From Pseudomonas viciae (GTDB lineage Bacteria; Pseudomonadota; Gammaproteobacteria; Pseudomonadales; Pseudomonadaceae), in contig NZ_CP035088.1 in the NCBI RefSeq assembly GCF_004786035.1, positions 150,001 through 214,000 on the forward strand: DNA of 64,000 nt, given 5' to 3'. A model generated the notes under the pieces. The model saw only the letters and a program-made list of their open reading frames with translations, was not told where the DNA came from and did no database searches. How positions within the stretch are numbered: the stretch's first letter is position 1; each line of letters begins with the position of its first letter. Positions 1 to 64,000 of the stretch are shown here, one piece after another. A program made the translations under genes and the position numbers.

Positions 1-525
<525 letters not shown>

Positions 526-676
526 ATATAACACCCAAGCAATTTGCTGACCCGAAAGGGCACCAGATTGCGGTGTGTGAAGACGACATGAACCGAAAGT
601 TCGCAGCAAACACACAAACTATCGCATACCCATTCGCTGGCACGTGACCGCAATGCACGCACCGGCTACCGAATTT

Positions 677-792
677 CTTGACGACCATAGAGCATTGGAA
701 CCACCTGATCCCATCCCGAACTCAGTAGTGAAACGATGCATCGCCGATGGTAGTGTGGGGTTTCCCCATGTGAGAGTAGGTCATCGTCAAGA
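677..792 (+). rRNA. 5S ribosomal RNA, first copy
   Basis: A 116-base gene that begins CTTGACGACC and ends GGTCATCGTCAAGA, so its ends pair as the 5S helix I. It lies 151 bases after the 23S end, the normal place for 5S in the operon. It differs from the second copy at one position: AGTAG here, AGCAG there, near base 726. Confidence 0.96.
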
Positions 793-802
793 TTAAATTC
801 CG

Positions 803-840
803 AAACCCCTATCTGCTGATGCAGGTAGGGGTTTTGTTTT
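803..840 (+). terminator. Terminator after first 5S
   Basis: An inverted repeat of CCCCTATCTGC with GCAGGTAGGGG around a TGAT loop, followed by TTTTGTTTT. It is a rho-independent terminator, yet a second 5S gene follows it. Confidence 0.85.
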
Positions 841-900
841 AAGTAGAAGTTATAGATTTTCACTGGCTCGTTGCTGTTGAACGGGCTGGTCACAGAATTT

Positions 901-1016
901 CTTGACGACCATAGAGCATTGGAACCACCTGATCCCATCCCGAACTCAGCAGTGAAACGATGCATCGCCGATGGTAGTGTGGGGTTTCCCCATGTGAGAG
1001 TAGGTCATCGTCAAGA
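901..1016 (+). rRNA. 5S ribosomal RNA, second tandem copy
   Basis: A second 116-base 5S gene, identical to the first except for one T-to-C change. The preceding bases GAATTT and the following terminator are duplicated as well, so the duplicated unit is 5S plus terminator. Because a terminator lies between the two copies, this one needs read-through or its own promoter in the 60-base spacer; I see no clear promoter there. Confidence 0.95.
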
Positions 1017-1025
1017 TTGAATTCC

Positions 1026-1066
1026 CAAAACCCCTGTCTGCTGATGCAGACAGGGGTTTTGTCGTT
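1026..1066 (+). terminator. Terminator after second 5S
   Basis: CCCCTGTCTGC pairs with GCAGACAGGGG around TGAT and is followed by TTTTGTCGTTTT. Compared with the first terminator, an A-T pair has become G-C and a T-G wobble has become T-A, so pairing is preserved. Confidence 0.85.
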
Positions 1067-1201
1067 TTAAGGCCGGTAATCGGATCGAGCCCTTTGATTG
1101 CTGCCAACTCCCGGCAAACCCCGGGGCCGTTGCTATGCTGTGATAGTCGGGCTCTGGTGAAAAAGCGGCCCGCGACGTCACTGGTCATGGGGATTCCAAT
1201 A

Positions 1202-1837
1202 ATGAAAAACCCTTATGCTCCCGGCTTCTGGTGCGCTACTGCAGCGTTGATGCTGCTTTCAGCCACCTATTTCTACGGCGTCATGCTCACCCACCAGATC
1301 GACAAGGCGCTACTGTTCCTGGACAGCGCAGCTGCGTTGATCGGCGTGATCTCTATCGCAATCGTGGCCTGGGCATCGCTTCAGGGCCAACGCATCAAGA
1401 AAAAACATCTTGAGCAAGGCAAGACGCTGGTCCTGATCTGGGACACCAAGGTCGCGCTGCGGCGTGTCGAAACGGTCTTTGATCGTTATTTCTGGGGCAG
1501 CTACTGGCAGCCTGGCCGCACGTTCCAGGAAGTCATGGGCGAGCTCACCGGTACCCCGCTGGAAAAAAGCCTCGAAGCACTCAAGACCCAATGCGCAGCC
1601 TTGGACAAGCAAGTCACCCAAGACGGCTGGCATTGGCTCAACAACGCCCGTGAGCTCTGTGACGTCGCCAATGCCATGGCCCGGGAGCGTTACCAACTGG
1701 ACTTCTGCGATTCGCGCACAGATTCATCAGGTGCAGCGGTGATCAACCGCGATTTTGAAGTGCTGGTGTACACCTGGACGGCGCGGCTGAAGACGTTCGA
1801 CCACCAACTCGACGAGATTGAAGTCCAATATTCGTAG
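1202..1837 (+). CDS. Hypothetical two-TM membrane protein
   Basis: A 211-residue protein that I do not recognise. The first ~60 residues form two hydrophobic helices (about residues 9-29 and 38-62) separated by a short basic/polar turn. The remaining ~150 residues are a soluble, mostly helical domain with conserved-looking Trp and Arg residues, likely cytoplasmic. I chose the ATG at 1202 because GGGGA sits about eight bases upstream and the first helix follows directly; an in-frame extension to 1094 has no such support. It stands alone between the rRNA operon and the DUF945 gene. Confidence 0.75.
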   Translation: MKNPYAPGFWCATAALMLLSATYFYGVMLTHQIDKALLFLDSAAALIGVISIAIVAWASLQGQRIKKKHLEQGKTLVLIWDTKVALRRVETVFDRYFWGSYWQPGRTFQEVMGELTGTPLEKSLEALKTQCAALDKQVTQDGWHWLNNARELCDVANAMARERYQLDFCDSRTDSSGAAVINRDFEVLVYTWTARLKTFDHQLDEIEVQYS

Positions 1838-1992
1838 ACCACCTCGCAAGAATATTCTTTTCCCCCTTTAAACATTGGGCCCGCTAGGGTGCCTGATGGT
1901 AATCTCCCTCCACTTTACGGCGTCGAGCCACACCCTTTACGGTGTCAGGGAAGACGACGGCTTTCTTCAACCATGGATCGATCGGGTCACAC

Positions 1993-3498
1993 ATGAATAA
2001 ATCAGCAAGCGTACTTCTTGGAATCGTTGTGGTTATCGGTGCAGTCAGTGCAGGTGGCGCCTGGTACACCGGCACGAAGCTCGAAGGAGTGCTGCAAACC
2101 ACTATTGCCGATAGCAACAAACAGATGCAAACGGCCTTGGCCGGGTCCAATAGCACCTCTTCAATCGAGCTGGTTTCCCTGGATCGTGGGACTTTCAGCA
2201 GCACCGCTCATTATCGCCTCAAGGGCGAAGGCGAGATATTTGGCGCAGAGCCAATCGAGCTGCTCTTTGTCGACAGGATCGAGCACGGCCCACTGCCATT
2301 CTCGCGTCTGGTGACGCTCAAATGGCTGCCGGTCATGGCCACGAGCCACAGCGAGCTTGAGCGCAATCCGCTGACTGAAAAGTGGTTTGCCGCCGCCAAG
2401 GACAAATCGCCGCTCAAAGGTGTGGTCAACCTGGGTTACGACAAGTCCATCAATGGCAGCTACGAGTTGCTGCCGTTGGATACCAAGCTCGATGAGCAAT
2501 CCCAGCTTACCTTCTCCGGTCTGAAAATCGACTTGGCCGCCAGTGCCCAGGCCCAGAAGATCAAGGCCGACGGTTACATGGACAGCTTCAAGCTGACCAC
2601 CGTCGCCGAAGACCAGACTCCGGTGCAGGTTGAGGTGAACGGCCTGACGCTGGCCAGCAACCTGAGCAAAAGCTCGTACGGTTACTACATGGGTGATAAC
2701 ACCCTGCTGCTGAGCAGCGTCAAGAGCACCTTTGGTGAGCCAAAATCGGTGCTGGGCCTGAAGAACTTCGAGATGAAGAACAACAGCACCGAGAACGGCA
2801 CCAGCGCTTCGGGACGTGCTGATTACAAGATCGGTGAGTTGTCGTTCAACGATAAGACCATCGGTTCGGCACAAATGGCAGTCAGCCTGAAGAATCTGGA
2901 CATCCCTGCCACGATGTCGCTGATGCAGGTTTACCAGACCAAACTGCAGCCTTACGAGAAAGCCGCTGCCGAAGCTGCGGCAGCTGGCGAACCAGCTCCA
3001 GAGTTGAACCTGACCGAGGCTGAAGAGGCCCAGGTCAAGGCCGATCTGGAAAAACTCCTGGCCGGCGGTCCACAAGTGGCGCTGGAAAACCTGTCGTTCA
3101 ATACCACCAACGGTGAAAGCCGTGCGAGCCTGGTCGTCGATTTGGCCAAGCCGCAATCGATGGATCTGCCACCTGATGAGCTGGGTCGTCAGTTGCTCGC
3201 CCTGCTGGATTTCAACCTGAAAGTGTCCAAGCCGATGCTGGTGGATCTGATGACCGTACAGGCGCAGATGGAAGGTCAGACTGACGCCAAACTGATCGCC
3301 GATCAGGCCACCGCCACCAGCGATATGTTCAGCGCCATGGCAGTGGGTACAGAGCTGGCGACACTTGAAGGCAACGATGTGGTGACCAAACTGCATTACG
3401 CCAACAATCAGGTCGATTTCAACGGCCAGAAGATGACAGTTGAGCAATTCACCGCGTTCGTCATGAGCAAGCTTGGCGGCGGCGTCGCCGTTCAGTAA
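1993..3498 (+). CDS. YdgA/DUF945 family envelope protein
   Basis: A 501-residue protein starting with a single N-terminal helix (residues ~7-24) that acts as a signal or membrane anchor, followed by a long β-rich periplasmic region. The layout, with a TGTKLE-type motif just after the anchor, a first half built on short Ser/Asn/Thr-rich strands and an Ala/Glu-rich helix near residues 325-355, fits the YdgA/DUF945 family, whose function is unknown. The ATG at 1993 places the hydrophobic stretch at the extreme N-terminus; the upstream in-frame extension would add a charged tail before it. It is monocistronic with a strong terminator 17 bases downstream. Confidence 0.82.
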   Translation: MNKSASVLLGIVVVIGAVSAGGAWYTGTKLEGVLQTTIADSNKQMQTALAGSNSTSSIELVSLDRGTFSSTAHYRLKGEGEIFGAEPIELLFVDRIEHGPLPFSRLVTLKWLPVMATSHSELERNPLTEKWFAAAKDKSPLKGVVNLGYDKSINGSYELLPLDTKLDEQSQLTFSGLKIDLAASAQAQKIKADGYMDSFKLTTVAEDQTPVQVEVNGLTLASNLSKSSYGYYMGDNTLLLSSVKSTFGEPKSVLGLKNFEMKNNSTENGTSASGRADYKIGELSFNDKTIGSAQMAVSLKNLDIPATMSLMQVYQTKLQPYEKAAAEAAAAGEPAPELNLTEAEEAQVKADLEKLLAGGPQVALENLSFNTTNGESRASLVVDLAKPQSMDLPPDELGRQLLALLDFNLKVSKPMLVDLMTVQAQMEGQTDAKLIADQATATSDMFSAMAVGTELATLEGNDVVTKLHYANNQVDFNGQKMTVEQFTAFVMSKLGGGVAVQ

Positions 3499-3514
3499 CT
3501 GCTCAAGTAACGCC

Positions 3515-3557
3515 TAAAGCCCGACCCGTGCATTGCGCACGGGCCGGGCTTTTTTTT
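3515..3557 (+). terminator. Terminator of the DUF945 gene
   Basis: AAAGCCCGACCCGTGC pairs with GCACGGGCCGGGCTTT around a short loop and is followed by a run of eight T. It separates the DUF945 gene from the pga operon. Confidence 0.9.
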
Positions 3558-3743
3558 GCCCATCGACAACCCCGTCGCCGAAATCTGTTTCGATTCTGAA
3601 GAATTGTGGCGTTCTGAAAAATGACCTGTCCGAGAGTGCAAAACTAGGCCCATTAAAGCTTGGCTGGATTCCTTTGATCCGGCTTCCTGTTTGATGGGCA
3701 AGGGGGCACTGCGACCCGGCTGGCCATGTAAGGATGCTGACGA

Positions 3744-6224
3744 ATGCCGCGTACTGTGGGTCCTTTTGTTCAACGTGGTTTGCGCCCGTTGTTTCGCGTC
3801 GCGCTGTGCAGCCAATTGTGTTGGCCGATGCTGGCGTTTGCCGATACTGCCTATGACCAAATGGTGATCGACGCCCGTGCAGGCCATTACACGCCTGCGC
3901 TGACCGCGTTGCGCCAGGTGCCGGCCGGCCAGGCCAGTGCCGCGCAGATCAGCGACCATCTGCAGATCGCCAGTTGGGCGGGGCTCGATGCCGAAGTCGT
4001 GCAAGTCTATGAGACCCAGGGGCGCTATCGCGACTTGCCGGTTCAGGCGCTGAGCGCAACGGCTCGCGCCTATCGCAACCTCAAGCGTTGGGATGCGGCT
4101 ACCGAGCTGTATCGCCAGGCGCTGGCAATCGACCCTCGCAATCCCGACCTGCAACTTGGCTTGATCTTGACCCAGGCGGATGCCGGCAAGCCCGATGAAG
4201 CCGTCAGCCGCGCCAAGGCCTTGGTCGCCGCCAAGCCTGACGATCCAATGCGCCGACTCGCCTTGGGCTACGCCCTGACCTGTGCGAACAGCCCCCACGA
4301 GGCGCTGTTCGAGTACGACCAGGCTTTCACCCGCGCCGGCAACAAACCCGAGGTCGCGCGGGAATATGTCATCGCCCTGCAACGTGCCCAATTGCCGGAG
4401 CCGGCCCTGCGCCTGGCGCGTCTACAGCCGGGGCTGATTGACCCTGGAATGCGTCGGCGGCTGGAAGGCGACGTGGCGGCCGAACGGGTACGCCTGACGG
4501 ATATGGCGAGCCGCAGCGAAACGGAGCGCTTCATCATTGCAGACCGCGCCTTGGCCGATTACGACAAGCTACTCGCCACCTGGAGCCCAGTGACTGAGGC
4601 CCATGATGACGTGCTCCGTTGGCGCATCGATCGCCTGGGTGCCCTCAACGCTCGCGCCCGCCGTGCTGAAGTGATTGCCGAGTACCAGAAGCTGATCGCC
4701 GAGGGCGTAAGCATTCCAACTTATGCCCTGCGCTGGGTGGCCTCTTCCTACTTGGAACAGCGGGAACCGGAGATCGCTGTCGATCTGTACCGCCGGGTAT
4801 TGACGGCGCCCGATGCCGATCCTGCGGACCGCTTCGAAGACAGCACGGCGCTCTACTACGCGCTGCTGGAAAGTGAAAAATCCGAAGAGGCCCGTGTGCT
4901 GGCCGAAGACCTGGCAAAAGCCCAGCCACCACGCGTCGAGCTCAAGGGCCTGCCGATCGGCAACCCCAACGACGAGTGGATGGACGCCCAACAACTCGCC
5001 GCCCAGGCCGGTACATACGGCGCCGACCTGCCTTCCGCCGAAGCGCGCCTGGACACCCTGGTCAATCAAGGCCCTGGCAACATCGGCCTGCGCCTGGCCC
5101 AGGCCGATCTGTACCAGGCCCGTGACTGGCCGCGTCGTTCGGAAAGCCTGCTCAAGGAAGTCGAAGCCACGACGCCGCGCGACCGTGGCCTGGAAGTCGC
5201 CCAAGCCCGTGCCGCCATGGATTTGCAGGAGTGGCGGCAGATGGATGCTCTGGTCGATGACGTGGTCGCCCGCTACCCGGAAAACGCCCATGTCAAACGC
5301 CTGCAACGCCAGCGCGAAGTGCATGACATGGCCGAACTGCGCATCGAAGCCTATACCGGCAAGAGCTACGGCGGCGGCAGCGGTGACGCTGGCGCGGTCA
5401 CTGGCAGTCGGGATTTTGGCATCGAAACGCTGCTCTACAGCCCACCCATTAACGAAGACTGGCGACTGTTCGGCGGCGCTGGCTACGCCACTGGCGATTT
5501 CGAGGAAGGCACCGGTCATCACCGTTGGCAGCGCCTTGGTGTCGAGCGCCGCACCCGTGACATGACTCTGGAAGCCGAGGTCTCCAACCACTCGTATGGT
5601 TCCGGTGACAAACAGGGCGCGCGCCTGGCCGTGGCCCGAGACATTAATGACCACTGGCAATACGGCGGTAGCCTGGATTACCTCTCGGCCGAAACCCCGT
5701 TGCGGGCGCTCAACAGCGGCATCCGTGCCAATGGCGGCAGCGGTTTTGTTCGCTGGCGTGCCAATGAAAGTCGCGAGTGGCGACTGGCTGTCAGCCCGTC
5801 CCATTTCAGCGATGGCAACAATCGTCTCGAGGCCGTGGTTACCGGTCGCGAGGGCATCTACAGCGCTCCGCGCCTGCAAGTGGAGTTGGGCCTGGAAGTG
5901 GCGACCAGCCGTAACAGCGGTTCCAACGAAGTGCCTTACTTCAATCCCAAGTCGGACTTCACCGTCATGCCGACCGTGAACGCCAACCACGTGTTGTACC
6001 GCCGCTACGAAACCACCTGGAGCCAGCAGTTCCAAGTGGGGGCCGGTACCTACAGCCAGCGCGACCACAGTACCGGCGCCATGGGTTTGCTCGGCTACGG
6101 CCAGCGTTTCATCTGGAACGACGTGCTGGAGGCAGGCGCCGCACTGAGCTGGCTCAACCGCCCTTACGACGGCGACCGCGAAAGCGACCTGCGCCTGCTT
6201 GTCGACCTCACTTACCGCTTCTAG
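3744..6224 (+). CDS. pgaA: Poly-β-1,6-GlcNAc export porin PgaA
   Basis: An 826-residue outer-membrane porin that exports poly-β-1,6-N-acetylglucosamine (PGA). A signal peptide ends at about Ala33 (AFA then DT). Residues ~35-525 are TPR-type helical repeats that bind PgaB and the polymer in the periplasm. From about residue 530 the sequence becomes strand-rich with alternating aromatic residues and ends in the terminal Phe typical of β-barrels. Size and two-part layout match E. coli PgaA. TAAGGA lies 11 bases before the ATG. It is the first gene of pgaABCD, six bases after a promoter-proximal hairpin, and only 12 bases separate it from pgaB. Confidence 0.94.
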   Translation: MPRTVGPFVQRGLRPLFRVALCSQLCWPMLAFADTAYDQMVIDARAGHYTPALTALRQVPAGQASAAQISDHLQIASWAGLDAEVVQVYETQGRYRDLPVQALSATARAYRNLKRWDAATELYRQALAIDPRNPDLQLGLILTQADAGKPDEAVSRAKALVAAKPDDPMRRLALGYALTCANSPHEALFEYDQAFTRAGNKPEVAREYVIALQRAQLPEPALRLARLQPGLIDPGMRRRLEGDVAAERVRLTDMASRSETERFIIADRALADYDKLLATWSPVTEAHDDVLRWRIDRLGALNARARRAEVIAEYQKLIAEGVSIPTYALRWVASSYLEQREPEIAVDLYRRVLTAPDADPADRFEDSTALYYALLESEKSEEARVLAEDLAKAQPPRVELKGLPIGNPNDEWMDAQQLAAQAGTYGADLPSAEARLDTLVNQGPGNIGLRLAQADLYQARDWPRRSESLLKEVEATTPRDRGLEVAQARAAMDLQEWRQMDALVDDVVARYPENAHVKRLQRQREVHDMAELRIEAYTGKSYGGGSGDAGAVTGSRDFGIETLLYSPPINEDWRLFGGAGYATGDFEEGTGHHRWQRLGVERRTRDMTLEAEVSNHSYGSGDKQGARLAVARDINDHWQYGGSLDYLSAETPLRALNSGIRANGGSGFVRWRANESREWRLAVSPSHFSDGNNRLEAVVTGREGIYSAPRLQVELGLEVATSRNSGSNEVPYFNPKSDFTVMPTVNANHVLYRRYETTWSQQFQVGAGTYSQRDHSTGAMGLLGYGQRFIWNDVLEAGAALSWLNRPYDGDRESDLRLLVDLTYRF

Positions 6225-6236
6225 AAGAGTTTGAAG

Positions 6237-8234
6237 ATGCCCGTCATTTCGCGATTCATCCTTCTGCTGGGGGTCTTGCTGATCAGCGCTTGTGCCCAGC
6301 AAGCCCCGGCGTTCACATCGCCTTCGCAACGGCCGCTGGCGGCCAACGATGCTCCGTGGCCGAAGAACCATGTGCTCGGTATTGCCTACCACGATGTCGA
6401 GGACCGTGACCCGGACCAGGCGCTGGTGGCTGTGCGCACCGAACGTTTGATCGAACAGCTGGCGTGGCTGCGGGAAAATAACTATCAGCCGGTCACCGTG
6501 GACCAAATCATCACCGCTCGCAACGGCGGCCCGGAACTGCCACCGCGTGCGGTGCTGCTGAGTTTCGACGACGGTTACTCGAGCTTCTACACCCGGGTCA
6601 TGCCGATTCTGCGCGCCTATAACTGGCCGGCGATATTGGCGCCGGTCGGTAGCTGGGTCGATACGCCGCTGAACCAACCGGTGGATTTTGCCGGGGTGCC
6701 GCGCAAGCGTTCCGAGTTTTTGACCTGGGAGCAGATTCGCGAGGTTTCGAAATCGGGCCTGGTAGAAATCGCCGCCCACACCGACGCCAATCACAAAGGT
6801 GTACTGGCCAACCCGCAAGGCAACCTGCAACCGGCGGCGACGACCCGGCGCTACGATCCCGCCACCGGTCGCTATGAAAGCGAAGCTGATTTCCAGGCTC
6901 GCCAGCGCAAGGACGTGGTGGCCATTTCCGAGAAAATCCGCAAGGTCGCCGGCTACAGTCCGCGGGTTTGGGTCTGGCCCTACGGTGCCGCCGATGGCAC
7001 CGCGTTGCAGGTGATCGGCAGCGAAGGTTATCAAATGGCCCTGACCCTGGAAGATGGCCTGGACAGCCTCAATAACCTGATGAGCGGCCCACGTTTTCTG
7101 GTGGCCTCCGATCCGGATGGTGCGCACTTCGCCGAGAGCGTCGTCGGCGTGCAGACGATGGACCCGTTGCGGGTGGTCCATGTCGACCTGGACTACGTCT
7201 ACGACCCGGACCCCGTGCAGCAAGAGGCCAACGTCGGCAAACTGGTCCAGCGCATCTACGACCTGGGCGCCAATACCGTATTCCTGCAAGCGTTCGCCGA
7301 TCCGAAAGGCGACGGCCTGGTGCGCTCGCTGTATTTCCCCAACCGTCACTTGCCGGTACGGGCCGATCTGTTTGACCGAGTCGCGTGGCAGTTGAAAACC
7401 CGAGCCAACACCAAGGTTTTCGCTTGGATGCCCGTGCTCAGTTTTGCCCTCGATTCGAAGCTGCCGCGCGTACAGCGCTGGGATCCGGAAACCGGCAAGA
7501 CGGCCATCGCCCCGGATCAATATGTACGTCTGTCGCCCTTCGACCCGAACGTACGGCGGGTCATCGGTGAGGTTTATGAAGACCTGGCGCGGATGAGCTC
7601 GATTGACGGCGTCCTGTACCATGACGACGCGGTGTTCTCCGACTTCGAAGATGCCGGCCCCGCCGCGTTGAAAGTCTATGCCGCCAACGGCTTGCCGAGG
7701 TCCATCGCCGCCTTGCGCGATGACCCGGCGACGATGCAACGCTGGACTCGCTTCAAGAGCCGCTACCTGATCGACTTTACCCGTGAACTCACCGCCAAGG
7801 TCCGGGCGATTCGCGGTCCGCAGGTGCAAACGGCGCGCAATATCTTTGCCGAGCCGATGCTCAATCCTGAAAGCGAAGCCTGGTTCGCCCAGAACCTGGA
7901 CGACTTCCTCGGCGCCTACAACTGGACGGCCCCGATGGCCATGCCGTTGATGGAAAACCAGACCCTCCAGCAATCCGGTCCCTGGCTTGAGCGCCTGGTC
8001 GCCACCGTCAAGGCCCGCCCCGGTGCCCTCAAGCGCACGGTGTTCGAATTGCAGGCCCGCGACTGGCACAGCCAACCGGCCCGCGACATCGACGGCGAAC
8101 AATTGGCTGACTGGATGGGGCGTCTCAAGCGCCAGGGCGTGACCAGTTTCGGCTACTACCCGGACAACTTCATCGAAGACCAGCCCGCGGTGAAAGCCGT
8201 GCGGCCGGCGCTCTCCAACAAGTGGAATCCTTGA
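6237..8234 (+). CDS. pgaB: PGA N-deacetylase lipoprotein PgaB
   Basis: A 665-residue periplasmic lipoprotein that partly de-N-acetylates PGA so that it can be exported through PgaA. The signal peptide carries a lipobox (LISAC) with Cys19 as the acylated residue. The N-terminal NodB-like domain shows SFDDGY with Asp111 and Asp112, and His181 and His186 (AHTDANH), the same spacing as the metal-binding and catalytic residues of E. coli PgaB. The C-terminal half (about 310-665) is the hydrolase-like PGA-binding domain. I used the ATG at 6237, seven bases after GAAGAG; a TTG at 6231 is too close to that site. It ends one base before pgaC. Confidence 0.94.
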
Positions 8235-8235
8235 C

Positions 8236-9591
8236 ATGTTCGACAGACTGCTCGCCCTGCTGGTGCTGGCGATTGTCCTTGGCGTGCCCCTGGGCCTGAT
8301 CTTCCTGGTCACTGGGCAATTCCTGATGGACTTCGTGTTCTTTTACCCGCTGTTCATGTCCGGGCTGTGGATCGCTGGCGGCCTGTATTTCTGGCTGCAC
8401 TGGGAGCGCCATTGGCCGTGGAAGGACGACACCCTGCCGCCGCCCTTGGCCGGCGAGCCGCTGATCAGCATCCTGATTCCGTGCTTCAACGAGGGCGACA
8501 ACGTCGCCGACACCATTCACGCGGCGCTGGGCCAGCATTACCCGAACATCGAAGTCATCGCCATCAACGACGGCTCAAAAGACAACACCGCCCAGATGCT
8601 CGACCAACTGGCGGCTGAAGACCCGCGCCTGCGCGTGCTGCACCTGGCGGAAAACCAGGGCAAGGCCGTGGCCCTGCGCATGGGGGCCATCGCGGCGCGC
8701 AGTGAATACCTGGTGTGCATCGATGGTGACGCGTTGCTGGCGCCCAATACCTGCGCCTACCTGGTAGCTCCGATGCTCGATAACGCCCGCCTTGGCGCGG
8801 TAACCGGCAACCCGCGCATCCGCACCCGTTCTACCCTGGTGGGCCGGGTCCAGGTCGGCGAGTTCTCCTCGATCATCGGCCTGATCAAGCGCACCCAGCG
8901 GGTCTTCGGGCGGATCTTCACCGTTTCCGGGGTGATCGTCGCGTTCCGTCGTACCGCCCTGCACCGGGTCGGCTACTGGAGCCCGGACATGATCACCGAA
9001 GACATCGACATCAGTTGGAAGCTGCAACTGGACCACTGGAGCATCTTCTACGAACCCCGCGCACTGTGCTGGATCCTCATGCCCGAAACCCTGCGCGGCC
9101 TGTGGCGGCAACGGCTGCGCTGGGCCCAGGGCGGCGCCGAGGTGCTGTTCAAGAATATCCGTGGCATCTGGCAATACCGCCACCGCTACTTGTGGCCGTT
9201 ACTGTTCGAATATTGCCTGTCCACCGGTTGGGCGTTCACGTTCCTGCTGTCGGTGATTTTCTGGGGCGCTGGCAAATTCGTGGAAATGCCGGCGGCCATC
9301 GCGGTCGACCACCTCATGCCGCCGGCCTTCACCGGGTTGTTGCTGGCGGTGGTGTGCCTGCTGCAGTTCGCGGTGAGCATCCTGATTGATCGCCGCTACG
9401 AAAAAGGCCTGTGGCACATCATGTTCTGGGTGGTCTGGTACCCGTTGGTGTTCTGGTTGATCAGCCTGTTCACCACCCTGGTGAGCTTTCCAAAGGTGCT
9501 GTTCGGCCAGCACCAGCAGCGTGCGCGTTGGGTCAGCCCGGATCGCGGCATCAAACCGTTAGACGATGAAGAAGAGGAAGTGATCCGATGA
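8236..9591 (+). CDS. pgaC: PGA synthase catalytic subunit PgaC
   Basis: A 451-residue inner-membrane family 2 glycosyltransferase that polymerises UDP-GlcNAc into PGA. Two N-terminal membrane helices (within 1-55) precede the GT-A domain with Asp163-Gly-Asp165, TED at 254-256 and QRLRW at 292-296 (the QxxRW motif of processive synthases). Three or so helices follow from about 315. In E. coli, activity needs PgaD and c-di-GMP bound at the PgaC-PgaD interface. The start lies one base after the pgaB stop, and the end overlaps pgaD by four bases, so translation is coupled. Confidence 0.95.
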
Positions 9592-10136
9592 AAATTATCA
9601 GGACCCGGCAAAGACCTTTTCTGGTGGTCATTGACGTTCTCTTCACTGTGCTGGCGTGGGTTGGGTTGGTGTATTTGTTGGTCAATGGCTTGTGGCCGCT
9701 GTTCGACAATCAGGCAGGCGCGCATCTGGGGGGATCGCTGTTCGACACCCTGGGGACCTTGCAGATCTACGGCTGGATCGCCTTGGTCAACGCGGTCCTC
9801 CTGATTACTTGGGCACGTTATCAGCAGCGCAAAAGCCGCAGCTTTGCCCAGCGGCGGTTGCCGGCACCGGTGGTGGACGATCAAGGCTTGAGCGACAGTT
9901 TCAAATTGACCGACGAGCGCCTGGACACCTTGCGCCAGCCTGGTTCGAAGATCATCCACAACAATCAGGATGGCGACATCAGCCACGTCGTGGCGCATTT
10001 CCATCTGCTGAGCCCGGAGTTGCAACCGCCGCCTCTCGCTCCACTGGAGCGCCCCCGGGTGATTCACCTGCCGGCCGATCGTGGGAGCGAGCTTGCTCGC
10101 GATGGCGGAGTGTCAGCCAGCATAGATGCCGGTTGA
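9588..10136 (+). CDS. pgaD: PGA synthase accessory subunit PgaD
   Basis: A 182-residue membrane protein with two helices (about 10-35 and 60-85) and a cytoplasmic tail, as expected for PgaD, the small partner that completes the c-di-GMP-responsive synthase. Its ATG overlaps the pgaC stop (ATGA). The last 17 residues are not typical: from GTGGGAGCGAG at 10081 onward the reading frame runs through one half of a REP palindrome, so the C-terminus is encoded by repeat DNA. The family-like part ends around residue 165. Confidence 0.88.
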
Positions 10137-10168
10137 ACCGACGCCATCGCGAGCAAGCTCGCTCCCAC
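10081..10168. repeat. REPIN overlapping the 3' end of pgaD
   Basis: Two inverted REP units: GTGGGAGCGAGCTTGCTCGC at the left and its exact complement ending at 10168, with a ~35-base spacer. Each unit is itself a hairpin with a GCGAGC core. The left unit lies inside the pgaD coding region. Confidence 0.9.
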
Positions 10169-10320
10169 AGTGGATTGGGGTTGTTGGACAGATTGGGGGC
10201 ACATGTGGCGCTGTCGGGGAAAGTGGAGCGAAGTTCATCATAATTGTCACTGCAACCGGGTGGGTGCTGCGGCTATAGTTCGCAAGCCGTCCATGGCCTG
10301 ATCCGCATAAGGTGCCCGGT

Positions 10321-10881
10321 ATGACCCGATTGAACTCTCTTACCCCCTGGCTGGCGGCCGTCGCCCTGATGCTATGCGCGCAAGGGGCTGTCCAGGCCGA
10401 GGAGCGTTTCACCCTCAGCATTCCCGGCGTGTCGGACGACCGCCTCTTCACCGCAGCGGCGGCCAGTGACGCCAACACGTGTGGTGGCAAGAACATTTCC
10501 CCGGCCCTGAGTTGGAACGCCGGCCCGCCCGGCACCCTCAGCTACGCCATTGTCATGTTGGACCCGGACGGCCAAAGGGGTCAGGGCGTCGATCACTGGG
10601 TCCATTACGGTATCAAGGCCACCACACGGCAGATTCCGACGGGTGCAGGTACCAAGCCGACGCTGGAAGGCATGAGCGGTATCAACAGCAAGAACACGCG
10701 CGGCTATATCGGCCCTTGCCCGCCCATTGGCGACAGCGCGCATCATTACCTGATTCAGCTCTTCGCCTTGGACCTGCCTCCTGAAGCGTTGCCCGCCGGC
10801 CTTACGCGCGCCCAGTTGATGGAAAAGATCAACGGCCACGTGCTGCGCAACAGCAGCGTCGTGCGGCGCTACCACCGCTAA
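10321..10881 (+). CDS. Periplasmic YbhB/YbcL (PEBP) family protein
   Basis: A 186-residue secreted protein. The signal peptide ends near residue 24 (AVQA then EERF). The mature part carries hallmarks of the phosphatidylethanolamine-binding fold in its bacterial YbhB/YbcL form: CGGKNISPALSW, an MLDPDG motif, DHWVHYGI and YIGPCPP followed by HHYLIQLFAL. Bacterial members have no settled role. AAGG lies about eight bases before the chosen ATG at 10321; the GTG nine bases earlier would overlap that site. It stands alone after pgaD and its REPIN. Confidence 0.9.
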   Translation: MTRLNSLTPWLAAVALMLCAQGAVQAEERFTLSIPGVSDDRLFTAAAASDANTCGGKNISPALSWNAGPPGTLSYAIVMLDPDGQRGQGVDHWVHYGIKATTRQIPTGAGTKPTLEGMSGINSKNTRGYIGPCPPIGDSAHHYLIQLFALDLPPEALPAGLTRAQLMEKINGHVLRNSSVVRRYHR

Positions 10882-10930
10882 GCCAGTCATCAAAAACGCC
10901 TGTTTAGACTGGGGATATGGTCTACACCCT

Positions 10931-10975
10931 GTGGCGAGGGAGCTTGCTCCCGTTGGGTTGCACAGCAACCCTCCC
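10931..10975. repeat. Palindromic GTGGCGAGGGAG-type repeat
   Basis: GTGGCGAGGGAGCTTGCTCCC followed by a GGGTTG...CAACCC hairpin. It belongs to the same family as the longer palindrome at 49191-49281 and the short one at 34579-34604, and is distinct from the GTGGGAGCGAG REPs. Confidence 0.75.
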
Positions 10976-11047
10976 ACCACAAAATTGGCATCGCGCGCCA
11001 AAAGCGAGCACTATCGAGCCCCTGTTCACTCATGCCGGAGGATGGCG

Positions 11048-11221
11048 ATGACGCAGAAACCCGACGGCATCGCCCGCCTCCTGAACTGCCCCACCAAGGG
11101 CGATGAGATACGCCGGGCTATCGCCCAGAGCCGCAAGGATTTCCTGCCTGCTGACGAGGCCGAAGACGCCGAGCCAGGCCAACCACCGGCTGAGCCCGTG
11201 GACAACGGTCGCGACGGCTGA
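11048..11221 (+). CDS. Hypothetical small protein (57 aa)
   Basis: A 57-residue soluble protein, charged and ending in a Pro/Glu/Asp-rich tail. The N-terminal half (MTQKPDGIARLLN then CPTKGDEIRRAIA) looks like a short helical segment. GGAG lies six bases before the ATG at 11048, while the ATG at 11042 is too close to it. It precedes the MHS transporter by 39 bases and could be co-transcribed. I do not recognise a family. Confidence 0.6.
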   Translation: MTQKPDGIARLLNCPTKGDEIRRAIAQSRKDFLPADEAEDAEPGQPPAEPVDNGRDG

Positions 11222-11260
11222 GCTGTCGCCCTCTCTCAACTCCATTTTTCAAATCTGCCT

Positions 11261-12574
11261 ATGACTGCCACCACTCATCTGCCAGGCGACCGATTCAGTC
11301 GGTCCGATTACAAAACCCTGGGCCTCGCGGCCTTGGGAGGCGCGCTGGAGATTTATGATTTCATCATCTTCGTCTTCTTCGCCCTGACCCTCAGCCAGTT
11401 GTTCTTCCCGCCGGAAATGCCCGATTGGTTGCGCTTGCTGCAAAGCTTCGGGATTTTCGCCACCGGCTACCTGGCTCGGCCCTTGGGCGGCATTCTCATG
11501 GCGCATTTTGCCGATCGCCTGGGACGCAAGCGGGTGTTCAGCCTGAGCATCCTGATGATGGCCTTGCCCTGCCTGCTCATCGGCGTCATGCCGACTTACG
11601 CGCAAATCGGCTATTTCGCCCCGTTGCTGTTGCTGGCGTTGCGCATTCTGCAGGGCGCGGCGGTGGGCGGGGAGGTCCCCAGTGCCTGGGTGTTCGTGGC
11701 CGAACATGCGCCGCTGCATCATCGCGGCTACGCCCTCGGCTTCCTCCAGGCCGGCCTGACCTTCGGCTACTTGCTGGGTGCCCTGACCGCCACAGCGCTG
11801 GCACGAATCTATACGCCGACGGAAATTCTTGATTACGCCTGGCGCTTCCCATTCCTGCTGGGCGGCGTCTTCGGGGTGATTGGTGTCTGGCTGCGCCGCT
11901 GGCTGAGCGAAACGCCGATTTTCATGGCCCTGCAAGCCAATCGCGACGGCGCGGCGGAACTGCCGCTGCGCACGGTCCTGCGGGACCACCGGCACGCTTT
12001 GCTGCCCGCCGCCATCCTCACCTGCGTGCTGACCTCCGCCGTGGTGGTGTTTGTGGTCATCACCCCGACCGTGATGCAAAAAAGCTTCGGCATGACCCCC
12101 AGCCACACCTTCGCCCTGAGCAGCCTGGGCATCGTCTTCCTGAACATCGGTTGCGTGCTGGCCGGCCTCATCGTCGACCGCATCGGCGCCTGGCGTACCG
12201 TCATGCTCTACAGCCTGTTGCTGCCGGTGGGCATCGCCGTGCTCTATGCGAGCCTGATCAGCGGCGGCGCCTGGCTGGGCCTGGCCTACGCCGTGGCCGG
12301 CCTGGGTTGCGGGGTGGTCGGCGCGGTGCCTTCGGTGATGGTCAGCCTGTTCCCGCCGAAAATCCGCGTGTCCGGCATCTCGTTTACCTACAACATCGCC
12401 TACGCCTTGTGGGCGAGCATGACGCCGTTGATGCTGATTGCGCTGGTGCCGTGGAGCCCGTGGGTGTGCGTGGGGTATTGCGTGGTGATGGGGGCGGTGG
12501 GTGTGGGGGCGGCGGCGTATTTTCCAGGACGGCATACGAGGGCTTCGCAGCGTTCGTTGGCGTGTGAATCCTGA
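11261..12574 (+). CDS. MFS transporter, metabolite:H+ symporter (MHS) type
   Basis: A 437-residue inner-membrane transporter with 12 predicted helices. The first helix contains GGALEIYDFIIFVFF, the loop between helices 2 and 3 has the MFS signature as GGILMAHFADRLGRKR, and RILQGAAVGGEVP in helix 4 is typical of the MHS subfamily (proline/betaine, citrate, shikimate and related symporters). The substrate cannot be read from the sequence. No clear Shine-Dalgarno precedes the ATG. It follows a small hypothetical gene and is followed by remnants of deleted genes. Confidence 0.88.
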   Translation: MTATTHLPGDRFSRSDYKTLGLAALGGALEIYDFIIFVFFALTLSQLFFPPEMPDWLRLLQSFGIFATGYLARPLGGILMAHFADRLGRKRVFSLSILMMALPCLLIGVMPTYAQIGYFAPLLLLALRILQGAAVGGEVPSAWVFVAEHAPLHHRGYALGFLQAGLTFGYLLGALTATALARIYTPTEILDYAWRFPFLLGGVFGVIGVWLRRWLSETPIFMALQANRDGAAELPLRTVLRDHRHALLPAAILTCVLTSAVVVFVVITPTVMQKSFGMTPSHTFALSSLGIVFLNIGCVLAGLIVDRIGAWRTVMLYSLLLPVGIAVLYASLISGGAWLGLAYAVAGLGCGVVGAVPSVMVSLFPPKIRVSGISFTYNIAYALWASMTPLMLIALVPWSPWVCVGYCVVMGAVGVGAAAYFPGRHTRASQRSLACES

Positions 12575-12661
12575 TCCGGCCCTTCAAGACGCTCACGAAG
12601 AAAGTCCACAAAGGCCCGGGTTGGTGCCGAGCGGCGCCGGTCCTGGCTGAACACGGCGCCG
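12574..12661 (-). pseudogene. LysR-type regulator, C-terminal remnant
   Basis: On the minus strand the bases read RGAVFSQDRRRSAPTRAF then VDFLRERLEG, which is the usual last stretch of a LysR effector-binding domain (QDRRxxxPxxRAFVDFL). Nothing upstream on this strand continues the protein: at about 12662 the sequence becomes a fragment of a plus-strand dehydrogenase. It has no in-frame stop of its own and runs into the transporter gene. I read it as what is left after a deletion. Confidence 0.65.
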
Positions 12662-12899
12662 CGTTGTTTCGAGGAGCGAGTTATTCCGGGGTATTCACCT
12701 TGATGCCGCTGCTGACCGGCAAAGGACGTGAGCATCATGGCCAGATCCTGCGGGAAGCGGCGGCTCTGGTTGAGGCGGGACAACTGCGGATCAAGGTGGA
12801 CAGCGCCGGTTTGGCCTGGGGGAAGTCAATGAGGGGTTTGCCCAGGTAGCCGAAGGGCATGGTGCGGGGAAAACGATGGTGGACATTGGGGTTGAGTAA
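12662..12899 (+). pseudogene. Zinc-type dehydrogenase/quinone oxidoreductase, frameshifted C-terminal remnant
   Basis: The plus strand reads GASYSGVFTLMPLLTGK, then HHGQILREAAALVEAG, which is the C-terminal part of a medium-chain dehydrogenase/NADPH:quinone oxidoreductase. At about 12805 the frame is lost. In the next frame the sequence continues RRFGLGEVNEGFAQVAEGH and ends GKTMVDIGVE followed by a stop at 12899, the standard end of this family. The N-terminal two thirds are absent. Both the truncation and the frameshift mark it as dead. Confidence 0.75.
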
Positions 12900-13001
12900 G
12901 ACGAGACCGCATTGCTTAAGGCCAAACAACTTGAGGGCGCGTTCAAACCCCGTAGAATGTAGCCGCCATTATGCCGCAGCATCTCAAGGACGAATTCAAA
13001 C

Positions 13002-13583
13002 ATGCGAGTTTTTACCCTCTTCCTGGCCCTCTGCCTTATGGCAGGTTGCGCTTCCAAGCCCGATTACTACATTTCCCCTGCGCCGGTGGTGATCCCCGAG
13101 ACCGCCACTTATTGGATCGACACGTTCAACGTTGAAGTCGTAGGCAAAAACGAACGCTTTCTTCCCGACGAAAAAGTCCGAGACCAGTTGCACACCGACC
13201 TGATCGTCCGCCTGCTCGACGGCAATCGCTATGCATCCAGCAAGGAAACCGCTGACTATCTGCTGGACGTCAACGCCGTCTATGCGCGCCGGATTCAAGA
13301 CACCCAAGGTGGCTTCATGAGCAAGATCGTTGCCGATGGTACGTATCTGGCCAGTGTCGATTTCAATTATGAGGTCAAGGTGAAGAAGACGGGTGTCGAA
13401 GTGTTGCACTTCGCCCAAGCCCGCAAGGGGCTGATGCCAGGTGGTACGATCGGGCAACTCGAGGTCATGAGAGGCATGGCGGGCGCCCTGACGAACAGAG
13501 GAAATTCCGATGTCGAAGACTATTACACCGGCCAGTTGAGCCGCTTCATCGCCGACGATCTGCAGGGCATTCCGTCCCGCTAG
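13002..13583 (+). CDS. Putative lipoprotein of unknown function
   Basis: A 193-residue protein with a lipoprotein signal peptide: a hydrophobic stretch, then LMAGC with Cys16 as the acylated residue. The next residues are SKPDY, so there is no Asp at +2 and outer-membrane sorting is expected. The mature part alternates short strands and helices; it contains a tract resembling periplasmic lipoproteins that adopt a LptE/ABC-auxiliary-like fold, but I cannot name a family. AAGGA lies 12 bases before the ATG. It stands alone between the dehydrogenase remnant and a hairpin terminator. Confidence 0.78.
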   Translation: MRVFTLFLALCLMAGCASKPDYYISPAPVVIPETATYWIDTFNVEVVGKNERFLPDEKVRDQLHTDLIVRLLDGNRYASSKETADYLLDVNAVYARRIQDTQGGFMSKIVADGTYLASVDFNYEVKVKKTGVEVLHFAQARKGLMPGGTIGQLEVMRGMAGALTNRGNSDVEDYYTGQLSRFIADDLQGIPSR

Positions 13584-13631
13584 CAATGCCTGCTGCAACG
13601 TGCTGACGATTGCTCCAATCGCGGTAACGGC

Positions 13632-13665
13632 CTGGCCACTTTGGGGTGGCCAGTCCTGTCTTTTC
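13632..13665 (+). terminator. Probable terminator after the lipoprotein gene
   Basis: CTGGCCAC pairs with GTGGCCAG around a six-base loop, followed by TCCTGTCTTTTC. The T tract is interrupted, so the strength is uncertain. Confidence 0.55.
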
Positions 13666-13759
13666 AGCGCATTAAAAAAAATTCTTGGTCGTTAACCCGA
13701 ACCGCGTGAGTCTAGCGTCTGACCCTGTGAACGGATCATTCATTCACGAGGTTCAGCCC

Positions 13760-15433
13760 ATGTCCCGTCCACTTCCCTTTATGCGTCCTGCTGCCCAGGG
13801 CTTCGCCGTGACTTTGCTGGTGGCGTTGGCCGGTTGTGGGTTGTCTTCGTCCCGCGAGGCTGCCAAGTCGGCCGAACCGGTCGCCGTAGCGCCCAGCGTT
13901 GTACCGCAAGGCGAGATCGTCGAAATGCACTCGTCGGCGGTCAAGCGCATGGCCAAGCCGACATTGATGCCCGCCCCAAGGGTGGCGAACGATGCCGTCG
14001 TCGCGGGTTACCGTGACGAGCCGCGTGAGCAGTACGAAAAACTGCCGGACAACCCGATTCACAGCGTGGCTGAAACGCCGGTCTCGACCTTTAGCGTGGA
14101 TGTCGATACCGGCAGCTATGCCAATGTGCGACGTTTGCTCAATCAAGGCAGCCTGCCGCCCGAAGGTGCCGTGCGATTGGAGGAAATGGTCAACTACTTC
14201 CCTTACCACTACGCGCTGCCCACCGATGGCTCGCCCTTTGGCGTGACCACCGAAGTGGCCCCGTCGCCATGGAACCCGCACGCCCGCTTGCTGCGCATTG
14301 GCATCAAGGCGAGTGACCGCGCCGTGGCGGACCTGGCGCCGGCCAACCTGGTATTCCTGGTGGACGTTTCCGGTTCCATGGACCGTCGCGAAGGCCTGCC
14401 GCTGGTCAAGAGCACCCTGAAGCTGCTGGTGGATCAATTGCGTGACCAGGACCGGGTGTCGCTGGTGGTGTATGCCGGCGAGTCCCGGGTGGTGCTCAAG
14501 CCCACTTCGGGCCGCGATAAGGTGAAGATCCGCAACGCCATTGATCAACTCGATGCCGGGGGTTCTACCGCAGGGGCGTCGGGTATCGAACTGGCTTATC
14601 AAATGGCTCGGGAGAGCTTTATCGACAAGGGCATCAATCGCATCCTGCTGGCCACCGATGGCGACTTCAACGTGGGTGTCAGCGATTTCGACAGCCTCAA
14701 GCAGATGGCCGTGGATCAGCGTAAAAGCGGTGTATCCCTGACGACGCTGGGCTTTGGTGTGGATAACTACAATGAACACCTGATGGAGCAACTGGCCGAC
14801 GCCGGTGATGGCAACTACGCCTACATCGACAACCTGCTCGAAGCGCGCAAGGTGCTGGTGGACCAACTCAGCTCGACTCTGGCGGTGGTGGCGCGGGATG
14901 TGAAGTTGCAGGTGGAGTTCAACCCTGCCCAGGTCAGCGAATATCGCCTGCTGGGTTATGAGAACCGCGCGCTCAAGCGTGAGGATTTCAACAACGATAA
15001 GGTCGATGCGGGTGAGATTGGCGCCGGGCACACGGTGACCGCGTTGTATGAAGTTGTTCCGAAAGGTGAGCAGGGCTGGTTGGAACCGTTGCGTTATGCC
15101 AATACGCCTAAGCCGGACGGCAAGTCAGGAGAGTTGGCGATGTTGCGCGTACGCTACAAGCCTGCAGAAGGTGGTAGCAGCCGATTGATCGAGCATCCCA
15201 TCGCCAGCGCTCCAAACGATGCCAAGGCCAGCGATGACTTGCGCTTCGCCGCCGCCGTGGCTGCTTTCGCCCAGCAGCTCAAGGGTGATGGGCGTTACAC
15301 TGGAGCAATGAGCTTGAAGGACACCGCACAATTGGCTCGCTCCGCCCGAGGTGATGACCCGTTTGGTTTGCGTGCCGAATTTGTGCAATTGGTCGAGCTG
15401 GCGCAGAGCCTGAAACCCACGGTCAAACAGTGA
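13760..15433 (+). CDS. YfbK-like von Willebrand factor A lipoprotein
   Basis: A 557-residue lipoprotein with lipobox LAGCG. After a disordered stretch comes an N-terminal domain with FSVDVDTGSYANVRR and MVNYFPY, then a VWA domain whose metal-ion-dependent adhesion site is Asp202-Val-Ser204-Gly-Ser206, with LATDGDFNVG further on. The C-terminal ~180 residues match the DUF3520 part of E. coli YfbK. The family's role is unknown; VWA domains bind protein partners through Mg2+. I chose the ATG at 13760, eight bases after GAGG, which puts the lipobox at the right distance. An ECF sigma gene follows after a REP pair. Confidence 0.88.
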   Translation: MSRPLPFMRPAAQGFAVTLLVALAGCGLSSSREAAKSAEPVAVAPSVVPQGEIVEMHSSAVKRMAKPTLMPAPRVANDAVVAGYRDEPREQYEKLPDNPIHSVAETPVSTFSVDVDTGSYANVRRLLNQGSLPPEGAVRLEEMVNYFPYHYALPTDGSPFGVTTEVAPSPWNPHARLLRIGIKASDRAVADLAPANLVFLVDVSGSMDRREGLPLVKSTLKLLVDQLRDQDRVSLVVYAGESRVVLKPTSGRDKVKIRNAIDQLDAGGSTAGASGIELAYQMARESFIDKGINRILLATDGDFNVGVSDFDSLKQMAVDQRKSGVSLTTLGFGVDNYNEHLMEQLADAGDGNYAYIDNLLEARKVLVDQLSSTLAVVARDVKLQVEFNPAQVSEYRLLGYENRALKREDFNNDKVDAGEIGAGHTVTALYEVVPKGEQGWLEPLRYANTPKPDGKSGELAMLRVRYKPAEGGSSRLIEHPIASAPNDAKASDDLRFAAAVAAFAQQLKGDGRYTGAMSLKDTAQLARSARGDDPFGLRAEFVQLVELAQSLKPTVKQ

Positions 15434-15456
15434 TTCTGAACACAACGGGATCAACT

Positions 15457-15545
15457 GTGGGAGCTGGCTCGCCCGCGAAGGCGGCCTGTCAGGCAAGGAA
15501 GTGCGGTCTGACACGCCGCCTTCGCGGGCAAGTCCGGCTCCCACA
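15457..15545. repeat. REP pair, GTGGGAGCTGGCTCGCCCGC type
   Basis: Two inverted units of a REP variant with core GCCGGACTTGCCCGCGAAGG on one side and GAGCTGGCTCGCCCGCGAAG on the other. The loop sequence differs from the GCGAGC REPs elsewhere in the window. Confidence 0.85.
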
Positions 15546-15601
15546 GAGTCATCCGCAATCCGCAGGACCGTGTTCAACACCGAAAGGAGTTCGCCACCCC
15601 C

Positions 15602-16174
15602 ATGCCCGCTCCGCTTGATCCTCCCAGCGATGAATCGCTGCTGGCCCGCTACCGCGACGGCGACGGGGCTTCTTTTGAGGTCCTGTACGCACGCCATCGA
15701 CTGGGGCTTTACCGGTTCCTCGTGTCCTTGAGCAACAAAGCCGAACTGGCTGAAGAAGTGTTTCAGGAGACCTGGCTCAGCCTGATCCGCAGCGCTACCC
15801 AGCCACAAGGCCGGGCGAGTTTTCGCACCTGGCTGTTCCAGATTGCCCGCAACCGCTTGATCGATCACTGGCGCAAACACGGGGTCCACAACCCGTTGCA
15901 CGACAGTTACGACGAGCAGCTTCACGTCCAGCCCGACGACACCAGCAGCCCTGAGCAACAGTTGAGCCTTAGCCGCGACCAGGCTCGTCTCGAGGCCGCG
16001 TTGCAGGCCTTGCCCGAGGATCAGCGGGAGGTCTTCCTGCTGCGCCTGCACGGCGACCTGGAGCTACCGCAGATCGCCGCCTTGACCGGCGTCCCGTTGG
16101 AAACGGTCAAAAGCCGCTTGCGTTACGCCCAGCAGAAGTTGCATCGACTGCTGGCCGAGGAGGTACCCGCATGA
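15602..16174 (+). CDS. ECF-type RNA polymerase sigma factor
   Basis: A 190-residue sigma-70 family protein with only regions 2 and 4. Region 2 includes DESLLARYRDGDGASFEVLY, the core-binding LAEEVFQETWLSL and the -10-reading FRTWLFQIARNRLID (about 25-95). Region 4 (about 125-180) ends in the helix-turn-helix LPQIAALTGVPLETVKSRL. It directs RNA polymerase to a small extracytoplasmic regulon that cannot be read from the sequence. AAGGAG lies 13 bases upstream, a long spacing. It overlaps the next gene by four bases, the usual sigma/anti-sigma arrangement. Confidence 0.92.
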   Translation: MPAPLDPPSDESLLARYRDGDGASFEVLYARHRLGLYRFLVSLSNKAELAEEVFQETWLSLIRSATQPQGRASFRTWLFQIARNRLIDHWRKHGVHNPLHDSYDEQLHVQPDDTSSPEQQLSLSRDQARLEAALQALPEDQREVFLLRLHGDLELPQIAALTGVPLETVKSRLRYAQQKLHRLLAEEVPA

Positions 16175-16788
16175 TTGATACCAAACACACCCCGGATCCC
16201 GACGACGAAATGCTCATCGAGCATTTCCGCCAACACGCCAGCGGCGAACCGCCCGCGTCCCTGGACGCTTTCATCCTGGCTGCCGCCCATCGCGAAGCGC
16301 CAACGCCCGTCCCAAGCTTGTGGACGCGCTGGCTGCAAGCCTGCCAACGGCCGCGTTGGCAAATGGCATTCGCCACGGTCGCCGGTGTGGCGCTGATGAT
16401 TGGTCTGGTAGTGCGTTCACCCGTGTCCCACGACGAGCTGGCCTCACCCGCCTCGATGGAGTTTTCCGCCGATCGGCAAGAACCCGCCGTTGCCGCTGCA
16501 CCGCCGCCGGCCATGCCCGCTCCCGCACCGATAGCCCGTATGGCGCCCCAGGGCGAACTGGCCCGAGCCCCGGAAAGCACTGACCAGGCCCTTGCGCAAA
16601 AGCCCGCGGCGAAAATGAGCAAAAGCGCGCCCGTTGCCCTGCCATCGTTGGAGCAGGAACTACTGGAAATCCTGCGGTTGCGCCAGGCGGGTGATGCCAA
16701 GGCCGCTGATGAGAAGCTGCTGGCGCTGCATAAGCGTTTCCCCAAGGAGGATTTGCCGGCGCGGTTGGAGGCGTTGCAAAAGCGTTGA
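16171..16788 (+). CDS. Putative membrane-bound anti-sigma factor
   Basis: A 205-residue protein whose ATG overlaps the sigma-gene stop. The N-terminal ~55 residues are acidic and helical and would lie in the cytoplasm. One membrane helix follows (about 70-87, AFATVAGVALMIGLVV), then a Pro/Ala-rich periplasmic region and a C-terminal helix with LRLRQAGDAKAADEKLLAL. Position and topology suggest an anti-sigma factor that holds the upstream ECF sigma at the membrane. There is no recognisable zinc-binding HxxxCxxC motif, so this is inference. Confidence 0.7.
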   Translation: MIDTKHTPDPDDEMLIEHFRQHASGEPPASLDAFILAAAHREAPTPVPSLWTRWLQACQRPRWQMAFATVAGVALMIGLVVRSPVSHDELASPASMEFSADRQEPAVAAAPPPAMPAPAPIARMAPQGELARAPESTDQALAQKPAAKMSKSAPVALPSLEQELLEILRLRQAGDAKAADEKLLALHKRFPKEDLPARLEALQKR

Positions 16789-16805
16789 GTGAGACAGCGC
16801 CCACA

Positions 16806-16838
16806 AAAAAGCCCCAGGTCTTGCGACCTGGGGCTTTT
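16806..16838. terminator. Bidirectional terminator between sigma operon and tRNA
   Basis: AAAAAAGCCCCAGGTC pairs with GACCTGGGGCTTTT around TTGC. A-rich and T-rich flanks on both sides allow it to end transcription from the sigma operon (plus) and from the tRNA gene (minus). Confidence 0.88.
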
Positions 16839-16849
16839 GATTCTGCAAA

Positions 16850-16926
16850 TGGTGCACCAGGCGGGATTCGAACCCACGACCCCTGCCTTCGGAGGGCAGT
16901 ACTCTATCCAGCTGAGCTACTGGTGC
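16850..16926 (-). tRNA. tRNA-Arg (anticodon CCG)
   Basis: A 77-base tRNA on the minus strand. The acceptor stem is GCACCAG/CTGGTGC, the discriminator is A and the CCA end is encoded. The D arm is AGCTCAGCTGGATAGAGT, the anticodon stem CTGCC/GGCAG holds the loop CTCCGAA with anticodon CCG, and the T arm carries GGTTCGAATCC. Confidence 0.97.
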
Positions 16927-17275
16927 GACGCGGGCGCCATGATACTCATATGCATGGCGGGCGTCCATGCTGCTGAATCGCCTGCGTTTTTGGGCCGCTC
17001 GCTGGGTGTTGGCTACGCTGATCAGAAAAAACGGACAAATTCGTATTTTTCGTTCTTTTTTTCGAACAGCCTATTGTCCTTCACCCCCATCGGCCCTAGG
17101 ATTCGTTTGAGATTTCAAACGCTCTTGTCTGGGTGCTGAACCGCACGTCTGTGCTTATGTGCGATATTTCTGTGCTTCAGCCCGGTGGATGATTTCCCTG
17201 ACGGCAGCCCCTGAGGCGCCTTTCTACAAATCTAATTCGCTCCGCGCGTGCGCGGTGCTGTTAAGGAAAGTCGAC
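16927..17275. other. Intergenic region upstream of gabD, no gene seen
   Basis: These 349 bases separate the tRNA promoter side from gabD. The stretch 17020-17080 is T-rich, unlike its surroundings, and may contain promoters for both sides. An inverted repeat sits at 17104-17121. I see no open frame with a ribosome-binding site. Confidence 0.6.
17104..17121. promoter_or_regulatory. Inverted repeat upstream of gabD
   Basis: CGTTTGA-GATT-TCAAACG is a perfect 7-bp inverted repeat with a four-base centre, 155 bases before the gabD start. It could be an operator for a gabDT regulator or a small hairpin. No regulator gene lies beside it. Confidence 0.4.
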
Positions 17276-18718
17276 ATGCAGCTTAAAGACACCCTGTTGT
17301 TCCGCCAACAAGCCTTTATCGATGGCGCTTGGGTCGATGCGGACAATGGTCAGACAATCAAGGTCACCAACCCGGCAACGGGCGAAGTGCTGGGCACTGT
17401 GCCGAAGATGGGCGCCGCCGAAACCCGTCGGGCGATTGAAGCTGCCGACAAGGCGCTGCCGGCCTGGCGTGCGCTGACGGCCAAGGAGCGCGCGAACAAG
17501 CTGCGCCGCTGGTACGAATTGCTGATCGAGAACCAGGACGACCTCGGTCGCCTGATGACCCTGGAACAAGGCAAGCCACTGGCCGAAGCCAAGGGCGAAA
17601 TCGTCTACGCAGCGTCGTTCATCGAATGGTTCGCCGAAGAAGCCAAGCGCATCTACGGTGATGTAATTCCCGGCCACCAGCCCGACAAGCGCCTGATCGT
17701 GATCAAGCAGCCAATCGGCGTGACCGCTGCCATTACCCCATGGAACTTCCCGGCCGCGATGATCACCCGCAAGGCCGGCCCGGCCCTGGCCGCCGGTTGC
17801 ACCATGGTCATCAAGCCGGCTTCGCAGACGCCGTTCTCGGCCCTGGCCCTGGTTGAGCTGGCGCACCGTGCGGGCATCCCGCAAGGCGTGCTGAGCGTGG
17901 TCACTGGCAGTGCCGGCGACATCGGCGGCGAGCTGACCAGTAACCCGATCGTGCGCAAGCTGTCGTTCACCGGCTCGACCGAGATCGGACGCCAGCTGAT
18001 GGCCGAATGCGCCAAGGACATCAAGAAAGTCTCCCTGGAACTGGGCGGCAACGCGCCGTTCATTGTGTTCGACGATGCGGACCTGGATAAGGCCGTCGAA
18101 GGCGCGATCATTTCCAAGTACCGCAACAACGGCCAGACCTGCGTCTGCGCCAACCGCCTGTACATCCAGGATTCGGTGTACGACGCGTTCGCTGAGAAAC
18201 TGAAAGTGGCGGTGGCCAAGCTCAAGATCGGCAACGGTCTGGAAGACGGCACCACTACCGGCCCGTTGATCGATGGCAAAGCGGTTGCCAAGGTGCAAGA
18301 GCACATTGCCGATGCGGTCAGCAAAGGCGCGACCGTGCTGTCGGGCGGCAAGGCGATGGAAGGCAACTTCTTCGAGCCGACCATCCTCACCAACGTGCCA
18401 TCGAACGCCGCCGTGGCGAAGGAAGAAACCTTCGGCCCGCTGGCGCCGCTGTTCCGCTTCAAAGACGAAGCCGAAGTGATCGCGATGTCCAACGACACCG
18501 AGTTCGGCCTGGCCTCGTACTTCTATGCCCGTGATCTGGGCCGTGTGTTCCGTGTGGCTGAAGCCCTGGAATACGGCATGGTCGGCGTCAACACCGGTTT
18601 GATCTCCAACGAAGTCGCGCCGTTTGGCGGCATCAAGGCCTCGGGCCTGGGCCGTGAAGGCTCCAAGTACGGCATCGAGGACTACCTGGAAATCAAATAC
18701 CTCTGCCTGGGTATCTGA
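17276..18718 (+). CDS. gabD: NADP+-dependent succinate-semialdehyde dehydrogenase GabD
   Basis: A 480-residue aldehyde dehydrogenase that oxidises succinic semialdehyde to succinate, the last step of GABA breakdown. The catalytic pair is present: Glu255 in LELGGN and Cys289 in GQTCVC. The NAD(P)-binding segment ITPWNFPAAMITRK lies near residues 155-170, and the protein ends in YLEIKYLCLGI as GabD enzymes do. I chose the ATG at 17276 because TAAGGAAAG lies six bases upstream; an in-frame extension to 17159 looks non-coding. gabT follows after 171 bases on the same strand. Confidence 0.95.
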   Translation: MQLKDTLLFRQQAFIDGAWVDADNGQTIKVTNPATGEVLGTVPKMGAAETRRAIEAADKALPAWRALTAKERANKLRRWYELLIENQDDLGRLMTLEQGKPLAEAKGEIVYAASFIEWFAEEAKRIYGDVIPGHQPDKRLIVIKQPIGVTAAITPWNFPAAMITRKAGPALAAGCTMVIKPASQTPFSALALVELAHRAGIPQGVLSVVTGSAGDIGGELTSNPIVRKLSFTGSTEIGRQLMAECAKDIKKVSLELGGNAPFIVFDDADLDKAVEGAIISKYRNNGQTCVCANRLYIQDSVYDAFAEKLKVAVAKLKIGNGLEDGTTTGPLIDGKAVAKVQEHIADAVSKGATVLSGGKAMEGNFFEPTILTNVPSNAAVAKEETFGPLAPLFRFKDEAEVIAMSNDTEFGLASYFYARDLGRVFRVAEALEYGMVGVNTGLISNEVAPFGGIKASGLGREGSKYGIEDYLEIKYLCLGI

Positions 18719-18889
18719 TCCGCTTCAAGCGCAAAGGGCACGAGAGCGCTGTCCCTTTGCGTGTTTCACCCGTTCTGTTTCTTGTGGCCGGAACGCTGCG
18801 GCAGTCGATCATCGCATGCTGTCGCAGTTGCCTCCCGGCCATGTATTCCTTGAACCACGCCGACCGATGAGCGGCGAATGAGGACTGTA

Positions 18890-20167
18890 ATGAGCAAGAC
18901 TAACGCTGACTTGATGGCCCGCCGTACCGCTGCTGTTCCCCGTGGCGTCGGCCAGATTCACCCGATCTTCGCTGAATCGGCGAAGAACGCCACGGTAACC
19001 GACGTCGAAGGCCGTGAATTCATCGACTTCGCTGGCGGCATCGCTGTGCTGAACACCGGCCACCTGCACCCGAAAATCATCGCTGCCGTGACCGCACAAC
19101 TGAACAAGCTGACCCACACCTGCTTCCAGGTCCTGGCCTATGAGCCGTACGTGGAGCTGTGCGAAAAAATCAACGCCAAGGTGCCGGGTGATTTCGCCAA
19201 GAAAACCCTGCTGGTGACCACCGGTTCCGAAGCGGTGGAAAACGCCGTGAAAATCGCTCGCGCCGCCACGGGCCGTGCCGGTGTGATTGCCTTCACCGGC
19301 GCTTACCACGGTCGTACCATGATGACCCTGGGCCTGACCGGTAAAGTCGTGCCGTACTCGGCCGGCATGGGTCTGATGCCTGGCGGTATCTTCCGCGCCC
19401 TGTACCCGAACGAACTGCACGGCGTGAGCATCGACGATTCCATCGCCAGCATCGAGCGCATTTTCAAGAACGACGCCGAGCCCCGTGACATCGCCGCAAT
19501 CATCATCGAGCCAGTGCAGGGCGAGGGTGGTTTCTATGTGGCGCCCAAAGAATTCATGAAGCGCCTGCGCGCGCTGTGCGACCAGCACGGCATCCTCTTG
19601 ATCGCTGACGAAGTGCAGACCGGCGCCGGTCGTACCGGCACCTTCTTCGCCATGGAGCAGATGGGCGTTGCCGCCGACCTGACCACCTTCGCCAAATCCA
19701 TTGCCGGCGGCTTCCCGTTGGCTGGTGTTTGCGGCAAGGCCGAGTACATGGATGCCATCGCGCCGGGTGGCCTGGGCGGCACCTACGCCGGCAGCCCGAT
19801 TGCTTGCGCGGCTGCCTTGGCGGTGATGGAAGTCTTCGAGGAAGAGCACCTGCTGGACCGCTGCAAGGCGGTGGGGGAGCGTCTGGTTACCGGCCTCAAG
19901 GCCATCCAGAAGAAGTACCCGGTGATCGGTGAAGTCCGAGCTCTGGGCGCGATGATTGCGGTGGAGCTGTTCGAAGACGGCGACTCCCACAAGCCGAACG
20001 CCGCAGCGGTGGCTCAGATCGTGGCCAAGGCGCGCGACAAGGGCTTGATCCTGCTGTCCTGCGGCACCTACGGTAACGTTCTACGGGTGCTGGTGCCGCT
20101 GACCTCGCCGGACGAGCAACTGGACAAAGGCCTGGCAATCATCGAAGAGTGCTTCTCCGAGCTCTGA
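18890..20167 (+). CDS. gabT: 4-aminobutyrate aminotransferase GabT
   Basis: A 425-residue class III PLP aminotransferase that transfers the amino group of GABA to 2-oxoglutarate, giving succinic semialdehyde for GabD. The PLP-binding lysine is Lys269 in TFAKSIAGGFP, the cofactor Asp lies in LIADEVQTG (about 240-248), and GAYHGRTMM is near 141-149. The size is typical of the family. TGAGGA precedes the ATG at 18890; the in-frame ATG-like start at 18878 overlaps that site. A strong terminator follows. Confidence 0.95.
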   Translation: MSKTNADLMARRTAAVPRGVGQIHPIFAESAKNATVTDVEGREFIDFAGGIAVLNTGHLHPKIIAAVTAQLNKLTHTCFQVLAYEPYVELCEKINAKVPGDFAKKTLLVTTGSEAVENAVKIARAATGRAGVIAFTGAYHGRTMMTLGLTGKVVPYSAGMGLMPGGIFRALYPNELHGVSIDDSIASIERIFKNDAEPRDIAAIIIEPVQGEGGFYVAPKEFMKRLRALCDQHGILLIADEVQTGAGRTGTFFAMEQMGVAADLTTFAKSIAGGFPLAGVCGKAEYMDAIAPGGLGGTYAGSPIACAAALAVMEVFEEEHLLDRCKAVGERLVTGLKAIQKKYPVIGEVRALGAMIAVELFEDGDSHKPNAAAVAQIVAKARDKGLILLSCGTYGNVLRVLVPLTSPDEQLDKGLAIIEECFSEL

Positions 20168-20197
20168 TTTACGAACTCTGATTGTGCGCTGATTCAC

Positions 20198-20223
20198 AAA
20201 AAACCCGCTTCGGCGGGTTTTTT
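20198..20223 (+). terminator. Terminator of gabDT
   Basis: AAAAAACCCGC-TTCG-GCGGGTTTTTT, a compact hairpin with a UUCG loop and a T tract, 30 bases after the gabT stop. Confidence 0.92.
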
Positions 20224-20311
20224 CATATCCGCAGGCATATCCCGCAGGTTTGAGCTGTCTGGAATGGCCTTCATTGGCTAAGGTGCATGTATGGCAAGGG
20301 AGCGATGCTGC

Positions 20312-21529
20312 ATGGCTGCTGTGGTTTTACCCGCTGTACCGCGTGTGCTGATTGCCGAGGCCGACCCGGCGTCCCGGGAGCTGCTTGAGCAAGTGTTGTC
20401 GGGCGTGCGTTGCGATGCCCGAGTGGATACCTGCGGTGAGGGGCAACAGGCCCTGGATTTGCTGGCGCATAACTCGTACGACCTGGTCATCGCCGATTGG
20501 GAGCTGCCGGGTGTTGATGGCCTGGCGATCCTGCGTGGTCTTCGCCAACAGCATCGCACCCCGCCGTTGCCATTCATCCTGATGAGTCGGCGTAACGACA
20601 GCGCCAGTGTGCGTGAGGTCGTGCCACTGGCGCCGATGGCGTATTTGACCAAACCCTTGAACCGCGAAAGCCTGACCCAGCGTTTGCAAGGGTTGCTGTT
20701 GAGTGGCAGTGAAGAAACCTCCCACGACGTGCCGGTCCCAGGGCCGGGGCTGACCCTGGTAGCGTTTCTGGAGCGTCGGCGTGAGCTGTCCGAAGGCGCG
20801 CCGCTGATGACCGATGTGCAGGTGGCGGTCAAGCGCTGCCTGAATCCCACGGGTCTGGATCTGAAGCTGCTGGAAGAGGAGATTCGCACCGACCCGCAAA
20901 TCACTGGGGTGCTGATTGCGGCGGCCAACAATGCTGCCCAGCATCAGGGTGGCGGCCCGGTGCAGACCGTAGCCCAGGCGCTGCACCAGCTCGGCACGGG
21001 GCAGAGCATGAACCTGATCCTCGGCCTGACTCTCAAGCGCTGCGCCCGGCTCAGCGTTCCGTGCCTGGCGGACTATGCCAAGCGCTACTGGGAATTGTCC
21101 CTGCACACCGCCGAGTACGCCCGAATCCTGGCTCGGCTGCTGGATCTGGAGCCGGAACGCTGTTATTGCGCCGGGTTGTTACACCGCCTGGGCGACCTGG
21201 CGCTGCTGCGTTGCCTGGAGGAGTGGACGCAGGCGGGTGGCGAGCTGGATGAGTGGGAGGAAGTAGGAAATTCCCTCGATCAATACGGCGCCGGTTTCGG
21301 CTCGGCGCTGCGCACCCGTTGGCGCCTGCCGCTGGAGCTGCGTGAGTTGATCGCGGCAGCCTACAGCCTGGGTGGTGGGGTTTACTCTCGCGAGGCACTG
21401 GTGATGAACATGGCGGCGCAGATGGCTCACCTGACCGAGCATGAAGGGCTTGAAGAGCTGGCCCGGGGGCGCACGGCGCGTTTGCTGAAGATCGGTTTGC
21501 CGGAGTTGATGCGATTGCGCAGGAAGTAG
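20312..21529 (+). CDS. REC-HDOD two-domain signalling protein
   Basis: A 405-residue cytoplasmic protein. Residues ~8-125 form a receiver domain with the acidic pair (EADPASR), the phospho-acceptor Asp in DLVIADWELPGVDG and the conserved Lys in YLTKPLN. Residues ~165-365 are an HDOD domain, a degenerate HD-type fold used to bind partners: LKLLEEEIRTDPQITGVLI and QALHQLGTGQSMNLILGL. Receiver-HDOD proteins act in c-di-GMP and stress signalling. I chose the ATG at 20312 because GGGAG lies nine bases upstream; ATG 20291 is an alternative. No histidine kinase lies nearby. Confidence 0.87.
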   Translation: MAAVVLPAVPRVLIAEADPASRELLEQVLSGVRCDARVDTCGEGQQALDLLAHNSYDLVIADWELPGVDGLAILRGLRQQHRTPPLPFILMSRRNDSASVREVVPLAPMAYLTKPLNRESLTQRLQGLLLSGSEETSHDVPVPGPGLTLVAFLERRRELSEGAPLMTDVQVAVKRCLNPTGLDLKLLEEEIRTDPQITGVLIAAANNAAQHQGGGPVQTVAQALHQLGTGQSMNLILGLTLKRCARLSVPCLADYAKRYWELSLHTAEYARILARLLDLEPERCYCAGLLHRLGDLALLRCLEEWTQAGGELDEWEEVGNSLDQYGAGFGSALRTRWRLPLELRELIAAAYSLGGGVYSREALVMNMAAQMAHLTEHEGLEELARGRTARLLKIGLPELMRLRRK

Positions 21530-21600
21530 CGTCGCTGACTAACTCCCACAGGAATTTGGGTATGACTGGAGTTTTGCTGACTCCTTAGCGCGGAGATTGC

Positions 21601-22590
21601 TCAAGCCGCAATGATGCGATTCTTACCCTGGCGCTTGGCTTCATACATGGCCGCATCGGCCCGGGCGAACAGGCTGTCGAGGGTCTGGTCTTCGACGGTG
21701 ATGCTGGTCAGGCCCTGGCTCACGGTAATGCCGAAGTTCTGCTCGCCGCAGCGAAAATTCAAGCGCTGGATTTCCCGTTGCAGACGCTCGGCCACTTGCA
21801 GCGCCATGTCCGGGGCACAACCGGGGAACACGGCGGCGAATTCTTCGCCGCCGATCCGCCCAAACAGATCACCGCGCCTGAGCACGGAGCGTCCGCTTTC
21901 GGCGATTTTCTGCAGCACGGTATCGCCTTCCTGGTGGCCGTAGGTGTCGTTGATCACCTTGAAGTCATCGATGTCCAGCAGTAGGAACGCCATAGGCATC
22001 CCCTGTAGCCGTGCCTGCTCGAACTCTCGGTGGGCGCACTCGAAGAAATGGCGTCGATTGCTGCTCTGGGTCAGCACGTCAGTGGTTGCCAGTCGCTGCA
22101 GTTCACTTTCCAGCAGCTTCTTTTCGGTGATGTCTTCGGCGATGCCCACCACAATCACCGGTTGCCCTGGCTCGGCCTTGCGGTTGATGAAGCATTTGTC
22201 GCTCAGCCAGCGGATCTGGCCATCAGCGGCGATGATGCGGTATTCGCGATCTTCGACGGCGCCTTTGACCAGCACTTCGGCCAGGCTGCGTTCGGCGTAC
22301 TCTTGGTCATCCGGGTAGATTGCGTCGCGCCATTCGTTGAAATCGGCCATGACCAGGCCAGCAGGCCGGCCAAAGATCCGCTCGTAGGCGGGGCTGACGT
22401 ACAGCACTTGCCGGGTTTCCCAGTTGAACGCCCACAGCACGGCATTGACACTGACCAGCAGCGAGCTGAACAGCTGCTCACGCTCGCTCAGGCGTGCGAC
22501 TTCGCCCTGGGCGTGCATCAGCGCCATGAGGGTCTGGGCCGCTTCGGGCCAATGAGGTTGGGATGAATCCTGTAGGTTCTTGTCGACCAT
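21601..22590 (-). CDS. PAS-GGDEF diguanylate cyclase
   Basis: A 329-residue soluble protein. A PAS/PAC sensor (about 45-160, including VLYVSPAYERIFGRPAG and the PAC end VVGIAEDITEKK) is followed by a GGDEF domain with GGEEF at 247-251. RRGD lies five residues upstream of it, matching an RxxD inhibitory site, so the cyclase should be active and product-inhibited. There is no membrane segment. I took the ATG at 22590; a GTG 42 bases further upstream also lies in frame. The Shine-Dalgarno is weak. Likely role: converting an internal redox or ligand cue into c-di-GMP. Confidence 0.9.
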   Translation of the reverse strand: MVDKNLQDSSQPHWPEAAQTLMALMHAQGEVARLSEREQLFSSLLVSVNAVLWAFNWETRQVLYVSPAYERIFGRPAGLVMADFNEWRDAIYPDDQEYAERSLAEVLVKGAVEDREYRIIAADGQIRWLSDKCFINRKAEPGQPVIVVGIAEDITEKKLLESELQRLATTDVLTQSSNRRHFFECAHREFEQARLQGMPMAFLLLDIDDFKVINDTYGHQEGDTVLQKIAESGRSVLRRGDLFGRIGGEEFAAVFPGCAPDMALQVAERLQREIQRLNFRCGEQNFGITVSQGLTSITVEDQTLDSLFARADAAMYEAKRQGKNRIIAA

Positions 22591-22757
22591 CGGCACAAAT
22601 CTCAAAGAACGTGCACTGCTGTGGATTTGCACGCGCTCACTCCAAAGCCCGCCTGGATGGCGAAGTGCTCATTGAGATAGGGGATTTGAGGCGAAGTTCC
22701 TTTTCAGGCGACGAAGGGCGGGGCCTGGCAACATTTAACAGGGGGCGTGCAGCAAAG

Positions 22758-22782
22758 AAAAACCCCGCCGGAGGCGGGGTTT
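22758..22782 (-). terminator. Terminator of desA
   Basis: Read on minus, AACCCCGCCTCCGGCGGGGTT is followed by TTTCTTTG. It lies five bases after the desaturase stop. Confidence 0.88.
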
Positions 22783-22787
22783 GGTTA

Positions 22788-23972
22788 TCAGGCCGTGGCG
22801 GGCCGCAGCGAGTAGGTCTTGAGCTGGTCGGCGAAGTCCCGCAGGGACTGGATGCCGCTGGCCTCGGCTTCGTGGACCCATTCCTTGATGGCGGCAAGCA
22901 TGTCATGGCCGTTGCTGCTGGTCTTGACCCAGATCTGTTGCAAGGCCAGGCGTTTTTCGTAGATCACCTTCAGCGCCTGACTGTGTTCCAGCATGTTCTG
23001 GATGCGCGCGTGGTGACGGTCATCCAGCAGGCTGGTTTCCCGCGACAGCAAGCGTTTGGCCCGGTGGAACTGATGGCGCACCGAGTGATCGACCTTCTCC
23101 AGTTCCTGTTTGACCAGCGGTGCGATGACCAGCCGGCGATACTGGGCCATGATCTGGAAACGGTTGTTGAGGATCGCCATGGCGGTGTCCATGTCCAGAT
23201 GGCCCTTGCCTTCGACCCGGTGGGCGATCGGCGCGACCCGCTGGACCTTGGCCAGGCGCAGGAAACTGAACACCTGGATCCAGGCCCAGCCCAGGTCGAA
23301 CTCCCATTTGCGTACCGACAGCTTGGCCGAGTTGGGGTAGGTGTGGTGGTTGTTATGCAGCTCTTCGCCACCGATCAGGATGCCCCAGGGCACCAGGTTG
23401 GTCGCCGCGTCGCGGCATTCGAAGTTGCGGTAGCCCACGGCATGGCCCAGGCCATTGACCACGCCGGCGGCCCAGACGGGAATCCACATCATCTGGATGG
23501 CCCAGATGGTGATGCCGATGGTGCCGAACAGCAGCAGGTCGATGGCGCCCATGATCGCCACACCCAGCAGTGGGAAGCGGCTGTAGAGGTTGCGCTCGAT
23601 CCAATCCTCAGGGCAGTTCTTGCCGTAGATGCGCAGGGTTTCCGGATTCTCCGCCTCGGCGCGATACAGCTCGGCACCTTTGCGCAGTACGGTGGACAAG
23701 CCTTTGATCACCGGGCTGTGGGGGTCGTCGACGGTTTCGCATTTGGCGTGATGCTTGCGGTGGATAGCGGTCCATTCGCGGGTGTTCTGTGCCGTGGTCA
23801 GCCACAGCCAGAAGCGGAAGAAATGTTTGAGGCCAGCATTGAGCTCAAGGGAGCGATGCGCCGAATAACGGTGCAAGTACACCGTGACGCCAATGATCGT
23901 GACGTGGGTCATCAGCAGGGTGACTGCCACCAGTGACCAGGGCGACAAGCCAAGAAAACCTTCGTACCACAT
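22788..23972 (-). CDS. desA: Δ9 fatty-acyl desaturase DesA
   Basis: A 394-residue membrane desaturase that puts a Δ9 double bond into acyl chains. In P. aeruginosa the close relative DesA works on phospholipid acyl chains in oxygen. All three histidine boxes are present: HRYSAH at 34-39, HRKHH at 71-75 and HNNHH at 206-210; these bind the diiron centre. Hydrophobic helices lie near 10-32, 50-60 and 150-190. The start MWYEGFLG at 23972 follows GAGGG by 11 bases; a longer start at 24020 is possible. It is divergent from the GGDEF-EAL gene, the same arrangement as PA0286/PA0285. Confidence 0.9.
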   Translation of the reverse strand: MWYEGFLGLSPWSLVAVTLLMTHVTIIGVTVYLHRYSAHRSLELNAGLKHFFRFWLWLTTAQNTREWTAIHRKHHAKCETVDDPHSPVIKGLSTVLRKGAELYRAEAENPETLRIYGKNCPEDWIERNLYSRFPLLGVAIMGAIDLLLFGTIGITIWAIQMMWIPVWAAGVVNGLGHAVGYRNFECRDAATNLVPWGILIGGEELHNNHHTYPNSAKLSVRKWEFDLGWAWIQVFSFLRLAKVQRVAPIAHRVEGKGHLDMDTAMAILNNRFQIMAQYRRLVIAPLVKQELEKVDHSVRHQFHRAKRLLSRETSLLDDRHHARIQNMLEHSQALKVIYEKRLALQQIWVKTSSNGHDMLAAIKEWVHEAEASGIQSLRDFADQLKTYSLRPATA

Positions 23973-24118
23973 AGGCTGTAGGACCCTCGATAAAGATAGA
24001 AACTGCCGTTGCATTATCACCGGCCCGACAGATAAAACCAGTCGCCCTTTCAGATAAAAGTGGCAGGATGTTTCTTCCTCTATAATTCCCGCCTCTTCAT
24101 AGGGACATGGATGGCCGA

Positions 24119-26026
24119 ATGACTGTCTACCGCCGCATCGCTCTGCGCACAGCGCTGCTTTATCTCTTGCTGTCAGTCGTCTGGCTGCAGCTGGTTGGTT
24201 ATTTATTGAGCAGTTTCTTCGATCAATCCGCCGACCGACTTCGCTGGTTGCTGATCAACGGTTATGCCTGGGTGCTGGTCAGCGCCGGGTTGATTTTCCT
24301 GACCCGAGTGCGGATGTCCCGGTTTTTCGGGCCGGGCGAGCACAGCGCCGATCGCGAGCGCCTGCGCCAGGCCGCCGCCGTCTTCGATTGCACCCGCGAA
24401 GGGGTGTTGGTGACGGACCGCAACGGCCTGATCGTGCACGTCAACCGGGCCTTTATGGCGATTACTGGTTACGGTCGGGACGAAGTGCTGGGCCAGCGAC
24501 CCAATCTGTTCAAGTCCGGTCGTCATGGGCCGGATTTCTATCGCGACATGTTTGTCGCCTTGGACAGCCTGGGTGAGTGGAGCGGTGAGATCTGGAACCG
24601 GCGTAAAAGCGGCGAGATCTACCCGCAGTGGCAGACGATCCGCGTCGTTCGCGACGACAACGGCCAGGTCAGTCATTACGTCGCTGTGTTTTCGGATATC
24701 AGCGCAATCAAGGATTCCGAGCACGAACTGGCACACCTGGCCCATCACGATCCGCTGACAGGCTTGCCCAACCGCCTGCTGTTTTCTGATCGCACGGAAC
24801 AGGCCCTGGCGTCGGCACAGCTCCACAAACGTGGCTGCGCGCTGCTGTTGGTGGACCTGGATCACTTCAAAAACATCAACGACAGCCTGGGGCACAACAT
24901 CGGTGATGAGTTACTCAAAGGTGTGGCCGAGCGGTTTCGCGGGCTCTTTGCCCCAGGTGTGACCCTGGCCCGGCTGGGGGGCGACGAATTTGCCGTGCTG
25001 GTGGAAAACTGTGCGCAGCCCGGGCAGGCGGCAGCGTTGGCGCGGCGCATTCTAGACGCCCTGAAGGAACCGTTGCGGCTCGATCAGCAGTCGTTGTTCA
25101 TCAACGCCAGCATCGGCATCAGTCTGTTTCCCGGTGATGCCCTCAGCGCCGGGCAGTTGCTGCGCAACGCCGATTCGGCGCTGTTCAAGGCCAAGAGTGC
25201 CGGGCGCGACGGTTACGCCTTGTACACCGAAGAGCTCACCGTCCACGCTCAGCAACGGGTCGAGATCGCCTCCGAACTACGCCTGGCCCTTCAGCAGCAG
25301 CAATTGCGGGTTCATTACCAACCGGTGTACGACCTGGCGAGCAGCCGCCTGATCGGTGTCGAGGCATTGGTGCGGTGGGAGCATCCCACGCGCGGGTTGG
25401 TTTCGCCCGCCGAGTTCATTCCCATCGCCGAGCGCGTCGGGCTGATTGCCCAGATCGATGCCTGGGTCATGGACCAGGCCTGTCGGCAGATGTGTCGGTG
25501 GCAGCAGGCTGGAGTGGCGTTGTCGTTCGTCGCGGTCAACGTCTCCAGCCGACTGTTCGCCCGTCGCGAGTTGTACGAGCAGGTCGCCAAGGTGCTGCAC
25601 GACACGGGCCTGGACCCTGCGTGCCTGGAGTTGGAGGTGACCGAAAGCGCTGTGATGGAAGACCCGGAGGTGGCGCTGGAACAGATGCATCGCCTACGGG
25701 AGTTGGGCGTACGGCTGGCGATCGACGATTTCGGCACGGGTTATTCGTCGTTATTGCGGCTCAAGCGCTTGCCGGTGCAGAAGCTCAAGATCGATCAGGG
25801 CTTTGTCGCCGGGTTGCCGTGGGATGAGGACGACGCGGCGATTGTCCGAGTGATTATCGCCCTGGCACACAGCATGGGCATGCAGGTGCATGCCGAAGGC
25901 ATCGAGCAGCGCGAGCAGGCGGCATTTTTGCTTGAACAGGCGTGTGAACTCGGGCAGGGCTACTGGTTTGGCCGGCCGGTGGCCGCGCAGCAACTGGATT
26001 GGGACCGTGCGCCGGCCATTGCCTGA
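24119..26026 (+). CDS. Membrane PAS-GGDEF-EAL protein
   Basis: A 635-residue protein with two N-terminal membrane helices (about 6-30 and 45-65), a PAS domain (about 85-205), a GGDEF domain with LGGDEF at 286-291, and an EAL domain with Glu415-Ala-Leu417. The EAL domain also has the downstream NVSSRLF, LEVTES, DDFGTGYSSL and KIDQGF motifs needed for c-di-GMP hydrolysis. Both active sites look intact, but there is no RxxD site before GGDEF. It could be a phosphodiesterase with a regulatory GGDEF domain, or bifunctional. ATG 24119 was chosen over 24107 because the latter sits only two bases after AGGGA. Confidence 0.9.
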   Translation: MTVYRRIALRTALLYLLLSVVWLQLVGYLLSSFFDQSADRLRWLLINGYAWVLVSAGLIFLTRVRMSRFFGPGEHSADRERLRQAAAVFDCTREGVLVTDRNGLIVHVNRAFMAITGYGRDEVLGQRPNLFKSGRHGPDFYRDMFVALDSLGEWSGEIWNRRKSGEIYPQWQTIRVVRDDNGQVSHYVAVFSDISAIKDSEHELAHLAHHDPLTGLPNRLLFSDRTEQALASAQLHKRGCALLLVDLDHFKNINDSLGHNIGDELLKGVAERFRGLFAPGVTLARLGGDEFAVLVENCAQPGQAAALARRILDALKEPLRLDQQSLFINASIGISLFPGDALSAGQLLRNADSALFKAKSAGRDGYALYTEELTVHAQQRVEIASELRLALQQQQLRVHYQPVYDLASSRLIGVEALVRWEHPTRGLVSPAEFIPIAERVGLIAQIDAWVMDQACRQMCRWQQAGVALSFVAVNVSSRLFARRELYEQVAKVLHDTGLDPACLELEVTESAVMEDPEVALEQMHRLRELGVRLAIDDFGTGYSSLLRLKRLPVQKLKIDQGFVAGLPWDEDDAAIVRVIIALAHSMGMQVHAEGIEQREQAAFLLEQACELGQGYWFGRPVAAQQLDWDRAPAIA

Positions 26027-26104
26027 TCACCCGTTGAATTGATGTTGACTGATGCTCGGGTAGAAACCGGAGACATCCTTTATAGGTGTGAAATACGGTC
26101 AGGA

Positions 26105-26123
26105 GGTGCCTGACCATGCCCTG
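26105..26123 (-). other. Hairpin downstream of the orphan leader
   Basis: Read on minus, GGTCAGG-CACC-TCCTGACC forms a stable short hairpin right after the orphan leader. It lacks a T tract, so it may be part of the leader rather than a terminator. Confidence 0.45.
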
Positions 26124-26124
26124 G

Positions 26125-26385
26125 ACCGCTTGCACGTAATGGAGGGGGGCAGCTGTGTACGAGTGTGCAAGACCGAGTCACCTACCCAAACTCGGTAGAT
26201 CCGAAGATCTCCCGAACACAGCCGTCATAGAACACGGGCGCGAATGGCTAGAAGCATTCTGGGTGGGTGTTTACTCGGACTTGCACGTCCGTGTCACCGT
26301 TTTTTGCGATGATGAACCAAGGTTAGCGGCAGAAAACCAGGGTGCCTAGTTCATGAACAGCCCAGCGTTTTGAAGGAAATATCCG
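26125..26385 (-). ncRNA. Structured leader element, orphan copy
   Basis: The minus strand holds a diverged copy of the leader found at 47900-48212. Shared parts in order: ATTTCCTTCAA (26380-26370); AAAAAACGGTGACAC; a hairpin CGGAC-GTGCAA-GTCCG (26291-26276); an outer stem from GGCTGTGTT to ACACAGCTGCC (26226-26148) enclosing AGATC-TTCG-GATCT (26210-26197) and ACCGAGT/ACTCGGT; CTTGCAC (26171-26165); GTGCAAG (26135-26129). No DUF6124 gene follows it; about 90 bases later the sequence reaches the 3' end of the convergent GGDEF-EAL gene. Two copies with compensating changes support an RNA structure. Confidence 0.6.
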
Positions 26386-26568
26386 AGGGTTTGGCAGGGG
26401 AAAAGCCCCCCAATTACCCCTGCCGTAGGACGCCAGATACTTTATGTTATTTTGGTTATATAAAAATTCTTAAATAGTCTTTTTAAGAATATCTGCGCTT
26501 ATCTAATATTGCTCCCACGCCGCAAGCAGTGCCGCCCACTGCCAGGCATTCATTCAAGGAGCAGCAGC
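26386..26568 (+). promoter_or_regulatory. Low-GC promoter region of oscA-sbp-cysTWA
   Basis: The stretch 26440-26510 is strongly AT-rich. TATATAAAAA at about 26456-26465 is a candidate -10 region. An inverted repeat ATTCTTAA (26466-26473) and TTAAGAAT (26483-26490) with a nine-base spacer lies just downstream. Sulfate-uptake genes are under CysB and sulfur-starvation control in pseudomonads, so this is the likely control site; the assignment to CysB is inference. Confidence 0.5.
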
Positions 26569-26751
26569 ATGAGCGCATCCCTACGTAGCGTTGATGGCCA
26601 GGACGAAGCAACCATCTTGCGCGAGATCCAGAGCGCACTGCGCGATCTGCGCTTTGGCGCGGTGGAAATCACCGTGCACAACGCGCAAGTGGTTCAGATC
26701 GAACGCAAGGAAAAATTCCGGTTGCAGCAGCCGAGCCAAAAGCCGTCTTGA
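26569..26751 (+). CDS. oscA: Sulfur-starvation response protein OscA (DUF2292)
   Basis: A 60-residue soluble protein. Its core ([20 protein letters not shown] then [11 protein letters not shown]) is the DUF2292 fold. A homologue directly upstream of sbp in P. corrugata, OscA, is needed for growth on organosulfur compounds under chromate stress. AAGGA lies eight bases before the ATG. It is the first gene of a sulfate-uptake cluster; a hairpin ending in six T separates it from sbp, so the downstream genes may be expressed at a lower level. Confidence 0.88.
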
Positions 26752-26762
26752 AAAAGCCAAAA

Positions 26763-26830
26763 GATCGCAGCCTTCGGCAGCTCCTACAGGGGGGCTAGGC
26801 GTAGGCGCTGCCGAAGGCTGCGATTTTTTC
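26763..26830 (+). terminator. Large hairpin with T tract between oscA and sbp
   Basis: GATCGCAGCCTTCGGCAGC pairs with GCTGCCGAAGGCTGCGAT across a ~25-base loop, followed by TTTTTTC. It resembles a dispersed repeat of fluorescent pseudomonads and could act as an intra-operon attenuator. Confidence 0.7.
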
Positions 26831-26887
26831 TATGAGCCAAATGAATTTCCAGAAGCCATAAAAACCAGAATTCCAGGAGCTTTCACC

Positions 26888-27901
26888 ATGTCGTCAATTC
26901 GCCGTTATGCCTTGGCCGCCCTGGCCAGTGCTGTTTTTGCAGGTTCCGCGGTTGCCAAGGATTACGAGTTGCTTAACGTGTCCTATGACCCGACCCGCGA
27001 GCTGTATCAGGATTACAACGTCGAATTCGCCAGTTTCTGGAAGAAGGCGCACCCGGACGATAACGTGAAGATCCAACAGTCCCATGGCGGCTCGGGCAAA
27101 CAAGGTCGAGCGGTGATCGATGGTCTGCGGGCCGACGTGGTGACCCTGGCCCTGGCCGGTGACATCGACGAAATCGCCAAGCTGGGCAAGTCCCTGCCGG
27201 TGGACTGGCAAACACGCCTGCCGGACGCCAGCACACCGTACACCTCGACCATCGTGTTCCTGGTGCGCAAGGGCAATCCCAAGGGCATCAAGGACTGGGG
27301 CGACCTGATCAAGAATGACGTCTCGGTCATCACCCCGAACCCGAAGACCTCCGGCGGCGCTCGTTGGAACTTCCTCGCGGCCTGGGCCTATGGCCTCAAG
27401 GCCAACGGTGGTGACGAAGCCAAGGCCAAGGAATACGTGCAAGCGCTGTTCAAGCATGTGCCGATCCTCGACACCGGCGCCCGCGGCTCGACCATTACTT
27501 TCGTCAACAACGGTCAGGGCGACGTGTTGCTGGCCTGGGAAAACGAAGCGTTCCTGGCGCTGAAAGAAGATGGCGGCGCGGACAAGTTCGACATCGTTGT
27601 GCCGTCGCTGTCTATTCTGGCCGAACCGCCGGTGGCGGTGGTGGACAAGAACGCCGAGAAAAAGGGCAACCTGGAGATCGCCGAAGCCTACCTCAAGCAC
27701 CTGTACAGCCCGGCCGGCCAGGAAATCGCCGCGAAGAACTTCTATCGTCCACGTGACAAGGATGTGGCCGCCAAGTACTCCCGGCAGTTCCCGAAACTGG
27801 AGCTGGTGACCATCGACAACGACTTCGGTGGCTGGAAAACCGCCCAGCCGAAGTTCTTCAATGATGGTGGCGTGTTCGACCAGATCTATCAGGCGCAGTA
27901 A
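26888..27901 (+). CDS. sbp: Sulfate-binding periplasmic protein
   Basis: A 337-residue periplasmic protein that captures sulfate (and often thiosulfate) for the CysTWA ABC transporter. The signal peptide ends near residue 23 ([10 protein letters not shown]). Family motifs include [38 protein letters not shown] and the C-terminal [13 protein letters not shown] chose the ATG at 26888 (after AGGAG) because the upstream in-frame extension overlaps oscA and the hairpin. A REPIN lies between it and cysT. Confidence 0.94.
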
Positions 27902-27923
27902 GCTGAAATAGAGCGCAATTCAT

Positions 27924-28008
27924 GTGGGAGCGGGCTTGCTCGTGAAGGCGGTACAGTCAGTATCAATGTTGCCTGACATACCGCTTTCGCGAGCAAGCCC
28001 GCTCCCAC
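27924..28008. repeat. REPIN between sbp and cysT
   Basis: GTGGGAGCGGGCTTGCTCGT on the left and GCGAGCAAGCCCGCTCCCAC on the right, 30-base spacer. This is the GCGGGC variant of the REP core. Confidence 0.9.
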
Positions 28009-28093
28009 AGGTTACGCACCCTAACGGGCTGGCATTTGCTAACAGGTCCCGATTTACCATCGGGGCTTTGCGAGTTCTCAACCAAGGACCTTT

Positions 28094-28912
28094 ATGTCGC
28101 GTCGCATATCCCCCGTCATACCCGGCTTCGGGCTGACGCTGGGCTACACCCTGGTGTACCTCAGTCTGATTGTGCTCATACCGCTGGCGGCGATGTTCGT
28201 GCATGCCGCTCAACTCACCTGGGAACAGTTCTGGGCGATCATCTCGGCGCCGCGGGTGCTGGCTGCCTTGAAGCTCAGTTTCGGCACCGCGCTGTACGCC
28301 GCGATCATCAACGGCGTGATCGGTACGCTGTTGGCCTGGGTGCTGGTGCGCTACACCTTCCCCGGTCGCAAGATCATCGATGCGATGATCGACCTGCCGT
28401 TCGCCTTGCCCACCGCCGTGGCGGGTATTGCGCTGACGGCGTTGTATGCGCCGACCGGCCTGGTCGGCCAGTTCGCCACCGACCTGGGGTTCAAGATCGC
28501 CTATACGCCGCTGGGTATCACCCTGGCGCTGACCTTCGTGACGCTACCCTTCGTGGTGCGCACGGTGCAGCCGGTGCTGGCCGATATTCCCCGTGAAGTC
28601 GAAGAGGCCGCCGCTTGCCTCGGCGCCAAGCCGTGGCAAGTGTTCCGCCACATCCTAGTGCCGGCGCTGTTGCCGGCCTGGCTGACCGGCTTCGCCCTGG
28701 CCTTTGCCCGTGGCGTGGGCGAGTACGGCTCGGTGATTTTCATCGCCGGCAACATGCCGATGAAAACCGAGATCCTGCCGCTGCTGATCATGGTCAAGCT
28801 CGACCAATACGACTACACCGGCGCCACCTCCATCGGTGTGCTGATGCTGGTGGTTTCCTTCGTCCTGTTGCTGCTGATCAACCTGCTGCAGCGGCGTATC
28901 GAAACCCCATAA
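28094..28912 (+). CDS. cysT: Sulfate ABC transporter permease CysT
   Basis: A 272-residue inner-membrane permease with six helices. The cytoplasmic ABC-contact loop reads EEAAACLGAKPWQVFRHILVP (EAA motif, about 172-192) and GVGEYGSVIFIAGNMP follows, both typical of CysT/CysU. It forms a heterodimeric channel with CysW. AAGGA lies seven bases before the ATG. It ends 12 bases before cysW. Confidence 0.95.
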   Translation: MSRRISPVIPGFGLTLGYTLVYLSLIVLIPLAAMFVHAAQLTWEQFWAIISAPRVLAALKLSFGTALYAAIINGVIGTLLAWVLVRYTFPGRKIIDAMIDLPFALPTAVAGIALTALYAPTGLVGQFATDLGFKIAYTPLGITLALTFVTLPFVVRTVQPVLADIPREVEEAAACLGAKPWQVFRHILVPALLPAWLTGFALAFARGVGEYGSVIFIAGNMPMKTEILPLLIMVKLDQYDYTGATSIGVLMLVVSFVLLLLINLLQRRIETP

Positions 28913-28924
28913 GGAGGCGCGAAC

Positions 28925-29794
28925 ATGTCCCAATCGTCTATTTCCGCGGCCTCCACCAACGCCGCTCGCCGCGGCAGTGCAACTTCGCGGGGCGTCCTGA
29001 TCGGCCTCGGCTGGCTGATTTTTGCGCTGTTCCTGCTGCTGCCGTTGTTCATCGTGGTGTCCCAGGGCCTGAAGCTCGGCCTGGGGGCGTTCTTTACCGC
29101 GATCTTTGAACCCGACGCGCTGTCGGCGCTGAAGCTCACGGTGGTTGCGGTGCTGATCTCGGTGCCCCTGAACCTGGTGTTCGGTGTCAGCGCCGCGTGG
29201 TGCGTGAGCAAATATTCATTCCGTGGCAAGAGCATGCTGGTGACGCTGATCGACCTGCCGTTCTCGGTGTCGCCAGTGATCGCCGGCCTGGTCTATGTGC
29301 TGATGTTCGGCGCCCAGGGCCTGTTCGGGCCGTGGCTGTCGGATCACGACATCCAGATTGTGTTTGCGCTGCCGGGCATCGTGTTGGCGACGATCTTCGT
29401 CACCGTGCCATTCGTGGCCCGTGAGCTGATCCCGCTGATGCAGGAGCAGGGCACCCAGGAAGAAGAGGCTGCGCGCCTGTTGGGTGCCAATGGCTGGCAG
29501 ATGTTCTGGCATATCACCGTGCCGAACATCAAGTGGGGGCTGATCTATGGCGTGGTGCTGTGTACCGCCCGGGCCATGGGCGAGTTCGGTGCGGTGTCGG
29601 TGGTGTCCGGGCACATTCGCGGGGTGACCAACACCCTGCCGCTGCACGTCGAGATCCTCTACAACGAATACAACCACGTAGCCGCGTTCGCCGTGGCGAG
29701 CCTGTTGCTGATCCTGGCGCTCTTGATCCTGCTGCTCAAGCAGTGGAGCGAAAACCGAATCAACCGCCTGCGCGCCAGCGCCGCGGAGGAATAA
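28925..29794 (+). CDS. cysW: Sulfate ABC transporter permease CysW
   Basis: A 289-residue partner permease of CysT with six helices and the EAA-type loop [19 protein letters not shown] (about 178-197), followed by [19 protein letters not shown], typical of CysW. The N-terminal ~30 residues are Ser/Ala-rich and probably cytoplasmic. AAGGAGG lies six bases before the ATG. The cysA start follows three bases after its stop. Confidence 0.95.
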
Positions 29795-29797
29795 GTC

Positions 29798-30787
29798 ATG
29801 TCGATCGAAGTCCGTAATGTCAGCAAGAATTTTCACGCCTTCAAGGCCCTGGACAACATCAGCCTGGACATCCAGAGCGGCGAGCTGGTGGCGCTGCTGG
29901 GCCCGTCGGGTTGCGGCAAGACCACTCTGCTGCGGATCATCGCCGGCCTCGAAACCCCGGACCAGGGCAACATCGTGTTCCACGGCGAGGACGTGTCCGG
30001 CCACGACGTGCGTGATCGCAACGTCGGTTTCGTATTCCAGCACTACGCCCTGTTCCGCCACATGACGGTGTTCGATAACGTCGCCTTCGGCTTGCGCATG
30101 AAGCCCAAGAACCAGCGCCCGAACGAAAGCCAGATCGCGACCAAGGTCCACGAACTGCTGAACATGGTGCAACTGGATTGGCTTGCCGACCGTTACCCGG
30201 AGCAACTGTCCGGTGGCCAGCGCCAGCGCATCGCCCTGGCCCGTGCATTGGCGGTGGAGCCCAAGGTGTTATTGCTGGACGAACCCTTCGGCGCCCTCGA
30301 CGCCAAGGTCCGCAAGGAACTGCGTCGTTGGCTGGCGCGGCTGCACGAGGACATCAACCTGACCTCGGTGTTCGTGACCCACGACCAGGAAGAAGCCATG
30401 GAAGTCGCCGACCGGATCGTGGTGATGAACAAAGGCGTGATCGAGCAGATCGGCTCACCGGGGGATGTGTATGAAAACCCGGCCAGCGACTTTGTCTATC
30501 ACTTTCTCGGCGACTCGAACCGCCTGCACTTGGGCGAGGATCGGCATGTGCTGTTCCGCCCCCATGAAGTTTCGCTGTCGCGTTCGGAACTGGAGGATCA
30601 CCACGCCGCCGAAGTGCGCGACATCCGCCCGCTGGGCGCCACCACCCGGGTGACCTTGAAGGTCGAAGGCCAAAGCGAATTGATTGAAGCCGAAGTGGTG
30701 AAGGATCACGACAGCCTGGTGGGCCTGGCGAAGGGCGAGACACTGTTCTTCAAGCCGAAGGTCTGGCAGAAGGTCGCCAACCTCTAA
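29798..30787 (+). CDS. cysA: Sulfate ABC transporter ATPase CysA
   Basis: A 329-residue ATPase that energises CysTW. Walker A is GPSGCGKT at 35-42, the signature LSGGQ at 137-141, Walker [13 protein letters not shown] soon after, and the H-loop is in [11 protein letters not shown]. The C-terminal ~90 residues form a TOBE-type regulatory domain. It is the last gene of the oscA-sbp-cysTWA cluster and is followed by a REP pair. Confidence 0.95.
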
Positions 30788-30795
30788 GATCACAA

Positions 30796-30871
30796 GCATC
30801 GCGAGCAAGCTCGCTCCCACAGGGGATTTGTGAACGGCGCAGATCTATTGTGGGAGCGAGCACGCTCCCAC
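30796..30871. repeat. REP pair after cysA
   Basis: A full unit (CATCGCGAGCAAGCTCGCTC) at the left and a shortened one at 30850-30871, where GTGGGAGCGAG-CACGCTCCCAC has lost the GCGATGGCG end. It lies between convergent genes. Confidence 0.85.
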
Positions 30872-30893
30872 AGAGGTTCGCATTGCGTTGTTT

Positions 30894-31418
30894 TCAGGCC
30901 GCCGATCGTCGGTTGCGCACGGCCACCGGCCCTGCGCGTTCTTCAATGGCCCGCTTCAGTTCGCTTCTGAGCCCCAGCAGAAAACCCGCTTCAACCACCA
31001 CAAACAACGGCCCGACAATCAGCCCGGTGAGGTCGTCTACGAACGCTGGTTTGCGGCCTTCGTAATAGTGCCCGACAAACTGGATCACCCAACCCACCAC
31101 AAACATCCCCAGGCCACTGCCCAGCCACACCGAGGTGCTTTGCCCGGCCAGCGTCTGGCCCAGCCATACCGCCAGGCCCAGCAGCACCGTCATGAATACA
31201 CCCAGGCGCAACTCCAGGCGCAGATAGAACCAGGCACTCGCTGCCGCCACCAACAACGCCGGAGACAACAGGATCGCGCCCATCGGCCAACCCGGCCGAG
31301 ACAGCAGCACGGCGACGGCGACGAAAATCAGCGGAATGCCAATGAAGTGGCTGGCGATGTTGCGTGGATCGCGGTGGTAGGCGGCATATTGACTGAGATG
31401 ATCGACGAGGCTTTTCAT
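30894..31418 (-). CDS. Mpo1-like (DUF962) membrane protein
   Basis: A 174-residue membrane protein of the DUF962/Mpo1 family. It begins with the family's YAAYHRDPRNIASHFIGIPLI and has WVIQFVGHYYEGRKPAFVDD near residues 108-130; the histidines in these motifs bind iron. About four hydrophobic helices fill the rest. Yeast Mpo1 is an iron-dependent dioxygenase that α-oxidises 2-hydroxy fatty acids; the bacterial role is untested here. AGGAGG precedes the ATG. It is divergent from the Crp-like gene. Confidence 0.88.
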   Translation of the reverse strand: MKSLVDHLSQYAAYHRDPRNIASHFIGIPLIFVAVAVLLSRPGWPMGAILLSPALLVAAASAWFYLRLELRLGVFMTVLLGLAVWLGQTLAGQSTSVWLGSGLGMFVVGWVIQFVGHYYEGRKPAFVDDLTGLIVGPLFVVVEAGFLLGLRSELKRAIEERAGPVAVRNRRSAA

Positions 31419-31505
31419 TGTTGTTCCTCCTGAGGTGATGCCTGCATGATGCCCAGGTTCAATGAGTTGTTCTGTCAGTTAGCCGACACTTGTCCCGGAG
31501 TTTCC

Positions 31506-32192
31506 ATGAATTCGCGTCCCTGGCACTCGCACCTGATGGCCGGTCACTGGTACCGCCATTTGCCTGTTGAGTTACAGAATAGTCTGCTGGGGATGTCGCG
31601 GGTACTGCGCCTGTTGCCGGGGGATCGACTGTTCCAGCGTGGCGATCCACCTTGCGGGATCTACGCCGTGCTGGAAGGCGCGGTACGGGTCGGTGCGGTG
31701 AACGAGCAGGGCAAGGAGGCGCTGCTAAGCGTGGTCGAGGCGCCCCACTGGTTCGGTGAAATCTGCCTGTTCGATGGCCAGCCGCGGACCCATGATGCGC
31801 AGGGGGTAGGTCAATGCACCCTGCTGCACTTGCCTCAGGCGCCGCTGCTGGCATTTCTGCAGGAGCAACCGCTCTACTGGCGGCATCTCGCGTTGCTGAT
31901 GAGCCACAAACTGCGCCTGGCCTTCACCAACCTCGAACACCTGAGCCTGATGCCCGCCCCCGCACGCGTGGCCCATCGCCTGTTGATGATCGCCGAAGGC
32001 TACGGCGAAATCGAGCCGGCGCGCCGGGTCTTGCAGCTGCCCCAGGAACAACTGGCGCTGATGCTCTCGCTGTCGCGCCAGACCACCAACCAGATCCTCA
32101 AGGATTTGCAGGGCCAAGGCATTCTTCATCTCAGTTATGGCGAGATCGAAATCCTCGACATCGAGCGGCTGCGGGCGTTGACCACATTCTGA
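31506..32192 (+). CDS. Crp/Fnr family transcriptional regulator
   Basis: A 228-residue regulator. Residues ~25-140 form a cyclic-nucleotide-binding-type β-roll (LLPGDRLFQRGDPPCGIYAV, HWFGEICLFDGQPRTHDA). The C-terminal ~75 residues contain a winged helix with LPQEQLALMLSLSRQTTNQIL. There is no Cys cluster like that of Fnr. The ligand is unknown and the Fnr-type Arg for cAMP binding is not evident. ATG 31506 follows CGGAG by about five bases; a longer frame from 31446 is less likely. Divergent from the Mpo1-like gene, which it may regulate (inference). Confidence 0.85.
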   Translation: MNSRPWHSHLMAGHWYRHLPVELQNSLLGMSRVLRLLPGDRLFQRGDPPCGIYAVLEGAVRVGAVNEQGKEALLSVVEAPHWFGEICLFDGQPRTHDAQGVGQCTLLHLPQAPLLAFLQEQPLYWRHLALLMSHKLRLAFTNLEHLSLMPAPARVAHRLLMIAEGYGEIEPARRVLQLPQEQLALMLSLSRQTTNQILKDLQGQGILHLSYGEIEILDIERLRALTTF

Positions 32193-32207
32193 GGCCAACC
32201 TCAACCT

Positions 32208-32294
32208 GTGGGAGCGGGCTTGCTCGCGAAGCGGTGGGTCTGTTGGCGGTGATGTTGACTGTGCTGTCGCCTTCGCGAGCAAGCCCGCTCCCAC
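32208..32294. repeat. REPIN after the Crp-like gene
   Basis: GTGGGAGCGGGCTTGCTCGC and its complement GCGAGCAAGCCCGCTCCCAC with a 45-base spacer, between convergent genes. Confidence 0.88.
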
Positions 32295-32341
32295 CAGGGA
32301 TTTGTGTATGCCGCAGATCATTGTGAGAGCAACACAAATCC

Positions 32342-33346
32342 CTAGCGCAACCCATCTCGAAACTGCCCCGGCGTCATTCCGGTCCAGCGTTTGAATGCGC
32401 GGCTGAAGCTGCTGGTGTCGGCAAATCCCAACAGATAACTGACCTCGCTCAGCGAGCAATGCGGATCACGCAGGTGCAGCAGCGCCAGGTTTTCCCGGCA
32501 CTCGTTGAGCAGTGCGTCGAAGCGGCAGCCTTCGTCGGCCAGGTGCCGTTGCAGGCTGCGCAGGCTCAGGTGCATGGCCTGGGCGATGCGTTCGGCGCTG
32601 GGTTCGCCTTCGGGTAATTGGGCCTCGATGGCGGCACGCACCTTGCGCTCCCAGGTCAGCGGCTTGAGTTGCGCAAGGGTGCGCTCGAGCACCGTTTCGT
32701 TGTGTTCGGCCAGCTCCGGGTTGGCGTCGTCCAAATGGCTGTCGAAATCCGTGAGGTTGAACTCCAGGCAATCCTGGGCCGCGCCGAAATACACCGGCGA
32801 GCGGAACACTTTGTGCCAGGGGCTGGGGTCCGCCGGTTCCGGGCGCCGCAGGTACACCGCCAGCGGCGCGTAGTCGCGGCCGAGGCGGTTGCGACAGGTG
32901 CGCACATAAATCGCGGCGAACGCGTCGATGGCTTCAAAGGCCGGTCCCGGACGGCCCGGGGGCACATCAAGACTGAAGCGGTAGCGGTCTTCGCCGCGGC
33001 TCAGTTGCAATGTCAGTGCATCGCTGACCACCGGGTGATAGCGCACGATCCGCTCGAACACTTCCCGCAGGCTGCCGCTGGCCACCAGGGCATAGCCCAG
33101 TGCGTGAAAGGTGGTGGGGCTGACGAAGCGCGACACCCGCAGGCCAATCGCCGGGTCGCCGCTGGCCTGCACCGCCAACGCCCACAGGCGCGTGGTACCC
33201 GAGAGCGGGTAACGGGCGTTCGGGTCGTCCATCAGTTGCGGGTCGAGGCCAGCCTCGACGCACAGGGCATGGCTGTCCAGGCCCAGCGCATCGAGCTGTT
33301 TGCGCAGGGCACGGGTCCAGCTGGCGAGTGAGGTCGGTTCAGTCAT
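32342..33346 (-). CDS. AraC family transcriptional regulator
   Basis: A 334-residue regulator of the OruR/ArgR-like AraC group. The N-terminal ~210 residues are the effector domain (LCVEAGLDPQLMDDPNARYP, LGYALVASGSLREVFERIVRY, VYFGAAQDCLEF). The C-terminal ~100 residues hold two helix-turn-helix units (IAQAMHLSLRSLQRHLADEG and LSEVSYLLGFADTSSFSRAF, ending FKRWTGMTPGQFR). It is divergent from the desaturase at 33447, with a 100-base shared promoter region, so that gene is its likely target. Confidence 0.9.
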   Translation of the reverse strand: MTEPTSLASWTRALRKQLDALGLDSHALCVEAGLDPQLMDDPNARYPLSGTTRLWALAVQASGDPAIGLRVSRFVSPTTFHALGYALVASGSLREVFERIVRYHPVVSDALTLQLSRGEDRYRFSLDVPPGRPGPAFEAIDAFAAIYVRTCRNRLGRDYAPLAVYLRRPEPADPSPWHKVFRSPVYFGAAQDCLEFNLTDFDSHLDDANPELAEHNETVLERTLAQLKPLTWERKVRAAIEAQLPEGEPSAERIAQAMHLSLRSLQRHLADEGCRFDALLNECRENLALLHLRDPHCSLSEVSYLLGFADTSSFSRAFKRWTGMTPGQFRDGLR

Positions 33347-33446
33347 GACGATTGGCGCTTGCGGTCAACAGGTTGGCGTTTACGGCTACCACCCGAGGGG
33401 ACAACGCCCGGCAGGATGAGCACATCGATAACAGAGGATGTAAGCC

Positions 33447-34520
33447 ATGCACGGCACTTGCGCAAGCCCCGAGCGATTGAATGCACAACAGCGATCCGCC
33501 CATATTCGCCAAGTGGTATTGGCCCGAGGCGAGCAATTGCGCCAGCGCTACCCGATTTTGCACCACCAGGATGCACTGGGCGCGGGCATCCTGGTGTTCG
33601 CCCTGGCCGGGATGATCGGTTCGGCGCTGCTCTACATCAACGGCCATCTCGCCGGGTGGGCGTGCCTGCTGCTCAACGCTTTTTTCGCCTCCCTGACCCA
33701 CGAGCTGGAACACGACCTGATCCACAGCATGTATTTCCGCAAGCAGCGCCTGCCCCACAACCTGATGATGGGCCTGGTGTGGCTGGCGCGGCCCAGCACC
33801 ATCAACCCGTGGATCCGTCGCCACCTGCACCTTAACCATCACAAGGTCTCCGGCAGCGAGGCCGACATGGAGGAGCGGGCCATCACCAACGGCGAGCCAT
33901 GGGGGCTGGCGCGGTTGCTGATGGTCGGCGACAACGTGATGTCGGCTTTCATCCGCCTGCTGCGGGCCAAGACCTGGGCGCACAAGCGCAGCATCCTCAA
34001 GCGCACGCTGAAGGTGTACTTCCCGCTGGCGCTGCTGCACTGGGGCGCCTGGTATGTGTTCCTCGGTTTTCATGGGGCCAACGGTGTCGCCAGCCTGCTG
34101 GGTACTTCCATCGCCTGGTCGCCAACCGCGTTGTCGGTGATGCATGTGATCGATATCGCGGCGGTGGTGATCATCGGCCCGAACGTGCTGCGGACTTTTT
34201 GCCTGCACTTCATCAGTTCGAACATGCACTACTACGGCGACATCGAGCCGGGCAACGTCATCCAGCAAACCCAAGTGCTCAACCCGTGGTGGCTGTGGCC
34301 GTTGCAGGCGTTCTGCTTCAACTTCGGCAGCAGCCACGGAGTCCATCACTTCGTGGTGAGGGAACCGTTCTATATCCGTCAATTGACGGTGCCGGTGGCC
34401 CATAAAGTGATGCGTGAAATGGGCGTGCGGTTCAATGATTTTGGAACGTTTTGGCGGGCGAACCGGTTTGTGGGCGAGAAAGGGCCGGTGAGGGAAGAGG
34501 TGGATACGGTACGGGTTTGA
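33447..34520 (+). CDS. Fatty acid desaturase/hydroxylase-type membrane enzyme
   Basis: A 357-residue diiron membrane enzyme. The histidine boxes are HELEHD (near 86-91), HLHLNHH (near 128-134) and HGVHHF (near 296-301), with hydrophobic helices at ~45-90 and ~195-260. The family includes fatty acid desaturases and alkane/lipid hydroxylases; the substrate cannot be told from the sequence. It is clearly different from DesA. It is controlled, by position, by the divergent AraC-type gene. No other enzyme gene accompanies it. Confidence 0.85.
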   Translation: MHGTCASPERLNAQQRSAHIRQVVLARGEQLRQRYPILHHQDALGAGILVFALAGMIGSALLYINGHLAGWACLLLNAFFASLTHELEHDLIHSMYFRKQRLPHNLMMGLVWLARPSTINPWIRRHLHLNHHKVSGSEADMEERAITNGEPWGLARLLMVGDNVMSAFIRLLRAKTWAHKRSILKRTLKVYFPLALLHWGAWYVFLGFHGANGVASLLGTSIAWSPTALSVMHVIDIAAVVIIGPNVLRTFCLHFISSNMHYYGDIEPGNVIQQTQVLNPWWLWPLQAFCFNFGSSHGVHHFVVREPFYIRQLTVPVAHKVMREMGVRFNDFGTFWRANRFVGEKGPVREEVDTVRV

Positions 34521-34881
34521 GACGGCTATTGAAAAAGCTCTTCGGCAAGCCCCGATATTTCAGCCAGATCTGAATCCTGTGGCGAGGGAGCAAGCCCTCG
34601 CCACAGATTGTTACAACCGGCCACTCACCTGGGCGGCCACGCTTCGTTCGCCCTTGGGGCAGTCCCTCAGGCCTCCCGGCTGCATTCCAACGCATCCCAT
34701 GGAAGCGTCTAATCTTCTCCTCTCGTCGGCCAACATCATAAAGCCCTAATTTTTTCCAACGGCGTGCCGACAGATTGGTATGCGTGCACCAAAGTGGAGC
34801 GGGTCAAAAGCCTGCTCGCGCTTTACGTGAAATGTTGCAACCGGAATGCACCCCCACTCCCTGCATAAGAAGCCTAACTAA
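34521..34881. other. Intergenic region before the chemoreceptor, one repeat only
   Basis: These 361 bases contain a GTGGCGAGGGAG-type palindrome at 34579-34604. A stretch near 34610-34690 resembles a degraded dispersed repeat. I see no convincing gene. The last 100 bases before the MCP should hold its promoter. Confidence 0.5.
34579..34604. repeat. Short GTGGCGAGGGAG palindrome
   Basis: GTGGCGAGGG-AGCAAG-CCCTCGCCAC, a perfect 10-bp inverted repeat, a compact member of the family seen at 10931 and 49191. Confidence 0.75.
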
Positions 34882-36762
34882 ATGAATCTAAAGTTCAGCC
34901 ACAAAATCCTTCTTGCCGCCTCCGGTGTCGTGGTTCTGGCTTTCGCCCTCTTTACGCTCTACAACGACTATTTGCAGCGCAATACCATCGGCCGTAGCCT
35001 CGAGTCCTCCATCGAGCAATCCGGTGACTTGACGGCCAGTAGCATCCAGAACTGGATGAGTGGCCGGATACTGGTGCTGGAAAACCTGGCGCAGAACATC
35101 GCGCATCAAGGCACCGGTGCCGATCTGCCGGGGCTTGTCGACCAGCCGGCGCTGACGTCGAACTTCCAGTTCACTTACGTAGGCCAGGCCAGTGGTGTCT
35201 TCACCCAACGCCCTGACGCAAAAATGCCTGATGGCTACGATCCGCGTCAGCGCCCTTGGTACAAACAGGCCGTCAGCGCCGACAAAACCATGCTGACTCC
35301 GCCATACCTGGCGGCGGTCGGCGGCCTGGTGGTGACCATCGCCTTGCCGGTGAAGCACAACGGCGAATTGCTCGGCGTGGTGGGCGGCGACCTGAGCCTG
35401 GAAACCCTGGTGAAAATCATCAACTCGGTGGATTTCGGTGGCATCGGCCATGCCTTCCTGGTCAGCGGCGACGGTCAGGTGATCGTCAGCCCGGACAAAG
35501 ACCAGGTGATGAAGAACCTCAAGGACATCTACCCCGGTACGCCAGTGCGCATCGGCAAAGGCATCCAGGAGGTTGCGCTGAATGGGCAGGACCGCATTCT
35601 TTCGTTCACCCCGGTCACTGGCCTGCCGAACGCTGAGTGGTACATCGGCCTGTCGATCGACAAGGCAAAAGCCTACGCACCGCTGAGCCAGTTCCGTACG
35701 TCTGCGTTGATTGCGATGTTTGTCGCGGTGGCGGCCATTGCGTTGCTGCTGAGCATGTTGATCCAAGTATTGATGCGTCCGTTGACCACCATGGGTCGGG
35801 CCATGCAGGACATCGCCCAGGGCGAGGGCGACCTGACTCGCCGCCTGGTGGTGCAGGGCAAGGATGAGTTCGCGGTATTGGGTGGTTCGTTCAACCAATT
35901 CGTGGAGCGGATTCACGCCTCGATTTCCGAAGTGTCTTCGGCGACACGGCAGGTGCATGACCTGTCGCAGCGGGTGATGACTTCGTCGAACGCCTCGCTC
36001 ATCGGCTCGGATGAACAGAGCGCTCGCACCAACAGCGTGGCCGCGGCCATCAACCAATTGGGCGCGGCGACCCAGGAAATCGCCCGCAACGCCGCCGATG
36101 CCTCGCAACAGGCCAGCGGCGCCAGCGAGCAGGCCGATGATGGTCGTCAGGTGGTGGAAAAAACCATCCACGCGATGACCGAGCTGTCGCAGAAGATCAG
36201 TCTCTCGTGCACCCAGATCGAAACCCTGAACGCCAGCACCGACAACATCGGGCACATCCTGGACGTGATCAAAGGCATCTCCCAGCAAACCAACCTGCTG
36301 GCCCTGAACGCTGCCATTGAAGCGGCCCGGGCCGGTGAAGCCGGCCGTGGTTTTGCGGTGGTGGCCGATGAAGTGCGTAACCTGGCGCATCGCACCCAGG
36401 AGTCGGCGGAAGAAATCCACAAGATGATCACCTCGCTGCAGGTCGGTTCCCGCGAAGCGGTGACCACGATGAACGCCAGCCAGTTGTCCAGTGAGGAAAG
36501 CGTGGAAGTGGCCAATCAGGCCGGTCTGCGGCTGGTCAGCGTGACGCAGCGCATCGGCGAAATCGATGGGATGAACCAGTCGGTGGCCGCCGCGACCGAA
36601 GAACAGACCGCGGTGGTGGAAACCCTCAATATGGACGTCAGCCACATCAACCTGTTGAACCAGCAAAGCGTGGCCAACCTCAATGAAACCCTGAAGGATT
36701 GCGATGCCTTGTCGCAACAGGCCAATCGGTTGAAGCAACTGGTGGATAGCTTCAAGATCTGA
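34882..36762 (+). CDS. Methyl-accepting chemotaxis protein, dCache amino-acid type
   Basis: A 626-residue chemoreceptor: membrane helix ~7-27, periplasmic double-Cache domain ~35-270, second helix ~275-297, HAMP ~298-350 and a signalling domain with the hairpin tip [18 protein letters not shown]. In the Cache pocket, Arg124, Trp126, Tyr127, Tyr142 and Asp170 appear at spacings close to those of the amino-acid-binding residues of P. aeruginosa PctA (126, 128, 129, 144 and 173), so L-amino acids are the likely attractants. No CheR-binding pentapeptide ends the protein. It is monocistronic and followed by REPs. Confidence 0.92.
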
Positions 36763-36795
36763 GGCCTCAGCCGACATCACCGCAAGTTGAGCCAC

Positions 36796-37002
36796 CGCCA
36801 TCGCGAGCAAGCTCGCTCCCACAGGGGATTGGCGGTGGACCTGGGTTTCGCGTCCACTTCTGCGTCCACAGGGGATGGGTGGTGAGCCTGGATCTTGGGT
36901 TCACTCCAACTCAATGTGGGAGCGAGCTTGCTCGCGATGGCGGCAGTCCAGTCAAATTACTGCAAGCTGACCCACCGCTTTCGCGAGCAAGCTCGCTCCC
37001 AC
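36796..37002. repeat. Cluster of three REP units
   Basis: One unit on minus at 36796-36822, then an inverted pair at 36916-36942 and 36974-37002 (GTGGGAGCGAGCTTGCTCGC and its complement). They lie between the convergent MCP and mgoD genes. Confidence 0.88.
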
Positions 37003-37014
37003 AAGGGAGGGGGC

Positions 37015-37479
37015 TTACTTGAACATCACTTGCACATTCGCCATCGCCTCATCGGCAAACCCTTGCAGGAAGTCCCTGAACCCCGACGGTGTATGGGCGT
37101 CGGTGTGGTCGGCGATGATGGTCCACGTGGCGCGGCAGCGGTTGTCGCTCAGGGGCTCGACGCGCATCGCCGCCCAGAGGTTGTCGATGCCCAAGGTGTT
37201 GTAGATCAGCGTCCAGGTCATGTGCATGGCCTGGTCGTCATGGCTATTGAGCTGTTCCACCACCAGGTTCTGGCCATCGCGGAAGAACTTCTTGCGCAGG
37301 GATCTCACGCCATTGCCGGTCATCTCAATACGTTCCAGTGCCGGGATGAATTGATCGAATCCACCAAAGTTACCCACCACTTCCCAGACGCTCGCCGCAT
37401 CGCGTGCTACCTCCACCGAGGTTTCGACCTGGCAGATGTGGGGGTTCTTGATCAGGGTATCGGGTTGAAATGCATTCAT
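37015..37479 (-). CDS. mgoD: MgoD/PvfD-like SRPBCC (polyketide cyclase-type) protein
   Basis: A 154-residue START/SRPBCC protein. It begins with a β-strand and an AASVWEVVGNFGGFDQF helix and ends with a long C-terminal helix (GFRDFLQGFADEAMANV), the fold of polyketide cyclase/dehydrase-type proteins with a hydrophobic pocket. It is the last gene of a four-gene operon in the same order as mgoBCAD and pvfABCD. Its role in making the signal is not established; a cyclase or tailoring role is possible. AGGAG lies eight bases before the ATG. The spacing to mgoA is 32 bases. Confidence 0.85.
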   Translation of the reverse strand: MNAFQPDTLIKNPHICQVETSVEVARDAASVWEVVGNFGGFDQFIPALERIEMTGNGVRSLRKKFFRDGQNLVVEQLNSHDDQAMHMTWTLIYNTLGIDNLWAAMRVEPLSDNRCRATWTIIADHTDAHTPSGFRDFLQGFADEAMANVQVMFK

Positions 37480-37511
37480 GGTCTTGCTCCTTGCTTTAGG
37501 TTGGGGGTGCT

Positions 37512-40500
37512 TCAGATGAAATCGATGGCCTTGAGGTAATCGGCGCCGCGGCGCAGCAGGGCCGGGGATTTTTCTGGGTAGCGGGCGCCCATCTGCCGCA
37601 CGCCGGCGCGGGCGTTGTCGTGACTGATCAGCGAGATGTCGCCGATGTCTTCCTCGAAGCCATTGAGATAGAAACCCAGTACGCCAAACAACGCGTTGTC
37701 GGCATCGACCCGACCCAATTGCCGTTGCCAGTCGGCGACGCTCACCAGGGAAAACTCCCGGCCGCTGTCGCGGAACGACGCCACATAAGCATCCCAGCTC
37801 AAAGGCTCGGGGTTGTGCAGGTTGAACACCGCTTGCGTCGGCTGGTAACGGCTGGCGTGGAAGGCGATGAAACGCGCCAGGAAGTCCACTGGCATCAGGT
37901 CGAAATTGAGGGACAAGTCCGGCACCTGCCCGAGCTGGATCGAGCCCTTCAGCATCAGCATCAAGCGATTTTTATGGGGCTGGCAGACCCCGGTCAGGCT
38001 GTTGAAACTGATGTTGCCGGGGCGGAACAGATTGACCCACACCCCGCGCTCGCGGGCGCGCTGCAGGATCCGTTCGCCCACCCATTTAGACAGGTTGTAG
38101 CCGTTCTTGATGTAGATCGGCGGCGTCTTGGCGGCGGGTTGCTCCAGGACCTGGCCATCGGCATCCAGGGCGCTGGACGCCGAAAGTGTGGAGACGAAAT
38201 TGAAGATCTTCTTGCTGCGCCCTTCACACAGGCGCAGGCATTCAAAGATCGGCTCGACGTTGTCCCGCGCCAGGGACTCGTAGTCGAGCACATGATTGAC
38301 GTGGGCGGCGTTGTGCACCAGTGCGCCGAAGGTACGGTCGATGCGGGCGTAGACGTCATCCGGCAAACCCAATTGCGGCTGGGTGATGTCGGCGTTGTAA
38401 ACGCTGATGCGGCTCAGGTCCAAATGGGTCAGGCGGTTATCCTGCAAGGCTTGGGAAAAACGTTCCGCAGCGCTTTGCCCTCCAGACGCGCGCACCAGGC
38501 AGGCGACTTCGGTGGCGCCCCAGGTCAGCAACGCCTCGACGATGTGTACCCCAAGAAAACTGTTGGCGCCGGTCACCACCACCTTGTGCACATCACCGCA
38601 CTGGCTGATGGGCAGCGGGTCGAGGTTGAGCTCGGCTTCGGCGTCGATGAAGGCCTGGGGGCTGAGGGTCGATGCACTGTTTTGTTCAGAGTCGTCCAGC
38701 AACTTCGCCAAGGTCATCAGCGTAGGCGCTTCGATGAAGCGATTGATCGACAGGCTGCGCCCGAAGGCTTCGCGGATGCTCAGCAGCAGTTGCGACAGCA
38801 GGATCGAATGCCCGCCGAGGTTGAAGAAGCTCTCGTCGGTGGCGATGTCTTCGACCGGCAGATCCAGAAGCTCGGCCCACAGTTTCTGCAACTGCTTTTC
38901 CAGCGCGTTCTGCGGTTGGCGCCGCTGGCTGCCGACCTGCACCTGCACCGCTGTGGCGAGCAAGGCCCGACGATCGACCTTGCCGTTGCTGGTGTAAGGC
39001 AGGCTGGGCAGTTCGACGTAGGTCGCCGGGTGCATGTAGCTGGGCAGGGTGTTTTGCACATGCTCGCGCAAGGCCTGGAGGGCGGTGCCGGGCCGGTCTT
39101 CCCGGGGGTGAACCAGGAATGCCAGGATCCGTCGGCGTTCATCGACCCCTACCGCCACTTGGCGAAACAACTGGCTGTCTCGCAGGCAATGCTCGATTTC
39201 CTCAGGCTCGACTCGAAAGCCGCGGATCTTCACCTGGTTATCGCGACGGCCACACAGTTCGATGCCGCAGTCGGTCCACTGGCCGATATCGCCGGTGCGA
39301 TAAACCCGCAGTATTCGCCCGGTGGGCAGCGTCAGGTTGAGATAGCGTTTGGCGGTCAGCACCGGATCGTTCAGATAACCCAGGCCGACACCCGGCCCGG
39401 TGATGTACAGCTCACCCGGCGAGCCTTGCGGTACGGGTTGCAGCTGCTCGTCGAGAATCAGCACCCGGGCGTTGGCGATGGGCATGCCCAGGTTGCGGTT
39501 GTTGTCGCCGACGCCGAATTGCCGCGTGGTGGCCAGCACCGTGGTTTCGGTCGGGCCGTAGATGTTGTGGAACCGGCACTGTGGCGCGAGCTGTTCAATC
39601 ACGAACGGCTCACAGACATCGCCGCCGGTAATCAGGTGCGCCAAACCCAACGGCGCGTCCAGCGGCATCACGCTCAGCAGCGCTGGCGGCAGGAACGCGT
39701 GAGTCACCTGCTGCGCGCCCATCAGCTCCACCAATTGTTGCGGGTCGCGGCGCTGGTCTTCGCTGGGCACCACCAGTAACGCGCCCTGGATGAAGGTCGG
39801 CAGGATATCCAGCAACGAGGCGTCAAAGTTGATGGTGGAAAATTGCAGCGCCCGACTGTCGCGCTGCAATTGGACGTAGTCGCCGTACCAGGCACAAAAA
39901 TGGCCGAGGTTGCGATGACTGAGCAGCACACCCTTGGGCTGGCCGGTGGTGCCGGAGGTGTAGATCGCCACCGCCGGCTCGTCGATGCCCACCACACGAC
40001 GGATCAACGAGGCCGGGATGCCAGGCTTGGGCGCAGGCAACCGATGCACATTCAGCGTCGGCAGCGCGAGGTCGCCCAGATCGCCGTCGCCGTCGTGCAG
40101 CAGTAGGTCCGCCTTGGCATTCTCCAGGATAAAGCGCCGACGTTGTGCCGGGTGCTGCGGGTCCAGCGGCAAGTACACCGCCCCACAGCCCAGCACCGCC
40201 AGGATCGCCGCGTACAGGTGCGCAGACTTGGGCAGGCACACGCCGATCACCAGTGGGTGGTCGGTTGCTTCCTGGAGCTGTGCCAACATGGCCTGCTGCA
40301 ACCTCAGCGCCAGGCTGCGCAAAGTTTTGTAGTCGGTGAGCTGCCCATCAACCCACAGGGCCGGTTGTGTCGCGTCATCGAGCATGCGCTGTTCGATACT
40401 CTGCATCACCGGCACCTCGGCCGCGGCCAATAGCCAGGGCTCCGGTGGTCGGTTGAGGCAGTGTTCGAAGGCCAGCGACTCCAGCGCATCGAGCCCGTGC

Positions 40501-40937
40501 TGGGGCTGGTCGGCGGCGTCATCTGGTATCGTCGGCCAGTGCTCGAAGCAGGTTTCATCCCGTGATAACTGGCTGACCATCCGCGCACCGCTCTCGACCA
40601 CCGCTGCCAGCGTACGCAAGCGCAAGGACTGACCATTGCCGGAGTTTTCCAGGGCGATCACTTCCCGGCACAACAGCCGCTGTGCACCGTCACGAAAAAC
40701 CAATACCGGTTGTGGCAATCCCTCACCGGGCATAACTCGCAACGCCACGCGCACTTGAAGGCAGGTGCGCGCTTCAATAGCGCACGGCGCTGTGCCGTCG
40801 TCGATCAGCAAATCGACCGCACCGTGTGTTGCTGGCGATTGAGGATCCACCACACCATGGCCGTGCAGCTCAAGTTCCCGGGCCAGTTCGGCCATGGCCT
40901 GGCTTGTGCCAGGCACTGCAATTTCGAGGCGTCTCAT
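37512..40937 (-). CDS. mgoA: MgoA/PvfC-like A-T-R nonribosomal peptide synthetase
   Basis: A 1141-residue one-module NRPS without a condensation domain. The adenylation domain spans ~185-670: IYTSGTTGQPKG (A3), NFDAS with Asp372 (A4), IYGPTETT (A5), YRTGD (A7) and GRRDNQVKIRGFRVEP (A8). A carrier domain has LGGHS with phosphopantetheine Ser711. The C-terminal thioester reductase has TGANSFLG at 789-796 and catalytic Tyr947 and Lys951 (YNLSK), so the loaded amino acid is released as an aldehyde or alcohol. MgoA in P. syringae and PvfC in P. entomophila have this layout. The first ~180 residues match nothing I can name. Confidence 0.93.
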   Translation of the reverse strand: MRRLEIAVPGTSQAMAELARELELHGHGVVDPQSPATHGAVDLLIDDGTAPCAIEARTCLQVRVALRVMPGEGLPQPVLVFRDGAQRLLCREVIALENSGNGQSLRLRTLAAVVESGARMVSQLSRDETCFEHWPTIPDDAADQPQHGLDALESLAFEHCLNRPPEPWLLAAAEVPVMQSIEQRMLDDATQPALWVDGQLTDYKTLRSLALRLQQAMLAQLQEATDHPLVIGVCLPKSAHLYAAILAVLGCGAVYLPLDPQHPAQRRRFILENAKADLLLHDGDGDLGDLALPTLNVHRLPAPKPGIPASLIRRVVGIDEPAVAIYTSGTTGQPKGVLLSHRNLGHFCAWYGDYVQLQRDSRALQFSTINFDASLLDILPTFIQGALLVVPSEDQRRDPQQLVELMGAQQVTHAFLPPALLSVMPLDAPLGLAHLITGGDVCEPFVIEQLAPQCRFHNIYGPTETTVLATTRQFGVGDNNRNLGMPIANARVLILDEQLQPVPQGSPGELYITGPGVGLGYLNDPVLTAKRYLNLTLPTGRILRVYRTGDIGQWTDCGIELCGRRDNQVKIRGFRVEPEEIEHCLRDSQLFRQVAVGVDERRRILAFLVHPREDRPGTALQALREHVQNTLPSYMHPATYVELPSLPYTSNGKVDRRALLATAVQVQVGSQRRQPQNALEKQLQKLWAELLDLPVEDIATDESFFNLGGHSILLSQLLLSIREAFGRSLSINRFIEAPTLMTLAKLLDDSEQNSASTLSPQAFIDAEAELNLDPLPISQCGDVHKVVVTGANSFLGVHIVEALLTWGATEVACLVRASGGQSAAERFSQALQDNRLTHLDLSRISVYNADITQPQLGLPDDVYARIDRTFGALVHNAAHVNHVLDYESLARDNVEPIFECLRLCEGRSKKIFNFVSTLSASSALDADGQVLEQPAAKTPPIYIKNGYNLSKWVGERILQRARERGVWVNLFRPGNISFNSLTGVCQPHKNRLMLMLKGSIQLGQVPDLSLNFDLMPVDFLARFIAFHASRYQPTQAVFNLHNPEPLSWDAYVASFRDSGREFSLVSVADWQRQLGRVDADNALFGVLGFYLNGFEEDIGDISLISHDNARAGVRQMGARYPEKSPALLRRGADYLKAIDFI

Positions 40938-40947
40938 TGAAAGGTCC

Positions 40948-41880
40948 TCATGGGGTCAGGTAGTCGGCGAGGGCATCGCGCACGCAGGGGGACGTGAGCA
41001 TCGAGCTGCTGCGAAAAAAGCGCGTGATATTGGCCACCAAAGGGTGAAAGCGATTGACCGGGTAGGCCAGTGCGCTGGCGTCTTCACGCAGCGACTGGCG
41101 TACCGACTCGTCAACAGGCAGGTGCGCAATCAGCTCGAAATCGAACGCTTGCTGCAGGTCACTTGTCAGGTACTGGGCGATGAAACCGGGCATCAATCGT
41201 GCGATCGCCTCGTGGTCCTCGTCGGGCGCGGTGCGCCAGTAAATCTGCACCAGCCGCGTCCAGAAACCGGAATGCCGTCCTTCGTCCAGTAAGTGGTCGG
41301 CCATCAGCCCCTTGATCGAGGCCTTGACCGAATCGTCCCGGGCAAAAGCCGCCACATCGTTGGTCACGGTGTTCTCGGCAATGGCGATGCAGATCAGCTC
41401 CACGGCACTGAGCAAGTGCTCCGGCGCCTGGGCCAGGGCCGCCGGTATCGCGCGGCTGAGTTCGATCTGCGAAGGCAACGGGATCGGCGCAATACCGGTC
41501 ATGTCGATGGTTTGCTGCATGAAGTCCATCGCCACCAGCGCGTGGTAATCCTCGTCCACCACCACGGTCATCGCGTCGTAACGGCAGGCGAACGGGAACT
41601 CAATGCCGAAGCTGTTCTTGGCTATACGCCGGGCGGTGTGGTCCACCAGTTCAGTCTCGAAAATCACCACGTCGTTGATGAACTTGTAGAGGCTTTGCAC
41701 CAGCACAAAATCGCGCAACTGCGGGCAGTGGCTAAGAAAGGTCTGGCTGTGCACCAGTGGCTGACGGCTCATGGGGAAGATCAACTTGTCGTCGTTTTCG
41801 ACCCGGCGCCGGGGCCGGGTGCGGATGGTGGCGCGGCTCTCCCAGGCGTCGGCGAACGATTGGTATTGGATGGCGTTCAT
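40948..41880 (-). CDS. mgoC: MgoC/PvfB-like diiron N-oxygenase (AurF family)
   Basis: A 310-residue non-haem diiron enzyme of the p-aminobenzoate N-oxygenase (AurF) type, which oxidises an amine to hydroxylamine or further. Metal-binding motifs visible are [14 protein letters not shown] (ExxH-like), ENTVTNDV and [11 protein letters not shown] (EGRH). In the related mgo and pvf pathways this enzyme oxidises the amino-acid nitrogen on the way to diazeniumdiolate or pyrazine N-oxide products. Its ATG overlaps the mgoB stop by four bases and mgoA starts ten bases after its stop, so the three genes are translationally linked. Confidence 0.9.
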
Positions 41881-42653
41881 GGGGTCACCTGTGCAACCGG
41901 TTGGGCCATGCTCTGGCGCAGGCCATCCCACAGCGCTGCGCGGCTGTGGACGGCGGCGAGGGCGGCGACCAACACCTCGGTTTCGCGCTGCGGGTCGCCA
42001 TCGATCAGCCGGGCCAAGAGCTTTTCCGCGGCCGGGCCATGGTCTTCGGAATCGACTTCGATGTGCCGCTGCAGGTAGTAACGAAAGGTCGGCGCCTGAT
42101 CCAGGCCAATGCCCCAGGCGTCGAGCATGCGCTGGAACATCTGCGGGATAACACTCTCGCGTCCATGCACGAACGCGGCGGCCACGCTGTGGGCTGGGGC
42201 GTGCAGGGCGGTGTGCAGGGTCTGGCGGACGAAACGTGCCGCCGCCGGTTCTACTTCGACGCTCTCCAGCGCTGTCTCGGGGCTGACGCCTTCCTGTTGC
42301 AGGGTGATGAACTGCTCGATGGCGCGGGTATCGGCACCGACCTCGCGCATGGCATCCAGATACAGTTCGAAATGGCTGCAATAGCCTGCTCCGGGGCGGT
42401 CATCCGATTCTTCGCCCAAGACAATTTCGTTGATCAGGCGTGCCGCGTGTGGGTCCGCCGGCGGCAGCCAGGGCAGGTGGACACAGGTCAGCTCCCGTTG
42501 CAGCCGTTTGGTCAGTGACATGAAGTCCCACACGGCAAACACATGGCTTTCCATAAAACGGCGTAGCAGATCAATTGATGTTATTTCGGAAAAAACCGGG
42601 TGTTGGCCAAGTTCGTGTTTTTTCAGAGATAGTTGTTCTTTGGTTGGCTGCAT
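41877..42653 (-). CDS. mgoB: MgoB/PvfA-like DUF3050 haem-oxygenase-fold protein
   Basis: A 258-residue helical protein of the DUF3050 family, which has a haem-oxygenase-like fold often holding a diiron site. Candidate ligand motifs are [22 protein letters not shown] and [14 protein letters not shown]. It is the first gene of the operon, as in mgoBCAD and pvfABCD. The exact reaction is not known to me. I chose the ATG at 42653, seven bases after GAGGA; the longer frame from 42707 lacks a site. The upstream 685 bases are low in GC and lack a gene. Confidence 0.88.
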
Positions 42654-42887
42654 TGGAACGTCCTCATCAATGATGTTGTGCCCGGAAAGTTGCCCGTTAT
42701 TTATCAAGGCGAACGGGCGCCTGAACCGGAATCCATGAATTGCTCAAGTGGCTTAAGTGCTTGCCTTTAATGCGCGTCGCCAGCCTGTGGCGCTTGATTC
42801 TTAAGCGTTGGCCGAAGGCGGGCGCGGTCGATAACAATTCGACGAATAAAAAACTAATACACAAAACAAGTAAGCGGCAAGAAGTAT

Positions 42888-42901
42888 TTTAAATATTTAA
42901 A
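42888..42901. promoter_or_regulatory. 14-bp perfect palindrome upstream of mgoB
   Basis: TTTAAATATTTAAA reads the same on both strands and sits 235 bases before mgoB in the AT-rich tract. A binding site for a dimeric regulator is possible. Confidence 0.4.
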
Positions 42902-42933
42902 CTGGCAAGTTTATTGGGCGCGAAAGAGACTGT

Positions 42934-42956
42934 TAAAACTTTTAATATAAGTTTTA
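42934..42956. promoter_or_regulatory. Inverted repeat TAAAACTT-N7-AAGTTTTA
   Basis: Eight-base arms match perfectly around TTAATAT, 33 bases from the 14-bp palindrome. Together they form the densest symmetric DNA of the mgo upstream region. Confidence 0.4.
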
Positions 42957-43338
42957 TTCAGGCGAAGAAGCTCCTTCCGATTTAGGGGTGTCAGAATCGA
43001 ATAGTTCGAGTGAATGCCTCACTCGGAGCACTTCAGGGATCAGGGATTAAGAAGTTTGTGATTTAAGGGAGGGACACCGGTCGGACATCCGATCATCCCG
43101 CCAGTGGGCGACGCTCCTTGCGTATTGGCTTCGATTCGCCTGGTCTATCGCCAGGCGCTGACTTCTTCAGGTCTATTTTTGAATCGACAAGCGCAAGAGT
43201 GAGCCCAAATCGATGGCAGTGCCATTGAACTGATGGGACGCCGCGTCGCCGCCATGCTCAGGCGGCGCCAGGCAGGCGAGAAGTGGCGCGCAAGGATATG
43301 TAAGAAGTTTTTACGCCGGCGGGACCGTCGGCGAGGGG

Positions 43339-44031
43339 TCAACGATTCGACTGTTGTTCGAGATACCGGCGCATGGTGATGCAGGCTTTTTCCAGGTGGA
43401 GTTCCAGCAAGGCAATGGCTTTATCGATGTCTTTGGCTCGCGCGGCTTCAAGCAGCGCACGATGATCGTCCTGGGTCAGTTTGCCCAGGCCCATGGACGA
43501 CAGATGAAAGCGCAAGAAGCGCTCTTCTTCGTTGAGCTCGTGCTCAATCAAGTCCAGCAGCCTGCTGTTGGGCGCCTTGTGGTAGAGCGACATGTGAAAC
43601 AGCCGATTGAGCTTGGCGATCTGGGCGTGGTCGGTTTCGGTTTCCAACTGCTCGATGTATTGGGCTCCCAAGGCCAGGTCACTGGCGTCGAGCAGGGGAA
43701 TGGACAGGCGCAAGGCGAAAGACTCCAACACCGAACGCAAGGCGTAGGTCTCGACCGCATCGTTGTTGATCAACGGAGCCACCACGGCGCCCTTGTGCTG
43801 GACCACATTGAGCAGTGACTGCGCCTCGAGCTGGCGCAAGGCTTCGCGCACCGGCATGCGGCTCACACCGAACAGGTCGGCCAGCTCCTGCTGACGCAAG
43901 GCTGTACCGCAGGGCAGGCGCCCGTCGAGAATGGCCTCGCGCAGAGACTCTTCGATGATCGAGCGTGCCTGGGCAGCGGGGATGGGTCCGTTGACCTGGA
44001 TAGTACTGAGCGGTTTGGGCTTCTGTGTCAC
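43339..44031 (-). CDS. GntR family (FCD/FadR-type) transcriptional regulator
   Basis: A 230-residue regulator. The N-terminal winged helix (about 20-85) shows LREAILDGRLPCGTALRQQ and LFGVSRMPVREALRQLEAQ. The C-terminal FCD domain (about 95-220) is all-helical with the usual metal/effector residues (RSVLESFALRLSIP, KLNRLFHMSLYHKA, DDHRALLEAARAKD, ALLELHLEKA). Its start is GTG. It lies upstream of, and on the same strand as, the mgo operon but 685 bases away; whether it controls mgo is inference. The divergent neighbour is lapG. Confidence 0.9.
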   Translation of the reverse strand: MTQKPKPLSTIQVNGPIPAAQARSIIEESLREAILDGRLPCGTALRQQELADLFGVSRMPVREALRQLEAQSLLNVVQHKGAVVAPLINNDAVETYALRSVLESFALRLSIPLLDASDLALGAQYIEQLETETDHAQIAKLNRLFHMSLYHKAPNSRLLDLIEHELNEEERFLRFHLSSMGLGKLTQDDHRALLEAARAKDIDKAIALLELHLEKACITMRRYLEQQSNR

Positions 44032-44154
44032 AACAACGTACCCTGACTGGTAGTAGCGAAAATTGGATCCAAGCCAACGTTAGTTACAGATTGCCTAGCC
44101 GTCAAAGTCTCGTGGCCCCGGTTCCTGAACTAAAGTTTAGCGTGCCTGCGGTGA

Positions 44155-44928
44155 TTGCACCCTGCCATTGTTTTTTACCGGGCCAGGCTTCACCATCCAA
44201 CGAATTTCCAACGGCCCTTTTCGGACGTATTTCCCTTGGCTGCACCTTTCCCTGTTCTCAGGTCCTTGCGCTGGCTGTGTTCGGCATTGTTGCTGGCCGG
44301 CCTCATGCTGGGTGGCTTGCGGGCCGACTGGGACTTTGCGCAGATCAGCCGCCGGGCGCAAGCCTTATATGGGCCGCTGGGTGAAGGGCAGCAACGAATC
44401 GATGCCTGGCAGCAATTGTTGGCGACCCAGAAGCAGGTTCCGGAGTTGGAGCAGCTTAAGGTGGTGAATCTGTTCTTCAACAAACAGGTGCGCTACGTGG
44501 AAGACATCGACCTGTGGCGTGAGGTCGATTACTGGGAAACTCCAGTCCAGGCCTTGTGGAAAGGCGCTGGCGACTGCGAGGACTACGCCATCGCCAAGTA
44601 CTTCAGCCTGCGTCATCTCGGGGTCTCCAGTGACAAGCTGCGCATCACTTACGTCAAGGCCTTGCGGCAGAACCGTGCGCACATGGTGCTCACCTATTAC
44701 GCCACCCCCGATGCGATGCCGCTGGTCCTCGATAGCCTGATCGACGGCATCCAGCCAGCCAGCCAGCGAACCGATCTGCTGCCGGTCTACTCTTTCAATG
44801 CCGAAGGGCTGTGGTTGCCGGGTGCCAAGGGCAACAAAAAAGTGGGTGACACCAAACGCCTGTCCCGGTGGCAGGATGTGTTGAAAAAAATGCAGGCCGA
44901 AGGTTTTCCGGTCGAGACGACTAACTAG
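44155..44928 (+). CDS. lapG: Periplasmic cysteine protease LapG
   Basis: A 257-residue transglutaminase-like cysteine protease that cuts the N-terminus of LapA and releases the adhesin from the cell. Cys141 (GAGDCEDYA), His176 (NRAHMVL) and Asp193 have the spacing of the known LapG triad (35 and 17 residues). A hydrophobic signal segment lies at ~41-54. There is no ATG before the signal segment: the frame opens after a TGA at 44152 and TTG 44155 is the longest choice. The catalytic Cys position is within a few residues of that in P. fluorescens LapG, which favours a long form; TTG 44236 is the alternative. lapD follows after 14 bases. Confidence 0.93.
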   Translation: MHPAIVFYRARLHHPTNFQRPFSDVFPLAAPFPVLRSLRWLCSALLLAGLMLGGLRADWDFAQISRRAQALYGPLGEGQQRIDAWQQLLATQKQVPELEQLKVVNLFFNKQVRYVEDIDLWREVDYWETPVQALWKGAGDCEDYAIAKYFSLRHLGVSSDKLRITYVKALRQNRAHMVLTYYATPDAMPLVLDSLIDGIQPASQRTDLLPVYSFNAEGLWLPGAKGNKKVGDTKRLSRWQDVLKKMQAEGFPVETTN

Positions 44929-44942
44929 GAGCGCGCGCTCAG

Positions 44943-46889
44943 ATGTCTTTGTTCAAACAGCTGTTGATCGCTATCTGTCTGTTCCTGGTGGTTGCCTTCA
45001 GTGGCAGCTTCATGGTCAGCCTGGAGAGCTCGCGGACCCAGTACGTCAACCAGTTGCGCTCCCACGCCCAGGATGCGGCCACGGCGCTGGCGCTGTCGTT
45101 GACGCCGAACATCGACGACCCGGCGATGGTGGAGCTGATGGTCAGCTCGATCTTCGACAGCGGCTATTACGCGAGCATCCGCGTGGTCGACGTGACCACC
45201 GACAAAACGCTGGTCGAGCGCACGGGCATTCCGGACGCCGGCAGCGTGCCGAAATGGTTCGTCAAACTCATTGGCCTGGAGCCGGCCGGCGGTGATGCGA
45301 TTGTCAGTCGTGGCTGGGAACAGGCGGCGCGAGTTGAGGTGGTCAGCCACCCGATGTTCGCTCTCGCCAAGCTGTGGCAAAGCGCGTTGGGCAGCCTCGG
45401 TTGGTTACTGCTGTGCGGCGCCGTGAGCGCGGTGCTGGGGGCCTTGCTGCTGCGTCGTCAGCTCAAGCCGCTGGATTACATGGTGCACCAATCCCATGCC
45501 ATCGCCCGTCGTGAGTTCTTGAGCCTGCCGGAATTGCCACGTACCCCTGAATTGCGTCGCGTGGTGCAGGCGATGAACCAGATGGTCGAGAAGCTCAAGG
45601 CACTGTTCCAGGAACAGGCCGAGCGCAGTGAGAAGCTGCGGGTCGAGTCCTATCAGGACAACCTCACAGGCCTGGCCAACCGGCGTTATTTCGAAATGCA
45701 GCTCAATGCCCGGGTGAGCAACCCGGAGCAGGCCAGTTCCGGTTATCTGCTGTTGCTGCGGGTCAAGGACCTGGCTGGTTTGAACCAGCGGTTGGGCGGG
45801 CAGCGTACCGACCAGTTGCTTAAAGCGGTTGGTGAACAATTGCTGCGTGAGTGCGCCCGGTATCCGGAAACCCAAAACCTGGTGACGCGCATCCGCGGTG
45901 GGGAGTTTGCTGTGCTGGCGCCCGGGTTGGTGCGTGAAGAGGCGTTGCAACTGGCGCAGAACCTTGAAGGGGCGTTGGCGAGCCTGCACGCCACTGGCGC
46001 GACCGATGTGGCTTCGGTGGCCTCCATCGGATTGGCACCGTTCGTCCATGGCGACTCGCCGCAAGCGGTGCTCCAGCTCGGCGATCAGGCTCTGGCCCAA
46101 GCCGAAAGCCAGGGCGAACCGGGCTGGGCCTGCCTGGATCACAGCGCCTCGGCGAGCGTCGGCGACGATCACCATGCCTGGCACACTTTGCTCGACCAGG
46201 CCTTGAATCATCAGCGATTCGAGCTGTATTTCCAACCGGTGGTCGCCGCCCAGGACACCCAAGTGGTGCTGCATTACAAAGTGCTGTCGCGGTTGTTCGA
46301 CGAGCAGGGTCAGACCATCCCTGCCGGGCGCTTCCTGCCCTGGCTGGAGCGCTTTGGCTGGACTGCGCGCCTGGACCGCTTGATGCTCGAGCAGGTGCTC
46401 AAGCAGATGGCCGGGCACGATCAATCCCTGGCGCTGAACTTGTCCTCTGCGACCCTGGCCGATCCTCAGGCGCTGAACAAGGTTTTTGAAATTCTGCGGG
46501 CGCATTCCAACCTCGGGCCGCGCCTGACGTTGGAGATTGGTGAAGAGCAACTGCCGGAGCAAGCCGTCCTGGAGCAATTGACCCGGCGTTTGCGCGAGCT
46601 TGGCTTCTCTCTGAGCCTGCAGCGTTTTGGTGGGCGGTTCAGCATGATTGGCAATTTGTCGCGGCTGGGGTTGGCTTATCTGAAGATCGATGGCAGCTAT
46701 ATCCGCGCGATTGATCAGGAAAGTGACAAGCGCCTGTTCATTGAAGCGATCCAGCGGGCTGCTCACAGTATTGACTTGCCGTTGATTGCCGAGCGGGTTG
46801 AGACGGAGGGGGAGTTGGCGGTGATTCGGGAGATGGGGTTGTTTGGGGTGCAGGGGCAGTTGGTGGGTGAGCCTAAGCGTTGGGAGTGA
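44943..46889 (+). CDS. lapD: Inner-membrane c-di-GMP receptor LapD
   Basis: A 648-residue receptor: first helix ~5-25, periplasmic sensor ~26-150, second helix ~151-172, HAMP to ~230, degenerate GGDEF and degenerate EAL domains. The GGDEF motif reads RGGEF and the EAL position reads KVL (YKVLSRL), so both are inactive enzymatically. When the EAL-like domain binds c-di-GMP, the periplasmic part holds LapG away from LapA; when c-di-GMP falls, LapG is freed. The length equals that of P. fluorescens Pf0-1 LapD. Co-transcribed with lapG. Confidence 0.95.
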   Translation: MSLFKQLLIAICLFLVVAFSGSFMVSLESSRTQYVNQLRSHAQDAATALALSLTPNIDDPAMVELMVSSIFDSGYYASIRVVDVTTDKTLVERTGIPDAGSVPKWFVKLIGLEPAGGDAIVSRGWEQAARVEVVSHPMFALAKLWQSALGSLGWLLLCGAVSAVLGALLLRRQLKPLDYMVHQSHAIARREFLSLPELPRTPELRRVVQAMNQMVEKLKALFQEQAERSEKLRVESYQDNLTGLANRRYFEMQLNARVSNPEQASSGYLLLLRVKDLAGLNQRLGGQRTDQLLKAVGEQLLRECARYPETQNLVTRIRGGEFAVLAPGLVREEALQLAQNLEGALASLHATGATDVASVASIGLAPFVHGDSPQAVLQLGDQALAQAESQGEPGWACLDHSASASVGDDHHAWHTLLDQALNHQRFELYFQPVVAAQDTQVVLHYKVLSRLFDEQGQTIPAGRFLPWLERFGWTARLDRLMLEQVLKQMAGHDQSLALNLSSATLADPQALNKVFEILRAHSNLGPRLTLEIGEEQLPEQAVLEQLTRRLRELGFSLSLQRFGGRFSMIGNLSRLGLAYLKIDGSYIRAIDQESDKRLFIEAIQRAAHSIDLPLIAERVETEGELAVIREMGLFGVQGQLVGEPKRWE

Positions 46890-46924
46890 GGCTGGCTGGT
46901 GAGGCGGCCTGTGCCCTTCTGACC

Positions 46925-47235
46925 GTGTACATATCCATTCCTGCGGTAACGGCCACTGGCGGTTCCGCCCTTACGGCGGGTCACTTTTGGCAAACGCCCC
47001 AAAAGTAACCAAAAGGTCTTGCCCCACCACTCGGCATCTCGCCTAGGCTCGGTGTGCCCGAACGCAGGCATTGCTCCGTGGGCCCGCCGCGAAGGGCCAT
47101 CCATGGCCCAGCGCGGCTATCCCGGCATCCATGCCGGGATGCCCACTCCACAATGCCTGCGTTCGGCCAGCGTGGTTAACGGGGCGCCGAGATCAACGTC
47201 TACCGCGAGGCGGCCTTAGAGCCGACCTGGTTCTC
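46925..47235 (+). repeat. Left arm of a ~310-bp inverted repeat
   Basis: This block (from GCGGTAACGGC through GGGTCACTTTTGG and CCTAGGCTCGGTGTGCCC to GCGGCCTTAGAGCCGACCTG) recurs inverted at 47572-47881. It contains a hairpin ATCCCGGCAT/ATGCCGGGAT at 47119-47140 whose counterpart in the other arm differs by paired changes. It is probably a dispersed repeat of fluorescent pseudomonads. Confidence 0.85.
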
Positions 47236-47258
47236 CCGGTTGTACACCCATCAGATCT

Positions 47259-47290
47259 GTGGGAGCAAAGCTTGCTCGCGAGGCGGCCTG
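47259..47290 (+). repeat. Single REP unit inside the inverted repeat
   Basis: GTGGGAGCAAAGCTTGCTCG followed by CGAGGCGGCC, a REP unit with a two-base insertion in its core. Confidence 0.7.
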
Positions 47291-47329
47291 ACAGCCGACC
47301 TGTCTCTCCGGCCATACTCCGATCCAACT

Positions 47330-47417
47330 GTGGGAGCGAGCTTGCTCGCGATGGCGGAGGGTCAGTTTGCGGTGGTGTTGGATGTGCTGGCGTCATCGCG
47401 AGCAAGCTCGCTCCCAC
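47330..47417. repeat. REPIN A of a tandem pair
   Basis: GTGGGAGCGAGCTTGCTCGC and its complement. The inner spacer GGGTCAGTTTGCGGTG then TGTTGGATGTGC is shared with REPIN B. Confidence 0.9.
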
Positions 47418-47463
47418 AGGTTTTTGTATCGTGTGCGAATGTTGTGAACACCCGCAAACCTAT

Positions 47464-47551
47464 GTGGGAGCGAGCCTGCTCGCGATAGCGAAGGGTCAGT
47501 TTGCGGTGATGTTGGATGTGCCGGCCTCTTCGCGAGCAGGCTCGCTCCCAC
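47464..47551. repeat. REPIN B of a tandem pair
   Basis: Same layout and inner spacer as REPIN A but with core GAGCCTGCTCGC, matched on the other side by GCGAGCAGGCTC. The change occurs in both halves, so pairing is kept. Confidence 0.9.
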
Positions 47552-47571
47552 AGGAGAAACGCGATCACTCA

Positions 47572-47881
47572 GAATCAGGTCGGCTCTAAGGCCGCCTCGT
47601 GGTGGACGTTGATCTCGGGGGCCCCGTTAACCACGATGGCCGAACGCAGGCATTGCGCAGTGGGCACCTCGGCATGGATGCCGAGGTAGCCGCGCTGGGC
47701 CATGGATGGCCCTTCGCGGCGGCCCACGGAGCAATGCCGGAGTGAGGGCACACCGAGCCTAGGCGAGGTGCCGAGTGGTGGGGCAAAGCGTTTTTGGTTA
47801 CTTTTGGCGCTCTTCCAAAAGTGACCCGCTGTAAGAGCGGAACCGCCAGTAGCCGTTACCGCAGAAACGGATATACACCCC
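47572..47881 (-). repeat. Right arm of the ~310-bp inverted repeat
   Basis: Inverted copy of 46925-47235 with scattered substitutions and small indels. The internal hairpin at 47666-47687 is ACCTCGGCAT/ATGCCGAGGT, with compensatory changes against the left arm. Confidence 0.85.
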
Positions 47882-47899
47882 CTCTAAAAGTAAGGTCCT

Positions 47900-48212
47900 A
47901 GGAGATTTCCTTCAAGTTGTAGCGAAGTCGGTGAACTTGTCCGGCGTCAGCCCCGTGGCTAGTCTGGGTTTGTCACTGAAAAAACGGTGACACCGGCGTG
48001 CAAGCCGGTTAGAAAGACGCCCAACAATATCACCAGCCACTTATCGTGCATTCGTGCTCATGTTTTATGGCAGCTGTGTGCGGGAGACCTTCGGGTCTGC
48101 CGAGGTTTTTGGGCGTTGTCTTACTCGGTCTTGCACACTCGCACATAGCTGCCACCCTTCATTGCGTGCAAGCGATCCAGGGCGGCTCTGAATTGAATAG
48201 GAAGCCCAAACC
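47900..48212 (+). ncRNA. Structured leader of the DUF6124 gene
   Basis: About 310 bases before the DUF6124 start form an ordered set of elements also present at 26385-26125 on minus: ATTTCCTTCAA (47905-47915); GTCAC...GTGAC; hairpin ACCGGC-GTGCAA-GCCGGT (47992-48009); outer stem GGCAGCTGTGTGCG (48069-48082) with CGCACATAGCTGCC (48140-48153), enclosing AGACC-TTCG-GGTCT (48085-48098) and CCGAG/CTCGG; CTTGCAC (48130-48136); GTGCAAG (48166-48172). GGGC (48180-48183) and GCCC (48204-48207) can close a loop holding the ribosome-binding AGGAA. The CTTGCAC can pair with either GTGCAAG. Confidence 0.65.
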
Positions 48213-48584
48213 ATGTTCAAAGCTACGCCTAACCCTCCACAGCCCTCATCCAAATCCCGAGTCGAAACCCTGCAAGCAAAAAAGCTCGACGAAGCCGCCG
48301 AACGCGCCCTCGACTACTACCTCAATCCCAAACCAACCGATGAAGCCTCGGGAAAACCCCAAACCGCCCAGCTCTTCATGGTCTCCCCGGACATCGACAC
48401 CGAAACCCTCCTGGCCAATGCCTCCGAAGACCTGCTGTCCATCAGCGCCATCGCCGCCGACCTGGCGGATGACGTCGACGGCTCGCGCCGCAGCGTGATC
48501 CTGGCAATCAGCCGAATGGCCGATGGGGTGCATCTGTTGGTGGAGCGGGCGATGGATCGGCTTGAAGTGCAAGCGTCGAGCTGA
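48213..48584 (+). CDS. DUF6124 family protein
   Basis: A 123-residue soluble protein. It has the family start MFKATPNPP, then KKLDEAAERALDYYLNPKP, and a helical C-terminal half containing FMVSPDIDTETLLANASED and LLVERAMDRLE. The function is unknown; such genes are found in several copies in fluorescent pseudomonads. AGGAAG lies about seven bases before the ATG. It follows a long structured leader and is followed by a REP pair. It lies between lapD and the lapA adhesin but on the opposite strand to lapA, and need not relate to adhesion. Confidence 0.85.
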   Translation: MFKATPNPPQPSSKSRVETLQAKKLDEAAERALDYYLNPKPTDEASGKPQTAQLFMVSPDIDTETLLANASEDLLSISAIAADLADDVDGSRRSVILAISRMADGVHLLVERAMDRLEVQASS

Positions 48585-48607
48585 CAGGCCTGCGGTGGAT
48601 TGACGAT

Positions 48608-48707
48608 CGCCATCGCGAGCAAGCTCGCTCCCACACTGGATCTGCGTCGAACCGACAGATCGAGATCAAAACCGATCAACTGTGGGAGCGAGCTTGCTCG
48701 CGATGAC
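48608..48707. repeat. REP pair, tail-to-tail
   Basis: CGCCATCGCGAGCAAGCTCG first, then GTGGGAGCGAGCTTGCTCGC after a 47-base spacer. The order of the two units is the reverse of the usual REPIN. Confidence 0.85.
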
Positions 48708-48774
48708 TTTCGCCCAGACAACTCGCCACAGGGATTTGTGCTCTGCCCGGAACGCGTCAATCCAGGCGGCAGGC

Positions 48775-49113
48775 CTAGATCAACCCCTTCTCATCATCAT
48801 CGATCAACCGGCTCAGCCCGCCCAATGCTTCCCGGGCCTGGTTGCGGTCCATCAGTTTGGCCTGGGCTGCTGGCGGCAGGTCGGTGACGCGGATGACGCC
48901 TTTGCTGGTCAGCACCTGGATCAAGTCGTCGAGTACCCGGATCATCTCCAGGTCGCTCTGCTTGAGCTGCTTGAGGCTGTTTTCCACCGCCTGGTTGGCG
49001 AACCAGTCCTGGATCTCGTGGTTGTCGGCCGGCAAGGTCTCGGTGGCCTCGGCGTAGGCGGTGGCTTCTACGCGCACCAGCAAGCCTTGTGCATCGCGTT
49101 GCACATAAAACAT
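48775..49113 (-). CDS. Conserved small soluble protein
   Basis: A 112-residue protein conserved in Pseudomonas and sometimes mislabelled as a tryptophan synthase β-like protein; it is far too short to be that enzyme. The N-terminal part is strand-rich (MFYVQRDAQGLLVRVEA) and the rest is helical (LKQLKQSDLEMIRVLDDLIQ, then LPPAAQAKLMDRNQAREALG), suggesting a β-hairpin plus helical hairpin. GAGGG lies eight bases before the ATG. It is downstream of lapA on the same strand, after a large palindrome. Confidence 0.8.
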   Translation of the reverse strand: MFYVQRDAQGLLVRVEATAYAEATETLPADNHEIQDWFANQAVENSLKQLKQSDLEMIRVLDDLIQVLTSKGVIRVTDLPPAAQAKLMDRNQAREALGGLSRLIDDDEKGLI

Positions 49114-49190
49114 CGGGCATCCCTCATGTATGAAGCGGCGTCATGCTGGGCAGCATAGGCCAACTGCGGGGGAGTATGAACACTTATCCC

Positions 49191-49281
49191 GTGGCGAGGG
49201 AGCTTGCTCCCGCTGGGCTGCGCAGCAGCCCTAAAAAACAGGGCCGCTTCGCGCCCCAGCGGGAGCAAGCTCCCTCGCCAC
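49191..49281. repeat. Large palindrome at the 3' end of lapA
   Basis: GTGGCGAGGGAGCTTGCTCC at the left has an exact complement at the right, continuing inward with CCGCTGGG and a secondary stem. With arms of ~28 bases it is the longest hairpin of the window. It sits 15 bases after the lapA stop and may stop transcription or protect the long mRNA, although no T tract follows. Confidence 0.8.
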
Positions 49282-49296
49282 GGTTTTGTGTCAGGT

Positions 49297-52200
49297 TCAG
49301 CTGTTGTTGTGATCGACCTTGATGGTCGGGTCACTGCCGGCGATCAGCGAGTTCAGGTTGACGTTCGACCAGTTGTTGCCTTCGAGCTTGATCGTTACGT
49401 CCGGTGTGGCCGCTGCGCCGTTGGCCGCGTTGAACTGGCCGGTCGTGCTGACCTGCAGCGACGACACGCCATCGACCGTGCTGATTTTCAGGAAGTGGTC
49501 AATGGTGCTGCCGGTTTCGCCCTGCAACAGATCCCGCAGGTCGATCCGGTCGCCGTCGCTGGCCTTGAAGTCCTTGATCACGTCGGTGCCGGTGTCGCCG
49601 GACTTCCAGACAAAGGTATCGCCTCCCAGGCCGCCGATCAGGGTGTCATTGCCCGGGCCACCGAGCAGGGTGTCGTTGCCAGAGCCACCCAGCAGGATGT
49701 CATTGCCCTTGCCGCCATTGAGCGTGTCGTTGCCGCCCTGGCCGAAGAGAATGTCATTGCCGGCGCCACCGAGCAGGGTGTCGTTGCCATCGTGGGCACC
49801 GGACACATCGAACGCGGTGTAGTGCTCGGTGATGTACTGGTGCACGTTGCTGGTGGTGACTTTGCTGACGTCCACACCGCTCTGCTGGGCGACGAACGCC
49901 TGGATAGCCTGATAGCCCTCGCCGGCGATGCCGTTGAAGCTCACCAGGTCGCCGAACAGGATGTCGTTGCCTTCGCCGCCGTTGACCGTGTCGGAGCCCG
50001 GCAGGGTCGCTTCGGTGTGGCCGATGATCGAGTTGGCCAGGTTGTTCGGGTCGATGTTGGTCTGCGGTGTCGAGTCCGAATCGTAGGGCTTGAGGTCGTT
50101 CAGGGTCACGTCGTTGTTCAGGCCGATGGCTTCGACCGTACTCAGGCCCTTCAACAGTGTGAAGCTTTCGCTCGAGCCTGTTGCCGAATCGACATAGTTC
50201 CAGTAATCGCCATAACCGGTGCCACCCAGGTTCGACAGTTCAAAGGTGCCATTGCCCTCGGCATGTACCTTGCCCACATAGCTATCGGTCCATTTCTTGC
50301 CGTTTTTGGTCGACAGGTACATCTCACCGTTTTCGTAGATGGTGTACTTGTGCGTGCTGTCGATCGTCTGGGTGTAGTACTTGCCGACGGTGTACTTGGA
50401 GGCGCTCAGTACGTCATCGAGTTTGACGTTGTCATACAAGGTCGGGTTGGTCTGCTCACCGGTCTGGTAGTAGGTCGGCTTACCGTCGGTAATGAAATAC
50501 GTCAGGTTCTTCGCGCCGGTATTGCCCATGGCTTCGGTACTTTTGAAGAAGTTCGCCGTGGTCTTGAACACGTCTTCGTAGTTGGTGCCGCCACCGGAGG
50601 CCATCGAGTCGAGCACGCCTTTGAGTTGGTTCAACGCGTCCGGGTCGTTAAGGTTGACCGAGACAGACGTGTTCACCTGGCTGTCGAAGTCCGCCAGGAA
50701 GATGTTCACGGTCCCGGAGTTGCCGCCCATGCTCTGCTTGAGGGTGTTGAACACCGAGGTCAGCGAGTTTTTGGCCGCCGTGAGGGACGCCTCGCTCATA
50801 CTGCCGGAGCTATCGACCATGAAGGCGATGTTGTAGTTGGTGCCCGGCACCACTGTCAGCCCGCCGATGTCAGCGACCACCACGTCGTTACCGTCGGTGC
50901 CGGTCACGTTGTCACTGCCGGAGGTGGCGGTGATGGCGTTGTAGGTCGCCGGGTACACGGTGACTGGGATCTGCGCCGTGGTGGTCGCCGATCCGCCGAG
51001 GGCTTCGGTGGAGGTGGAAGTCACGGTCAGGTTGAGCTGGCCGTTGTAATAGGTCGGCGGGGTCAGGGTCAGGCTGCCCAGGTTCCAGCCACTGACCGAC
51101 GCTTCGCCGTTGCTGCCCACGGTCGCGAAGTGGCCCGCGCCGTCGCTCAGCACACTGCCTTCCGGCATGCCGCCAATCTTCACGCTCAGGCTTTCGGAGC
51201 CGTCGGTGTCAGTCAGGGCGGTGGTGATTTTCGACAGGTGCACGCTGGTGCCTTCGGCGCCTTCGTTGAGCTTGAAGCCGTCGTAATAACCTTCGCCGTT
51301 GGTACCGTGCAAATCGGAGACCGTCACGCCAGCGTTCGTCAGGTCGGTCACGCTGGTGTACAACGGCACGCCGGCGCCGTTCAGGTCGACCGGTGTGCTG
51401 CCGTTGACCGACAGGTTCACGTCATAGCTGCCCGGACCGGTCTGGTTGTGGTGGTAGATGTCCAGGGTGTAGTAGCCGCTGGAGGTCGGGGTGAACGAGC
51501 CGTTCAACTTGCCGCCCGCGCCCCAGGTGATGGCCGCCACGTCCTTGCCGCCGATGGTCACCAGCAGGCTGTCGTCGCCGGTACCGCTGAAGGTGTAGGT
51601 CTTGCCGGCTTCGAGGAAGATCAGGCCCGAGGTTTTCGACGCTGTGCCCGGGTTGACGTTGCTGTCGGACTGCACGTTGGTCACGGTGCCGCTGCTGTTC
51701 GGCGTGCCGGCGGCATCGATCACCGATTTAAGGGTGCCGGATGGCGCACCGCTGCCATCGGTGCCCAGGCCCGACAGGCCGGTCCAGACCTCCTTGATCA
51801 AACCGGTGGAGGTCACGGCGTTGCCGGCCACGTTGAGGGTCGGTGCGTCGGCGACTGGGGTGATGTCGATTTTCACAGTGCCGGTATTGCCCAGTGCCTG
51901 GCCATCGGTTTGCTGGAATTTGACCTGTGCGTAGTCGGCCTGGTTGTTGCCCGTGCTGCTGCCAACATAACCATTGGCGCCGGACTCGTTGGCGTCCGGA
52001 GTGAAGCGCAGCTTGCCGGCGTCGATGTCAGCCTTGGTGAAGGTCTGGTTGTTGGCCACGTCCTTCCAGGTTGCACCGTCCAGGTACTGCAATTTGCCAT
52101 CGGCCGGCAGCTCGGTGATTTTCACACCCAGGCTGGCGGCGGCATTGTCCACGTCGCTGACGCCGAAGGTCGACCAGCCGAGGACCAGAGAAGTGTCTTC

Positions 52201-55200
52201 GGTACCGGTCACGGCGCCGCCAGTGGCAACCGGCGCATCATTGACCCCGACCACGTTCACCGTGGTGGTGGCGGTGTTGGAGTAGTTGCTGCCATCGGTC
52301 ACCGTCACGGTGATGATGCGCGGCACGGTGCTCGGATCTTCGCTGTTGTTAATGAAGCTGATGTTCTTGATCTGCTGCATGTAGTCGGCCAGCGTCGCGT
52401 TGCCCGACAGCGTCAGCGTGACTTTGCCATCGGTGCTGTTGGCGTTGATGCTGATGCCGTTGACGCTGTTGCCCAGGTTCAGCGCATCGCCGGGCTGACG
52501 GTTGGTCAGCACGATGGTGGCGCCGGTCAGCATGGTGCTGTCCGGGTCGGTGATTTTCAGGTCGGTGTCGCCGATGGACACGCCCGGGCCAGTGGTGCCT
52601 TCGGTGAAGGTCACCTGATAATCGGCGCCGGACTTGCCGCTGGAGTTGTTGGCGTCCAGGTCGAGCACTGGCGGCGCATCGTTGTCGATGATCGAGGTGC
52701 TGACGCTGCCGTTGGTGCCGCTGACAGCCAACTGCTCGAAGTTGCCACCGGTGGCCGAGTCAATCTTGACCACGAAGTTTTCCGTGCCTTCGGTGATCTT
52801 GTCATCCAGTGTTGCCACGTCAAAGGTGGCACTGGTGGCGTTGGCCGGGACCTTCACGGTGTACACCCCGGTGAAATCCGTGCCGTCGGCGGCGGTACCG
52901 CTGTAGACGATTTTGACCGTCACCTCGGTTTGCGCCGGATTCGTCAGGCTGACTGTGTACGTGGCGGCTTGGCCTTCGGTGACCGAGGTGCTGCCGGAGA
53001 TGCTGACGGTGGTGGTGTTGACGGTGTCGGTGACATCGGTGACCGCTGGCGTGGTGCTTGGCACCAGGTTTTCGAAGTTGCCACCGGTGGCGTTATCAAT
53101 GCTGACTTCGACTTTGCCGGCGTCTTTGTAGACGTCGTCAGTCGGTGCATCAACGCTGACGCTACCCGTGGTGGCGCCGGCAGCGATGTTGATCACGGCA
53201 CCGTTGCTCAGGGTTACGGTGACTGGAGTGCCGGCGGCATTGGTCAGGGTTGCGGTGTAGGTGATCTGACCACCTTCGGCGACAGTATCGGTTGCCGACA
53301 GAGTCAGGCCCGTGGAGTCTTGGACATCAGTGACCGAGGTTTCAGCCGGTGTTTGATCTGCAACCAGGTTCTCGTAATTACCGCCCTGAGCGTCGTCAAT
53401 CTTCACGCTCAGTGAATCACCACCCGCCAACGCATCGTTTGGCGTGGTGAAATTCACAGTGCCCGAACTGGAGCCGACCGGAATCGTGATGCTCTGGCCG
53501 TTGCTCAAGGTCACAACCAGTGGAGCACCGGTGACCGGAGCATTGACCGAGGCGGTGTAAACAACGGTGCCGCCTTCGGCCACGGTAGAAGTAGCAGTCA
53601 GGCTGACGGTTGACGTATCGATGGTGTCAGTAACGTCAGTGACGGCTGGCGTGGTGCTTGGCACCAGGTTCTCGAAGTTGCCGCCGGTGGCGTTATCAAT
53701 GCTGACTTCAACTTTGCCGGCATCTTTGTAGACGTCATCAGTCGGTGCATCAACGCTGACGCTGCCCGTGGTGGCGCCGGCAGCGATGTTGATCACGGCG
53801 CCATTGCTCAGGGTTACGGTCACTGGCGAACCAGCGGCATTGGTCAGGGTTGCGGTATAGGTGATCTGACCGCCTTCGGCGACGGTGTCGGTCGCCGATA
53901 GAGTCAGGCCCGTGGTGTCCTGGACATCGGTCACTGAAGTGTCGGCAGGCGTGCCGTCGATTTCCAGTTTTTCATAGTTGCCGCCCTGAGCGTCATCGAT
54001 TTTCACGCTCAAGTTATCGCCGCCAGCAAGGGCGTCGTTTGGTGTAGCGAAGTTGACCGAGCCGCTGCTCGAACCGACCGGAATGGTAATGCTCTGGCCG
54101 TTCGACAGAGTGACGACCAGCGGAGCACCGGTGACCGGAGCATTGACCGAGGCGGTGTAAACGATGGTGCCGCCTTCAGCCACAGTCGAGGTCGCGGTCA
54201 GCGAAACGGTGCTGGTGTCGATGGTGTCAGTGACATCAGTAACCGCTGGCGTGGTGCTAGGTACGAGGTTCTCGAAGTTACCGCCAGTGGCGTTATCAAT
54301 GCTGACTTCAACTTTGCCGGCATCTTTGTAGACGTCGTCAGTCGGTGCATCAACGCTGACGCTGCCTGTGGTGGCACCGGCGGCGATGTTGATCACCGCG
54401 CCATTGCTCAAGGTTACGGTCACTGGCGAACCAGCGGCATTGGTCAGGGTTGCGGTGTAGGTGATCTGACCGCCTTCGGCGACGGTGTCGGTCGCCGATA
54501 GAGTCAGGCCCGTGGTGTCCTGGACATCGGTCACTGAAGTGTCGGCAGGCGTGCCGTCGATTTCCAGTTTTTCATAGTTGCCGCCCTGAGCGTCATCGAT
54601 TTTCACGCTCAAGTTATCGCCGCCAGCAAGGGCGTCGTTTGGTGTAGCGAAGTTGACCGAGCCGCTGCTCGAACCGACCGGAATGGTAATGCTCTGGCCG
54701 TTCGACAGAGTGACGACCAGCGGAGCACCGGTGACCGGAGCATTGACCGAGGCGGTGTAAACGATGGTGCCGCCTTCAGCCACAGTCGAGGTCGCGGTCA
54801 GCGAAACGGTGCTGGTGTCGATGGTGTCAGTGACATCAGTAACCGCTGGCGTGGTGCTAGGTACGAGGTTCTCGAAGTTACCGCCAGTGGCGTTATCAAT
54901 GCTGACTTCAACCTTGCCAGCGTCTTTGTAAACGTCGTCAGTCGGTGCATCAACGCTGACGCTGCCTGTGGTGGCACCGGCGGCGATGTTGATCACGGCG
55001 CCATTGCTCAGGGTCACAGTGACCGGGGTTCCGGCGGCGTTGGTCAAGGTTGCGGTGTAGGTGATCTGACCGCCTTCGGCGACGGTGTCGGTCGCCGACA
55101 GAGTCAGGCCCGTGGTGTCCTGGACATCGGTCACTGAAGTGTCGGCAGGCGTGCCGTCGATTTCCAGTTTTTCGTAGTTGCCGCCCTGAGCGTCATCGAT

Positions 55201-58200
55201 TTTCACGCTCAAGTTATCGCCGCCAGCAAGGGCGTCGTTTGGTGTAGCGAAGTTGACCGAGCCGCTGCTCGAACCGACCGGAATGGTAATGCTCTGGCCG
55301 TTCGACAGAGTGACGACCAGTGGAGCGCCGGTAACTGGTGCGTTCACCGAAGCGGTGTAAACGATGGTGCCACCTTCAGCCACAGTCGAGGTCGCGGTCA
55401 GCGAAACGGTGCTGGTGTCGATGGTATCAGTGACGTCGGTGACCGCTGGCGTGGTGTTTGGCACCAGGTTTTCGAAGTTGCCGCCAGTGGCGTTATCAAT
55501 GCTGACTTCAACCTTGCCGGCATCTTTGTAGACGTCATCAGCCGGTGCGTCGACGCTGACGCTGCCCGTGGTGGCGCCGGCAGCGATGTTGATCACGGCA
55601 CCGTTGCTCAGGGTTACGGTGACTGGAGTGCCGGCGGCATTGGTCAGGGTTGCGGTGTAGGTGATCTGACCACCTTCGGCGACAGTATCGGTTGCCGACA
55701 GAGTCAGGCCCGTGGAGTCCTGGACATCAGTGACCGAGGTTTCAGCCGGTGTTTGATCTGCAACCAGGTTCTCGTAATTACCGCCCTGAGCGTCATCGAT
55801 CTTAACGCTCAAGTTATCGCCGCCAGCGAGGGCGTCGTTTGGTGTGGTGAAATTCACGGTACCTGAGCTGGAGCCGACTGGAATCGTGATGCTCTGGCCG
55901 TTCGACAGAGTGACGACCAACGGAGCGCCGGTAACCGGTGCGTTCACCGAAGCGGTGTAAACGATGGTGCCACCTTCAGCCACAGTCGAGGTCGCGGTCA
56001 GCGAAACGGTGCTGGTGTCGATGGTATCAGTGACGTCGGTGACCGCTGGCGTGGTGTTTGGCACCAGGTTTTCGAAGTTGCCGCCAGTGGCGTTATCAAT
56101 GCTGACTTCAACTTTGCCGGCATCTTTGTAGACGTCGTCAGTCGGTGCATCAACGCTGACGCTGCCTGTGGTGGCACCGGCGGCGATGTTGATCACCGCG
56201 CCATTGCTCAAGGTTACGGTCACTGGCGAACCAGCGGCATTGGTCAGGGTTGCGGTGTAGGTGATCTGACCGCCTTCAGCCACTTCGGTGGACGCCGACA
56301 AGCTCAGGCCGGTCGCGTCGACCGAATCGGTGATTGTGGTGACCGCAGGCGTAGTGCTCGGCACCAGGTTTTCAAAATTGCCACCCGTTGCGCCAGTAAT
56401 GGTGGTGCTAACGGTGCTGCCATTGTTGTAGACGTCATTGGCCGGGGTATCGACAGCGACGGTACCGGTGGTCTGGCCCGCAGCGATGGTGATGACCGAG
56501 CCGTTGCTCAAGGTCACGGTCACTGGAGTTTGAGCCGGGTTGGTCAGGGTAGCGGTGTAAGTGATCTGGCCGCCTTCAGTGATGGTCTCGCTGGCGGTCA
56601 AAGTCAGGCCGGTAGCATCGACCGAATCAGTGATTGTGGTAACTGCAGGCGTGGTGCTTGGCACCAGGTTTTCAAAATTGCCGCCGGTCGCACCGGTAAT
56701 AGTGGTGCTAACGGTGCTGCCATTGTTGTAGACGTCATTGGCCGGGGTATCGACGGCGACGGTACCGGTGGTCTGGCCCGCAGCGATGGTGATGACCGAG
56801 CCGTTGCTCAAGGTCACGGTCACTGGAGTTTGAGCCGGGTTGGTCAGGGTAGCGGTGTAAGTGATCTGGCCGCCTTCAGTGATGGTATCGCTGGCGGTCA
56901 AAGTCAGGCCGGTCGCGTCGACCGAATCGGTGATCGTGGTGACCGCAGGCGTGGTGCTCGGCACCAGGTTTTCAAAGTTGCCGCCGGTCGCACCGGTAAT
57001 AGTGGTGCTAACGGTGCTGCCATTGTTGTAGACGTCATTGGCCGGGGTATCGACAGCGACGGTACCGGTGGTCTGGCCCGCAGCGATGGTAATGACCGAG
57101 CCATTGCTCAAGGTCACGGTCACTGGAGTTTGAGCCGGGTTGGTCAGGGTCGCGGTGTAAGTGATCTGGCCGCCTTCAGTGATGGTCTCGCTGGCGGTCA
57201 AAGTCAGGCCGGTAGCATCGACCGAATCGGTAATCGTGGTGACCGCAGGCGTGGTGCTCGGCACCAGGTTTTCAAAATTGCCACCCGTTGCGCCAGTAAT
57301 GGTGGTGCTAACGGTGCTGCCATTGTTGTAGACGTCATTGGCCGGGGTATCGACAGCGACGGTACCGGTGGTCTGGCCCGCAGCGATGGTAATGACCGAG
57401 CCATTGCTCAAGGTCACGGTCACTGGAGTTTGAGCCGGGTTGGTCAGGGTAGCGGTGTAGGTGATCTGGCCACCTTCAGTCACCGTATTGTCTGCCGACA
57501 GGGTGACGTTGGTGGTGTCGATGGTGTCGGTGATCTGGGTTACGGCCGGCGTGGTAGGCAGGGTCACGGCAATGCCGCTGCCGCCGGTGGTACCGGTGAC
57601 GGTCACGCTGATCTGGCTTGGGTCGTTGTAGACGGTGTCGTTCGGTGCCAGCGGTACGTTGACGCTGCCGGTGGTTTGTCCGGCAGGAATCACGATCACG
57701 GAGCCGTTGGACAGGGTCACGGTCAGGTCGGTCTGGGGCGCCTGGGTAACGGTCGCGGTGTAGACCAGCACGCCGCCGGCCTCGGTCAGAGTCGGGGTGG
57801 CGCTCAGGGTCAAAGTCGAATTGAGCAGCGCGTTGGCTGTGGTGTCAGCATTGGTGTCGCCGCCTGTGATGTCGTCGTCAGCGGCTGCGGTCGTGCTCAA
57901 ACCTTCAGTCGGGAAACCCACGGTGGGATCGACGCTGCCAGCGGTGGCATCCAGCACCACAAAGCTGTGGCCGCCACCGGCGGCACCACCCGTACCTGCG
58001 GCGGTAGCGCCGGCGGCGGTGGCTTCCAGGGCGGTCGTCGGGTCGACGCCTGCGGCGATGGCTTGTTGTAGCTCTTCTACCGACGGCGCGGCCTGAGCGG
58101 TGGCTTGTGCCAGGTCAGTGGAAGAATCTGGAGCACTGGCGCTCCACTGAGTGTCGCGGCCCAGGTCCAGGGAGCGGCCATCGGCCAGCTCCAGTGTGAC

Positions 58201-58338
58201 GGCGCCGGCAGGGCCGGTGTCCAGCTGGTCGCCCGTGTACAGGCGATCCCCTTCAATGAGTACGCGCCGAATGCCCTCGGGGGATACGGCGAAAACCTGA
58301 CCGACAATGCTTTTGACAACGGCAACAACACTGCTCAT
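49297..58338 (-). CDS. lapA: Giant biofilm adhesin LapA
   Basis: A 3013-residue type I-secreted adhesin. Residues 1-~95 form the retention module that plugs LapE. The LapG cleavage motif TAAG is at 107-110 and a second TAAG at 112-115. Residues ~280-1775 are Ig-like repeats: 300-bp units (56.3-57.5 kb) and six ~600-bp double units (53.0-56.3 kb). A Calx-β domain (~1780-1885), cadherin-like (~2025-2125) and PA14-like (~2240-2315) domains follow. A VWA domain has DSSGS from Asp2509. RTX nonapeptides (GGxGNDxL, ~2785-2910) and a C-terminal secretion signal end the protein. Start ATG 58338 follows GGAG by nine bases. Confidence 0.93.
53041..56340 (-). repeat. 600-bp double-domain repeats in lapA
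   Basis: Units begin at 53041, 53641, 54241, 54841, 55441 and 56041 with exactly 600-bp spacing. Units 54241 and 54841 are identical over hundreds of bases. Each unit encodes two ~100-residue Ig-like domains (one with [14 protein letters not shown], one with [15 protein letters not shown]). Confidence 0.95.
56341..57540 (-). repeat. 300-bp single-domain repeats in lapA
   Basis: Four units with starts at 56341, 56641, 56941 and 57241, exactly 300 bp apart and almost identical. Each encodes one Ig-like domain with [14 protein letters not shown] and [18 protein letters not shown]. They lie next to the N-terminal side. Confidence 0.95.
57994..58020 (-). other. LapG cleavage region of LapA with two TAAG motifs
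   Basis: Codons 107-115 read T-A-A-G-A-T-A-A-G. LapG cuts between the two Ala of TAAG; in P. fluorescens Pf0-1 this is at residues 108/109, the same position as the first motif here. A second TAAG follows after one residue. Confidence 0.85.
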
Positions 58339-58696
58339 TGAAGATTCTCCGGGTGCCACGCTCAGTAGACTTCCATGGACCCGCGGCCAATGGCAGCAAC
58401 GGTCTGGACGTTCTTGTTTCACTAAATAAGGTTGTTTTGACGCTTTTCGGTGTCAATATTTTGGCTTATTTTTTTTGGATGATTTGTTTGTGCCAAAGTA
58501 TTGACCTTATGCTGGCCATCCTAAACAATCGCTGCCGCAATGTCACATTGATATTTAAGCGGCGACCTGTTCTTTCGGTGCATGTTCCAGCTCCTGCTTT
58601 GAACTTTCCGACATACGGTTATTCCGGTTGCCATCATCCGATGCAGCGCCACGTTTCGCTGTGATCCAAGACAAGTGTTTCAGGAAGAAATCCACT
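58339..58696. promoter_or_regulatory. Divergent lapA-lapE promoter region
   Basis: These 358 bases separate the two start codons. The part 58430-58560 is T-rich and low in GC. It holds an inverted repeat at 58452-58505, described separately. I see no gene here; a short frame from 58628 is the unlikely 5' extension of lapE. Confidence 0.6.
58452..58505. promoter_or_regulatory. Inverted pair of FleQ-box-like sites
   Basis: GTCAATATTTTGGC (58452-58465) and GCCAAAGTATTGAC (58492-58505) are inverted copies with one mismatch in 14 and a 26-base T-rich centre. Each half read as GTCAATANTTTGGC matches 11 of 14 positions of the FleQ box GTCAATAAATTGAC. FleQ with c-di-GMP is known to control lapA in pseudomonads. 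Confidence 0.5.
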
Positions 58697-60046
58697 ATGC
58701 GTTCGCCCTTGTTCATGGCTTTACCCTTCGCCCTCGCCGCCAGTTTCGTCCAAGCACAAACCTTGCCGCAGGCCATGCAACAGGCGCTGGATGTCCACCC
58801 TGAAATTCAGGCGGGTGTGAACAGTCGCCTCGCGGCGGACTACCAGCTCAAGGCGGCCAAGGGCGGCTACCTGCCTAGGGTGGATCTCGCAGCTGGGTAT
58901 GGCCGGGAAGGTACCGACAGCGTCACTACCCGTTCGGGTGGCACCAATCATTGGGAAACCTTGAACCGCAGCGAGTCGAGCCTGCGCCTGTCGCAAATGG
59001 TTTTTGACGGTTTTGCGACGTCGAGCGAAGTGGGGCGTCAACAAGCTACCGTCAATGCCCGTGCCTATTCGTTGCTGGACGCCTCCGAGCGCACCGGGCT
59101 GACCGTGGCCCAGGTTTACCTGGACGTGCTGACCCGTCGCGAGTTCGTGCGCCTGGCCGAGGAAAACCTCAAGAGCCACGAGCGCATCTTCGACCAGATC
59201 AAGCTGCGCACCAGTCGTGGCGTGGGCAGCGGTGCCGACCTGGACCAGGCCGAAGCGCGGATGGCCCAGGCCCGCAATAACCTGATCACCGAACAAACCA
59301 ACCTGGCCGACGCCGAGACCAATTACCTCAGTGCGGTGGGCCAACTGCCCGATCAACTGGATCGTCCCGCCGATTTTCTGGCGCTGTTGCCGGCCAACCT
59401 GACCGAAGCCCGCGCCCAAATGCTGGAAAACAGCCCGGTACTGCGTTCTGCCGAAGCGGACATCGCGGCTGCCGAGCAGCAGTACGAGGCCGCCAAGTCG
59501 AGCTTCTACCCACGCTTCGACGCTGAACTGGGTCGCACCGCCGACAACGACCTGGACGGCCAGAACGGTCACAACAATGAATGGCAAGCCATGCTGCGCA
59601 TGCGTTTCAACCTGTATGCCGGCGGCAGCAACAAGGCGGACCTGGAGTCCAAGTCGTACCTGTCCAATCAGGCCCTGGATATCCGCAACAACGCGCTGCG
59701 CCAGCTTAATGAAGAGCTGGGCCTGGCTTGGAACGCCTTGAACAACGCCAACGCCCAAGTGCCGATCGCCCAACAATACGTAGATCACAGCACGAGCGTG
59801 CGCACCGCCTACCAGAAACAGTTCAGCCTTGGCGAGCGGACCCTGCTTGACTTGCTCGACAGCGAAAACGAGCTGTTCAGCGCCTCCCGCCGCCTGGCGG
59901 AAATCAAGAATGTGCAACTGTTCACCCAATATCGGATCAAGGCGACCATGGGTCAGTTGCTCAAAAGTCAGGGCGTGGTCGCGCCGTTGGCATCGGTTGT
60001 GCAGAATGACGTGAAGCCCAAGGTTCAGTTGCCTGGGATGAATTGA
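58697..60046 (+). CDS. lapE: Outer-membrane TolC-like channel LapE
   Basis: A 449-residue TolC-family protein that forms the outer-membrane exit for LapA and retains it by its N-terminal plug until LapG cuts. The signal peptide ends near residue 20 (VQAQTLPQ). Two homologous halves carry long helical hairpins (NVHPEIQAG-like start, QLKAAKGGYLPRVDLAAGYG; second half NSPVLRSAEADIAAAEQQYE and SSFYPRFDAELGR). The ATG at 58697 follows AGGA by ten bases and places the signal peptide correctly. It is the first gene of lapEBC and ends next to lapB. Confidence 0.93.
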   Translation: MRSPLFMALPFALAASFVQAQTLPQAMQQALDVHPEIQAGVNSRLAADYQLKAAKGGYLPRVDLAAGYGREGTDSVTTRSGGTNHWETLNRSESSLRLSQMVFDGFATSSEVGRQQATVNARAYSLLDASERTGLTVAQVYLDVLTRREFVRLAEENLKSHERIFDQIKLRTSRGVGSGADLDQAEARMAQARNNLITEQTNLADAETNYLSAVGQLPDQLDRPADFLALLPANLTEARAQMLENSPVLRSAEADIAAAEQQYEAAKSSFYPRFDAELGRTADNDLDGQNGHNNEWQAMLRMRFNLYAGGSNKADLESKSYLSNQALDIRNNALRQLNEELGLAWNALNNANAQVPIAQQYVDHSTSVRTAYQKQFSLGERTLLDLLDSENELFSASRRLAEIKNVQLFTQYRIKATMGQLLKSQGVVAPLASVVQNDVKPKVQLPGMN

Positions 60047-60084
60047 GTCATCCATCCAGTTTTGATCAGCAAAGAGTGCCGAGC

Positions 60085-62241
60085 GTGGAATCAGAAGTCA
60101 GTCGAGTCGAACTCATCCATGATCCACGCACGCTGCACGATGACCCGTTGCTGGACGGTTTGCTGGCGCTCTGCATGCTGCATCAGAAGCCGGCCAGCGC
60201 GGCGATGCTCACCACGGGCCTACCGCTGCCCAAGCAACGGCTGAGCGTCGAGTTATTGTCGCGCGCAGCGGCCCGTGCCGGTTTGCAAGGTCGGGTGCTG
60301 CAACGCAAGCTTGAACAGATCCCGACCATCGCCATGCCGGCCCTGTTGCTGCTCAAGGACGGGCGCAGCGCCGTGTTGCTGGGCTGGGTTGGTGACGACC
60401 AGGCGCGGCTGCTGCTCAGCGAAAGCGATGGCGGTGAAGTGACGGTCAGTCGCGAATTGCTGGCTGATGACTACAGCGGCAAGGTCTTCTTCGCCCAACC
60501 CCAGCATAAATTTGACGTCAACCACGGCACGCTGATTCCCCGGGCGCGTTCGTGGTTCCGCGACACCCTCAAGCGTTCCCGTTGGCTGTACGCCGACGCC
60601 ATCGCCGCCAGCCTGCTGATCAACATCATCGCCATGGCCGCGCCACTGTTCGTGATGAACGTCTACGACCGTGTGGTGCCGAACCAGGCCGAATCGACCC
60701 TGTGGGTGTTGGCCATCGGCATCACTGGCGCCTACATCTTCGACCTGATCCTCAAGATGCTGCGCAGTTTGTGCCTGGACCTGGCCGGCAAGAAAACCGA
60801 CCTGATCATTTCGGCCACGCTGTTCGAGCGCATCGTCGGCATGGCCATGAAATACCGCCCGGCGCGGGTCGGCAGCTTTGCCCAGAACATCCATGAGTTC
60901 CAGAGCCTGCGGGACTTCCTCGCCTCGCTGACCCTCACCAGCCTGATCGATTTGCCGTTCACCCTGCTGATCTTCATGGTCATCGCGATCCTCGGTGGGC
61001 ACCTGGTGTGGATTCCGGTGCTGGCGTTCCCGATTGCCCTGTTGATCGGCTATGCGTTGCAGAAACCCTTGGTGGCAACCATGGAGCGAACCATGGCCCT
61101 GGGCGCCGAGCGCCAGTCCAGCCTGATCGAAACCCTGGCGGGCCTGGATGCGGTGAAGGTCAACAACGCCGAGAGCGAGCGTCAGTACCAGTGGGAACAG
61201 ACCATTGGCACCCTTAGCCGTCTCGAGCTGCGGGTGAAAATGCTGTCCGGCCTGGCGATGAACATCACCTTGCTGATCCAGCAACTGGCCGGGGTGATCA
61301 TGATCGTCTTCGGCGTTTACCAGATCATTGACGGCAACCTGAGCATGGGCGGGTTGATCGCCTGCTACATGCTCAGCGGTCGCGCCCTCAGCCCATTGGC
61401 GTCGCTGTCTGGCCTGCTGACCCGCTACCAGCAGGCGCGGGTGACCATGACTTCGGTCGACCAGATGATGGAGCTGCCCCAGGAGCGCAACTTCGACGAG
61501 CGTCCGCTGAGCCGCAAGGTCCTGCAGGGCGCCGTTGAATGCCGTCAGTTGAATTTCACCTACCCGAACCAACAGAACGCCGCACTGAAGAACATCAACC
61601 TGGTGATCAAGCCGGGCGAGAAAATCGGCATCATCGGCCGCAGCGGTTCGGGCAAGAGCTCCTTGGCCAAGTTGCTGGTGGGCCTTTACCAGCCCGACGA
61701 CGGCGCGTTGCTGGTAGACGGCGTGGACATCCGCCAGATCGACGTCAGCGAGCTGCGCTACAACATCGGTTATGTGCCCCAGGACATCCAACTGCTGGCC
61801 GGCACCCTGCGGGACAACCTGACCTCCGGCGCCCGTTACGTCGAAGACGAGCTGGTGCTCCAGGCCGCCGAGCTGGCAGGGGTGCATGAGTTCGCGCGCC
61901 TGCATCCGCAAGGCTATGAACTGCAGGTTGGTGAGCGTGGGCAGAACCTGTCCGGTGGCCAGCGCCAGAACGTCGCCCTGGCCCGCGCATTGCTGCTCAA
62001 CCCGCCGATCCTGTTGCTGGACGAACCCACCAGCGCCATGGACAACACCGGCGAGGAGCGCTTGAAACAGCGCCTGGCCGCCGTGGTGGAAAACAAGACG
62101 GTACTGCTGGTGACGCATCGGGCATCCTTGCTGTCGCTGGTGGACCGCCTGCTGGTGATCGACCGTGGGCAGATACTGGCCGACGGCCCGAAAGCGGTCG
62201 TGATGGAAGCGTTGAAGAAGGGGCAGATCAGTGTTGCTTAA
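60085..62241 (+). CDS. lapB: Type I secretion ABC transporter LapB
   Basis: A 718-residue exporter that drives LapA secretion. Residues ~10-135 are a C39-like domain without the catalytic Cys (LLALCMLHQKPAS has no QxxCG context), as usual for RTX adhesin exporters. Six helices lie within ~165-440. The ATPase (~480-718) has Walker A GRSGSGKSS, signature LSGGQRQ and Walker B ILLLDEPTSAMD. I used the GTG at 60085 (VESEVSRVE) with AAAGAG nine bases upstream, giving the usual family length; TTG 60043, which overlaps the lapE stop, is the alternative. lapC overlaps its end by 11 bases. Confidence 0.92.
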   Translation: MESEVSRVELIHDPRTLHDDPLLDGLLALCMLHQKPASAAMLTTGLPLPKQRLSVELLSRAAARAGLQGRVLQRKLEQIPTIAMPALLLLKDGRSAVLLGWVGDDQARLLLSESDGGEVTVSRELLADDYSGKVFFAQPQHKFDVNHGTLIPRARSWFRDTLKRSRWLYADAIAASLLINIIAMAAPLFVMNVYDRVVPNQAESTLWVLAIGITGAYIFDLILKMLRSLCLDLAGKKTDLIISATLFERIVGMAMKYRPARVGSFAQNIHEFQSLRDFLASLTLTSLIDLPFTLLIFMVIAILGGHLVWIPVLAFPIALLIGYALQKPLVATMERTMALGAERQSSLIETLAGLDAVKVNNAESERQYQWEQTIGTLSRLELRVKMLSGLAMNITLLIQQLAGVIMIVFGVYQIIDGNLSMGGLIACYMLSGRALSPLASLSGLLTRYQQARVTMTSVDQMMELPQERNFDERPLSRKVLQGAVECRQLNFTYPNQQNAALKNINLVIKPGEKIGIIGRSGSGKSSLAKLLVGLYQPDDGALLVDGVDIRQIDVSELRYNIGYVPQDIQLLAGTLRDNLTSGARYVEDELVLQAAELAGVHEFARLHPQGYELQVGERGQNLSGGQRQNVALARALLLNPPILLLDEPTSAMDNTGEERLKQRLAAVVENKTVLLVTHRASLLSLVDRLLVIDRGQILADGPKAVVMEALKKGQISVA

Positions 62242-63598
62242 GTCGGGTTTCAAGGACGCCATCGGCCGCTATTTCAAAGGTTCTGCCTCGCTGCACGGCC
62301 AGCCGCTGCCCGAGGTCAACAAAGCCCTGATCGAAGACGCCCCACGGGTGGTGCGCCTGACGATCTGGGGGATCATCGGCTTCTTTGTGTTCCTCGGTCT
62401 GTGGGCCAACTTCGCGGTGATCGACGAAGTGACCAAGGGCGACGGCAAGGCGATTCCATCGTCCAAGATCCAGAAAATCCAGAACCTGGAGGGGGGTATC
62501 GTCGCCGAGCTGTTCGTCACTGAAGGGCAGATCGTCGAAGCGGGTGCGCCGTTGATTCGCCTGGATGACACACGGTTTGTCTCCAACGTCGGGGAAACCG
62601 AGGCTGACCGCCTGTCCATGCTGTTGCGGGTCGAACGTCTGAGTGCCGAGGTCGATGATCGACCGTTGAATTTCCCCGCCGATGTGCTCAAGGCCGTGCC
62701 GGGCCAGGCCGCCAGCGAGGAGTCGCTGTACATCAGCCGCCGTCAGCAGTTGCACGATGAAATTGGCGGGTTGCAGGAACAATTGATCCAGCGTCAGCAG
62801 GAACTGCGCGAGTTCGTTTCCAAGCAGGCGCAGTACCGCTCCGGCCTGGCGCTGCAACGCCAGGAAATCAACATGTCCGAGCCGTTGGTGGCCCAGGGTG
62901 CGGTATCGCCGGTGGAAGTGCTGCGGCTCAAGCGCGCCGAGGTTGAAACCCGCGGGCAACTGGACGCCACGACGCTGGCGATTCCCCGCGCCGAATCGGC
63001 GATCAAGGAAGTTCAGCGCAAGATCGACGAGACCCGCGGCAAGTTTCGCAGCGAAGCCCTGACCCAACTCAACGAAGCACGCACCGACCTGAACAAGGCT
63101 CAGGCCACCGGCAAGGCCCTGGAAGATCGGGTGAGCCGGACCCTGGTGACATCGCCGGTACGCGGCATCGTCAACAAGTTGCTGGTGAACACCATCGGCG
63201 GGGTGATCCAGCCCGGCAGTGACCTGGTGGAAATTGTGCCGTTGGACGACACCATTCTAGTGGAAGCGAAAATCCGGCCACAGGACATCGCCTTCTTGCA
63301 CCCCGGCCAGGACGCCACGGTGAAATTCACCGCCTACGACTACACCATTTATGGCGGGATGAAAGCCAAGCTGGAACAGATCGGCGCCGATACCATCACC
63401 GATGAAGACAAGAAAACCACCTACTACATCATCAAGCTGCGCACCGAGCGCAGCCACCTGGGCACCGATGAAAAACCGCTGCTGATCATTCCCGGCATGG
63501 TCGCCTCGGTGGACATCATCACCGGCAAGAAAACCGTGCTCAGCTACCTGCTCAAGCCGATCATCAAGGCCCGGGCCGAGGCGTTGCACGAGCGGTAA
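62231..63598 (+). CDS. lapC: Type I secretion membrane-fusion protein LapC
   Basis: A 455-residue HlyD-family adaptor that links LapB in the inner membrane to LapE. One membrane helix (~41-62) follows a short cytoplasmic tail. The periplasmic part has a split lipoyl domain (NLEGGIVAELFVTEGQIVEAG), a long coiled-coil hairpin (~130-295), and a β-barrel region with TSPVRGIVNKLLVNTIGG and HPGQDATVKFTAYDY. The start GTG 62231 lies inside lapB, so translation is coupled. About 90 bases with no clear terminator follow. Confidence 0.93.
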   Translation: MLLKSGFKDAIGRYFKGSASLHGQPLPEVNKALIEDAPRVVRLTIWGIIGFFVFLGLWANFAVIDEVTKGDGKAIPSSKIQKIQNLEGGIVAELFVTEGQIVEAGAPLIRLDDTRFVSNVGETEADRLSMLLRVERLSAEVDDRPLNFPADVLKAVPGQAASEESLYISRRQQLHDEIGGLQEQLIQRQQELREFVSKQAQYRSGLALQRQEINMSEPLVAQGAVSPVEVLRLKRAEVETRGQLDATTLAIPRAESAIKEVQRKIDETRGKFRSEALTQLNEARTDLNKAQATGKALEDRVSRTLVTSPVRGIVNKLLVNTIGGVIQPGSDLVEIVPLDDTILVEAKIRPQDIAFLHPGQDATVKFTAYDYTIYGGMKAKLEQIGADTITDEDKKTTYYIIKLRTERSHLGTDEKPLLIIPGMVASVDIITGKKTVLSYLLKPIIKARAEALHER

Positions 63599-63692
63599 TG
63601 CGCTGGCCTGCGTCTCCTAAAATCGCCAAACGGGAAAAGCTGTAATGAGCTAAGTACCGAAACTACCTCCACTCGCGATTAATGAAGCGAAT

Positions 63693-64000
63693 TCATTTAT
63701 TTTTCCTGACGTCGGTTGTGCCCGTGGTACGCGGAGGTGGTGGTTTGGAGGGTGTAACATCCCTTCTGGTTGAATAGCCAGTATTTTGAGGTGGTGGTTG
63801 GTTGCTTGGAAGCGACGTTCTGTTTGCATAACCGCCGGCCTTGTCAGAGAGCAAGTTAAGCGGTCCTTTCGTCGTTGTCGGCCCCGTACTTGGCTGGCTA
63901 GGCATATTGGCCACCCATTCTCTGAGTTGTTTTGTAATGTCGCCGAGTTCTTTTATACCCTGGCTAATTGGGGGGATGGGCAACTGACTAGTTGTCAATC
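63693..64000 (-). CDS. Unidentified protein, C-terminal part (5' end outside window)
   Basis: A frame open from the window edge to a stop at 63693 encodes at least 101 residues. The visible part starts with a short amphipathic helix (GIKELGDITKQLREWVANMP) and continues as a disordered tail rich in Pro, Thr, Ser and Gly with basic residues (PPPPRTTGTTDVRKNK at the end). GC content is lower than in the neighbouring lap genes, which suggests separate origin. No family can be named. It converges with lapC. The true start lies beyond the window; the TTG at 63998 is not reliable. Confidence 0.55.
   Translation of the reverse strand, partial: LTTSQLPIPPISQGIKELGDITKQLREWVANMPSQPSTGPTTTKGPLNLLSDKAGGYANRTSLPSNQPPPQNTGYSTRRDVTPSKPPPPRTTGTTDVRKNK

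Follow-up and report, generated by a model that had tools for sequence, protein, structure and literature searches.

A family of chromosomal P1-type C4 RNA loci that probably restrain their own DUF6124 genes in Pseudomonas viciae

Analysing a window of 64,000 nucleotides from Pseudomonas viciae (contig NZ_CP035088.1, positions 150,001 to 214,000; coordinates below count from the first letter of this stretch), we recovered near 48 kb what is very probably a chromosomal P1-type C4 locus restraining its own DUF6124 gene, one of a family that carries many differing pairing codes per genome and whose leader cassettes seem to be swapped between loci. C4 is the RNA by which phage P1 silences its antirepressor, in a locus ordered a1b1-C4-a2b2 with the a1/a'/a2 layout and with icd and ant coupled. 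The sequence shows directly how the leader is structured, that it covaries and that a' and b' complement both a1b1 and a2b2, and by its conservation this C4 locus, known in kind, looks functional.

The C4 leaders of the window

Comparison with Rfam, which an earlier reading made from the letters alone (hereafter the sequence-only reading) had proposed, identified C4 (RF01695) in both of two diverged copies, with 66.7 bits (E 6.6e-13) at 48063..48159 on the plus strand and 49.9 bits at 26142..26232 on the minus strand, over a cut-off of 45. That reading had noted the same hairpins and compensated stem changes in the two copies, and a CTTGCAC complementary over seven bases to both of two GTGCAAG; all these letters were found in place in both copies. 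Beyond the score, membership of the family is borne out by a covarying three-helix core and, in the 48-kb copy, by the complementarity of a' to a2 and of b' to b2, b2 lying at the ribosome-binding site (RBS) of the gene that follows; in the 26-kb copy a2 is present and the gene is absent. Given the C4 match over cut-off, a novel RNA class or riboswitch was dropped as a reading.

On the plus strand, the 48-kb leader opens with a promoter-like candidate recognised by pattern, TTGTCC-N17-TAGTCT (47937..47965). The pattern TTGNNN-N16-18-TANNNT, with N restricted in its first part and picked once the sequences had been read, occurs 118-138 nt 5' of C4 at 17 of the 22 sites where the P. viciae (home) genome carries this RNA, versus a mean of 0.69 and a maximum of 4 in 200 mononucleotide shuffles. 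The a1b1 region follows, with hairpin 1 (GTCAC..GTGAC, 47972..47991), paired in the predicted fold, then the a1 hairpin ACCGGC-GTGCAA-GCCGGT (47992..48009), whose a1 (GTGCAAG, 47998-48004) complements a' over seven bases, and b1 (GACGCCCAACAA, 48016..48027), which complements b'. Hairpin 1 lies within a match to c4-a1b1 (RF03163), a family matched at the right position by both copies of the window, below its cut-off of 46.7 bits (18.1 at 48 kb, 21.7 at 26 kb). Within C4 lie the b' loop (TTTTTGGGCGTTGTCTTA, 48106..48123) and a' (CTTGCAC, 48130..48136), the seven-base complement of a1 and equally of a2 (GTGCAAG, 48166..48172), which forms the loop of hairpin 48161-48176. Finally, the RBS AGGAAG (48199-48204) stands just 5' of the start codon, which b2 (GCCCAAACC, 48204-48212), the pairing partner of b', abuts, and the gene (48213..48584) encodes a product of 123 aa matching DUF6124 (Pfam PF19619, E 2.8e-27). 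The b' loop pairs better with b1 (-16.5 kcal/mol) than with b2, for which the energy is modest (-11.7 for the core stretch, -14.7 for the whole loop). When this locus is set against its relative L066, TTTGGGC/GCCCAAA becomes CTTGGGC/GCCCAAG in the b'/b2 core, and by eye the two substitutions compensate each other.

The fold of the 48-kb leader is better than those of 200 of 200 shuffles (z -3.35), and that of the 26-kb copy is less clear (z -2.10, with 9 shuffles equally good). An enclosure of the RBS by GGGC and GCCC, as earlier suggested, holds as far as both motifs are present (48180-48183 and 48204-48207) and able to pair, but the predicted best fold lacks this pairing and puts the RBS in another hairpin (48193-48220), the loop of which contains GCCC; this GCCC is also part of b2.

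In the 26-kb copy (minus strand), the letters of a1 (26280-26286), a' (26165-26171) and a2 (26129-26135) were confirmed, and stem 1 of C4 has three non-standard pairs. The designation of DUF6124 as the controlled gene fits the 48-kb copy, whereas no DUF6124 lies behind the minus-strand copy. Syntenic relatives (L078, L087, L102 and L103) carry the gene at the gap, located at 26047..26118 (minus strand) by aligning relatives on both sides, and on this comparison the 26-kb copy has lost a gene that its relatives kept. Of 20 possible trans targets, the 48-kb gene is predicted to suit the 26-kb C4 best (-23.8 for a plus b), by a narrow margin over L006 (-23.5).

Covariation, looked for in a larger alignment as the sequence-only reading had advised, was well above chance across the 22 home C4 loci: both sides had changed in 15 of 26 pairs against a shuffled mean of 7.8, and the covariation score was equalled by 0 of 500 shuffles. 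In this alignment 96.7% of cells pair, versus 35-41% when the partners are shifted by 1-3 columns, a comparison that favours the true structure because it was derived from the same alignment. A model-fitted alignment, which still included six weak antisense matches, gave the same covariation result. The a' site itself is varied, with 29 different 8-mers over 159 loci, and at least seven of its bases pair (G-U allowed) with the own a2 at 133 of the 159 loci and with the own a1 at 147 of 159, against 183/1577 (~12%) and 250/1575 (~16%), respectively, for random partners. This complementarity of a' to two partners is common to most C4 loci examined, so that the switch-like look of the leader corresponds to the ordinary C4 layout.

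The 48-kb locus is flanked by a LapD_MoxY_N, GGDEF and EAL gene (44943-46889) and by a 3041-aa repetitive ORF (49297-58422) that is adhesin-like by eye. Matches to TwoAYGGAY RNA (RF01731) lie just 5' of it (47043-47179, minus strand; 47663-47725, plus strand), and a gabT RNA match (RF01738, 57.9 bits) was found elsewhere in the window (18783-18843, plus strand). A third C4-DUF6124 locus, L020, is close by; its C4 lies 1.1 kb beyond the window end, and its protein shares 81% identity with the 48-kb DUF6124.

The nearest named relative of the DUF6124 protein is from P. kilonensis (97% protein identity). By profile, DUF6124 and DUF3077 are related (E 1.1e-6, probability 90.9), and kinship with the 'MNRYM' family was ruled out (hhalign probability 0.6). 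An AlphaFold2 model built on 83 sequences shows three helices (pLDDT 79.1, pTM 0.49), the single-sequence model being poor (pLDDT 65.0). Neither DUF6124 against PDB sequences (up to E 0.1) nor the model in Foldseek searches of viral and PDB libraries (E <= 0.001) gave a match. No paper mentioning DUF6124 was found in a search that left most subscription papers outside; DUF3077, unlike DUF6124, is mentioned in one paper of the literature searched.

Pairing codes and leader cassettes

Taken together, the C4s fit their own genes by predicted pairing. For the 20 home loci having a start codon, optimal assignment of b' to b2 returned the own gene in 20/20 cases, with 0 of 100000 permutations as good, and the row-best partner was the own gene for 15/20 with b alone and 20/20 with a plus b; the 48-kb locus, whose own b2 is only second-ranked for b alone, is one of five such home loci. 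For b' and b1, the summed own energy beats 100000 permutations, with an own row-best of only 12/22. A second genome, with 35 C4s over cut-off, of which 30 were retrieved and 27 usable, behaved likewise (row-best own 22/27 for b alone and 24/27 for a plus b; 27/27 own in the optimal a plus b assignment).

Loci from mixed genomes were also compared. Removing six antisense matches (20-26 bits) from 66 loci left 60, and 77 others brought these to 137; the pairing tests used those with a start codon 40-62 nt past C4, and counting identical b' loops once reduced 128 to 85. In the two resulting sets, of 53 and 33 loops, the summed own b'/b2 energy gave z -15.3 and z -16.8, respectively. Own row-bests reached only 19/53 and 22/33 for b, and 20/53 and 14/33 for a plus b, while the a plus b assignment fell on the diagonal for 22/53 and 29/33, an incomplete matching that is expected since similar codes recur between genomes. 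An avoidance of equal codes inside named genomes was considered as well: similar b' loops occurred in 0 of 48 same-genome pairs versus 76 of 2653 between-genome pairs, the former being too few to carry that reading.

Where b' is similar within a genome, a' mostly differs: in all five such home pairs (edit distance up to 3), and in five of six in the second genome (distance up to 2), the sixth being an adjacent duplicate. Among relatives with at least 75% protein identity and different b', own pairing beats swapped pairing in 268 of 312 non-independent pairs, with 26 ties and 18 in which the swap is better. For a possible control in trans of the DUF6124 genes L028 and L031, which have no C4, the best of the 22 home loops by the b part alone are those of L001 (-18.8) and L004 (-14.2), respectively.

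Among 106 syntenic pairs drawn from 70 loci, leader identity is bimodal, at 0.54-0.64 in 26 pairs and 0.76-1.00 in 80 (individual values come from 42 of the 106, namely the 30 lowest and 12 highest), and in the 26 low pairs the genes are 0.78-0.95 and the flanks 86-95% identical. L087 and L102, for instance, share 97% of their protein and 93% of their flanks, with leaders only 59% identical. Leader types also recur at several sites: L102 and L103, from the 26-kb locus, share the GGTACC type with L018, L105 and L088, from the L018 locus, and L068 (48-kb locus) shares the GTCTGCC type with L071 (L020 locus). This bimodality and these shared types suggest an exchange of leaders as cassettes, the b1-C4-a2-b2 unit seeming to be replaced as a whole between paralogous loci; gene conversion would give the same picture. 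The stretches 3' of the gene are mosaic too. In some pairs of the upper group b' differs, as in L124/L129 (leader identity 0.76), so that code change is not limited to whole swaps. The DUF6124 genes are under purifying selection in 14 hand-picked pairs (dN/dS 0.06-0.42), with a dN/dS of 0.06 between the 48-kb gene and its relative L064 (97% identical), and in four pairs the leaders are identical despite a dS of 0.12-0.16.

Distribution of C4 and DUF6124

Besides its 22 C4 loci, the home genome holds 20 DUF6124 matches, of which 17 lie behind a C4 by coordinates, one of these being a fragment ~0.9 kb past the C4 at locus L004, where the gene is truncated; no C4 was detected upstream of the other 3. 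One further C4 precedes DUF3077, two (L009, L011) precede small proteins without a Pfam match, and L019 and L022 have no recognisable gene behind them. Among 80 named DUF6124 loci, the top-ranking ones of 199 and all titled Pseudomonas, C4 stands just upstream at 74 and was not found at 6; the distance from C4 to the start codon has a median of 50 nt over 130 loci.

The genus was sampled with 149 genomes, home included; 138 carry C4 (median 13 copies) and 118 carry DUF6124, never without C4, and the two copy numbers are correlated (rho 0.87 over the 149 genomes, the top counts entering as at least 27 for C4 and at least 38 for DUF6124). In a class-wide sample of 274 genomes, in which the family was represented by just one further genome and the order by two more, DUF6124 was confined to the home genome, and C4 appeared in 17 of the other 273, with at least 1 to at least 6 copies each, these counts being lower bounds from the best 15 candidates per genome (home 15, actual 22). 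Of the c4-a1b1 matches at E up to 1, 9 of the home genome's 21 pass the cut-off; control genomes had such matches in 9 of 14, none over the cut-off.

The genes behind C4 are diverse. At 60 loci from 59 genomes, a set that favours canonical C4 because it was taken from a score-ranked list, 53 ORFs comprised 13 DUF6124, 12 DUF3077 and 7 Bro-N, with 21 matching no family at E 0.01. Nineteen of these loci (among L144-L203) have a first ORF of 52-57 aa, mostly MxALNPSK-like, and a second ORF that overlaps it by ATGA at 14 and by more at 2; for the remaining 3 the script picked a GTG start. Such ATGA-overlapping pairs resemble the icd/ant coupling of P1. In phages phiAH14b and Phipami28, C4 is likewise followed by peptides resembling these first ORFs.

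Three loci (L028, L031 and L046) keep a c4-a1b1 match without C4, and the first two, where further TwoAYGGAY RNA matches occur, still have a DUF6124 gene. At L041 in the home genome a C4-less DUF6124 lies beside a gene that is repressor-like by eye, with a PrrF match nearby. DUF6124 was found in one of 50,697 phage records, adjoining prtR, and in none of 72,556 plasmid records; at L208 (EU982300.1, 1368-1854), C4 and DUF6124 are divergent from the prophage repressor gene prtR.

Mechanism, alternatives and known systems

We propose that a single transcript would carry the a1b1 hairpins, C4, a2b2 and the DUF6124 gene, that RNase P would excise C4 from it, and that a' would catch a2 while the b' loop covers b2 beside the RBS, holding down translation of DUF6124 from its own gene; relief of this repression and a role for a1b1 are presumed in the scheme. 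The accessible text of PMC5320573 describes C4 as binding its target through a' and b', with b' partly covering the RBS, and as being released by RNase P. What stands of the sequence-only reading is thus an RNA regulator that covaries, most likely controls the translation of DUF6124 and possibly base-pairs in trans; a two-state switch of its own kind gives way as the main mechanism, the element being the C4 of Rfam, in which double complementarity of a' is usual. We take it as likely that the loci form a family of phage-immunity modules that have been domesticated, and that each one silences the small protein encoded behind it.

Such a switch acting in cis, in which the pairing of a' with a1 or a2 in the unprocessed transcript alone would set access to the RBS, perhaps in response to a signal, appears very unlikely to us: a' complements both a1 and a2 at most loci, two pairings that are possibly mutually exclusive, and b' complements both b1 and b2, with a preference for b1 in the window, but the core is that of a known antisense RNA which, in the accessible text of PMC5320573, acts on target mRNAs once processed. 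Small proteins under antisense control in many copies per genome would also suit an arrangement like type I toxin-antitoxin systems, with C4 as the antitoxin and DUF6124 and DUF3077 proteins inhibiting growth; Icd of the P1 C4 operon inhibits cell division (PMC8198154, accessible part). We regard this as unlikely, since C4 and the gene seem to share one upstream promoter (a single pattern having been sought) and fold searches with the DUF6124 model gave no lead.

That the loci are decaying prophage debris, functionless today, is hardly credible. C4 is a phage RNA, carried by Pseudomonas phages such as PAJU2, and 2 of the 22 home C4 loci lack a gene, with one further gene broken; against this stand the purifying selection on the genes tested, the identity of leaders at dS 0.12-0.16 in four pairs, and the advantage of own over swapped pairing in 268/312 pairs. 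Within the preferred reading of C4 loci that restrain their own genes, we raise tentatively, and with some doubt, that the leaders make up a repertoire of swappable RNA specificity units stemming from phage heteroimmunity. A two-part code (a and b), traded among paralogues, would keep neighbouring loci separate, and the set could in addition target, in trans, C4-controlled antirepressors of phages or other elements entering the cell.

In its accessible part, PMC2864571 lists C4 for Proteobacteria and phages, and the accessible text of PMC5320573 adds that this work predicted it in Pseudomonadales too. Our search of titles and abstract openings, with subscription papers mostly outside, returned nothing on C4 families in Pseudomonas, and many C4 loci with separate, exchangeable codes before DUF6124 seem to have no description in the literature searched. 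These loci tie the large Pseudomonas family DUF6124, along with the related DUF3077, to a single regulatory mechanism, offer dozens of natural antisense pairs for the study of how RNA specificity evolves, and raise the question of why chromosomes keep often ten or more phage-immunity devices, 35 in one genome.

With the C4 of phages P1 and P7 (RF01695), the Pseudomonas loci share the three-helix core, the a' and b' sites and the location of b2 at the following gene's RBS; they differ in being chromosomal, in occurring at many loci per genome with differing codes, and in their predicted targets, where small proteins, DUF6124 and DUF3077 among them, take the place of icd/ant, and the apparent exchange of leaders between loci is a Pseudomonas feature when set against P1/P7. 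The Group 1 sRNAs of Acinetobacter baumannii likewise comprise 21 similar C4-type RNAs in a single genome with a variable a' and have an RNA-seq pattern resembling RNase P processing, but the accessible text of PMC5320573 names for them neither a linked target gene nor a matching of b' to an own target. The c4-a1b1 family (RF03163) has the same upstream hairpins with a1, from which the window copies differ by scoring below its cut-off. Phage PAJU2 has the same succession of C4 and, ~50 nt on, an ORF, Bro-N antirepressor-like by eye; there the setting is a phage and the antirepressor-like gene is itself the predicted target.
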